DNA of 42,832 nucleotides from Lentisphaeria bacterium (GTDB lineage Bacteria; Verrucomicrobiota; Lentisphaeria; Victivallales; Victivallaceae): NCBI GenBank assembly GCA_017505415.1, contig JAFVPG010000246.1, positions 1-42,832 of the forward strand, written 5' to 3'. Position numbers and translations under genes: made by a program. The notes below the pieces were generated by a model. That model saw only the letters and a program-made list of their open reading frames with translations, ran no database searches and was not told the DNA's origin. The number at the start of each line of letters is the position of its first letter. Within the stretch, counting starts at the first letter, position 1. This document shows, piece by piece, positions 1-42,832 of the stretch.

Positions 1-66
1 CCCGGCGCCGGGGATACAAGGGGGCGGCGTAAGCCCCCTTGTAATAAAAAATCAGTCTACGTTTAG
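1..66 (+). CDS. 3' end of a small repeat-borne ORF (partial, window edge)
   Basis: Frame 1 from the first base is open for 21 codons and stops with TAG at 64-66. The residues include GAGDTRGRR followed by PPCNKK. This resembles the tail of the small ORF in the repeat at 37948-38160, which has GYGVTRERR followed by GGCNKD. The match (G-x-G-x-T-R-x-R-R, then C-N-K) suggests a third copy of the same repeat-associated ORF entering from the left. Whether it is translated is unknown; it may be a non-coding repeat that happens to stay open. A 10-bp hairpin (16-42) lies inside it. Confidence 0.3.
   Translation, partial: PGAGDTRGRRKPPCNKKSVYV
16..42. other. Perfect 10-bp hairpin, terminator-like
   Basis: ACAAGGGGGC (16-25) pairs perfectly with GCCCCCTTGT (33-42) across a 7-nt loop. 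The + strand continues AATAAAAAATC with no T-run, so it is not a classic intrinsic terminator in that direction. A separate perfect palindrome, CCCGGCGCCGGG, occupies bases 1-12. Both sit in the possible repeat-borne ORF at the left edge. Confidence 0.35.
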
Positions 67-147
67 TACACAGCGAAAATAAAAAAATGAGAATATTGGG
101 AAAGTTGGGAAATATAAAACAAACATATTCTTGTTAAATATTAAAAC

Positions 148-183
148 CGCTTTTGAGTTTTTATTTATAAAAAATCAAAAGCG
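148..183 (-). terminator. AT-rich hairpin, distal terminator of the hydF operon
   Basis: CGCTTTTGA (148-156) pairs perfectly with TCAAAAGCG (175-183). After one G/A mismatch the stem continues through TTTTTAT/ATAAAAA. Reading on the minus strand, the hairpin is followed by GTTTTAATATTT. It is the second hairpin after the hydF stop, so it is a plausible final terminator. No gene is seen in 67-280 apart from these hairpins. Confidence 0.45.
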
Positions 184-217
184 AACACAAAAGTCTTTGT
201 AAAAAGGATAGGAGGGG

Positions 218-276
218 TTCGGGGAGGAAAGGAAAATAAACTTTCTTCAGAAAGGTTTTTTCCTTTCCTCCCCGAA
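218..276 (-). terminator. Long perfect hairpin just after hydF
   Basis: A perfect 19-bp stem (218-236 with 258-276) encloses an inner 5-bp stem, CTTTC/GAAAG (241-245 with 250-254). It begins 5 nt after the hydF stop codon. On the minus strand it is followed by CCCCTCCTATCCTTTTT, much like the CCCTCCACCTTTT that follows the hairpins of the two large repeats at 32745 and 38272. It therefore looks like a divergent member of the same 3'-end hairpin family. It may act as a terminator or as a transcript-stabilising end. Confidence 0.55.
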
Positions 277-280
277 AAAA

Positions 281-1504
281 TCACATCATCTTTTGAAAAG
301 GAAACAGAACTCTGTTCAATACGCCTTGAGTGAGGGAAATTGCCATGCCGTAATTGGTTATGGGGACGCCGAGGTGAGCGGCGAGTTCGATACGGGAAAG
401 GTTTTCACGACGGTTTAACATACAGCCGCCGCAGTGGAGGACAAGGGCGTATTCTTTCAAATTTTCCGGATAATCGTGACCGGAATAGACATCAAACTGT
501 AAATCTCTACCGGTATATTGCCGGATAAGGCGAGGGATTTTGACTCTGCCGATGTCGTCTTCAACGGCGTGATGAGTGCAGCCTTCGGCGATGAGAATTT
601 TGTCGCCGTCTTTGAGATTATTTATGGTGTATGCACCGCATGTCATCAAGGGGAGATCGCCTTTCAGACGTGAAAAGAGAATACTGAAAGTGGTACAGGG
701 GATATTTTCCGGAGTTTCAGAAACCATTTTTTTGACAACTTGAGAGTCGCAAATAACGAGAGACGGCGGATTTTTAAGATTTTCAAGCACACAGCAGTAA
801 TCGTTTTCCTTGACGACCGTAACGGTACAGTCGTGGTCAAGCAAATCCCTGATCGTCTGCACCTGCGGCATAATGAGCCTGCCTTTGGGTGCTTCAATGT
901 CAATGGGGGTAATAAGAATAACATGCGAATGCGGCTCGACCAAATCACCGGCAAGCGGAACATTGACAATAAAATCTTCAGGAGCAAGTTTGATCAAAGC
1001 CTGCTTGAAAGAGGCAATATTTTTTTCTCTTGCCGCACTGTCCAGACTGTTGAGCAGCAAAATATCAGAAACACCGCAATTTTTTACCTCTGCAAGCATA
1101 TCATCTGAAGGCAAATTCAAATCAATTTTGTTGAAAACAACCATGACTTTGCGCTTGTCATCTGAACATTTACGGAGGAAGCGGCGGTCAATATCGCCGA
1201 AGTCTGAAGCATTGGTCAGCCAGACAATAACATCAGCCCTTGAATAAGCAAGATCGCTTTTTTTCATACGTTCCGCACCGAGAGCAGTCTCATCACCATA
1301 ACCGGCGCAATCAATGAAAAGAACCGGGCCGAGGGGCAGAAGCTCCATTGCTTTTTCCACAGCATCAGTGGTAGTTCCGGCAATCGGTGAAGTAATTGAA
1401 ACCTGCTGACCGGCAACAAGGTTCAAAAAACTTGATTTACCTGCATTGACTTTGCCGAAAAGGGCAATTTGCAAACGGAGAGATTTGGGAGCTGTCTGAT
1501 TCAT
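281..1504 (-). CDS. hydF: [FeFe]-hydrogenase maturation GTPase HydF
   Basis: 407 aa. HydF is the cytoplasmic scaffold GTPase on which the diiron subcluster of the [FeFe]-hydrogenase H-cluster is assembled before transfer to HydA. The N-terminal GTPase domain shows a P-loop GKVNAGKS (residues 17-24), the switch threonines GTTTD (43-47), DCAG as DxxG (65-68) and NKID (125-128). The C-terminal domain has the HydF cluster ligands C-T-H at 309-311 and H-C-G-G-C at 357-361. Length is normal for the family. The start overlaps the upstream cvfB stop (ATGA), so it is the last gene of a tightly coupled operon. HydE, HydG and HydA are not in the window. HydF implies anaerobic H2 metabolism. Confidence 0.95.
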   Translation of the reverse strand: MNQTAPKSLRLQIALFGKVNAGKSSFLNLVAGQQVSITSPIAGTTTDAVEKAMELLPLGPVLFIDCAGYGDETALGAERMKKSDLAYSRADVIVWLTNASDFGDIDRRFLRKCSDDKRKVMVVFNKIDLNLPSDDMLAEVKNCGVSDILLLNSLDSAAREKNIASFKQALIKLAPEDFIVNVPLAGDLVEPHSHVILITPIDIEAPKGRLIMPQVQTIRDLLDHDCTVTVVKENDYCCVLENLKNPPSLVICDSQVVKKMVSETPENIPCTTFSILFSRLKGDLPLMTCGAYTINNLKDGDKILIAEGCTHHAVEDDIGRVKIPRLIRQYTGRDLQFDVYSGHDYPENLKEYALVLHCGGCMLNRRENLSRIELAAHLGVPITNYGMAISLTQGVLNRVLFPFQKMM

Positions 1505-2346
1505 TTTGTTTTCACTACCTCAATACAATCGTCATGGATAAGGATTTTCCGTTCTTTATAGAGCATGCCGATAAGCTGTTTAAAAGTTTTTTTGCTCATA
1601 TTGAACATTTCATAAATTTTCACAGGAGGAGTCTTGCTGTTTATCATAGTTTTGCCGCCGGGAGCGGAAGAGAGGATTTCAAAAACTCTGTCTTTCTGGG
1701 AAACAACACCGCTGAAACCGCTTTTGCGCATGGCAAAGTCAATTTTGCCGTCCTCACGGATCTTCGATACAAAACCTTTTACAGAATCACCGATCCGGAG
1801 TTCACTGAAAACCTGATTTTTGTAAAGAATCCCCATGAAATCATTGTCGGCAACGACTTGAAAACCGCTTGCATTTTCACCGAAAACCACCAGATCCATC
1901 TCTTGTCCGACTTTCAATTTGGCAGTGTCTCCATGCAGTATCCTGCCGAAAGCATTGCTGCCAAGCAAACGGCCGCTCACCTCGTCAAAAAGAATTTTTA
2001 CGACATAATGTTCATGCTGACGCATGCGCTGATTCTGGTGCTTGAAAGGAACGAACAAATCCTTTTCCAGTCCCCAGTCAAGAAACGCACCGATAGAGGA
2101 ACTGCCTACGCACAAAAGATTTACGATTTCATTAACTTTACCGAAAGGATGCAGAGTTGTTGCCACTTTTCTATCCTCGGAATCAAGATAAACAAAAACC
2201 TCGATTTTGTCATCTTTTTTCATATCCTCATGAACATATTTTTTGGGCAGCAGTACAGTTTCATCACTGTCCGGGTCTTTCAGATAAGCACCGAACTCGA
2301 CAAATTTAACTGCGATAAGAGTGTTGTAGTCACCGATTTTAAGCAT
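1501..2346 (-). CDS. cvfB: CvfB/YitL-family S1-like RNA-binding protein
   Basis: 281 aa from the ATG at 2346. I chose this start over the TTG at 2364 because GGAGAGGAG ends 7 nt before it; the product begins MLKIGDYN. It belongs to the CvfB family: tandem S1-type OB domains followed by a winged-helix-like C-terminal region (about residues 220-281). The second S1-like repeat is visible around FLDWGLEKDLFVPF, and the third around DSVKGFVSKIREDGKIDF. Family members bind RNA and affect expression of selected genes, but the molecular role is poorly defined. It overlaps the upstream miaB stop by 8 nt and the downstream hydF start by 4 nt, so translation is probably coupled. Confidence 0.85.
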   Translation of the reverse strand: MLKIGDYNTLIAVKFVEFGAYLKDPDSDETVLLPKKYVHEDMKKDDKIEVFVYLDSEDRKVATTLHPFGKVNEIVNLLCVGSSSIGAFLDWGLEKDLFVPFKHQNQRMRQHEHYVVKILFDEVSGRLLGSNAFGRILHGDTAKLKVGQEMDLVVFGENASGFQVVADNDFMGILYKNQVFSELRIGDSVKGFVSKIREDGKIDFAMRKSGFSGVVSQKDRVFEILSSAPGGKTMINSKTPPVKIYEMFNMSKKTFKQLIGMLYKERKILIHDDCIEVVKTK

Positions 2347-3691
2347 TTGCAATCTCCTCTCCAACCAGAGTCACATTGGCGGGACGGATGATTCTGACCT
2401 GCACCAGATCACCGGGTTTTGTGCCTTGCTGCGGAGTAAAATTCACCACCCATGAAGTTGAAGTTCTGCCGGTAAGCTGATTTTTATTGGTTCTTGCCGC
2501 TCCCTCGACCAGAACTTCCTGAACAGTCCCTGAAAGTTTTGAAATTTCACGGTTGGTCTGTTCTTCAAGCAGAGCAAGCAATATCTGATTGCGTTCCTCT
2601 TTGACACTCTGCGGTATCTGGTCGGGCATGACGGCAGCCTTGGTGCCTTGACGGGGAGAATATTTGAAAATGAAACCGTTAGTGTACCCGACTTTGGCAA
2701 AAAGTGACCGGGTAGCTTCAAAATCTTCCTCCGTTTCACCGGGGAAACCGACAATCACATCAGTCGAAAAAGTTATATCCGGTATTGCTTCACGCATGGC
2801 AAGAACTTTTTCATAATAACTTTCTGCCGTATATTGACGGTTCATCGCTTTCAGGATACGGTCAGAACCTGACTGCAAAGGCAGATGAACATTGTGACAG
2901 ACTTTATGACATTCAGCCATTGCCCGGATAAGTTTATTATTGAAATAACTGACATACGGTGAAGTAAAACGGATTCTTTCAAGCCCTTTGATTTCATTCA
3001 TCTCATAAAGCAAATCAGCAAAAGGTGAAACACCCTCCTGCGGCGGTCTGGTATCACCATTCAAGCCGAAAGCTGCAACATTCTGCCCCAGCAGCATGAT
3101 TTCTTTAACACCGCTATCGACAAGCTGACGGGCCTCCAGCATCACATCGTCAATAGTACGGCTTATTTCACGCCCGCGCACATAAGGTACAATACAGTAT
3201 GAGCAGAAACGGTTGCATCCTCTGGTAACAGCGATAAAAGCGGAATATGGATTGACCGTATTTTTATCCGTATAATGCACTCCCATTCCGGTAAGAACAT
3301 CTTCAGACTGTTCAGTAAGCGAAAGCCGCTGACGTTTTTTCTGCAAATCCTCCAATACATCGGGGAGTTTATGCAGCTGACCGGTTCCAAGCACAAAGTC
3401 AAGATGAGGAACCGAAGACAACAATTCCTCTTTTTTATTCTGCGCCATACAGCCCATAACACCGATGATGGTTTCCGGACGTTTTTTCTTGATTTTTGAC
3501 ATAAAGCCGAGTTTGCCAATAGCTTTTTTCTCTGCCTGTTCACGAACACTGCATGTATTGAAAAGCAAAATATCAGCTTTATTTTCGTGTTCAACTATTT
3601 CATATCCTTTGGCGGCAAGCATACCCGCCATTGCCTCAGAGTCACGCATATTCATCTGACAGCCGTAAGTTTTTATAAATACTTTCATCAT
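2339..3691 (-). CDS. miaB: tRNA-2-methylthio-N6-dimethylallyladenosine synthase MiaB
   Basis: 450 aa. A radical-SAM methylthiotransferase that adds a methylthio group to i6A37 of tRNAs reading UNN codons. The N-terminal MTTase domain has the auxiliary-cluster cysteines C11 (TYGCQMN), C47 (NTCSVRE) and C81 (MGCMAQ). The radical-SAM motif is C159-x3-C163-x2-C166. A C-terminal TRAM domain covers roughly residues 385-445. NTCSVREQAEKKA is typical of MiaB rather than RimO or MtaB. Two adjacent ATG codons (3689-3691 and 3686-3688) follow AAGGAG; either could be used. It overlaps the stop of the upstream radical SAM gene by 4 nt. Confidence 0.95.
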   Translation of the reverse strand: MMKVFIKTYGCQMNMRDSEAMAGMLAAKGYEIVEHENKADILLFNTCSVREQAEKKAIGKLGFMSKIKKKRPETIIGVMGCMAQNKKEELLSSVPHLDFVLGTGQLHKLPDVLEDLQKKRQRLSLTEQSEDVLTGMGVHYTDKNTVNPYSAFIAVTRGCNRFCSYCIVPYVRGREISRTIDDVMLEARQLVDSGVKEIMLLGQNVAAFGLNGDTRPPQEGVSPFADLLYEMNEIKGLERIRFTSPYVSYFNNKLIRAMAECHKVCHNVHLPLQSGSDRILKAMNRQYTAESYYEKVLAMREAIPDITFSTDVIVGFPGETEEDFEATRSLFAKVGYTNGFIFKYSPRQGTKAAVMPDQIPQSVKEERNQILLALLEEQTNREISKLSGTVQEVLVEGAARTNKNQLTGRTSTSWVVNFTPQQGTKPGDLVQVRIIRPANVTLVGEEIANA

Positions 3692-4674
3692 TCTCCTTTG
3701 CTCTGAAGATGGTGAGTGTTGACAGAAAAAAAATCTCCCCTTGCCTCTTTGCGCTCAGAAATAACCAGTCCGGATTGTACAAGTTCCTGCAAAATTTTCT
3801 GAGCTTCTACAAACGGCAGCGAACAACATTCTGATATATCAGCAACTGTTCCCGGACGGCGACGGATAAGTTCAAGGATCGAATTAATGACATCTGTCAA
3901 TTCAACGTTGGAACAGAGAGATGCACTTTTGTAACGGAATGGTCCGACAGCTTCGACCGGAACGATTTTTTCAAATTTTTCAATAAAACGTCCGGTATTT
4001 TCAGCAGTCGATGCGACAAGATCAGCCACAACACCGGGACGGTCAAGAGTATTAAGCTGGACTTTTGCAACTTTCATTCTGCGGATAATAGAAACAAACC
4101 GCTCAATAGCTTCATCACTGTCATTGACTCCCGGAACAATAAAAAGTTCAAGAACAATATCATTTTTAAATTGCTGAGAAAAAGCAATCAGTTTTTCGCA
4201 GAAATCGGCAAAAACAAATCCGTCTGCCGGACGGTTGACCGCCTCAAATTCCTCTGCATTCGATCCGTCAAGTGACGGTATGACCAAATCAACACAGTTA
4301 AGTTCACTCCATACAGTCTCATCAGTCAATGCAAGCGCATTGGTCAAAAGGCACAATTTATATTGCGGGAAACGGCGTTTTATCTCCGATGCAACATAAC
4401 CGAATCTGCTGTTCAAAAGCGGTTCCCCCGCTCCCGAAAAAGTTATCCAGTCCACAGGAGCATTGTTCGCCGCAAAAAAAGTTTCAAGTTCTTTCAAAAC
4501 CTCTTCTGCATCAACATATTCCATCCGCTTCAAAGTCAGCTCAGTCGTTGCTCCCGCCTCACAGTAAATGCAATTTAATGAACATATTTTTGGGCGTACC
4601 AAATCAACACCGAGGGAACGGCCGAGTCTTCTTGAGGCAACCGGGCCGAAAACATATTTCAATTTCTCACTCAC
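3688..4674 (-). CDS. Radical SAM protein, COG0731-like
   Basis: 328 aa with a GTG start preceded by GAGG at 6-nt spacing. The radical-SAM cluster motif is C31-x3-C35-x2-C38 (CSLNCIYC), followed by the glycine-rich SAM-binding strand FSGAGEPLL around residue 80. This matches the COG0731 group (wyosine-synthase-like Fe-S oxidoreductases), whose bacterial members mostly lack a proven substrate. The last ~70 residues look like a winged helix (GTVADISECCSLPF, then an EAQKILQELVQSGLV recognition-like helix), which is not part of the catalytic core. It is coupled to miaB downstream by a 4-nt overlap and to the lipoprotein gene upstream by 8 nt. A tRNA-modification role is a guess from context. Confidence 0.8.
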   Translation of the reverse strand: MSEKLKYVFGPVASRRLGRSLGVDLVRPKICSLNCIYCEAGATTELTLKRMEYVDAEEVLKELETFFAANNAPVDWITFSGAGEPLLNSRFGYVASEIKRRFPQYKLCLLTNALALTDETVWSELNCVDLVIPSLDGSNAEEFEAVNRPADGFVFADFCEKLIAFSQQFKNDIVLELFIVPGVNDSDEAIERFVSIIRRMKVAKVQLNTLDRPGVVADLVASTAENTGRFIEKFEKIVPVEAVGPFRYKSASLCSNVELTDVINSILELIRRRPGTVADISECCSLPFVEAQKILQELVQSGLVISERKEARGDFFSVNTHHLQSKGE

Positions 4675-5116
4675 TTTTAACCTCTTCTTTTATAACAGCC
4701 CGGTCACTCCACAATATTCTGCCTGAGCGTTCTTTCAGACGCAAATCCCATATTTTCTGTTGACCGTCAATTTTTCTGAAACTGCTTTCAATCACAAAAT
4801 CTTCACCGCCAAGCACCGATACGACCGGCAGAAACATTTTCAATTCACGATACAGTCTGCGGGTGGCATAATTACCTTCTGCATTGTTTTTGAAAAGAAT
4901 TTTCAGTTCTCCCTTGAATTTGCTGAAAACATTTACAGCAAGTTCCGTTGACATCATATTCAATGTTTCATTGAAAGTCACAGGTTCATTATTTTCAGCC
5001 GTTTGACGTATCTCAACTGTCCGTTCCGGCGGAGTTCCGTCAGACAGAGTCGTACAGCCGGCCAGCAAATACAAACAAGAAAAAAGTATAAGAAATATAT
5101 TACTTTTCTTCAACAT
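4667..5116 (-). CDS. Small lipoprotein, possibly LpoB-like
   Basis: 149 aa from the ATG at 5116. The frame is open further upstream, but the product from here begins MLKKSNIFLILFSC and reaches the lipobox LLAGC, with AGGT just upstream, so this start gives a coherent lipoprotein. The mature part contains TRRLYRELKMFLPVVSV and then DLRLKERSGRILWSD, which resembles the end of LpoB-type penicillin-binding-protein activators. The similarity is weak and judged by eye. The gene overlaps the end of the purF-like gene by 17 nt and the start of the radical SAM gene by 8 nt. Confidence 0.6.
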   Translation of the reverse strand: MLKKSNIFLILFSCLYLLAGCTTLSDGTPPERTVEIRQTAENNEPVTFNETLNMMSTELAVNVFSKFKGELKILFKNNAEGNYATRRLYRELKMFLPVVSVLGGEDFVIESSFRKIDGQQKIWDLRLKERSGRILWSDRAVIKEEVKSE

Positions 5117-6524
5117 CTTTACCTGTCCAGCAGAAAGTACAAATCTTCTCTTTTTCAATACCGATTGCGGCAATAAGTTTATCAAGTTCCTGAAATTTAA
5201 GCGATGACAGATTCAACTCCCTGCGTATCTCTTCAACCATTACTTTATATTTTTCAGAACCGAAAATTGTATATTCACGTATCTCTTCATCAGTCAGTTC
5301 ATCTTTGCCGGTCAAACGTTGAATGGCACGCCGTGCCGCCAGATCAAGCTCTGAACGTGAACGGCTGAAATTTAAAAATTTACAACCGAAAACAAGCGGA
5401 GGACAGGCAGAACGCATGTGAACTTCTTTTGCTCCTCTTGCCAGCAGAAATTTGACTGTATCCTTGAGCTGAGTGCCGCGGACAATCGAATCATCGCAGA
5501 AAAGCAGACGTTTCCCTTCGATTTTCTCCTGAATCGGAATAAGTTTCATGTGTGCTACAAATTCACGCATCTTCTGATTCTGAGGCATAAATGATCTCGC
5601 CCATGTCGGAGTATATTTGACAAATGAACGTTCATAAGGTTTATGTTTCGCATTGGAATAACCGACTGCATGCGGAATACCTGAATCCGGAATTCCGCAA
5701 ACAGAATCAATTTCAACATCATCGTCATTTGCCATGCTCGCTCCATTGCGATTACGGGCGCATTCTGCATTAACTCCTTCGTAAATCGAAGAGGGATAGC
5801 CGTAATAAACCCACAAAAAAGCACAAATTTTGCATGTATCACCGGGAGCTTTTTTCTGTACGACTTTATCACTGTCTATTTCGACAATTTCACCGGGACC
5901 GAGTTCATATTTTAATGAATACCCGAGATTTGGGAAAGCTGTACTTTCCATAGTGACAGCGAAACCATCCTCTTTCTCTCCGATGATGACCGGAGTTCTG
6001 CCGTAACGGTCACGGGCGGCATATATTCTGCCATTGGTCAAAATAAGAATGGAACATGACCCGTCGATCTGCTCCTGTGCATATTTTATACCATCAACAA
6101 TAGAATCTTTTTCATTTATCAATGTGGCAACGACTTCTGTCGGATTGAATTCTCCATGATTCATTTCAGAGAAATGCGACATTCCGCGACTGAATGCTTT
6201 CTTTGCAAGCTCATCAAGATTATTTAATCTGCCAACCGTTGCAATAGCATAACTTCCGAGGTTGGAATAAATCGTCAGCGGCTGGTCTTCAAGGTCACTG
6301 ATAATACCGATTCCAGCCTTGCCATGAAAAAGATCGATCTCATCATCAAATTTGGAACGAAACGGAGAATTTGTAATATCATGAATACGGCGGATGATTC
6401 TGCCATTGTCATTACATACAGCCATCCCCCCTCTTTGAGTCCCGAGATGAGAATGATAATCTGTTCCGTAAAAAATATCACCTATACAATCATTTTTTGA
6501 TACTGCACCGAAAAAACCGCCCAT
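5100..6524 (-). CDS. PurF-like amidophosphoribosyltransferase lacking the glutaminase nucleophile
   Basis: 474 aa. PurF normally makes phosphoribosylamine from PRPP and glutamine. The phosphoribosyltransferase half is intact, with the PRPP loop CDDSIVRGT at 343-351. Likely Fe-S ligands are also present: a cysteine in CKIC (231-234), C374, and C462/C465. The glutaminase half is degenerate: the protein begins MGGFFG instead of MCGIFG, so the N-terminal Cys is Gly. The usual HRGQES is HLGTQR (26-31), and the usual AHNGNL oxyanion motif is ATVGRL (95-100). The start is firm: CAGGAGA lies 7 nt upstream. It may use free ammonia, take ammonia from a partner, or have another role. It heads the six-gene operon. 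Confidence 0.85.
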   Translation of the reverse strand: MGGFFGAVSKNDCIGDIFYGTDYHSHLGTQRGGMAVCNDNGRIIRRIHDITNSPFRSKFDDEIDLFHGKAGIGIISDLEDQPLTIYSNLGSYAIATVGRLNNLDELAKKAFSRGMSHFSEMNHGEFNPTEVVATLINEKDSIVDGIKYAQEQIDGSCSILILTNGRIYAARDRYGRTPVIIGEKEDGFAVTMESTAFPNLGYSLKYELGPGEIVEIDSDKVVQKKAPGDTCKICAFLWVYYGYPSSIYEGVNAECARNRNGASMANDDDVEIDSVCGIPDSGIPHAVGYSNAKHKPYERSFVKYTPTWARSFMPQNQKMREFVAHMKLIPIQEKIEGKRLLFCDDSIVRGTQLKDTVKFLLARGAKEVHMRSACPPLVFGCKFLNFSRSRSELDLAARRAIQRLTGKDELTDEEIREYTIFGSEKYKVMVEEIRRELNLSSLKFQELDKLIAAIGIEKEKICTFCWTGKDVEEK

Positions 6525-6565
6525 ATATAAATCTCCTGATTTTTCAATTTTTTTATCTATGTAGT

Positions 6566-6594
6566 AATTTACTATTCTTTTTCCATTTTAGCAA
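6566..6594 (-). promoter_or_regulatory. Candidate promoter of the purF-like operon
   Basis: On the minus strand, TTGCTA (6594-6589) and TAAATT (6571-6566) are separated by 17 nt, about 42 nt before the start codon at 6524. Each box matches the sigma-70 consensus at four of six positions. It lies between the rpoC terminator and the operon, where a promoter is needed. Confidence 0.35.
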
Positions 6595-6616
6595 ACAAAT
6601 ATTTAGAAAAATAGAC

Positions 6617-6655
6617 AAAAAAAATCCGTTTCCGCCATTTTTCAGACGGAAACGG
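6617..6655 (-). terminator. Intrinsic terminator after rpoC
   Basis: On the minus strand CCGTTTCCG (6655-6647) pairs perfectly with CGGAAACGG (6634-6626) across a 12-nt loop. The stem is followed by A and then eight T residues (6624-6617). It sits 17 nt past the rpoC stop and ends the tuf-to-rpoC transcription block. Confidence 0.85.
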
Positions 6656-6672
6656 ACATCAGCAAATGCTTT

Positions 6673-9600
6673 TTATTCTTCGATGCTCATGCTTTCATCA
6701 TCAAATTCAGCAATCAACTCTTCCTCGGGGAAGTCATCGAAGTTGTCATCATCGTCATTCCAGTCGACATCGTCATCTGCCAGAGCGACATATTCAGTAT
6801 ATTCTTCTTCGGGTTCTTCCTCGATAATATCGGGTTCAATTTCTGTGCCGAGATATTTGAGACGCAGTGACTGCATCAATTCAGTACCGGTACCGGCAGG
6901 AATCAAATGACCTGTAATAACGTTTTCTTTGAAACCGTTGAGGTTATCGACACGACCGATAGTGGCAGCTTCAGTAAGAATACGGGTGGTATCCTGGAAT
7001 GATGCTGCAGAGATAAAGCTTTCAGTTTCCAGAGCTGCTTTGGTGATACCGAGCAGGATGGGTTCAGCTTCAGCAGGTTTGCCGCCGCGATCAATGATTT
7101 CCCGGTTTGCACGATCAAATTCAGAACGGTCAAGCTGTTCACCGGGCAGCATATCAGTATCACCGGATTCGGTAATGCGAACTTTCTGCATCATCTGGCG
7201 GATGATGATTTCAACGTGTTTATCGTTGATTTCAACACCCTGCGCACGGTAAACGAGCTGGATTTCGTTGACCAGATAGCTCTGAAGTTCTGCTGCACCG
7301 CAAACTTCAAGCAATGACTGCGGGACGATTGAACCTTCAGTAAGTTTCTGACCTTTGCGGACATAGTCGCCCTTGCTGACATTGAAGTGCTTGTTGGCGG
7401 GAATGTTGGAGTGTTCTTCAACTTTACCGGATTCAGGATCACGGATAGTCAAATGACGTTTACCCTTAACGATCTTGTCAGTTTCGATGTAACCGTCAAT
7501 ACGGGAGATTTCGGCGACATCTTTGGGCTGACGTGCTTCAAACAACTCAGCAATACGGGGCAAACCTCCTGTAATGTCCTTGTTTTTGGCACTCTGACGG
7601 GGAACACGGGCAACAACCATACCGGGAAGAACCTCTTCACCGGCTTTAGTCATAAGGAACGCACCTGCAGGCAGCGGATAATTTGCAAGGAAATCGCCGT
7701 TTGCATCATTGATAACGATCTGCGGATGCAAGTCGTCACGGTGTTCCATAACGGTAACTTCTTCTGTATCACCACGGCGCTGACGGCTCAAAGTAACGCC
7801 TTCGATAGCATCTTTAAGCTCAACAGTACCAGCCTGTTCGATAATGATCGGAACATGGTAGGGATCCCAGTGAACGATGACCTGTCCTTCTTTAACAGCT
7901 TCATCATTCTGGTAGCGGAGAATTGAACCGGCTTCCAACTCAAAACGTTCAAGTTCAGCTTCACGGAGAGCATCGCTCCAATAATCATATTCGCTGTTGA
8001 AAGCAGAACCGATAGCTTCAGCCTCAGTCTTGGCGCGTTCACGGGCGATATTTTCCATACGTTTTGCAGCTTCTTCATCATAAATGATGACATAACCGTT
8101 CTTGTTGACAACGACGGTTTCACCCTTCTGATTCTGAACGGTACGGACGTTGAAGTATTTGATATTTCCGGAGTGACGGACAGCAATTTCAGGCTTTTTG
8201 TAAGCTGAAGAAGCAGTACCGCCGATGTGGAATGTACGCATTGTAAGCTGAGTACCGGGTTCACCGATTGACTGAGCGGCGATGATACCGAGAGCATCAC
8301 CGATTTTGGCAACACGGTCACTTGCAAGATTGCGTCCGTAACATTTGATACAGACACCATGTTCAGTTTCGCAGGTGAGAGTTGAACGGATGAGTACCTT
8401 CTGAATACCGCGTTTGTCAATGACGTCGCAAACAGCAGGAGTAAATTCACAACCGGCTTCAATAATCAGACGGCCGTCATCAAAGGCGGGGTCACGGATG
8501 TCCTGTGCGCTGAAGCGGCCGAGGATACGGTCACGCAAGGGCAGTACGACTTCGTCACCTTCAATAATGGCACTGACCCAGATACCTTTGTAAGTACCGC
8601 AGTCTTCTTCACGGCAGATGACATCCTGAGCGACATCGACCAGACGGCGGGTCATATATCCAGAGTCAGCTGTCTTCAACGCGGTATCAGCCAAACCTTT
8701 ACGGGCACCGTGGGTTGAAATAAAGTATTCAAGAACAGACAGACCTTCACGGAAGTTTGAAAGAATGGGTCGTTCAATAATATCGCCTGACGGTTTAGCC
8801 ATCAAACCGCGCATACCGGCAAGCTGACGGATCTGATCTTTACTGCCTCGGGCGCCGGAGTCAAGCATGGCGTAAACAGGATTGATTTCACCTTTGCGTG
8901 ATGCAGTTTCCAGACGGACAAACAATTCATCTGCAACCGCATTACTTGTTTGAGTCCAAATATCGATAACCTTATTATGACGTTCACCGTCGGTAAGAAC
9001 ACCGTTATTGAACTGTGCCATAACTTTGCTGATCTGTTCACGGGCGGCGCTGATAAGTTCTTCTTTCTTTTCAGGAACCTGCAAGTCGGCAATAGAGATT
9101 GAGAGACCGGCCTGAGTTGCATAGCGGTAACCGAGTGATTTCAAATCGTCAAGCAATTTGATAGTGGCATCATGACCTGCGATTTTGTATGAAACACTGA
9201 TGAGTTTACCGAGTTCTTTTTTCTTGGCGACCTGATTGAAGAAACCGATACGGTTATCCCAAATTTCATTGAAAAGACAGCGTCCGGGTGTGGTGAGGAT
9301 GAATTTTGAATCCTTGTCACCGTAAGGAGTGTCCTTGCCAAGATCAGGGTTCGGAATCTTGACAGCGTCATGAATCTTCAAAAATCCGCAGCTGTAAGAG
9401 TAGAGAACTTCAAAATAGTCACGGTAAAGTTTTGCCTTTTCGCGGTTGCGGGGTTCACAGGTAAGATAGTATGAACCAAGCGTAATATCCTGAGTCGGCG
9501 AAGTGATCGGCTTACCATTTGAGGGTGAGAAGATGTTGTTCGGAGCAAGCATCAGAAGCTTGGTTTCGATCTGAGCTTCGTTTGACAACGGAACGTGAAC

Positions 9601-11010
9601 AGCCATCTGGTCACCGTCGAAGTCAGCGTTATAAGCAGTACAGACCAACGGATGCAGACGCAAAGCAGAACCTTCGATCAATACCGGATCAAAAGCCTGA
9701 ATACTCAAGCGGTGCAATGTAGGCGCACGGTTGAGCATGATCGGATGACCTTGAATAACTTCTTCAAGAATATCCCAGACGATGGGTTCACCGCGTTCAA
9801 TCATCTTTTTGGCACCGCGGACAGTGTGGGCATAACCACGACCTTTGAGGTGACGGATGATGAAGGGTTCAAAGAGAACGAGTGCCATTGTCTTGGGCAG
9901 ACCGCACTGATCAAGTTTGAGTTCAGGACCGACAACGATAACAGAACGGCCGGAGTAGTCAACACGTTTACCGAGCAGGTTCTGACGGAAACGGCCCTGC
10001 TTACCTTTAAGCATGTCACTCAAGGATTTGAGCGCACGGTTGCCTGCACCGGTAACGGCACGGCCGTGACGTCCATTGTCCATAAGAGCATCAACAGCTT
10101 CCTGAAGCATACGTTTTTCATTACGTATAATGACTTCAGGAGTACGGAGTTGGAGCAGGTTTCTCAAACGGTTGTTACGGTTGATTACACGACGATAGAG
10201 GTCATTCAAGTCACTGGTGGCAAAACGGCCGCCTTCCAGCGGAACCAGAGGACGCAAATCCGGCGGAATAACCGGCAAAACAGTAAGAATCATCCATTCA
10301 GGACGTGAGCCTGAATTCAAAAAACCTTCGATCAAACGCAAACGTTTTGCGAGTTTTTTGCGGATAGCTTTATTTTTGGTGCAGCTGAGACTTTCTTCCA
10401 TTTCGATACGAGCAGCAGGAAGGTCGATATTTTCGAGCAGAGTTTTGATGGCAGGTGCGCCCATATCAGCGATAAAAGCATCGCCGTATGCTTCACGTGC
10501 CTGCTGATAATCCAAATCGCTCAAAGTCTGACCTTTCTGCAAAGGAGTATCGCCGGGGTCGGTAACAACATATTCTTCGTAATAAATAACACGTTCCAGA
10601 GTTTTGCTGGTCATGTCAAGCAAAAGACCGATGCGGCTCGGCATACACTTGAAAAACCAGATATGAGAAACAGGAACTGCCAATTCAATATGGCCCATAC
10701 GTTCACGACGGACTTTGGCCTGAGTTACTTCAACGCCGCAACGGTCACAAATAACACCCTTATGACGGACGCGTTTGAATTTACCGCAATTACATTCCCA
10801 GTCTTTGGTCGGACCGAAAATGCGTTCACAGAAAAGACCGCCTTTTTCGGGTTTGAAACTGCGATAGTTGATAGTTTCAGGATTTTTCACCTCACCGAAA
10901 GACCAGGAACGGATAACTTCGGGTGAAGCAACATTAATTGAAACCGCTCCGAATGAATTGCTCGAACCTTTGCCGAGCAATTCGCGGTATGCATGAGTAT
11001 TGTCAATCAA
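6673..11010 (-). CDS. rpoC: DNA-directed RNA polymerase subunit beta'
   Basis: 1445 aa; forms the active-site half of RNA polymerase with beta. Visible signatures are the N-terminal zinc site ([20 protein letters not shown]), the magnesium-binding [12 protein letters not shown], and the second zinc site with cysteines in [14 protein letters not shown]. The start is TTG with AAGGGGG about 8 nt upstream, so it is a non-ATG start with a strong ribosome binding site. The extreme C-terminus is a very acidic tail ([13 protein letters not shown] and similar), an extension that looks lineage-specific. It lies 17 nt after rpoB and is followed by a clear terminator. Confidence 0.98.
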
Positions 11011-11027
11011 GGTAAACCCCCTTTTTT

Positions 11028-14000
11028 TTAGTCGTTACTCTTTTTCACAGTACGGATGTCGAGACCGAGACTCTGCATTTCTTTAAGCAGAACGTTGAAA
11101 GATTCAGGACGACCGGCATCGAGGACATTCTGACCTCTGACGATAGACTCGTAAATCCGTGCGCGACCAGCCTGGTCGTCACTCTTGACTGTGAGCATTT
11201 CCTGCAGGTTATATGCTGCGCCGTAGGCTTCGAGAGCCCAGACTTCCATTTCACCGAAACGCTGACCGCCGTGCTGGGCTTTACCGCCGAGCGGCTGCTG
11301 GGTAACCAGTGAATAGGGACCGACCGCACGGGCATGGATCTTGTGTGCAACCAAGTGGTCGAGTTTAAGCATATAAACATAACCGACCAGAACACGCTGA
11401 TCAAAGGGATCACCTGTTCTGCCGTCATACAAATCTGATTTACCGTCATAGACATAACCGCTGTCAGTTCTGCGGAAGCCCCAGTGACGTTCAACACCGT
11501 CTTCTTTGGAAACTTTAGCGTTTGCCTGTTTCATCAAATCAATGATTTGATCTTCCTGAATACCGTCAAAGACAGGAGTTGCAACCTTGATACCGAGCAT
11601 TTTTGCAGCCCAGCCGAGATGGGTTTCAAGCACCTGACCGACATTCATACGGCTCGGCACACCGAGCGGATTGAGGATAATATCAACGGGACGGCCGTCT
11701 TCGAGGAAGGGCATATCTTCAACGGGAACGATTTTGGCAACAATACCTTTGTTACCGTGACGACCCGCCATTTTGTCACCGACCTGAATCTTGTGCTTGC
11801 ATCCGACGTAAACTTTAACACGTTTGATAACACCCATTGACATGGTTTCGCCGGATTCGAGACGTGCCTGATAGTCACGGCGGTATTCTTCGTTTTCTGC
11901 AAAACGGGGAATATATTCAGCAATGATCTCAGTGATTTTTTCTTTGAGCGGACATTCTTCCATATCCCATGCGGAATGATGAACAGCCAACTTCTGAATT
12001 GAGCTGCGGGTGACCTTACGGTTTGAACTGATCAATACTGCATCGTTCTTTTCAGGAGTTTTATCAATAATGGGATGCGGAAGTTTATTACCGAGCATTT
12101 CAGCAGAGAGTTTATCGGTAAGTTCTTCGATAAGCTCATTCTGTTTGCGGCGGTATTCATCCTTGTATTCTTTTGCCTGACGGCGCATTTCAGTCTTGGT
12201 CATGGACTGACGGTTGGGATCATTGGCATACTCAATACGAATATCCATGACAGTACCGCCCTTACCTGAAACAGTCAAGCTGGCATCTTTGACATCTGCA
12301 GCTTTTTCACCGAAAATGGCATGGAGCAAACGTTCTTCAGGTGCAAGTTCAGTTTCATTTTTGGGCTGAATCTTACCGACAAGAATATCGCCGAGTTTAA
12401 CCTCCGCACCTTCAAAAACAACACCGTGACTGTCAAGATTACGCAAAGCTTCATCGCTGACATTGGGAATATCACGGGTGATTTCTTCCGGGCCGAGTTT
12501 GGTTTCACGACTGATGATTTCAAATTCGTCGATATGGATTGAGGTATAAACGTCTTCTTTGACCAGACGTTCACTGACAATGATAGCGTCCTCAAAGTTG
12601 TAACCGCACCACGGCATGTAAGCAACCATTACGTTGCGTCCGAGAGCAAGTTCACCCCCCTGAGTTGCAGCACCGTCAGCAATAACATCACCTTTTTTCA
12701 CAACCTGACCGCTGCGGACAACAGGACGCTGATTGATACAGCATCCGGCATTGCTGCGGAGGAACTTGTGAACTTTGTATTCAATACCGGGAGCATCAGG
12801 AGATGCTTTAGGCAAACCGTCGGGAGTAATTACAATGCGATTGGTCTGGACAGAAGCAACAATACCGTCCTCTTTGGCAACAAGAACTGCACGTGAGTCA
12901 CGGGCAATAGTTTCTTCCAAACCAGTACCGACGATGGGAGAATCAGTTTCAAGAACCGGAACAGCCTGACGCTGCATGTTTGATCCCATCAAAGCCCGGT
13001 TAGCGTCGTCGTGTTCAAGGAACGGAATGATACCGGCAGCAGCAGAAACAAGCTGTTTCGGTGAAACGTCCATGTACTGAACTTCATCTTTGGGATGTTC
13101 TTCTGATTCACCTTTGTAACGGGACATGACCATGTCACGGACGAAACGGTTGTTTTCATCAAGCAATGCGTTTGCCTGGGCAATAACAAATTTTTCTTCC
13201 TTATCAGCAGTCAGAAATTCAACAGTATCAGTAACCTGACCGTCAACAACTTTACGGTAGGGAGTTTCAAGGAAACCGTATTCATTGATAACTGCATAGA
13301 GTGAAAGTGAAGAGATCAAACCGATGTTCGGACCTTCAGGAGTTTCGATCGGACAGATACGTCCATAGTGACTTGTATGAACGTCGCGGACTTCAAAACC
13401 GGCACGGTCACGGGACAAACCGCCCGGACCCAATGCACTCAAACGACGTTTGTTGGTAAGTTCACTCAAAGGATTGATCTGATCCATGAACTGTGAAAGC
13501 TGACTGCGTGCAAAGAAATCACGGATAACTCCGGAGAAAGATTTCGGATTGATAAGTTTTCCGGGAGTGATATTGGTGTCTTCATTGTTGTTGAAAAGAG
13601 TCATGCGTTCACGAACCATACGTTCGGTACGCAGCAAACCTGCACGGCACTGATTCTGGAGCAATTCTCCGACAGTACGGACACGGCGGTTGCCCAAATG
13701 GTCAATATCATCGACTTCGCCGTTTCTGTGACGCATCTGAATAAGAACCTTGGTAGCTTCCATGAGGTCAAGTTTATTCAAAGTGCGTTCAGTCAGGGGC
13801 AGATCAAGACCGAGGCGTTCATTGATTTTGAAACGTCCGACAGTACCGAGGTCATAACGCAAATTGTCAAAGAAAAGACGTTTGACAAGAAGTTTGGCAT
13901 TGGCAATATTCGGGGGATCTCCGGGACGCATGCGGCGATAAATCTCTTTGAGAGCGCCTTCTTCGTCACGGGAAGGATCTTTGCGCAGACAGCCGATGAT

Positions 14001-14840
14001 ATAATGGTCGCCGTCAGCGACATGAGCCAAATCAATTGACTTGATACCGGCATCCTGAAGAAGCTGAAGATGATTTTCAGTGATCTGAACAAGCTCTTCG
14101 ATAATGACGACATCATTTTCATTGGTAATATCATCAATGGTGTAATAACCGTCAAGAGAGTCTTTTTTGAGCAGAGAAGCAACAGTGTGAGTTTCGACAG
14201 TGTAGATATTTTCGAGGATGTCACGGTTGCTTTCATAACCGATTGCACGCAGGAAAGTTGTAATGAGGAACTTGCGGCGGCGACGGCGGCGATCAAGATA
14301 GATATAGATGTAATCATTGATGTCAAACTGAACATCCATCCATGAGCCGCGATCGGGAGTAATTCTGTATGAATAAAGAGTTCTGCCGGAAGTATGACGT
14401 GCTTTTTCAAAGCAGATACCGGGAGAACGGTGCAGCTGACTGATGATAACACGTTCGGCACCATTGATAATAAAAGTACCGCTTTCGGTCATAATGGGAA
14501 TGTCACCCATGTAAACATCTTCTTCAGTTTCAACGCCATTGCGTTTCAAACGGAATTTGACATACAAGGGGGCATCATAAAGTTTACCGTCCTTGATACA
14601 TTCAACAACTTCAGTCTTGGGCGTGCCGACTTCATAAGATACGAATTCGACAGAGGACTGACCGTCAAAACTGGTGATCGGGAAAATCTCATTGAAGACT
14701 TCCTGAAGACCCTGATTTTTGCGTTCCGCAGGCGGAACGTCCTGCTGGAGGAAATTGCGGTAAGAGTCGATTTGCAAGCCGATCAAGTCCGGCACTGCAA
14801 GGACATTCTGCAATTTACCAAAACTAATGCGATTACTCAT
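11028..14840 (-). CDS. rpoB: DNA-directed RNA polymerase subunit beta
   Basis: 1270 aa. The beta subunit of RNA polymerase, collinear with bacterial RpoB. The rifampicin-region sequence [16 protein letters not shown] followed by [12 protein letters not shown] is present, as are [16 protein letters not shown] and the C-terminal [20 protein letters not shown]. The ATG start is preceded by CGGTGA. The 400 nt upstream separate it from rplL and contain an unusual set of hairpins. rpoC follows after 17 nt, so the pair is co-transcribed. Confidence 0.98.
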
Positions 14841-14911
14841 GTTTCACCGTTTCGTTAAAGGTTATGTTAAAGTTTAATAATTCCGGAATAAGAATGACTG
14901 ATTGTCTGTCA

Positions 14912-14933
14912 GCAAGCAAAAAACCACACTTGC
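14912..14933 (-). repeat. Loop-conserved hairpin, copy C
   Basis: GCAAG (14912-14916) pairs with CTTGC (14929-14933). The 12-nt loop contains the 10-nt core AAAAAACCAC (14918-14927; GTGGTTTTTT in the rpoB transcript). The same core fills the loops of copies A and B. This copy has the shortest stem and lies about 70 nt before the rpoB start. Confidence 0.5.
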
Positions 14934-14972
14934 CGGAGATTTCATCCCCGAGTTCCAGACAAAATAAGTCAA

Positions 14973-14994
14973 TTCCAAAGATAAACCACCTGAA
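14973..14994 (-). repeat. Degenerate loop-conserved element, copy D
   Basis: ATAAACCAC (14981-14989), flanked by AG and CTG, resembles the AAAAAACCAC core and flanks of copies A and B but is one base shorter. A stem can be drawn only with a 3-nt bulge (TTC-AG against CTGAA). I treat it as a probable degenerate member. Confidence 0.3.
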
Positions 14995-15027
14995 TACGAA
15001 AAAAACAAAAAAAGAAAAAAATCAAAC

Positions 15028-15055
15028 TTTTTTACGATTTTTTTTAGCTTTTTTT
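15028..15055. other. Three phased A/T tracts before rpoB
   Basis: On the + strand, T-runs of 6, 8 and 7 (15028-15033, 15038-15045, 15049-15055) have centres about 10-11 nt apart, the spacing expected of curved DNA. They lie within a low-complexity AT-rich stretch (15000-15060). They may help an rpoB promoter or weaken transcription locally. No convincing -35/-10 pair was found downstream. Confidence 0.35.
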
Positions 15056-15115
15056 GCAATTAAAACAATTAAAATGATTTATCTTTGAAATTGACTCAAA
15101 AAATCAAGAAAAATT

Positions 15116-15143
15116 GCGGTACAGAAAAAACCACCTGCACCGC
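15116..15143 (-). repeat. Loop-conserved hairpin, copy B
   Basis: GCGGTACAG (15116-15124) pairs with CTGCACCGC (15135-15143). In the transcript the one imperfect position is a G-U wobble, so all nine pairs form. The loop is exactly AAAAAACCAC (15125-15134). Its stem sequence differs from copy A beyond the loop-closing CAG/CTG, while the loop is identical. Confidence 0.6.
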
Positions 15144-15153
15144 CATTTCTCAT

Positions 15154-15184
15154 CTTCCTTGCAGAAAAAACCACCTGCAGGAAG
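15154..15184 (-). repeat. Loop-conserved hairpin, copy A
   Basis: CTTCCTTGCAG (15154-15164) pairs with CTGCAGGAAG (15175-15184), with one bulged base. The loop is exactly AAAAAACCAC (15165-15174), the same ten bases as in copies B and C. It lies just after the attenuator-like hairpin that follows rplL, so it is probably transcribed in rplL-rpoB read-through RNA. Confidence 0.6.
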
Positions 15185-15193
15185 TTATCGAAA

Positions 15194-15221
15194 CAGAGAG
15201 GCTTCGATGAAGCCTCATCTG
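15194..15221 (-). terminator. Attenuator-like hairpin between rplL and rpoB
   Basis: GAGGCTTC (15198-15205) pairs perfectly with GAAGCCTC (15209-15216) across a GAT triloop. The stem extends by CAGA/TCTG after one bulged A. On the minus strand only TTTCG follows, a weak T-run. That fits partial termination, in the position of the known E. coli rplL-rpoB attenuator. It begins 21 nt past the rplL stop. Confidence 0.55.
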
Positions 15222-15241
15222 TTCAAGCGGCTGAAATGAAC

Positions 15242-15631
15242 TTACTTGAGTTCGACAGCAGCACCGGCGCCTTCGAGCTGAGCTTTGATTTTTTCAGCTT
15301 CTTCTTTGGCAACGCCTTCTTTGACGGGTTTGGGTGCGCCTTCAACGAGGTCTTTAGCTTCTTTGAGACCGAGACCGGTGATAGCACGGACTTCTTTGAT
15401 AACAGCAACTTTGTTGTCGCCGAAAGATTTGAGGATGACGTCGAAGTCAGTTTTTTCTTCAGCAGCAGCTGCAGCGCCAGCGGCGGGAGCAGCAACAGCA
15501 GCAACAGCAACAGGAGCTGCAGCGCTGACGCCAAGACGTTCTTCAAGAGCTTTGACGAGTTTAGAAAGTTCGAGAACAGTCATGTTCTCAACATAAGAGA
15601 TGAATTCTTCCATTTTGTTTTCTTCTGACAT
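15242..15631 (-). CDS. rplL: 50S ribosomal protein L7/L12
   Basis: 129 aa. The stalk protein that recruits translation GTPases as dimers bound to L10. An N-terminal dimerisation region (about 1-40) is followed by an Ala/Val-rich hinge (about 53-85, very rich in AAPAA runs). The C-terminal domain contains [20 protein letters not shown] and ends in VELK, as in the family. GGAGG lies 9 nt before the ATG. It is separated from rplJ by 32 nt. Confidence 0.97.
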
Positions 15632-15663
15632 GATTAGATGCCTCCATGTAATAAGGTTGTTTC

Positions 15664-16182
15664 TTAATTATTTTTCTTGTCTTTATAAGCATTAATAACA
15701 TTGATAATGCTTGCAGCCTTTGCGTTAAGCAGCGAGACCAAATTTCTTGAAGGAGCCTGGAGAACGCCGAGCAACTGAGCGCGGAGAACTTCCTTGCTGG
15801 GGAGAGATGCGATCATATCGACATCTGCAACGCTGAGAGCAACGCCTTCAAAATATCCGCCTTTGGGAGCGACCTGATTGCAGGTTTTGCCGAATTCCAT
15901 AATGATCTTTGCAACGACACTTGCATCACCGCTGCCGCAGACAATTGCGGTACTGTCGGTAAAATTGATGCTGTCCAATGCAGTGATTTCAGAAAGTTCA
16001 GCAGCCTTTTTGATCAAGGTATTTTTAAGAACATGAACACCTGCACCTGCTTCAGCAAGTTTGTTGCGCAGGACGGTCATGTCTGCTACTTTAAGACCAC
16101 TGTAAGAGATGAAATAAACATAATCTGAGTCTTTCAAAAGACTGCCGATGTAGTTTACCAAATGCAGTTTTTCACTTCTCAT
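15664..16182 (-). CDS. rplJ: 50S ribosomal protein L10
   Basis: 172 aa. The base of the ribosomal stalk; its N-terminal domain binds 23S rRNA and L11, and its C-terminal helix carries L7/L12 dimers. The L10 features [20 protein letters not shown] and the conserved [11 protein letters not shown] are visible. The start codon overlaps the rplA stop (TAATG), so it is translationally coupled and has no room for its own leader. The usual L10 autoregulatory leader is therefore absent immediately upstream. Confidence 0.97.
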
Positions 16183-16880
16183 TATTTCACCCTCACAAGT
16201 TCTTTGGTGTTAATACGCACACCGGGGCTCATTGTGGAAGACAATGTGCAGCTGATGAAATAGACACCTTTAGCCGTTGCGGGCTTGGCTTTGTCCAAAG
16301 CATCAATGACTACATTGATATTTTCCAGAAGAGCATCGGCTTCAAAGGAAAGTTTGCCGCAGGGGACATGGACACAACCGCCGCGATCTGCGCGGAATTC
16401 TGCACGTCCTGCCTTTGCTTCAGCAACAGCTGCACCGACAGAATCGGTAACTGTACCGGTTTTGGGGTTAGGCATCAAACCTTTGGGACCGAGCTGACGT
16501 CCGAGGGGACGAACCAGCTTCATTGCGTCGGGAGTTGCGATCAAGACGTCAAATTCAGTCCAGTTGTCTTTGATTTTGGCAACGATATCTTCGTAACCGA
16601 CATAATCTGCTCCGGCAGCTTTAGCTTCTTCAGCCTGTGCGCCGTCTGCAACAACTGCGACTTTGACGGATTTACCGGTACCGCGGGGCAATGCGACAGC
16701 GCCACGGACGGTCTGATCGGATTTACGGGTATCCACGCCGAGTTTGATAGCCAATTCAACGGTTTCGTCGAATTTGGGATGAGGCATGGACTTCAAAATG
16801 TTGATAGCTTCTGCAAGTGTGTACTTGTTGTCACGGGAAAAAGCAGCCATCTGTGACTTATACAATTTTGATAAGCTCAT
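16182..16880 (-). CDS. rplA: 50S ribosomal protein L1
   Basis: 232 aa. Binds the L1 stalk of 23S rRNA and helps release deacylated tRNA. In many bacteria it also represses its own operon by binding the rplK leader. Family landmarks are the [14 protein letters not shown] region, the [22 protein letters not shown] signature, and the C-terminal PGVRINT. The start overlaps the rplK stop (ATGA) and is preceded by GAGGTGA. Confidence 0.97.
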
Positions 16881-17302
16881 TCGGTCACCTCGATTCCCAT
16901 GCTGCGCGCAGTACCTTCGATAATGCGCATTGCTGCTTCTTCATCACGAGCATTGATGTCATCCTTCTTGATCTTGACGATTTCACGGATCTGCTCACGG
17001 GTGATGACACCGGCTTTTTCCTTACCGGGTTTGTGTGCTGCGGAAGCGACACCTGCTGCCTTTTTGACGAGGACAGCTGCCGGGGGGGATTTGCAGATAA
17101 ATGTGAAAGAACGATCCTGATAGACCGTGATCACGACAGGGATAACCATACCGCTCTGAGACTGAGTGGCAGCGTTGAACTGTTTACAGAACTCCATAAT
17201 GTTACAACCTGCGGCACCGAGAGCGGGACCGATCGGGGGAGCGGGATTAGCTGCCCCTGCAGGGATTTGCAACCGGATCAAGCCTGTAACTTTTTTCGCC
17301 AT
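16877..17302 (-). CDS. rplK: 50S ribosomal protein L11
   Basis: 141 aa from the ATG at 17302. A longer open frame to 17356 exists, but GGAG sits 8 nt before 17302 and the product then starts [16 protein letters not shown], exactly as L11 should. It binds the GTPase-associated centre of 23S rRNA. The Pro-rich N-terminal [11 protein letters not shown] and the C-terminal [10 protein letters not shown] are present. A long hairpin lies in its leader (17321-17364). It overlaps rplA by 4 nt. Confidence 0.96.
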
Positions 17303-17320
17303 AGTTGATCTCCGTTTTCT

Positions 17321-17364
17321 CTCAATCGTGGTCCGAACAGGCAGGCGTTCTGCCACATATTGAG
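17321..17364 (-). promoter_or_regulatory. Leader hairpin upstream of rplK, candidate L1 autoregulation site
   Basis: Three stacked helices can be drawn: CTCAAT (17321-17326) with ATTGAG (17359-17364), GTGG (17328-17331) with CCAC (17353-17356), and GAAC (17335-17338) with GTTC (17347-17350). The outer two are separated by an asymmetric loop (one base against two). It lies 19 nt before the rplK start in the nusG-rplK gap. L1 is known to repress rplKA through a leader site made of two helices and an asymmetric loop; assigning that role here is inference. Confidence 0.4.
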
Positions 17365-17398
17365 CATCTTATTTTGTTTATAATAGTTTTGACTGCAC

Positions 17399-17977
17399 TC
17401 AATCAGTAGTGCGGTCAACCTGCCAAAACTCCAATTCTACGGGAGTGGAACGACCGAAAATCGAAACCATAAGTTTGAGTTTGCCTCTTTCATTATCGAT
17501 TTCCTGAATAGTTCCTTCAAAGTTTTCAAAAGCACCATCTTTGATACGGACAACTTCGCCGACTTCAAATGCAATTTTAGGACGGACAACATCATCGTCA
17601 GTACAACTCTGACGGAGCATATCCTCAGCTTCCATAGGAGAGAGCGGAATGGGTTTATTGCCGCCGCCGAGGAATCCGAGAACACCCTGTGTACCGCGAA
17701 TAAAGTACCAGGCATTTTCATCAATACGCCCCTCTGCATCATAGAGATCCATGCGGATCAAAAGATAACCGGGGAAAAACTTTCTGGTAGTGGTGATACG
17801 TTTCCCCTGACGGACTTCTGAAACCCGTTCAGTAGGAATAAATACCTCATACACCGGAACCGTATCAACATTTTTGAGCTGACGCAAAATAGTCTCGCGA
17901 ACCTTGTTCTCGTGACCGGACAATGTATGAACTACAAACCACTGTCCTTTGCTTCTGTCTTCCATAGGAATATCCAT
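17399..17977 (-). CDS. nusG: Transcription termination/antitermination factor NusG
   Basis: 192 aa. Binds RNA polymerase and couples it to Rho, NusE/S10 and the ribosome. The NGN domain shows GQWFVVHTLSGHENKV and FFPGYLLIRMDL. The linker is followed by a KOW domain with EVGEVVRIKDGAFENFEGTI (about 144-163). GAGG lies 9-10 nt before the ATG. A second Met at residue 5 has no better ribosome site. It follows secE by 17 nt. Confidence 0.97.
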   Translation of the reverse strand: MDIPMEDRSKGQWFVVHTLSGHENKVRETILRQLKNVDTVPVYEVFIPTERVSEVRQGKRITTTRKFFPGYLLIRMDLYDAEGRIDENAWYFIRGTQGVLGFLGGGNKPIPLSPMEAEDMLRQSCTDDDVVRPKIAFEVGEVVRIKDGAFENFEGTIQEIDNERGKLKLMVSIFGRSTPVELEFWQVDRTTD

Positions 17978-17994
17978 ATTACAATAACCTCAAA

Positions 17995-18243
17995 TTAAAA
18001 AGTTCCGGTAGTAATAAACTTCACGAAATAACGTGCAATAATTTCTACAACAGCAACGAAAACAGCCAGACCTACCATAGCTACGATAACGAGCAAAGTT
18101 GATTCTGCAAGATTTGACTTGGAAGGCCAGGTACAGCGTTTCATCTCTTCTGTGATTTCAACAAAAAAGTGACGGACCTTTCCCATAACACTGTCAAAAG
18201 AATCTATAAAAGATGTCTTACTTTTTTTAACTTCGTTTGCCAT
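17995..18243 (-). CDS. secE: Protein translocase subunit SecE
   Basis: 82 aa. An essential small subunit of the SecYEG translocon. It has the short single-span form: a charged, amphipathic N-terminal half (VRHFFVEITEEMKRCTWPSK, the conserved region before the membrane) and one transmembrane segment (about residues 48-72). It lies between tRNA-Trp and nusG, the standard bacterial order. Confidence 0.95.
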   Translation of the reverse strand: MANEVKKSKTSFIDSFDSVMGKVRHFFVEITEEMKRCTWPSKSNLAESTLLVIVAMVGLAVFVAVVEIIARYFVKFITTGTF

Positions 18244-18278
18244 AAAAATTCTCGTTTAATATTGTTTCCATTAAAAAA

Positions 18279-18355
18279 TGGCAGGAGCGGTGAGGCTCGA
18301 ACTCACGACCTGCGGTTTTGGAGACCGCTGCTCTAGCCAACTGAGCTACACTCCT
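18279..18355 (-). tRNA. tRNA-Trp (anticodon CCA)
   Basis: A full cloverleaf can be drawn. The acceptor AGGAGTG pairs with CGCTCCT, the D-arm is GCTC/GAGC, the anticodon stem GCGGT/ACCGC carries the loop CTCCAAA (anticodon CCA), and the T-arm is GTGAG/CTCAC with TTCGAGC. The discriminator is G and the 3' CCA is encoded. Its place between rpmG and secE is common in bacteria. Confidence 0.96.
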
Positions 18356-18464
18356 ATCCGTAACCGGAGGATATCTCCGATTTTACTCCGCAGGAGGATT
18401 GGCATCCAAACACATCATCGCCAATCTCCACGGAGCTGCTGCCTTTCGGCATCCCGCAAAAAAA

Positions 18465-18617
18465 TTAACGGGTTTCCTTGTGAATCGTATGTTTACGTTC
18501 GAAGGGGCAATATTTGCTCTTTTCGATACGATCGGGAGTGTTGCGTTTTTCTTTCATCGTAGTATAGTTACGACGTTTACATTCAGTACACTCCAAAGTG
18601 ATTTGTTCACGAGCCAT
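18465..18617 (-). CDS. rpmG: 50S ribosomal protein L33
   Basis: 50 aa from the ATG at 18617. An upstream in-frame extension exists, but GGAG lies 6 nt before this ATG and the product then begins [14 protein letters not shown] as expected. L33 sits near the E site of the 50S subunit. The zinc-ribbon form normally has two CxxC pairs. Here the first pair is intact (C10, C13), while the second reads [10 protein letters not shown], so C37 is kept and the fourth ligand position is Glu40. Zinc binding may be altered or lost. Confidence 0.95.
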
Positions 18618-18708
18618 AATAAACTCCGGATTTTCATTAATTATCCCGGGCGGCATTTTTCATACCGTCCGGGATCAATTTTTTCTAAAAACTCAAGCAG
18701 TCTTCCGA

Positions 18709-19905
18709 TTACTTGACGATTTCGGAAACGCGACCGGAAGCAACGGTACGACCGCCTTCACGGATAGCGAAACGAAGACCTTTATCCATAGCGATCGGAG
18801 CGATAAGTTCGACGCTGATGGAGACATTGTCGCCGGGCATAACCATTTCAGTGCCTTCGGGCAAGCTGATAGTACCGGTAACGTCAGTGGTGCGGAAATA
18901 GAACTGAGGACGATAGTTGGTGAAGAACGGAGTATGACGGCCGCCTTCTTCTTTGCTCAGAACGTAGATTTCGCCTTTGAACTGAGTATGGGGAGTGATG
19001 CTGCCGGGTTTAGCAAGAACCTGACCACGTTCGACGTCGTCTTTCTTGGTACCGCGGAGCAAGCAACCGATATTATCACCTGCACGACCTTCGTCGAGAA
19101 GTTTGCGGAACATTTCGATACCGGTGACGGTAGTTTTGGTGGTGGGACGGATACCGACAATTTCGATTTCGTCGTTAACTTTAATAACACCGCGTTCGAC
19201 ACGGCCGGTAACAACGGTACCGCGACCTTCAATACTGAAAACGTCTTCGATCGGCATCAGGAAGGGCTGATCAGTGTCACGGGCAGGTTCGGGAATGTAG
19301 CTGTCAACTGCATCCATCAATTCATAGATGCATGCGCAAGCGGGATCATCGGGATTACCATCAGCTTCAACAGCCTTGAGAGCAGAACCTTTGATAATCG
19401 GAATATCATCACCGGGGAAGTCATAAGAGCTGAGAAGTTCACGAATTTCCATTTCGACGAGTTCGAGCAATTCGGGGTCATCGAGCTGGTCGCATTTGTT
19501 CATGAAAACAACGATTGCGGGAACGCCAACCTGACGAGCCAACAAAACGTGTTCACGGGTCTGAGCCATAGGACCGTCAGTAGCAGCGATAACGAGGATA
19601 GCACCGTCCATCTGAGCAGCACCGGTGATCATGTTTTTAACATAGTCAGCGTGTCCGGGGCAGTCGACGTGAGCATAGTGACGGTTTGCAGTCTGATATT
19701 CAACGTGAGAAGTATTGATGGTAATACCACGTTCACGTTCTTCGGGAGCGTTGTCGATTTCAGCATAGCTGCGTTTTTCACCACCGAATTTGTTGGTGAG
19801 AGCCATAGTGATAGCAGCAGTCAGAGTGGTTTTACCATGGTCAACGTGGCCGATAGTACCGACGTTAACATGCGGTTTCGATCTTTCGAATTTTTCCTTA
19901 GCCAT
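18709..19905 (-). CDS. tuf: Translation elongation factor Tu
   Basis: 398 aa. The GTPase that delivers aminoacyl-tRNA to the ribosome. G-motifs visible are GHVDHGKT (18-25), DCPGHADY (around 80-87) and NKCD (around 136-139). Domains 2 and 3 follow, with [13 protein letters not shown] and the C-terminal [26 protein letters not shown] lies just before the ATG. It follows the Leu and Thr tRNA genes and precedes rpmG. Confidence 0.98.
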
Positions 19906-19986
19906 TTTTTCCTCCTTTATAAACGTTATAGAGTCAGCTAAATGTTGTTATTATTTCAAGTTCAAAAAACTTTTACCTTCAAAAAA

Positions 19987-20062
19987 TGGAGCCCTCAACC
20001 GGACTTGAACCGGTGACCTCATCCTTACCAAGGATGTGCTCTACCGACTGAGCCATGAGGGC
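19987..20062 (-). tRNA. tRNA-Thr (anticodon GGT)
   Basis: Acceptor GCCCTCA pairs with TGAGGGC. The anticodon stem CATCC/GGATG carries the loop TTGGTAA (anticodon GGT). The T-arm is ACCGG/CCGGT with TTCAAGT. The discriminator is T and the 3' CCA is encoded. It lies 81 nt before tuf, a familiar tRNA-Thr/tuf pairing. Confidence 0.96.
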
Positions 20063-20092
20063 ATATTCAGTACTGTTTACATTGAAAAAAAA

Positions 20093-20177
20093 TGGTACTC
20101 GAGGGGGGACTTGAACCCCCAAGGATTGCTCCATATGGACCTCAACCATACGCGTCTGCCAGTTCCGCCACCCGAGC
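20093..20177 (-). tRNA. tRNA-Leu (anticodon GAG)
   Basis: An 85-nt class II tRNA with a long variable arm. Acceptor GCTCGGG pairs with CTCGAGT (two G-T pairs), and the anticodon stem TATGG/CCATA carries the loop TTGAGGT (anticodon GAG). The T-arm is GGGGG/CCCCC with TTCAAGT. The discriminator is A and the 3' CCA is encoded. It is the first gene of the tRNA-tuf block. Confidence 0.95.
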
Positions 20178-20215
20178 ACTTGAGAAAGTACAGTTCAATT
20201 GTGAACAGTGCTTAT

Positions 20216-20243
20216 ACTATACCCCATTTATCTGATTTTGCAA
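20216..20243 (-). promoter_or_regulatory. Promoter of the tRNA-Leu/tRNA-Thr/tuf block
   Basis: On the minus strand, TTGCAA (20243-20238) and TATAGT (20221-20216) are 16 nt apart. They lie about 39 nt before the tRNA-Leu 5' end. Phased A-tracts sit directly upstream. Between the promoter and the tRNA is an imperfect inverted repeat (20190-20209, GTTCA/TGAAC core) whose role is unknown. Confidence 0.6.
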
Positions 20244-20256
20244 ATGAAAAAAGTGC

Positions 20257-20302
20257 TTTTTTTTGATTTTTTTCAATTTTTTTTGATTTTTTACCGATTT
20301 TT
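20257..20302 (-). promoter_or_regulatory. Five phased A-tracts upstream of the tRNA/tuf promoter
   Basis: On the minus strand, A-runs of 5-8 nt are centred near 20260, 20270, 20280, 20290 and 20300, one every ~10 bp. They lie roughly 50-95 bp upstream of the predicted start site. Phased A-tracts bend DNA and can act like an UP element at stable-RNA promoters. The 3' end of the neighbouring gene (stop at 20306) abuts them. Confidence 0.5.
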
Positions 20303-20305
20303 CTA

Positions 20306-21265
20306 TCAAAAACGCACCTTATAAAAGCTGTTGAACATATTTTCAGTCAAACTTTCTATCAAAAAAGCCGCAAGTTTATTGCCCTGCCCCGGCTCTGCTC
20401 CGAAATATTTCTCCATAAACGTACCCATGCCATTGACGGTCAAATACACCGGCAGCTGTTTTTTTCCGCCTTTTTTGCTGTAAAGGATATGAACAGCCTC
20501 TATTGCAGCATCAATGCTCTGTCCGAGTTCAGCAGCGAACGGCATCCAGAACATTTCTGTAAGAGGAGGAGCAAAACCATTCAGCGCGGCAAATACTCCG
20601 GGATCAAGATACAAACGTATGCTCGGATGATATACTGTCACATCATTTATCCGCAACACCTTATTCTTCAACAATTTAACCAGAGATTGCGGCAAATCAT
20701 CCATTATTTCCTGTATTTTTATTATATAGTTGCCTTGCGTTGAGATAATATTCGTGCCGCCATCATCGCGACGGGCAATATCAGCCGAAGATTTAAAAAA
20801 ACGTATCATTTCAACAATAAGTCCGGGACTTGCCTGCGGCACATCCATCGCATTGAAGGCATTGCTGACTTTCTGCAAAAGCGATTCATTTGCAAGAGCT
20901 TGCAGCAATCCATTGCGAACAGCAAATTCCTTCAAACCATCAACTGAAGTAGCAAAAAACACCTCCACAGTACGGTGATTGCGTCGTCTGAACCATTCTG
21001 CAACTGCATGAAAATCAGCACTTTCAAGCGTTGCAATCACCATATCCGCAAGTTCAGACTCGCTTATTCTGCCACCGAAATTCTCCTTCTCATGCACAGA
21101 ATATTCAACTGCCAGAGCGATATCTTCTGCAAAGCAGCTGTTTTCACGCATGCCGGCACTCAAAAAACAATAAATAAGTTCACTCTGCAATTCAGCTGCA
21201 TTAAACGGAGCCTCATTGCCGTCATTATCTGTAAGAAGAAAGTTTTTTTCACCGAACTTTATCAT
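20306..21265 (-). CDS. Uncharacterised protein with an ATP-cone-like N-terminus
   Basis: 319 aa from the ATG at 21265 (a TTG at 21271, directly after the nrdR stop, is the alternative start). The first ~100 residues resemble a divergent ATP-cone: a DNDGNEAPFNAAEL strand-helix start, then a helix ending ISESELADMVIATLESADFHAVAEW. ATP-cones sense dATP/ATP in ribonucleotide reductases and NrdR. The remaining ~200 residues match no family I recognise. Immediate linkage to nrdR fits a nucleotide-sensing role, but this is inference. No signal peptide or membrane segment is seen. Confidence 0.7.
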   Translation of the reverse strand: MIKFGEKNFLLTDNDGNEAPFNAAELQSELIYCFLSAGMRENSCFAEDIALAVEYSVHEKENFGGRISESELADMVIATLESADFHAVAEWFRRRNHRTVEVFFATSVDGLKEFAVRNGLLQALANESLLQKVSNAFNAMDVPQASPGLIVEMIRFFKSSADIARRDDGGTNIISTQGNYIIKIQEIMDDLPQSLVKLLKNKVLRINDVTVYHPSIRLYLDPGVFAALNGFAPPLTEMFWMPFAAELGQSIDAAIEAVHILYSKKGGKKQLPVYLTVNGMGTFMEKYFGAEPGQGNKLAAFLIESLTENMFNSFYKVRF

Positions 21266-21271
21266 AATCAA

Positions 21272-21721
21272 TCACTTATTCAATGCTCTTATCTCATTGA
21301 TAAACTCATCTACGTCTTTAAATTTACGGTACACAGAAGCAAAACGCACATACGCAACCTGATCCACTTTTTTCAAAGCCTCCATAACTATGCGTCCGAT
21401 TTCAGCACTCGGCACATCTTTATCAAACTCCTTCTGGATTATACCGTTAACATCCTCGACGATCTGATCTATTTTATCAGAATCAACCGGCCGCTTATAA
21501 CATGCATTTCTTATTCCGCGGCGCAATTTATCCTTGTCGTAATCTTCGCAGATCCCGCTGCGTTTGACAACTCTCAACTCTTCTCTTATAATTCCCTCGT
21601 AAGTGGAAAAACGGTGGGAACAATTGAGGCATACACGGCGGCGGCGCACACCTGCGCCATCCTTTACCGCACGGGAATCAACAACTTTGTCATCAAGAAA
21701 TCCGCAAGCCGGACATTTCAT
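21272..21721 (-). CDS. nrdR: Transcriptional repressor NrdR
   Basis: 149 aa. A zinc-ribbon/ATP-cone repressor of ribonucleotide reductase genes. The zinc ligands are C3, C6, C31 and C34 (MKCPACG, then CLNCSHRF). The ATP-cone domain covers about 49-139 (VVKRSGICEDYDKDKLRRGI through YVRFASVYRKFKDVDEF). Length is typical. The start overlaps the stop of the upstream lipoprotein gene (ATGA). No reductase gene or clear NrdR box was seen in the window. Confidence 0.96.
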   Translation of the reverse strand: MKCPACGFLDDKVVDSRAVKDGAGVRRRRVCLNCSHRFSTYEGIIREELRVVKRSGICEDYDKDKLRRGIRNACYKRPVDSDKIDQIVEDVNGIIQKEFDKDVPSAEIGRIVMEALKKVDQVAYVRFASVYRKFKDVDEFINEIRALNK

Positions 21722-22734
21722 TTTTCATTCCTCCAAATCATATTCAATTTTTTCCAATTTCTGACCCATAATCCGGCACATCCGGAAATTTTACCGGTAT
21801 TATTCTGCCAATTCTGCAAATACCCAAGCCACGCCGGGTATGTACTGATATTTTCAACAGCCGGTGTACATACAATAAAAACACTTCCCTGTTCTTTTAC
21901 TTTTTTCAACATACTCAAACGTTTATCAATATCCGTAACTGCTTTATCAGAAACAAAATCAATTGCCAGAGCATCACATTTTTCCAACAAATCAACTATT
22001 CTTCCGCCAGTAAGCCACCCCTGCTCACCCGACTCAACAACTTCTCCGTCCAAAAGAAGAACCATCTGTTCAAGATCCAGAATTTTGCGGCAATCAACAA
22101 GACTGTGCATTGATTTTGTAAACATACAGTCATTCGGACTTCCGGTATTTTTGTTATAATCACGCCAAACCATCAGCATTCCGGCAGGACGGTCAAGATT
22201 CCTGTCATTCCAGCGATTCATTTCAAGGGCAATGATCACTGTCGGCATTTCCGCACTTTCCGGCAATTCCTTCCAGAACTGCTTGAGATTCAACAATGTA
22301 TTACGGTATGGATTGCCGTTCCCACGGACAAACTCACGTCCTTTTCGGCGGTTGATATAAAAACTTTCCCGCAAAAGATAAAAAGTTTTCAAACTCTTTG
22401 AATTCAAGAAGATAACAAAGTCACAAATCTTTCTACCCCGCTCTGTTTCAATATCTGCATCACAACTGTCAGCAAAAGGAATTGCCACTGCATCAAAACC
22501 GGAATACTTAACAGATTCAGCAAAATATTCCGGATATTTCAACGCAAAATCCAACTCTTCTGTATCAAGCAGCAGCGTTGCTTCATATTTATTACCAAAT
22601 ATTTGCGACATTTTTTCTGCATTTTCAATATCTTTTTTCTGCAATATCAGCTCTTCCGGATACTGCACTCGGACAGCAGAACTGCATCCGCAAAACAACA
22701 AAATCAATGCCAATAAAAAAATATTTCTCAACAT
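21718..22734 (-). CDS. Hypothetical lipoprotein
   Basis: 338 aa from the ATG at 22734. GGAG lies 6 nt upstream, so I prefer it to the TTG at 22740. The N-terminus is a lipoprotein signal ending in the lipobox LLFCGC. The mature part is globular and Trp/Tyr-rich, with alternating strand and helix segments (for example FDAVAIPFADSCDADIETERGRK and CDALAIDFVSDKAVTDID). This could be a TIM-barrel-like fold, but I do not recognise the family. It is divergent from pheA and overlaps nrdR by 4 nt. Confidence 0.7.
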   Translation of the reverse strand: MLRNIFLLALILLFCGCSSAVRVQYPEELILQKKDIENAEKMSQIFGNKYEATLLLDTEELDFALKYPEYFAESVKYSGFDAVAIPFADSCDADIETERGRKICDFVIFLNSKSLKTFYLLRESFYINRRKGREFVRGNGNPYRNTLLNLKQFWKELPESAEMPTVIIALEMNRWNDRNLDRPAGMLMVWRDYNKNTGSPNDCMFTKSMHSLVDCRKILDLEQMVLLLDGEVVESGEQGWLTGGRIVDLLEKCDALAIDFVSDKAVTDIDKRLSMLKKVKEQGSVFIVCTPAVENISTYPAWLGYLQNWQNNTGKISGCAGLWVRNWKKLNMIWRNEK

Positions 22735-22773
22735 GATCAACTCCTTTTTTTGCAGTTAATGTACATCTTCAAC

Positions 22774-22802
22774 TTGATAAAGTCAACAAATAATGTTATA
22801 TT
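22774..22802 (+). promoter_or_regulatory. Promoter of pheA
   Basis: TTGATA (22774-22779) and TATATT (22797-22802) are separated by exactly 17 nt and lie about 60 nt before the pheA start. This is the best-matching sigma-70-type promoter in the window. No leader peptide rich in Phe codons was seen between it and pheA. Confidence 0.65.
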
Positions 22803-22863
22803 TAATCAGATGTTTTTATAATTTTTACTGTTTCATAATGTTTATATACAAAGGATTATTACC

Positions 22864-23928
22864 ATGGCTGACCCACTGCAACCCTTCCGTGATGCTATCG
22901 ACAGCATTGACAAACAAATCATCGATCTTCTGGCTGAACGTTACAAAAATGTCAGCGAAATCGGCAATATAAAACGCTCGCGCCACATGCCGATATATGT
23001 ACCGGAAAGAGAAAAAGCCCTGATGGCTAAACTCTTGCAATACAACAACAACCGTCTCGACGACAACACAGTAAAGGCAATTTACCGTGAGATCATTTCA
23101 GGAGCGATCCGTACAGAACTGCCGCTCAAAGTAACTTTTCTCGGGCCGAAAGGCACATTTTCACATCAGGCAGTCATGCAGCATTTCGGTCATGGAATTG
23201 AAGCCATTCCATGCAACAGCATCATCGAAGCTCTGCATTCTGTCGAAAAAGGCTTATCAGATTTTGCGTGCGTCCCGGTTGAAAACGCTATCGAAGGCGT
23301 TGTAAATCAAACACTTGACACTTTAAGAGAACTTGATTTGCAAATAACTGCCGAATTTAAAATCAGAATATCTCATTATCTGTTGTCAAATTTTGCCATA
23401 GACCGCATAAAAGTCGTTTACAGCCATCCGCAGATACTCGGTCAATGCCGTAAATTTCTGGCAGAAAAACTCCCGAACACCCTTACTCTCGAATGTCCGT
23501 CCAGCGTCAGTGCCATTGAAGCCGCCATCGCAAGTCCCGACAGTGCAGCGATTGCAGGCAATGCCGCCATCGAAATGTCAGGTCTTCGCGTCATTGCTGA
23601 ACATATTGAAGATCACCCCCGCAATATGACCCGTTTTCTCATCGTCGGCAAGCAGTCTCCTGCCGTCACCGGGGATGACAAATGTTCAATATGCTTCGTG
23701 CTTCAGGATCGCAGCGGTGCGCTCTTCGACGTTTTAAAACCGCTTCAGACAAGAAATATTTCAATGAGTATGATCGAAAGCCGCCCATTCAGCACTACCG
23801 GTCAATATTGCTTTTTCGTTGATATTGAAGGACATGAACAGGATGAAGCTGTTGCTGAAGCTCTGGCGGAAATCAAAAATGCAAGTTCATTTTTCAAAAT
23901 TCTCGGAAGCTATCCGCAAAAACGGTAA
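22864..23928 (+). CDS. pheA: Bifunctional chorismate mutase/prephenate dehydratase
   Basis: 354 aa. Converts chorismate to prephenate and then to phenylpyruvate for phenylalanine synthesis. The AroQ chorismate mutase domain (about 1-88) has FRDAIDSIDKQIIDLLAERY and VPEREKALM. The dehydratase domain (about 88-265) has FLGPKGTFSHQA, VPVENAIEG and the catalytic TRF at 257-259. The C-terminal ACT domain (about 275-354) has GALFDVL and ESRP (306-309), the phenylalanine-binding feedback motifs. It has its own promoter and divides the minus-strand block from the plus-strand clusters. Confidence 0.97.
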   Translation: MADPLQPFRDAIDSIDKQIIDLLAERYKNVSEIGNIKRSRHMPIYVPEREKALMAKLLQYNNNRLDDNTVKAIYREIISGAIRTELPLKVTFLGPKGTFSHQAVMQHFGHGIEAIPCNSIIEALHSVEKGLSDFACVPVENAIEGVVNQTLDTLRELDLQITAEFKIRISHYLLSNFAIDRIKVVYSHPQILGQCRKFLAEKLPNTLTLECPSSVSAIEAAIASPDSAAIAGNAAIEMSGLRVIAEHIEDHPRNMTRFLIVGKQSPAVTGDDKCSICFVLQDRSGALFDVLKPLQTRNISMSMIESRPFSTTGQYCFFVDIEGHEQDEAVAEALAEIKNASSFFKILGSYPQKR

Positions 23929-23956
23929 TTTTTTGCAAAAAAACAGCTATCATTAC

Positions 23957-23984
23957 TTGCATTCTGTTTTTCCGGTGCTAATAT
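23957..23984 (+). promoter_or_regulatory. Extended -10 promoter of the GntR-type regulator
   Basis: TTGCAT (23957-23962) and TAATAT (23979-23984) are 16 nt apart. TGC directly before the -10 gives an extended -10. The layout closely matches the candidate promoter at 32973-33000 in front of the second carbohydrate cluster, which has TTGCAA, 16 nt and TGC-TATTTA. Confidence 0.5.
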
Positions 23985-24036
23985 AAATCAGATACATTTT
24001 ATTGATATATACCAGAAAAAAAATAGAATCTGAACA

Positions 24037-25131
24037 ATGCCGAGCAAAACTGAACAACTTTTTCAGACAGTCAGACAACAGATACTCGACGGAAATTATG
24101 CCAAAGGCAGTAAATTTCCTGCGGGGCGGGATTTTGCCGCACACTACAATGTCTCCTATCTTACAGCAAATAACGTTCTGAAAATGCTTGAAAATGAAGG
24201 ATTTCTACTCCGCTATCACCGCAAAGGCTCATTTGTCACCCTGCCTGAAATTACACTGAAAAAATCAGATGATACATTCAAGGCAGGTTACTTTGTCGAT
24301 GTCAATGTAAGTTATTTCAGCCGTTTTTTCAAAGAACTTCTGACTCTGACAGCGGCACAGGATATATACAATATTCCGCTGGATATGACTCCGACAAATA
24401 TCAATACTTCTCCGGACGAATATAAACGCTGGCTTGAAAATATTTTCAGCAAACATTACAATTCCATTACCATTTATGCCGACCGGCACTTTCCTTTCAA
24501 GGAACTGAAAAAATATGAGAATGAAATTGATCAGATAAACTTCATTTTCTACGACAGTTGCGGTGTCCCATTCCCGAATGCAAACCGCTTCATCGTTGAC
24601 ATGGAACAAGTCGGCTATCTGGGGGCATCACACCTTTTTGAATGCGGTGCAAAAAAAATATTTATGAATACAGTCTCAAACTTGAGTTCATCATACCGTC
24701 TGCAAATGGGCTTGAAAAATGAAGATCACGAATTTCTGATAATGAAAGGTATTGAACGGGCATTTGAAGAAAACAATATAGATTTCTGGAAAAATTTCAA
24801 AACCTGTGAAAGCGCATCTATTTCTGAATCTGATTTTATAAAATTCATCCGTGATGAAAAATTTGACGGTTTTTTCTCTCTCAGCAATTTTCATCTGGAA
24901 CGTATCTATTATGCGGCAAAAGCTCTCAACATGAAACCCGGCAGAGATATTTTCTGTGTTGAAACCGGAAATTCAGCGTGGAATAATATTTACGCACCGC
25001 CTTTGAGTTCAATATCATTCAATGAGATCGAAATTGCCCGGCTGACGGCAAAAGCCATGCTTGAAAACTGGCATGGCAAATGTATAAATATACAACCTGA
25101 AATCATTAAAAATAAAACTTCCAAACATTAA
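24037..25131 (+). CDS. GntR-type HTH regulator with LacI-like sensor domain
   Basis: 364 aa. Residues 1-70 are a GntR winged helix: the [18 protein letters not shown] helix, then [18 protein letters not shown] and the wing RYHRKGSFV. Residues ~85-360 resemble the periplasmic-binding-protein-like sensor of LacI/GalR regulators, for example [20 protein letters not shown] followed by residues that could form the hinge-facing lobe. Such hybrids usually respond to sugars. The stop is 37 nt before the first pseudopilin gene, so it probably controls the carbohydrate cluster that follows. The ribosome binding site is weak. Effector unknown. Confidence 0.85.
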
Positions 25132-25168
25132 ACACACAACCTTTAACCTATTACAGAAAGGGAAAAAA

Positions 25169-25954
25169 ATGAAAAAAACATTCACACTCATTGAACTGCT
25201 CGTCGTGATTGCCATCATTGCAATCCTTGCAGGCATGCTTCTGCCGGCATTGAACAAAGCCCGTGAACGCGCAAGACAGGCAACATGCACCTCCAATCTG
25301 AAACAAATCGGCACAGCATTGCATCTTTATATTTCCGATAATGAAGATTATATCCCCGGTTGGGCAATGAGCAAAACTACCCAGGATGTAGGTTCAGAAA
25401 AATGGGTCGCACTGCTTGCTCCTTATGCTAATACAGCAGTACCGTGGGTTTGCCCCGCTTCAAAAGATGCCGCCCATCCGGAAGTTGCAAATTTGAAAAG
25501 CCGCAAAAATTTTGAATCTTCTTCTGAAGCATTTTCCTCTCTCGCCAACTGTCAGAGTATAGGAATCAACGTTTGTGACGGTCCGAAAGGAAATCGCGGT
25601 TTCGGTTTCACACAATACAAAACAAACAAAATTTATAATCCCGGTTCACTTGTTTATGCCGGTGATGCGACTGGAAACCGTACAGACAGCTACAATCCGA
25701 GCAATGAAAATCTTCAACTTTGCGTAAAGGCGGCACTGCATAAAGATTCAATTGTTTCAACAAGTAATGAAGGACTGAGCTGGTATCCGCATCATAAAAC
25801 CGGAATCAATGTTCTCTTTTTCGGCGGTAATGTTGATAATATCAAACTGAACACATTCAAGCAATGGTGTTCTTCCGCAATAAATAACATCACTGCCACC
25901 GGCAATCCTGCCCATAAATATACACACTTTCTGAAAATCAAGGATACAAACTGA
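25169..25954 (+). CDS. Pseudopilin-like protein (prepilin-type N-terminus, H-X9-DG family)
   Basis: 261 aa. The N-terminus is a class III signal: MKKT, then FTLIELLVV with the conserved Glu at +5, followed by a hydrophobic helix and [12 protein letters not shown]. Residue -1 is Thr, not the Gly normally needed by prepilin peptidase. The body is the small globular domain of the Lentisphaerae/Planctomycetes pseudopilin group. Near the C-terminus the expected H-X9-DG motif reads [15 protein letters not shown], so the Asp is Gly. AGAAAGGG precedes the ATG. The stop overlaps the next start (TGATG). It probably forms an inner-membrane-anchored, periplasm-facing fibre or secretion component for the adjoining enzymes (inference). 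Confidence 0.85.
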
Positions 25955-27171
25955 TGAAAAAATCAACTCTCATTCTTATTATATTTTTTGCGGTTTCAGC
26001 AGTTTTTGCCCGTCCCGGAGATATGACACTTGAAGCAGGTCCGTACAAAGTCGTTTTTGAAGAAAAAAACGCATGGTGCAGTGCGCAGTATTTCTATGAC
26101 GGTACTGAAATCGGCAACCGCAACGGATTCTACGGCACCATTTTTGCTTCAGCACAAAATAAATTTGTCGGCTCAGGTCACACCGAGGGCGGCAAAGAAA
26201 AACTTATTTCCGCCAAACTTGTCATTGACGGTGTTGAAACTCCCGTATGCGCAAAAGAATTCAAAGGCAAAAAAATCGAATTTACCAAAGTTTCCATGCT
26301 CAACAACCTCAAAGTTACTGCAAAAATGACGATACTTCCGGAAAATATCATCATTGATAAATCTTTTGAGGCAGTCGAAGAGCAGAAATTTTATTCCATC
26401 TATATTTTCCAGTTCTGCTGGGATATTGCCAATGACAAATGGCTCATCAACCGTCCCAACGGGACTTTTGACAGCGGCGAATTCAAAAGCAATGAGGGCT
26501 GGTTTCTGCGCGGCAAAGAATCCGAAATCCGCTACTGCGCTCTCTACAACAGCAAAGCGAAAAAAGGATTTATCGGATTTTTCAGCAAATATTTCCCGCA
26601 GCAGGGCTATTATTATTTGTGGGACAGAAAAGTTTATCACAAATTCTACTTCACTGCAAGCAATCCCAAACTGCTGAAAAAAGGTTATAAATCTCCGGAT
26701 TATCAGTTCGTTATCAAAGGTTTTTCAGCAGAAAACGCCCAATGGCAGGACTCTGTCAAAGCTCTCGGCAATGAGCTGGACAAAAAATATCCGCTCCCCG
26801 AAGCTCCGAAAAAAATCGAACTTTTCAAAACTCCGAAAAAACTCGTTGGCAACGGCAAATTCCTCTTTGACAAAAATCTTATCAATCTGGCGAAAAACAA
26901 AAAGTACACCGTTACTCTGGATATTAAAAAATCAGGTGAAATTTCTGCTAAAACTCACCACAATTACGTCCTTGTCGGGCAGCACAATCCGCAGCGTAAA
27001 TTCTCCGTTTTCCGCACTACTGCAGCTCAGGTCAAAAATGACGGCAAATGGCACACCGTCAAAGGCGAATTTACCACCCCTGAACAGATTTATGAAACTT
27101 CAATTATTTTTTACAACTGCTTCTCAAAAGGCGAAGTTGAATATAAAAATGTGATAATTGAACAGCAATAA
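25954..27171 (+). CDS. Secreted protein with C-terminal carbohydrate-binding-like module
   Basis: 405 aa with a Sec signal peptide (cleavage after about residue 18, VFA-RPG). The N-terminal ~280 residues are beta-rich and look like a jelly-roll or sugar-enzyme accessory fold, family not recognised. Residues ~291-405 form a module (GNGKFLFDKNLINLAKNKKY, later DGKWHTVKGEFTT and VEYKNVIIEQ) that matches the two C-terminal modules of the next protein in spacing and key residues. These resemble CBM4/9-type beta-sandwich domains. It is translationally coupled to the pseudopilin gene and 11 nt from the next gene, so it belongs to the same operon. Confidence 0.7.
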   Translation: MKKSTLILIIFFAVSAVFARPGDMTLEAGPYKVVFEEKNAWCSAQYFYDGTEIGNRNGFYGTIFASAQNKFVGSGHTEGGKEKLISAKLVIDGVETPVCAKEFKGKKIEFTKVSMLNNLKVTAKMTILPENIIIDKSFEAVEEQKFYSIYIFQFCWDIANDKWLINRPNGTFDSGEFKSNEGWFLRGKESEIRYCALYNSKAKKGFIGFFSKYFPQQGYYYLWDRKVYHKFYFTASNPKLLKKGYKSPDYQFVIKGFSAENAQWQDSVKALGNELDKKYPLPEAPKKIELFKTPKKLVGNGKFLFDKNLINLAKNKKYTVTLDIKKSGEISAKTHHNYVLVGQHNPQRKFSVFRTTAAQVKNDGKWHTVKGEFTTPEQIYETSIIFYNCFSKGEVEYKNVIIEQQ

Positions 27172-27182
27172 GGTATATTTTT

Positions 27183-30100
27183 ATGAAGTTGACAACATTT
27201 ATTTTAACTTTCTTATGTTCAGCACTTCTTGTTGCTGAACAACGTGTAATGCCGCTTGAAAGCAGTATCATGAACGGCTGCTATATGCAAACCGGCATTT
27301 TAAAAGCTCATAAAACTCTGCCGTCACAACAGGGAAAAAACATTATCAATATTTCACCCGCAAGCGCAGTGAGCCTCTTCTTTCAGGAAGATGTTTTCGC
27401 ACGCAAAGGCGGCGCCAAAGAAAATGAACTCATCCAAATCAAAAAAAGTGCTTTTGAATACACTCCGCAGAAAGATAATGACGGTTCAGATTATATCGAC
27501 TATTGCCGCAAAGCAAATTACCAGTTCAATGTAGAGACTGCCGGAAAATATCAAGTTTATTTCCGCATGCGCTGCCCGTCAAAAGCAAATTGGACATTTT
27601 TTTTCATGTTTGAAGGAGAAAAAACTCCGATTCATCTGCAAAAACTCATCCCCGCAGCCAACCAATGGTTCTGGGCGCCCGGTCCGGTTGTCACTCTTGA
27701 AAAACGCAACTATCAATTTACTATCGACAGTCTGCTGAACGGCAAACGCCTCGGAGCGATCGCTTTTGTTCCCGCCGGAACTCCCCCCCCGCAAGGGAAA
27801 CTCCCCTATGCAGAAAACAGAAAAATCACCTCCGCTTCAATGCTCTTCCGCAATGCCCGCCCATCAGGAGTGCAGGCATTTGATAAAATCATTTACAAAA
27901 AAGTATCTTCAAAAGGTATTATCGACCTTTACGGCAGTACTGATAACGGAAAAACTTTCAAAAAAATCATCAACGGCAATGTCAAATCATTTCCGGTCAC
28001 CACACACGGTCTGACCATAAAAGCTGAATTCAAACAGGATGCCCAAGGCAATATGCCTGAAGCCGCAGATATAAGTTTGCTCTATCAATTTGATCCGAAA
28101 GCATTTGCAACTCTTTCCAACGCAACAGGCACACTCTCATTCACCCGCAAAAACGGAGCATTGTCCGGAATTCAGCTCAATGAAAATAAACATTACTTCC
28201 AAACCGAAGGAATTGACAAAAGTTTATTTGAACTTCTCCTCAAACAACCCGGCAAAAAGGCAAAACGCTATCTCTCGCACAAAAATGCCGTTTTGAAATA
28301 CATCAAACAGAATAAAAATTCAATCAATATCAAATGGGATTTTCCAAAAGAAAACATTCAGGTCGAACTTACAGTCAAAGCCAATCAAAAAACATTTGAC
28401 TGGGATTTCACTGTCATAAACAACAATAAATCATGGGACGTAATTGAAGTTGAAGCTCCCCGTCTGCATGAACTGCATGCTCCATGCTCTCCTGAAAATG
28501 AAATCCTCGTATGGCCTTTCTCCGCAGGAGAATTTCTTCCTGCTCCGGCACTCAAAGGCGAGCAGTCTGTAACTTATCCTGACCATGCAGGGCTTCCGTT
28601 TGTGATGCTTACCGATGGTAAATGCGGGTTTTATGCTGCAGCTCACGACAAATTCCTCATCACTACCCATATAAACAGCAAAGCCAACAGCGGTCAGAAT
28701 GCTGTTGAAATATCTTTCAACCGTGTTCACCGTATCAAAGGCGGGGAAAAACGCACTTACTCTTTTGCCATAGCCCCCTTCTCCGGCACATGGCACGAAG
28801 GAGCGAAAATATACCGTGAATTTTTCTACAAAAATTATCCCGTCAATAAATACCGCCCGTGGCTCCGCAACATCGACTCATGGGTTCAGGGCAGTTCCCT
28901 CGGTCACACCGGAGCCGTCCGCGGCTATGATTCATACAATTATATGCAGAATGACATAAAAAATGCCTCATTCCTCTCCATTCCATACATTCAGGCATGG
29001 GGATGCAATATGAACGGCGCATGTCCGACTTATTACCTGCCGCGTCTGGACAAAGGCGGGGAAAAACTTTTCGCTGAAAATATCAAATCATGGCGCGACA
29101 AAGGCGGTTATATCGGTCACTATTATTTCGGAAACGGCATGGCATGGTATTACAGTTTGAGCGATTATTACTTCGGCATCCCGTGGAGCAAATATCCCGC
29201 CGATGTTCAGCCTCCGTCATGGGAATGGTTCGTCAAAAACAAAGAATACATCAGCGATAGCATTGACATCAACAAAGAAGAGCTGATGAAAAAGGTCGCT
29301 GTTATTACCGAAAATCAGAAAAAAGGCAAATTCATTTCCGGCGGCTACGGCGAAAGTTATATCCCCATGAACTGGCGCAACGGTGAATATCCCGCATGGC
29401 TGCTGAAATGGATCGACCGCTACATATCCAAATATCATTGCAACACAGCTTATCTGGATACCTTCGTTTTCCGCAACAGCCACGGAGATTTCAATCCCTT
29501 CATGAAACTTAACGGAGAGGGCGACAAACCGATGTTCAAAATGCAGTTCATGAACAAAATGTTCAAAGACATGCGTGCCAAAGAACCAGATTTCTGCGCT
29601 CTGACTGAAGGTATTGCCGACGTTTTCGGAACACAGCTTTACTTCCTGATTTCAGGTTTCGCCCGCAATCCCTCGATTTTCCGCTATACTATTCCCGACC
29701 AGATAATGTTTCAGGGAAGCTGTAATGGTTTATGGACGAGACCGCTTTCTGAGAAGAGCATTTCCGAGGCATTTCTCCTTGGCAACCGCTTTGACTGGGT
29801 TGTATTTTTTGACTCAACATACTACATTCTGAAACTGCGTCAGAGAGTCAGTCCATTCCTGAATCTGGCAGTTTTCGATGATATACTCGGCATTTCAAGC
29901 ACTGTAAAAAATGCCCGTATTTACGCGCACAAAGCAAACGCCGAAACAGATAAATTCATCAGCAACAACGGCTCCTGCTATACAGCTTTGACTATTGAAA
30001 ATCCCGATCTTGCCTCCGGCAAAGTCACTTACAAAACTGGATTTCCGGTCAAATATGCTATGGTTTGTGAATATCTGAAAGAACCTGTTCCAATGAAATT

Positions 30101-31415
30101 TGTCCAAAACAACGACACTGTCACTTTTGACATGCCGCAAGGCAAATTCTCAACTGTTCTGCTGATCAAAGAGCTTAAAAAGAATCACTCCTGGACAGCA
30201 GTTGCCGAACAGACAGATACAAATTCTTTTGAAGTACGCATAACCAATTTCCTCGACAGAAAACAAAACTTCACTGTCAAATCTCTCGGCAAAAATCACA
30301 AAATTGCCATTGCTCCATTTGCCACTGAAAATATCACTTTCAAACGTGCAGGCAGCAGTGATAAATTTGAAGTTGCTCAAATCTTCATCGAATCACCTGA
30401 ATATAAAGATGTTAAGATAATTTCCGTCGGAAAAACCAACCACAAAGTTCCTTTTTATACCGTCAAACGTACCACTGCAAGCGACTTTATCAAACTTGAT
30501 TTTGAAGAAATGTCATACTCCAAAAAGTCACCTTACAGCGGCAACCGTTCATTTGAACTTCAGGGCAACGGCAAATTCTGTATGAAAGGTATTCCGCTCA
30601 AACTCGAACCGGAGGCGCTCTATCAAATCGAACTTAAATATAAAAAAGGAAAAAATGTTTCTGCAAGAGGCGATAAATGTTTCCTCATGATAGGAAATTA
30701 TACCAAAAACCGCAAACTTGAACGGTATCTCATTTTCGGCGGTAATACCGCCGCCGATGACAAATATCACGGTATCAAATATGAGTTCAAAACAACCAAA
30801 GATTTAAATAACTGTCAGCTTTTTATCTATAATCATGATACAACTGACTCCATTTTCATAGACGATGTTGAGCTGACCAAATACCTTTCTTTACGTAAGC
30901 CTACTGCTGCTGAACTCAAAGCTGAAGAAGAAAAAGCAAAAAAAGAGGCGGAAAAGAAAGCTCGTAAAAAAGCTGAACCACGAAAAGCCGCCCAACGTAC
31001 TTATACTGTAATCCTTCAGGATAACTTTGACCGTCCTGAATGCAAAGGAGTCCCGTACGAAGGCTCCGGCGCATTGCTGATTCAGGGCAACGGCAAATAC
31101 AAACAGCACACTTTCCCGCTCAAACTCAAAAAAAATCAGCGTTACCGTGTAAGTTTTGCCATTTACAAAGATTTTGAATGTTCAAAAGTCAGTCACGAAA
31201 CTATGGCGGCAGTCTGCAATTATACCAAAGAACGCAAACTTGAACGGTACATGATGACTGCAGGCAGTATCAAACCTGACGGCAAATATCACCTTGCCGC
31301 AGGAGAATTTGTTACTTCTGAAAATCTGAATGACTGTTCACTTTATTTCTACAACCGCAATTCCACAGGAAAAATTTACATAGACAACCTTAAAATAGAG
31401 GAAGTAAAACAATGA
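27183..31415 (+). CDS. Large secreted TIM-barrel glycosidase-like protein with duplicated C-terminal modules
   Basis: 1410 aa. Signal peptide MKLTTFILTFLCSALLVA. An N-terminal beta-sandwich-like region (about 25-200) and a sugar-hydrolase-type beta domain (about 300-540) precede a TIM-barrel-like core (about 550-900). Candidate catalytic acids, placed by motif only, are D759 (AYLDTFVFRN) and E809 (ALTEGIADVF). Residues ~1110-1233 and ~1280-1410 are tandem homologous modules sharing QGNGK, NYTKxRKLERY and Y-DN/DD endings. They are joined by a charged Ala/Glu/Lys-rich linker (~1237-1272). The fold resembles uncharacterised glycoside-hydrolase-like families common in Lentisphaerae. Substrate unknown. 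It overlaps the GH4 gene by 4 nt. Confidence 0.7.
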   Translation: MKLTTFILTFLCSALLVAEQRVMPLESSIMNGCYMQTGILKAHKTLPSQQGKNIINISPASAVSLFFQEDVFARKGGAKENELIQIKKSAFEYTPQKDNDGSDYIDYCRKANYQFNVETAGKYQVYFRMRCPSKANWTFFFMFEGEKTPIHLQKLIPAANQWFWAPGPVVTLEKRNYQFTIDSLLNGKRLGAIAFVPAGTPPPQGKLPYAENRKITSASMLFRNARPSGVQAFDKIIYKKVSSKGIIDLYGSTDNGKTFKKIINGNVKSFPVTTHGLTIKAEFKQDAQGNMPEAADISLLYQFDPKAFATLSNATGTLSFTRKNGALSGIQLNENKHYFQTEGIDKSLFELLLKQPGKKAKRYLSHKNAVLKYIKQNKNSINIKWDFPKENIQVELTVKANQKTFDWDFTVINNNKSWDVIEVEAPRLHELHAPCSPENEILVWPFSAGEFLPAPALKGEQSVTYPDHAGLPFVMLTDGKCGFYAAAHDKFLITTHINSKANSGQNAVEISFNRVHRIKGGEKRTYSFAIAPFSGTWHEGAKIYREFFYKNYPVNKYRPWLRNIDSWVQGSSLGHTGAVRGYDSYNYMQNDIKNASFLSIPYIQAWGCNMNGACPTYYLPRLDKGGEKLFAENIKSWRDKGGYIGHYYFGNGMAWYYSLSDYYFGIPWSKYPADVQPPSWEWFVKNKEYISDSIDINKEELMKKVAVITENQKKGKFISGGYGESYIPMNWRNGEYPAWLLKWIDRYISKYHCNTAYLDTFVFRNSHGDFNPFMKLNGEGDKPMFKMQFMNKMFKDMRAKEPDFCALTEGIADVFGTQLYFLISGFARNPSIFRYTIPDQIMFQGSCNGLWTRPLSEKSISEAFLLGNRFDWVVFFDSTYYILKLRQRVSPFLNLAVFDDILGISSTVKNARIYAHKANAETDKFISNNGSCYTALTIENPDLASGKVTYKTGFPVKYAMVCEYLKEPVPMKFVQNNDTVTFDMPQGKFSTVLLIKELKKNHSWTAVAEQTDTNSFEVRITNFLDRKQNFTVKSLGKNHKIAIAPFATENITFKRAGSSDKFEVAQIFIESPEYKDVKIISVGKTNHKVPFYTVKRTTASDFIKLDFEEMSYSKKSPYSGNRSFELQGNGKFCMKGIPLKLEPEALYQIELKYKKGKNVSARGDKCFLMIGNYTKNRKLERYLIFGGNTAADDKYHGIKYEFKTTKDLNNCQLFIYNHDTTDSIFIDDVELTKYLSLRKPTAAELKAEEEKAKKEAEKKARKKAEPRKAAQRTYTVILQDNFDRPECKGVPYEGSGALLIQGNGKYKQHTFPLKLKKNQRYRVSFAIYKDFECSKVSHETMAAVCNYTKERKLERYMMTAGSIKPDGKYHLAAGEFVTSENLNDCSLYFYNRNSTGKIYIDNLKIEEVKQ

Positions 31416-32740
31416 AAAAACTTAAAATCGTACACATCGGTGCAGGTTCAGGCTTCGTTCTCGCCATTGCACGGGAACTCCTGAGCCATGAAATGTTCGA
31501 CAATGCAGATTTTTATCTGACCGACCCCGCACCCGACCGTCTCAAATCAGCTTATGAGGCAGTTACCGCAGAACTGGCTAAAAAGCCCAATCACATCAAC
31601 GTTCAGTGTTTTGAAAAAAATACTGACGCTCTTCCCGATGCAGATTACGTCATCACCTCCTGCGAACCCAACCGCTACGACAACTGGTATCATGATTTGC
31701 TCATTCCCGAACAATTCGGCTGCTATCAGGTCAAAGGTGAAAACGGTGCCCCCGGCGGTATCATTCATGCCACCAGAAACATTATTATGTTCAAGCAAAT
31801 CCTTGCCGACATGAAACGCCTCTGCCCCCAGGCATGGCTTCTCAACTTCACCAATCCGATGTCATTCCTCTGCACTTATTTCAAAAATTACTCCGATATC
31901 CGCGCTCTCGGCTTCTGCCATCAGGTTCACGGTTCATTCGGTGTTATTGCAGAAATGCTCGGCTGGCAGCCCGGCGATTTGGAAGTTATTTCCGCAGGTG
32001 TCAACCACTTGAACTGGCTCTTCGACGTCCGTGTAAAAGGAACACGTGAACCAATCATGGAAGAATTTCTCGCCAAAGTCCGTCAATCAAAATACTGGCA
32101 TGAACGCTTCAAAAGCATTCCCGAACAGAACTTTACTTTGAAAGTCCTTGATACTTTCAACATGTATCCCATCGGTTATGACGACCATATCATCGAATAC
32201 ATGCCCTTCTTCTGGACCAAAGAGGAATGGGAAAAATACGGAATTTTCTCTCACACCGAAACTTACAAACGTCTGGCAGAGAAAAAATCTCACGTACTCG
32301 AAGTTCAGCGTCTGCTCGGCAAAGAATATACAAAACCGCCGTTCCCAGTTGATCCCGATCATCCGTATTATGCAGAGAAACCCTGTGCCGCCATCGTCGC
32401 ACTGGAAACCAACACTCCGACCTATTTTGACGCTATCAACATCAAAAACAACGGTGCTGTCGGCAACCTTCCTGATGATGTCATCCTTGACGTTCCCGCA
32501 TTGTGCATCGGCGGTGAAGTCCGCAGTATTCATGTCGGCAACCTGCCTGACGGCCCGCTGGAAATCTGCCGCCGTCAAACACACCTCCATGAAATGCTCT
32601 CTCATGCAGTCGAAAACTGTGATAACTCTCTTATGGTTCAGATCCTCTGTCTCTGTCCGTACATTACCAGCGTAACTCAGGCAGAAAATATCTGGAAAGC
32701 ATATAAAGAATATTACAAAGATTACCTCCCCGGTTTCTAA
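31412..32740 (+). CDS. GH4 family glycosidase (alpha-glucosidase/alpha-galactosidase type)
   Basis: 442 aa, no signal peptide, so cytoplasmic. GH4 enzymes cleave glycosides by an NAD- and Mn-dependent redox-elimination mechanism. Visible features are the Rossmann start IVHIGAGSGF (6-15), NFTNPMS (145-151), the metal-ligand Cys C169 in GFCHQVHG and the metal-ligand His H199 in GVNHLNW. It matches the group annotated as alpha-glucosidase/alpha-galactosidase; exact specificity (including alpha-glucuronides) cannot be read from sequence. The start overlaps the preceding stop (ATGA), so it is the last gene of the first cluster and probably acts on imported products of the secreted enzymes. Confidence 0.92.
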   Translation: MKKLKIVHIGAGSGFVLAIARELLSHEMFDNADFYLTDPAPDRLKSAYEAVTAELAKKPNHINVQCFEKNTDALPDADYVITSCEPNRYDNWYHDLLIPEQFGCYQVKGENGAPGGIIHATRNIIMFKQILADMKRLCPQAWLLNFTNPMSFLCTYFKNYSDIRALGFCHQVHGSFGVIAEMLGWQPGDLEVISAGVNHLNWLFDVRVKGTREPIMEEFLAKVRQSKYWHERFKSIPEQNFTLKVLDTFNMYPIGYDDHIIEYMPFFWTKEEWEKYGIFSHTETYKRLAEKKSHVLEVQRLLGKEYTKPPFPVDPDHPYYAEKPCAAIVALETNTPTYFDAINIKNNGAVGNLPDDVILDVPALCIGGEVRSIHVGNLPDGPLEICRRQTHLHEMLSHAVENCDNSLMVQILCLCPYITSVTQAENIWKAYKEYYKDYLPGF

Positions 32741-32744
32741 TGTA

Positions 32745-32940
32745 TTTTTTTAGGGGAGCGGAAAAACTTTTTTCTTGATTAAAAGAAAAAAGATTTTTCC
32801 GCCTCCCTAAGACCCTCCACCTTTTCAAAAAAGAAAAGAGTACTTTTTTATAGATTATGCGGGCGTTGTCGTGTTTGGCAAGGCTTTTTTTGTTTGTAAA
32901 GTTGCCAACAGGGCAGGCACATGCGCCAACAGAATAAACG
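32745..32940 (+). repeat. Inverted repeat element, copy 1 (with hairpin terminator)
   Basis: 196 bp, nearly identical to the reverse complement of 38076-38272 (by eye about five mismatches and one gap). It begins 4 nt after the GH4 stop with a long hairpin (32753-32809; GCGGAAAAAC, TTTTTTCTT and their complements), so it also serves as the probable terminator of the first cluster. CCCTCCACC and a second small hairpin (CTTTTC/GAAAAG) follow. An ORF starting ATG at 32857 encodes MRALSCLARLFLFVKLPTGQ and stops after 26 codons. In copy 2 the same frame runs 70 codons. Confidence 0.85.
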
Positions 32941-32972
32941 ATAAAAATAATGATATTTTTCCATATTTGAAT

Positions 32973-33000
32973 TTGCAATTCATTTTATCCATGCTATTTA
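32973..33000 (+). promoter_or_regulatory. Candidate promoter of the second carbohydrate cluster
   Basis: TTGCAA (32973-32978), 16 nt, then TATTTA (32995-33000) preceded by TGC. It lies just outside repeat copy 1 and 50 nt before the first gene. It resembles the promoter at 23957-23984 of the GntR-type regulator. This suggests similar expression but is not proof. Confidence 0.4.
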
Positions 33001-33050
33001 TATATTCAGTTACCGATAGTAAAAAAGATTAAAAAAGGAAAATTTCAACT

Positions 33051-33971
33051 ATGAAAGTTTTGTATGCTTTTATTTTACTTTTCTGCTCTTTGAATCTTAT
33101 TGCGCAACAGAAAAATTTAACTTTCAACACCGGCAAAACCATGACCTGTGCCGCTTATGCAGAGAAATCTCCGGTCGTTGATGGAATCATTTCTGAAAAT
33201 GAATATTTCGGCGGATATGAACAATTCGGCGTTCTGCCGGCCGGCTCAGATATGCTTTCTTCCAGACAGGCAAAATTTTATGCAGCTTTGGATGATAAAT
33301 ACCTATATCTGGCATGTCAGAGCGAACTGCCTGATCCGGAATCAGGAGTTGAACTTCTGAAAAAATACAAAAAAAGAGATGGCAACACTCCGCTTGATGA
33401 CAGTATTGAATTTCTTATCTATCCCCCCGGTGCCGGAGCACTTTATCATTTGATAATAAATCCGGCAAATGTTGCCTTTGACCTTCAATATCCTGAAGTT
33501 AACGGAGGCATAGGACCGACTGTAAGAAAAGATTGGGATCCTGACTTTTTTGCAAAATCTTCTTTCACCGGCAAATACTGGACTCTTGAGTTGAAAATTC
33601 CACTCAAAGAACTCAACGCAAAACCATCCCGTAAACATGCGGAATGGCGTTTTCAATTTGCCAGAGGATGGAAAAATCCTATCCAGCAATGTGCAGTCAA
33701 CAGAGTCACTGTTTATGCCAATCTTGAACAGATGAATCCTGTTATTTTTAACGAAAAATCTCCTGCGGTACGCTTTACCGGAATGGGGAATTATACTGAA
33801 GGGGAAAACAATATTTCATTTACGATTGATAACCCCGGAACAAAACCGGTAAAAATTCAATACAAAGTTACTGTTCTCTCTGAAGCCTCTCCAAGAAATA
33901 TCAGCAATATTATTTTCCTCCGAAAACATCAAAAAAAGTCGCTTTACAATACACTGAAAAAGCAAAACTGA
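33051..33971 (+). CDS. CBM9-like N-terminal part of a frameshifted secreted enzyme
   Basis: 306 aa as read. Signal peptide MKVLYAFILLFCSLNLIA. Residues ~30-240 resemble a family-9 carbohydrate-binding domain, with VVDGIISENEYF, an FYAALDDKYLYLA strand, LDDSIEFLIYPPG and WTLELKIPLKEL. From about residue 283 the sequence turns basic and unconvincing, then stops. The -1 frame just there reads sensibly (YYFPPKTSKKVALQYTEKAK) and runs directly into the next ORF, which has no ribosome binding site. I therefore read 33051-36385 as one gene interrupted by a frameshift near 33895-33938. A canonical slippery heptamer (A AAA AAG) lies at 33932-33938. Confidence 0.75.
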   Translation: MKVLYAFILLFCSLNLIAQQKNLTFNTGKTMTCAAYAEKSPVVDGIISENEYFGGYEQFGVLPAGSDMLSSRQAKFYAALDDKYLYLACQSELPDPESGVELLKKYKKRDGNTPLDDSIEFLIYPPGAGALYHLIINPANVAFDLQYPEVNGGIGPTVRKDWDPDFFAKSSFTGKYWTLELKIPLKELNAKPSRKHAEWRFQFARGWKNPIQQCAVNRVTVYANLEQMNPVIFNEKSPAVRFTGMGNYTEGENNISFTIDNPGTKPVKIQYKVTVLSEASPRNISNIIFLRKHQKKSLYNTLKKQN

Positions 33972-33979
33972 CCAATGAA

Positions 33980-36385
33980 ATGACCGTTATTTTTACTGAA
34001 GTTGAGACCGGGAAGGTATTATTGCAACGCTGTCTTGCCTGGCAGCTGCCTGCTGGTAAACGCTGGATCGCTCCTGATATAAAAAGCGGGGCCCAGCTGG
34101 AGATTGGAATCTATCCGTATTATAAATTGATACGTGCCAGACTCGGCAACCACGGGATACCGTTCAATACCAGAAACGTAAAATCAATCATAATGCGTGT
34201 CACTGATGATAAAGGATTTCCTGTCAGCAAAAATTTCACACCGGTAAAAAACGGAAATGACGGTTATTATTCTGAAATGCCCTTGCCTCCGCTTAAAAAA
34301 GGCAACTATTACGTTGAAGCCCGTTTGAAAAAAGAAAATGGAAAAGAAGAAATTTTCAAAACCAAATTTTTCTTTAACTCATACGAATGGGAACACAATA
34401 ATATCGGATGTGACCGCATTGTTCTGCCCCCTTACAAACCACTTGTTTACAGCGGCAATACAATTCAAACTCTTATGACACGTTATACTCTGGCAAATGG
34501 TTTCTTCTCTGATATAAAAACAGGAAAAGCAGAAAAACTGCTTGCAGCGCCCATTACTATGACTGTTAACGGCAGCACACTGACCGGCAGCCGGATAAAA
34601 TGGACTGAAAAAGCTGCTGATCAGGGTACTGCAATCCAGAGCCTGAATATAAGCGGTCTTGATGTGACAGTTTCAAATACTGTTGAATTTGACAATTTTG
34701 TAAAAACAGTTGTCACCGTAAAACCGCAAAAAGAATTTAAATTCAATTCCATGACATTGGAGATCCCGCTGAATTCAGATTTTGCAAAACATATACATTC
34801 AACATGCAATGTAATGCGTCACAATGTCGTTGCTTCCCTCTCCGGTAAACAGGGAGAAATCTGGAATTCAATGCAGGGAAGACATGCAGGAGCAATAGCA
34901 AATAAATTCCGTCCGTATATATGGATTGGAAATATGGCGGAAGGACTTGCCTTTTTCGCTGAAAATGATAAGAATTACAGCAGAGATCCGCAAAAGCCTA
35001 TGGCGCAGCTTATACGCAAAGGTAATGAAACACGTCTGCGCATCAACTTTGTTGATAAGCCGACAGTCAGAAAAGAACCATTTACTCTCACTTTCGGTTT
35101 TCAGGCAACTCCCACCAGAAGCCGGACAAACTCTTCACGCCAATTAACAGAACGCAGCAATCTGCCGAATTCCGTAAGAATGTCACTGCTTGCCGGTGGC
35201 GGCTGCTGGAGTTGCGATGACTTCGATTTTTTCCCGAAAAACAAAGATTACTCCTACATAAATACCCTGAGTAAACTCAAAGGAACTAACCCCGACCGCA
35301 AAAAACGGGAAGAAATCATTAATAAGTTTATGCATAATTTTGCCACTTACCCGAAAGACCGGCAGAAATTTTACATCAACCATCTTGATCGCGGCATCAC
35401 TTATGCTCAAATGAGCGAACTTCTCATACCTTACATGAACCCACGCGCAAGTCATTTGCGCTGGGAAGAATATAATGTCTTTATGGATGAATGGTTCTGC
35501 TCAGATTTCAGAGCAAATAATGAAGATGCCTACAATAATTCACCGACCCGGAGTTATCAGGATTTCCTGCTTTTTCATTGCAAAAAATTATTAAATGAAG
35601 GTTTGGACGGATTATATTATGATAATATCCGTGACTGGCACAATCCCAATACAGTCACCGGTCCTGCCTATGTTATGGATTCAGGGAAAATACAACCGTA
35701 TTTTGATATTTTTGATATGCGTACACTCCTGAAAAGAGCTGCTGTGCTGATCCACAAAGAGGGAAAAAATATCTTTGACGGACGTCCGTTATTTGTTGTT
35801 CACATGACAGATACAAATATCGTTCCATTCACCAGCCTCGGCAGTATTACTATTGATTGGGAAGATAAATTCGGTGCAATGGATTATCAGGATCGATTCA
35901 GTGAAGATTATATCAAAATATGTACTTTGGGGCTGCAATCAGGAGCAATTCCTGAAATTCTTGTACAGCTCAGCGGTAATAATCGCGAACATGTCACAAG
36001 AACATTTCTTGCAGTGACATTGGCATATGATCTGCCAATGGTGCTTAACGGAGGCAATCCGACAGCCACACTTCAAAAAATCTGGCGCATTCTGAAAGAA
36101 TTCGGATACGGCACTGATGATGTTGAAACTTTCCCATGCTTCAATCCATCGGGCAGACTTTCTGTAAATTCCAATAACGTCCGTATGACAGAATACCGCA
36201 AAAAAAACGGCACTGCTGTTGTTGCAGTTTCAAGTTTCGGACATAGCGGCAAAACGACTCTTGATCCCGGATTTCCAGTCAAAGAAGCTATTGATTTTGA
36301 AACAGGCAAAATTATCCCTGTAAAGAACAATTCTGCTGAATTTGAACTGCAAAAAAACGAGTTTAGATTAATCTTATTCAAATAA
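33980..36385 (+). CDS. TIM-barrel glycosidase-like C-terminal part of the same frameshifted gene
   Basis: 801 aa as read from the first ATG, but the frame is open upstream to about 33900 and there is no ribosome binding site, so it is probably the continuation of the CBM9-like ORF. A beta-rich region (about 1-390) ends with LTFGFQATPTRS. A TIM-barrel-like domain follows (about 395-720), with EGLDGLYYDNIRDW around 543-556; D548 is a candidate catalytic or binding acid. A C-terminal beta domain closes the protein. The architecture matches uncharacterised glycoside-hydrolase-like proteins of Lentisphaerae and parallels the 1410-aa protein. Substrate unknown. Confidence 0.7.
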   Translation: MTVIFTEVETGKVLLQRCLAWQLPAGKRWIAPDIKSGAQLEIGIYPYYKLIRARLGNHGIPFNTRNVKSIIMRVTDDKGFPVSKNFTPVKNGNDGYYSEMPLPPLKKGNYYVEARLKKENGKEEIFKTKFFFNSYEWEHNNIGCDRIVLPPYKPLVYSGNTIQTLMTRYTLANGFFSDIKTGKAEKLLAAPITMTVNGSTLTGSRIKWTEKAADQGTAIQSLNISGLDVTVSNTVEFDNFVKTVVTVKPQKEFKFNSMTLEIPLNSDFAKHIHSTCNVMRHNVVASLSGKQGEIWNSMQGRHAGAIANKFRPYIWIGNMAEGLAFFAENDKNYSRDPQKPMAQLIRKGNETRLRINFVDKPTVRKEPFTLTFGFQATPTRSRTNSSRQLTERSNLPNSVRMSLLAGGGCWSCDDFDFFPKNKDYSYINTLSKLKGTNPDRKKREEIINKFMHNFATYPKDRQKFYINHLDRGITYAQMSELLIPYMNPRASHLRWEEYNVFMDEWFCSDFRANNEDAYNNSPTRSYQDFLLFHCKKLLNEGLDGLYYDNIRDWHNPNTVTGPAYVMDSGKIQPYFDIFDMRTLLKRAAVLIHKEGKNIFDGRPLFVVHMTDTNIVPFTSLGSITIDWEDKFGAMDYQDRFSEDYIKICTLGLQSGAIPEILVQLSGNNREHVTRTFLAVTLAYDLPMVLNGGNPTATLQKIWRILKEFGYGTDDVETFPCFNPSGRLSVNSNNVRMTEYRKKNGTAVVAVSSFGHSGKTTLDPGFPVKEAIDFETGKIIPVKNNSAEFELQKNEFRLILFK

Positions 36386-36400
36386 AAAAAAGGAGTTTTT

Positions 36401-37156
36401 ATGAAAAAGATTTTTATCATTACTGTAATGCTGTTCTGCGGCATGATTTATGCAGCTGAAACAGCTCCCATGCCGAAATTTGAGGACGCAGTTTCATTTT
36501 ACATCTCGTTTGATGATGCAACCTTGAATGCGGATATATCTCTGGGCAATGAAAAACCCGTCTCTATTATCGGCAACAAAAAAGGTACTTTTATTACCGG
36601 TCTCAGAGGTAAAGCATTATTATGCGGAGATAAAGGCACAAAAGTACGATTCGCTCATAAAAAAAACCTGAATTTTGATAAATCAGGAACTGTTGTATTC
36701 TTTTATAAAGGCGCATTCAAAAATATGCAGTCCGGTCCCAGAGTATTTTTCTGGGGAATTGAATCAAATATCGGTTATGTCGGACTGCAGCTTGCCAATG
36801 ACCCGCATAAGGTTTGTCCCTGCAAACGTGATCTGCATACAATGTTTCTGCGGGGAAAACGTATCAAAGACAAAATTTACTCTACAAAACTTACTGCAGG
36901 AGAAGCAGGTTGTGAAAAATGGCACATGATTGCTTTTTCATGGGCACCGGGACAACTCAGTGTCAAATATGATAATACCGCTGTCAAAAATTATCCTGTT
37001 CCGTTCGATATAGCAGAAGCCGACTTCCCTGCCAATGATTTTTCTGTCGGCAGCGATATTCACTGGCAATATTATATTGATGAATTCACTGTGTACAACC
37101 GCAGACTTTCCGATTCAGAACTTTCTGAAATATACAATCATTACATAAAACAATAA
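36401..37156 (+). CDS. Secreted LamG/concanavalin-like lectin protein
   Basis: 251 aa. Signal peptide [18 protein letters not shown]. The rest is a single LamG-type sandwich: [25 protein letters not shown], then [32 protein letters not shown] and the closing [20 protein letters not shown]. This last element is the common end of LamG-like domains. It likely binds polysaccharide outside the cytoplasm. It starts 15 nt after the preceding gene with AAAAGGAG, so it is co-transcribed with it and with the second pseudopilin gene. Confidence 0.8.
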
Positions 37157-37166
37157 GGAATTGAAA

Positions 37167-37892
37167 ATGAAAAAACATTACAATTTCACTTTGATTGAAT
37201 TACTTGTTGTAATTGCGATTATTGCAATTTTGGCCGGAATGCTTCTGCCCGCATTAAGCAAGGCAAGAGAAGCGGCAAGATTCACAATTTGCAAAAACAA
37301 CATGAAAAATCTCGGTACAGCCGGAATAATGTATTCTGATGCTTATCAGGATTATGCCCTGCCTTTCAAAATCGGTAATTATTCTTACGTAATCGATGGT
37401 GATGACCTGAAAAATGCTATGCACATGACTCTTTTGGGCGCAGTAGGAATCGTTTATGAGAAAAGACCTTTCGATAATAAAACACGTACGATAATGTGTC
37501 CGAATGTTCCATTGAGAGCATCTCAACAGGGCACAGATTGTTACCACTGGGGAATCAATACTCTCATATCACCTCTTAAAAGTACTGCTGATGTTGACTG
37601 GGAAAAATTACCAAAAGTGACCAATATTACCAAAGCATCTGAAGCATTCTTTTTTATTGAGACCTGCAATAAGGAAAATGCGACAGAGGCAGAAAAAAAA
37701 TACGGTAACGCATGGTCATTTGTACGTCACGGAATGCCGACTCAAGCCTGTCAGGCGGATATATACCGTCACAAAGGCAAATTCAATGTTCTCTTTTTTG
37801 ACGGTCATGTTGATTCAAGGAATTACAATACTATTCCCATTACAACCACTGCCGCAGCGGTCAATGCTTCTTCATTCTGGACCGGAAAATAA
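37167..37892 (+). CDS. Pseudopilin-like protein (prepilin-type N-terminus, H-X9-DG family)
   Basis: 241 aa from the ATG at 37167. AAGGA lies 7-8 nt upstream, so the TTG at 37161 is less likely. The class III signal is MKKHYN, then FTLIELLVV with Glu at +5. Residue -1 is Asn, again not Gly. The helix continues to [11 protein letters not shown]. The C-terminal motif is intact here: [14 protein letters not shown]. At DNA level the N-terminal region differs from the first pseudopilin mostly at synonymous positions, so the two are old paralogues, not a recent copy. It is the last gene of the second cluster. Confidence 0.85.
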
Positions 37893-37930
37893 TTTCTGAT
37901 TAAATACTCAACTCTGAAATCAATATTTTT

Positions 37931-37984
37931 ATGGCTGTTACAGAACCTCAGAATAGAAAAATAACAGCCATTTTTGTTATTTTT
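37931..37984 (+). terminator. Intrinsic terminator of the second carbohydrate cluster
   Basis: ATGGCTGTTA (37931-37940) pairs perfectly with TAACAGCCAT (37962-37971), followed by TTTTGTTATTTTT. The loop is 21 nt. It lies 39 nt after the pseudopilin stop. Confidence 0.75.
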
Positions 37985-38160
37985 CTGCTGCATATCAACT
38001 GATCTTTATTACATCCGCCCCGGCGTTCCCTTGTCACGCCATAGCCTTCTGCACTGGTAAAGGGTGTTCGCCCCCCGTTTTGTTCTGCTGGCGCATGTGC
38101 CTGCCCTGTTGGCAACTTTACAAACAAAAAAAGCCTTGCCAAACACGACAACGCCCGCAT
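37948..38160 (-). CDS. Small ORF carried by the inverted repeat (70 aa, doubtful)
   Basis: ATG at 38160; the product starts MRALSCLARLFLFVKLPTGQ and contains FTSAEGYGVTRERRGG. The same start occurs in repeat copy 1, where a TAA replaces CAA after 26 codons. A similar tail occurs at the left window edge. The GC-rich sequence differs from its surroundings. The frame runs into the terminator of the opposite-strand pseudopilin gene, so its last ~15 residues are accidental. It could be a real mobile small gene or an open stretch of a non-coding repeat. No function is recognised and no ribosome binding site is obvious. Confidence 0.3.
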   Translation of the reverse strand: MRALSCLARLFLFVKLPTGQAHAPAEQNGGRTPFTSAEGYGVTRERRGGCNKDQLICSRKITKMAVIFLF

Positions 38161-38272
38161 AATCTATAAAAAAGTACCCTTTTCTTTTTTGAAAAGGTGG
38201 AGGGTCTTAGGGAGGCGGAAAAATCTTTTTTCTTTTAATCAAGAAAAAAGTTTTTCCGCCTCCCTAAAAAAA
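38076..38272 (-). repeat. Inverted repeat element, copy 2 (with hairpin terminator of metH)
   Basis: 197 bp, the reverse complement of 32745-32940. Read on the minus strand it starts 19 nt after the metH stop with a perfect hairpin: GGGAGGCGGAAAAAC followed by TTTTTTCTT, against its complement, with a single bulged base. It thus ends the metH transcript. CCCTCCACC and the small ORF start follow. Both copies therefore have the same orientation relative to the gene they follow. Confidence 0.85.
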
Positions 38273-38291
38273 GTTTCCTCCCCTGAAAAAC

Positions 38292-41200
38292 TCAGTAATG
38301 ACTTTCGGGAGAAGCGAAGATGAAAGCGCAAATTGAAGCGGCGGGGAGCATCATATAACTTTCCGTAAGAGAAATGCCGATATTTTCTCTGGCATTGAGC
38401 ATTTTGAAAATCGGGAGTTTCAATTTATGGTCGGGGCATGCGGGATAACCGGGAGCGGCACGCACGCCTGCGATTTCTGAATTGAATAAATCTTTACGAT
38501 TATTGATAACGGCGGGGCTCTGCCAATATTCAGTCAGAATATCACGATGGAGTTTTTCTGCAAACGCCTCTGCCAGAGATTCGGCAAGAATTTTGATAAG
38601 CATTGCGGAATATTCATCATTATTTTTCATGAATATATCGGCACTCTCCTGTGCTCCGAAACCGGCAGATAGAGCGAACATGCCGAGATAATCATTTTCT
38701 GCAAGAAAATCGGCAAGAGAAGTTGCAACGCCTTTCTGAATACGTCTGGGGAAGTTTATTTTTTCAAAAACAGTACCATTTTCTGCAAGAAATTCGACGT
38801 TTTCGCCATAAGATTTGACAGGTACGATACGGAATACCGCTTTGAAACGGAGCAAATCCTGAGCCAGCAGTTTTTCAGCATCACTTTTCAGTTCAGCTTT
38901 TGCTTTTTTGCTTTCAGACGACTCACCTTTTATCTCCCATATACGATAAAAAGAGTCCCAGTTCATGAAAGGCAGCAAATCGGCAAGTCCGGCTTCAACG
39001 ATATGCAAATCTGTATCAAGCGGTGCGGGAGATGCAGTTTCAACTTTGGACGCACTGACAACAGATTGGAAAGCATTTTTCTGTTGATATTCCAAACGTA
39101 TTTTTTCATATTTTGCTTTAAGCTCAGATTCAAAAGCGGCTTTTTTTGCATTATTCAAAAGCGCATTCAAAACCGGAATGATCTGCGATGCATCACTGAC
39201 CTGCACACAGGGTGCATGATAATGCGGCTGTATAAAAAGTGCCGTATGCTCAACAGAAGTTGTTGCTCCGCCGACTATCAACGGCATGGACAATCCATCT
39301 TTTTCAAGCATTGAGGCAACCGTTACCATTTCACCGAGAGAAGGAGTAATAAGACCGCACAAACCGACGGCATCTGCATTGTATTCTTTAGCAGCGGCAA
39401 TGATTTTTTCAGCTTCGACCATAACGCCGAGGTCAATGACTTCATAGTTGTTGCAGCGGAGAATAACACCGACAATATTTTTGCCGATGTCATGAACGTC
39501 GCCTTTTACGGTGGCGAGAACGACAGTACCGGCTTTGGATTTGGCATCATCAGAATTGAGATAAGGAGTAAGCAGTTCAACTGCCTGCTTCATGGTGCGT
39601 GCAGTTTTGACAACCTGCGGCAGAAACATTTTGCCGTCACCGAAAAGTCTGCCGGTTTCCCGCATACCATCCATCAGAGGACCTTCAATTATCTCAAGAG
39701 CAAAAGAATAAATCTTCAAAGCCTCCTGCAAATCTTCACTCAAAAAAGCATCATCTCCATGAATCAAAGCATACTGCAAACGTTTTTCACAATCAAATTT
39801 GCGCCATTGCGGCACAGTTCCGACAATTTTTTCCGTTACTGAATCATTTTTTATTCTCGATGCAAGCTCCAGCAATTTCTCATCAGCATCAGGAGCAGTG
39901 TTCAAAATTACCGCTTCAACCGCCTCTCTGAGTTCACTGTCAATATCATCATAAATATCAAGCTGGGCAGGATTTACAATCGCCATTCCAAGTCCTGCCT
40001 TGACTGCATGATAAAGGAAAACGCTATGCATTGCACGACGGACTTTTTCATTGCCTCTGAAAGAAAATGAAACGTTACTGATACCGCCGGAAACAGAAAC
40101 AAGCGGCATTTCCTGCTTGATTTGCCGGACAGCTTCTATAAAATCAACACCATAACTCTTATGCTCCGCCATTCCGGTTGCAACCGCAAAAACATTGGGG
40201 TCAAAAATTATATCTTCAGGCGGTACATCCGCTTTTTCCGTAAGAAGTTTGTACATGCGTCTGCAAACCTCCACACGGCGTTCAACGGTATCTGCCTGAC
40301 CTTTTTCATCAAAAGCCATGGCAAGGATCGCCGCACCGAATTTGCGTGCTTCACGGGCTTTGGCAAGGAAAAGCTCCTCGCCTTCCTTGAGACTTATTGA
40401 ATTTATAATACATTTGCCCTGAACGCATTGCAAACCTTTCTGAATAACTTCCCAGCGGGAGGAATCAAGCATGATTGGAACTTTGGCAACATCAGGATCT
40501 GAACCGAGATTGAGCAGAAAAGTTTCCATTATCTCTTCAGAATCAAGCATCGCATCATCCATATTAATATCCAGAACCTGCGCCCCATTCTCAATCTGAC
40601 TGCGGCAGATGCGCAGACCTTCCGCATAATTGCGTTCTTTCATCAAATTCAAAAATTTGCGTGACCCGGCAACATTGGCACGTTCCCCGATATTAATGAA
40701 CGGCAATTCATCACTGACCACCACACTGTCAAGATTGGCAAGGCGCAATTTAGGTGCGATTTCAGGTAATTTGCGGGGAGCGATCCCCTTGACCGCCTGG
40801 GCTATGGCACGGATAAAATCAGGATTAGTACCGCAGCAGCCGCCAACGATATTAAGCAAACCATCCTGCGCCATTGAACGGATTATTTCAGCCATTTTTT
40901 CCGGAGTCTGATGATAACGTCCGAGTTCATCGGGAAGTCCTGCATTGGGATGAGCAGAGACAAAACACGGAGCTTTAACAGCGAGTTCCTCGATAAATTT
41001 ACGCATTTCCTCCGCACCGAGAGCGCAGTTGAAACCGACAGACAGCAGACTTGGGGCATGAGAAACAGAAATAAGAAACGATTCCGTATTCTGCCCTGCC
41101 AGCAATCTGCCGCTGCAATCACTTACCGTACCGGAAAACATGATCGGCAATTCAGTTCCGAGTTCAGCAAAAAGTTCCTGTGCCGCATAAGCAGCGGCTT

Positions 41201-41768
41201 TTGCATTCAAAGTATCAAAAACAGTTTCAATCAAAAGCATGTCAACTCCGCCCTCGATCAAACCTCTGATACCGGGCTTATATGATTCAACCATCTCTTT
41301 GAACGTCAAATCCCGATATGCAGGATCATTGACATCAGGCGACATTGAGAGAGTTTTGCCGGTGGGACCTATTGAACCTGCAACAAAACGCGGCACACCT
41401 GTTTTTGCAGTAAATTCCGCCGCAGTTTCTGCGGCAATTTCAGCTCCGGCAAAAGCAATTTCATAGACATATTCTTCCAAGCCGTATTCACGCTGTGAAA
41501 TAATATTGGCACTGAAAGTATTGCTTTCAACAATATCTGCACCGGCTTCAAAATACATTGAATGGATTTTTTTGATAATATCAGGACGGCTGATATTCAA
41601 AACATCATTATTCCCTTTAAGCAAAGTCGGATGGGAAGCGAATTTTTCACCTTTGAAATCATTTTCTCCGACGTTGAAAGTCTGAATCATAGTTCCCATA
41701 GCTCCATCAAGCACAAGGATGCGTTCCAAAAGCGCATTATACAGCATGTCAGTACGTTCTTTTCTCAT
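38292..41768 (-). CDS. metH: Cobalamin-dependent methionine synthase
   Basis: 1158 aa, full-length four-module MetH. It transfers a methyl group from methyltetrahydrofolate through cobalamin to homocysteine. The homocysteine module (about 1-330) starts ILVLDGAMGTMIQ and has its zinc cysteines in VGFNCALG and GGCCGTNPD. The pterin module (about 345-620) has INIGERANVAGSR. The cobalamin module has DVHDIGKNI, its histidine being the lower cobalt ligand (around residue 755). The C-terminal reactivation domain ends with APGYPACPDHK and GISLTESYMMLPAAS. GAGGTGA precedes the ATG. It starts 8 nt after the upstream gene, so the two form an operon. Confidence 0.97.
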   Translation of the reverse strand: MRKERTDMLYNALLERILVLDGAMGTMIQTFNVGENDFKGEKFASHPTLLKGNNDVLNISRPDIIKKIHSMYFEAGADIVESNTFSANIISQREYGLEEYVYEIAFAGAEIAAETAAEFTAKTGVPRFVAGSIGPTGKTLSMSPDVNDPAYRDLTFKEMVESYKPGIRGLIEGGVDMLLIETVFDTLNAKAAAYAAQELFAELGTELPIMFSGTVSDCSGRLLAGQNTESFLISVSHAPSLLSVGFNCALGAEEMRKFIEELAVKAPCFVSAHPNAGLPDELGRYHQTPEKMAEIIRSMAQDGLLNIVGGCCGTNPDFIRAIAQAVKGIAPRKLPEIAPKLRLANLDSVVVSDELPFINIGERANVAGSRKFLNLMKERNYAEGLRICRSQIENGAQVLDINMDDAMLDSEEIMETFLLNLGSDPDVAKVPIMLDSSRWEVIQKGLQCVQGKCIINSISLKEGEELFLAKAREARKFGAAILAMAFDEKGQADTVERRVEVCRRMYKLLTEKADVPPEDIIFDPNVFAVATGMAEHKSYGVDFIEAVRQIKQEMPLVSVSGGISNVSFSFRGNEKVRRAMHSVFLYHAVKAGLGMAIVNPAQLDIYDDIDSELREAVEAVILNTAPDADEKLLELASRIKNDSVTEKIVGTVPQWRKFDCEKRLQYALIHGDDAFLSEDLQEALKIYSFALEIIEGPLMDGMRETGRLFGDGKMFLPQVVKTARTMKQAVELLTPYLNSDDAKSKAGTVVLATVKGDVHDIGKNIVGVILRCNNYEVIDLGVMVEAEKIIAAAKEYNADAVGLCGLITPSLGEMVTVASMLEKDGLSMPLIVGGATTSVEHTALFIQPHYHAPCVQVSDASQIIPVLNALLNNAKKAAFESELKAKYEKIRLEYQQKNAFQSVVSASKVETASPAPLDTDLHIVEAGLADLLPFMNWDSFYRIWEIKGESSESKKAKAELKSDAEKLLAQDLLRFKAVFRIVPVKSYGENVEFLAENGTVFEKINFPRRIQKGVATSLADFLAENDYLGMFALSAGFGAQESADIFMKNNDEYSAMLIKILAESLAEAFAEKLHRDILTEYWQSPAVINNRKDLFNSEIAGVRAAPGYPACPDHKLKLPIFKMLNARENIGISLTESYMMLPAASICAFIFASPESHY

Positions 41769-41776
41769 ATTTCACC

Positions 41777-42832
41777 TCAACTGATAACACGGATAGCTAT
41801 TTCAACTTTGCCGAATGGAGCGCTTATCTGCACACCTGCAACAGCATGACGGATTTTTTCGATAGATTCTTTGGCAATAGCGATACCGACATCGAGCTGC
41901 TCCTCTTTGGTAGAGACTGCGCTCATGCGTTTGATCACATGATCAGGCACAGTGACACCGGGAACTTCATTTTTCATAAATTCAGCATTCCGCAAACTTG
42001 CCAGCGGCCAGATCCCTGCAATAACAGGAATTTCCTGCAATTCAGGAACATTTTCAATAAAACGCAAAAGAGCATCAGCATCAAAAACCGGCTGAGTGAC
42101 AATATATTCCGCACCGGCTTCAATTTTCTCCCGTGTGCGGCGTATTTCACGCGCCATATCAATAGCATTGGGGTCAGCACCTGCTCCGATAACTGCGGCA
42201 GTCGGGGCTGGAATCGGTTTGCCGATAAGATCAAGTCCATGATTGAGACGATTCTGTATTTTTATGATACCGATGGAATCAATATCAAAAACGCCTGACG
42301 CAAAAGGATAATCACCAAGTTTTGGAGGGTCGCCGGTAATAAAAAGAATATTATTTATTCCGAGAGCGGCACAACCGAGCAAATCTGACTGCATGCCGAT
42401 AAGATTTTTGTCACGGCAGCACTGATGCAGAATCGTTTCGATACCAGCCTCACGCTGAATCATACATGCGGCGGCAATAGCAGAAATCCTTGAACTTGCA
42501 CGGGGGCCGTCAGGAATATTTATCGCATCAAAACCAGCTTCACGGCATTGAACTGCTTTTTCAATGGTATTATTCAACTGATACCCCTGCGGCGGCACTA
42601 TTTCAATGTTGCAAATCCATTTACCTTCAGCAAGTTTACGGGCAAAAGATGAACGTTCTGCAAACTCCACTGCATCAACACCCTGATTTTCAACTTTTAC
42701 ATCAAGAACAGTTTTATTCGACTGCGCTCTTGCCAACGGATTCAAACTGCGTGACATATCTGCAATATCGTCCGGATTTGTACCGCAGCATCCGCCGATA
42801 CCTTTAGCGCCGAGGGACATATAACGCATGGC
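41777..42832 (-). CDS. Bifunctional homocysteine S-methyltransferase/methylenetetrahydrofolate reductase (partial)
   Basis: At least 351 codons; the frame is open to the right edge, so the N-terminus lies outside the window. The visible start is the end of a homocysteine methyltransferase domain with its zinc-ligand motif GGCCGTNPDDI. After a linker comes a complete MetF-like reductase domain, with IEIVPPQGYQL, ILFITGDPPKLGDYP and AGAEYIVTQPVFD. This matches YitJ-type fusions. It supplies methyltetrahydrofolate to MetH, encoded 8 nt downstream. An upstream riboswitch or promoter would lie outside the window. Confidence 0.9.
   Translation of the reverse strand, partial: AMRYMSLGAKGIGGCCGTNPDDIADMSRSLNPLARAQSNKTVLDVKVENQGVDAVEFAERSSFARKLAEGKWICNIEIVPPQGYQLNNTIEKAVQCREAGFDAINIPDGPRASSRISAIAAACMIQREAGIETILHQCCRDKNLIGMQSDLLGCAALGINNILFITGDPPKLGDYPFASGVFDIDSIGIIKIQNRLNHGLDLIGKPIPAPTAAVIGAGADPNAIDMAREIRRTREKIEAGAEYIVTQPVFDADALLRFIENVPELQEIPVIAGIWPLASLRNAEFMKNEVPGVTVPDHVIKRMSAVSTKEEQLDVGIAIAKESIEKIRHAVAGVQISAPFGKVEIAIRVIS

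Follow-up and report, generated by a model that had tools for sequence, protein, structure and literature searches.

The L10 leader is a kink-turn RNA that lies upstream of rplJ. Feedback on rplJL or on rpoBC has been described, and in E. coli the autogenous control of rpoBC is separate from that of rplJL (PMC10931766). The Lacto-rpoB RNA motif of Lactobacillales (RF01709) is rated as a likely cis-regulator in the table of the corresponding paper (PMC2864571). Regarding elongation, NusG-dependent pausing in B. subtilis occurs at sites formed by a hairpin and a TTNTTT motif, with the hairpin preceding the paused 3' end by 11-12 nt (PMC12288461). The balance between RNA polymerase and ribosomes is poorly known outside a few model bacteria.

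The window analysed here is the whole stretch of 42,832 nucleotides, and its source genome is a draft assembly. An Rfam scan of the window returned three tRNAs only, with no named family in the rplL-rpoB gap and no match to the L10 leader anywhere in the window, and the Lacto-rpoB model gave no match either at its gathering score or at E <= 5. The phylum guessed in the first-pass annotation agrees with the relatives named through RplL, which belong to Lentisphaeria/Victivallis and include uncultured Victivallis.

A repeated hairpin loop between rplL and rpoB

In the minus-strand transcript, rplL (15631-15242) is followed by a gap of 401 nt and then by rpoB (14840-11028). The string GUGGUUUUUU occurs three times in this gap, and every copy forms the loop of a hairpin. 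The genes and hairpins concerned are the following:

15242..15631, minus strand: rplL (ribosomal protein L7/L12), upstream gene, identified from its translation
11028..14840, minus strand: rpoB (RNA polymerase beta), downstream gene, identified from its translation
15154..15184, minus strand: GUGG-loop hairpin 1, loop 15165-15174, -14.8 kcal/mol alone, model R1 E 0.001 genome-wide
15116..15143, minus strand: GUGG-loop hairpin 2, loop 15125-15134, -17.4 kcal/mol, R1 E 3e-4
14910..14935, minus strand: GUGG-loop hairpin 3, loop 14918-14927, -11.2 kcal/mol, R1 E 2.9e-4

The first-pass annotation had described three exact 10-nt copies filling the loops of different stems, and both the positions of AAAAAACCAC (14918-14927, 15125-15134 and 15165-15174) and the folds are confirmed. 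In the minus-strand RNA the stem arms are all different (CUUCCUGCAG/CUGCAAGGAAG, GCGGUGCAG/CUGUACCGC and CGGCAAGU/GCUUGCUG), and the folding z values of hairpins 1, 2 and 3 are -3.7, -5.1 and -2.3. Hairpin 1 has an identical position and spacing in the relative G001; the loops of hairpins 1 and 2 start 40 nt apart, hairpin 2 being the downstream one, and hairpin 3 lies 87 nt before the rpoB start codon. Hairpin 2 is followed by a U-rich stretch 3' of its stem in the window's genome, and hence has also been called terminator-like. The U tract that follows the stem directly in an intrinsic terminator is replaced, in most GUGG hairpins, by mixed sequence.

The three copies of AAAAAACCAC compare with 0.16 expected in the window, and at least three were obtained in 0 of 100 shuffles. 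Over the whole genome the core 10-mer shows no enrichment (13 copies, the reversed control having 17), and when that genome was searched with the covariance model R1 at E <= 1, the only three matches were the gap hairpins; the remaining ten genomic copies of the core gave no hairpin score in this search.

Loop conservation and spacing among relatives

The comparison sample was drawn from 52 genomes of the window's family (the Victivallis family of Lentisphaeria), each contributing its rplL-rpoB gap, and nine more gaps were added later; the genus labels used below (g8, g5, g14, g30, g31) are arbitrary labels of this comparison set. Hairpins with the loop GUGGUNUUUU or a near variant of it were found in 33 of the 52 gaps, amounting to 77, and the total after the nine additions rose to 105 hairpins in 42 loci, with one to five hairpins in each array-bearing gap. 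The exact loop is present in 59 copies in the 18.4 kb of gap sequence from the 52 gaps, 55 of which are enclosed by a stem of 4 bp, compared with a mean of 15.7 and a maximum of 24 in 1000 shuffles of the 3' flanks. No antisense copy was found in those gaps, and no copy at all in 123 kb of flanking sequence from the 52 genomes. Two outcomes named beforehand as speaking against a functional element, namely that the loop would not be conserved in related gaps and that its core would be equally common in random intergenic DNA, are thus contradicted, the latter by the genome-wide counts given above and by its absence from the flanks.

The loop follows the consensus GUGG-UN-UUUU, in which the outer parts are near-invariant and the middle, at positions 5 and 6, is variable. 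It begins with GUGGU in 64 of 69 cases, position 5 being A in four others and G in one, and three loci (L062-L064) carry a one-base insertion in the middle of the loop. Neighbouring loops are separated by 38-45 nt in 31 of 63 cases, compared with a mean of 5.9 and a maximum of 14 under random placement; this suggests a regular feature, although the relatives are non-independent and so do not offer a clean test.

Pairing of the loops with a shared RNA partner, either a small RNA or rRNA, would agree with a loop that stays invariant while the stems vary, and ten further copies of the complement are present in the window's genome. However, there is no exact complement in the gaps (where antisense copies are nil) or in their flanks, the best 16S matches are no better than those of the reversed control, no consistent partner appears in rplL, the gap or the start of rpoB, and loop positions 5 and 6 vary, so that this explanation is considered highly unlikely.

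RNA structure and strand

In the comparison of the hairpins from related gaps, both sides vary at all 9 modelled stem pairs, with 86.8% of the cells paired (53% when shuffled) and a covariation score of 0.88, against 0.25 for shuffled sequences and at most 0.27 when the alignment was slid. The covariance check on related gaps that the first-pass annotation had proposed therefore gave a positive answer at every pair. Requiring four pairs biases the statistics of the inner pairs, and the analysis was repeated on 97 loops picked by loop sequence only; in this set, free of any stem requirement, stem positions 2-5 are paired in 93, 94, 88 and 82 of the 97.

Across stem positions 2-12 of the same 97 loops there are 120 G-U and 34 A-C combinations, and U-G closes the stem in 71 of the 97; the opposite strand would read these pairs as A-C. 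The excess of G-U and this closing pair show that the mRNA strand is the structured and functional one. A covarying structure is tied to one gene across species, as in a cis-regulatory RNA, and the array is almost certainly a real, conserved RNA element.

Inverted repeats in multiple copies would also be expected of a DNA-level feature, such as an operator or a cruciform, or of a mobile or REP-like palindrome. In DNA, however, the closing pair of most copies would be a T-G mismatch, and the preference for G-U over A-C, the constant single orientation and the confinement of unrelated stems to one locus make these explanations hardly tenable and largely refuted; mobile or REP-like palindromes in particular are ruled out by one locus, one orientation and unrelated stems.

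Distribution and history of the array

Strong R1 matches are found only in rplL-rpoB gaps across 60 genomes of the family, 137 of the order and 388 of the phylum (overlapping sets). Matches elsewhere are weak and scattered, and those inspected mostly overlap the reading frames of unrelated genes, which leads to the rejection of a genome-wide regulon. Likewise, the matches in two single-contig genomes of a distant family, with R1 E values of about 0.001, were judged to be due to chance, one lying in coding sequence (L215) and the other overlapping an open reading frame (L216).

In a tree built from the N-terminal parts of RpoB, the array is present in 41 of the 42 loci of one clade (support 0.99), which corresponds to a group of gut and rumen bacteria. 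Outside that clade it appears in one of the two genomes of the sister genus g5 and in 0 of the 28 remaining loci, so the array would have been gained once or twice and then kept, perhaps with a loss in g14. In other families of the order the rplL-rpoB gap measures about 110-420 nt and lacks the array; therefore, the element is not essential for the rplL-rpoB operon. In more deeply branching relatives the gap is for the most part short and contains a single ancestral hairpin.

Some gaps contain other conserved sequences. The sister genera g30 and g31 both lack the array, and the gaps of g30 (L039, L043 and L046) share the blocks TTCTTGACCGAATCTTTCCGG, AACTCACTTGGCAAGA and TTACACCAAGGATGAG, which perhaps constitute a different rpoB leader element. 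Eight loci from other families of the order (L230-L237) have a conserved stretch before rpoB, GACAGCTC.TG..AAC...AATGACAGGGTGGAA, without the GUGG hairpin. Moreover, genome G068 carries a second, diverged rplL-rpoB pair (contig C40, 78225-79561), whose products are 64% and 49% identical to the proteins of the window; it is either a second copy or contamination.

Neighbouring elements and transcription into rpoB

Two other elements of the gap accompany the array:

15189..15216, minus strand: element A, hairpin 3' of rplL (GAGGCUUCAUCGAAGCCUC) with the tail UCUGUUUCG, a terminator-like pick
14957..15098, minus strand: element C, inverted repeat 15098-15072 / 14991-14965 with the tail UUUUGUCU, from folding and relatives

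Both consist of a hairpin with a T-rich tail behind it (TTnTTTYGTnT). Hairpins like that of element A, with this tail, are found in gaps with and without GUGG hairpins; they are conserved throughout the family and extend to several further families of the order. Most of the gaps in the other families have a hairpin resembling site A behind rplL. Element A is probably ancestral, judging from this distribution, and is predicted to be, probably, a pause or an attenuator.

In the window, element C has arms of 27 bp around some 80 nt of very AT-rich sequence (-46.5 kcal/mol, z -9.8). The degenerate fourth copy of the loop proposed in the first-pass annotation at 14981-14989 is in fact part of its 3' arm. 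A counterpart with the tail TTTTGTCT exists in G001 (locus L023), an apparently similar arrangement is found in G002, and the combination CCGA..TCGG plus TTnTTTTGTGT is present in many related genomes. The tail of site C could be that of an ordinary terminator or pause.

In the Victivallis-like genus g8, a GUGG (or AUGG) hairpin, either the last of the array or a late one, tops site C in the seven loci folded of a total of nine (L032, L042, L059, L061, L066, L068 and L069), giving a CCGA stem, the loop and UCGG, followed by TTTCTTTGTG or a close variant; an eighth locus, L024, has the same arrangement by eye only and is the weakest case. In the other genera, site C and the GUGG hairpins are separate. 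The arrangement in g8 provides the best hint of a mechanism, because the loop hairpin occupies the place expected of a hairpin behind a polymerase that pauses or terminates, and it suggests that in g8 the GUGG hairpin may act on transcription into rpoB.

Post-transcriptional uncoupling of the abundant rplL message from the scarcer rpoBC message, by an endonuclease or an RNA chaperone cutting or protecting the mRNA, would suit hairpins on the mRNA strand that separate rpoB from a ribosomal gene of high expression, and in E. coli the rplL-rpoB gap is indeed processed by RNase III. Nevertheless, the stems, at 5-12 bp, do not reach the length of usual RNase III sites, RNase III and RNase E are not known to require an invariant 10-nt loop, and the last hairpin of g8 is fused to a pause-like site; a processing or stability element is thus regarded as somewhat unlikely.

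The proximity of tandem hairpins to sites with a hairpin and a T-rich tail, and their occurrence before rpoB only, would also agree with an RNA that binds the polymerase directly, as in phage HK022 put, where the nascent hairpins would make the elongating enzyme resist or respond to a pause or terminator in the gap. Such an RNA, acting on its own polymerase, would be usable anywhere in the genome, yet the array is confined to one locus, which makes this possibility distinctly unlikely.

A proposed function in the control of rpoBC

The reading that best fits these observations is that of a clade-specific cis-regulatory RNA array for rpoBC acting through a putative loop-binding factor. From its sequence, the array appears as a set of mRNA-strand hairpins with a near-invariant loop and free stems, frequently spaced at 38-45 nt, at a single locus and in one clade. 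Its position and its exclusivity make control of rpoBC probable, whereas action on elongation through a loop-binding protein is put forward tentatively, as a serious possibility. The earlier proposal, that rpoBC is controlled by an RNA site present in several copies whose loop is conserved while the stems differ, has thus gained loop conservation and stem covariation, while for the control of rpoBC it still depends on what we infer.

It is proposed that the one to five identical-loop hairpins of the rplL-rpoB intercistronic RNA would bind one sequence-specific factor, whose binding would set the amount of transcription or mRNA continuing into rpoBC. The loop GUGGUNUUUU would be read by a protein, possibly RNA polymerase itself or an elongation factor, and the bound factor would alter read-through or pausing at sites A and C of the same gap. 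Autogenous control by the polymerase, the least certain of these steps, would agree with the restriction of the site to the position before rpoB. In a more specific version, considered unlikely, the polymerase, or else a new protein dedicated to RNA binding, would form a clade-specific autogenous circuit: it would register how many GUGGUNUUUU loops are occupied on the nascent leader of its own rpoBC message and adjust its own production accordingly, at the site with the hairpin and T-rich tail. An RRM protein was rejected as the binder: RRM genes are present in 56 of the 60 genomes of the family, whether or not these carry the array, and are absent from the nearly complete array-bearing genomes G002 and G058, so that they do not track it.

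In the open-access literature, to which the search was limited (subscription papers lying outside it), no paper on this element was found, and it appears to be an as yet undescribed element controlling the synthesis of RNA polymerase. Being compact, strongly covarying and restricted to rpoB, it offers a near-invariant loop usable as bait for the factor, and the copy numbers differing among close relatives constitute natural variants for dose tests.

Comparison with known systems

Sites A and C resemble NusG-dependent pause sites in having a hairpin and then a TTnTTT-like tail, while the GUGG hairpins outside g8 are not part of such a signal. The NusG encoded in the window reads RGTQGV at the place concerned, where that of B. 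subtilis presumably reads RNTPGV, so that the T is kept and the N changed; NusG-dependent pausing at these sites is, by analogy, a lead.

Like the array, the nut boxB of lambda and HK022 put form hairpins in the nascent RNA, ahead of sites resembling terminators or pauses. The loop of the array is unlike boxB, however, and no boxA is seen in the gap; antitermination of the boxA type was rejected, the rRNA-leader boxA of these bacteria, GTTGTTTGAAAATTGAATAG, not being seen in the gaps when read by eye.

RNAs of the CsrB/RsmZ type share with the array a multivalent binding architecture, in which a short motif is presented by the loops of numerous hairpins whose stems are unrelated. They differ in that the loop GUGGUNUUUU lacks the CsrA-type ANGGA core (the 69 loops being dominated by GUGGU) and in that the array lies in cis within an operon and is not a separate RNA.

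The L10(L12)4 leader and the control of rpoBC in E. coli concern the same operon as the array. Finally, the Lacto-rpoB motif is the nearest in idea, as a conserved structured RNA named for rpoB, although it belongs to another phylum and the array consists of a small hairpin in multiple copies with one invariant loop.
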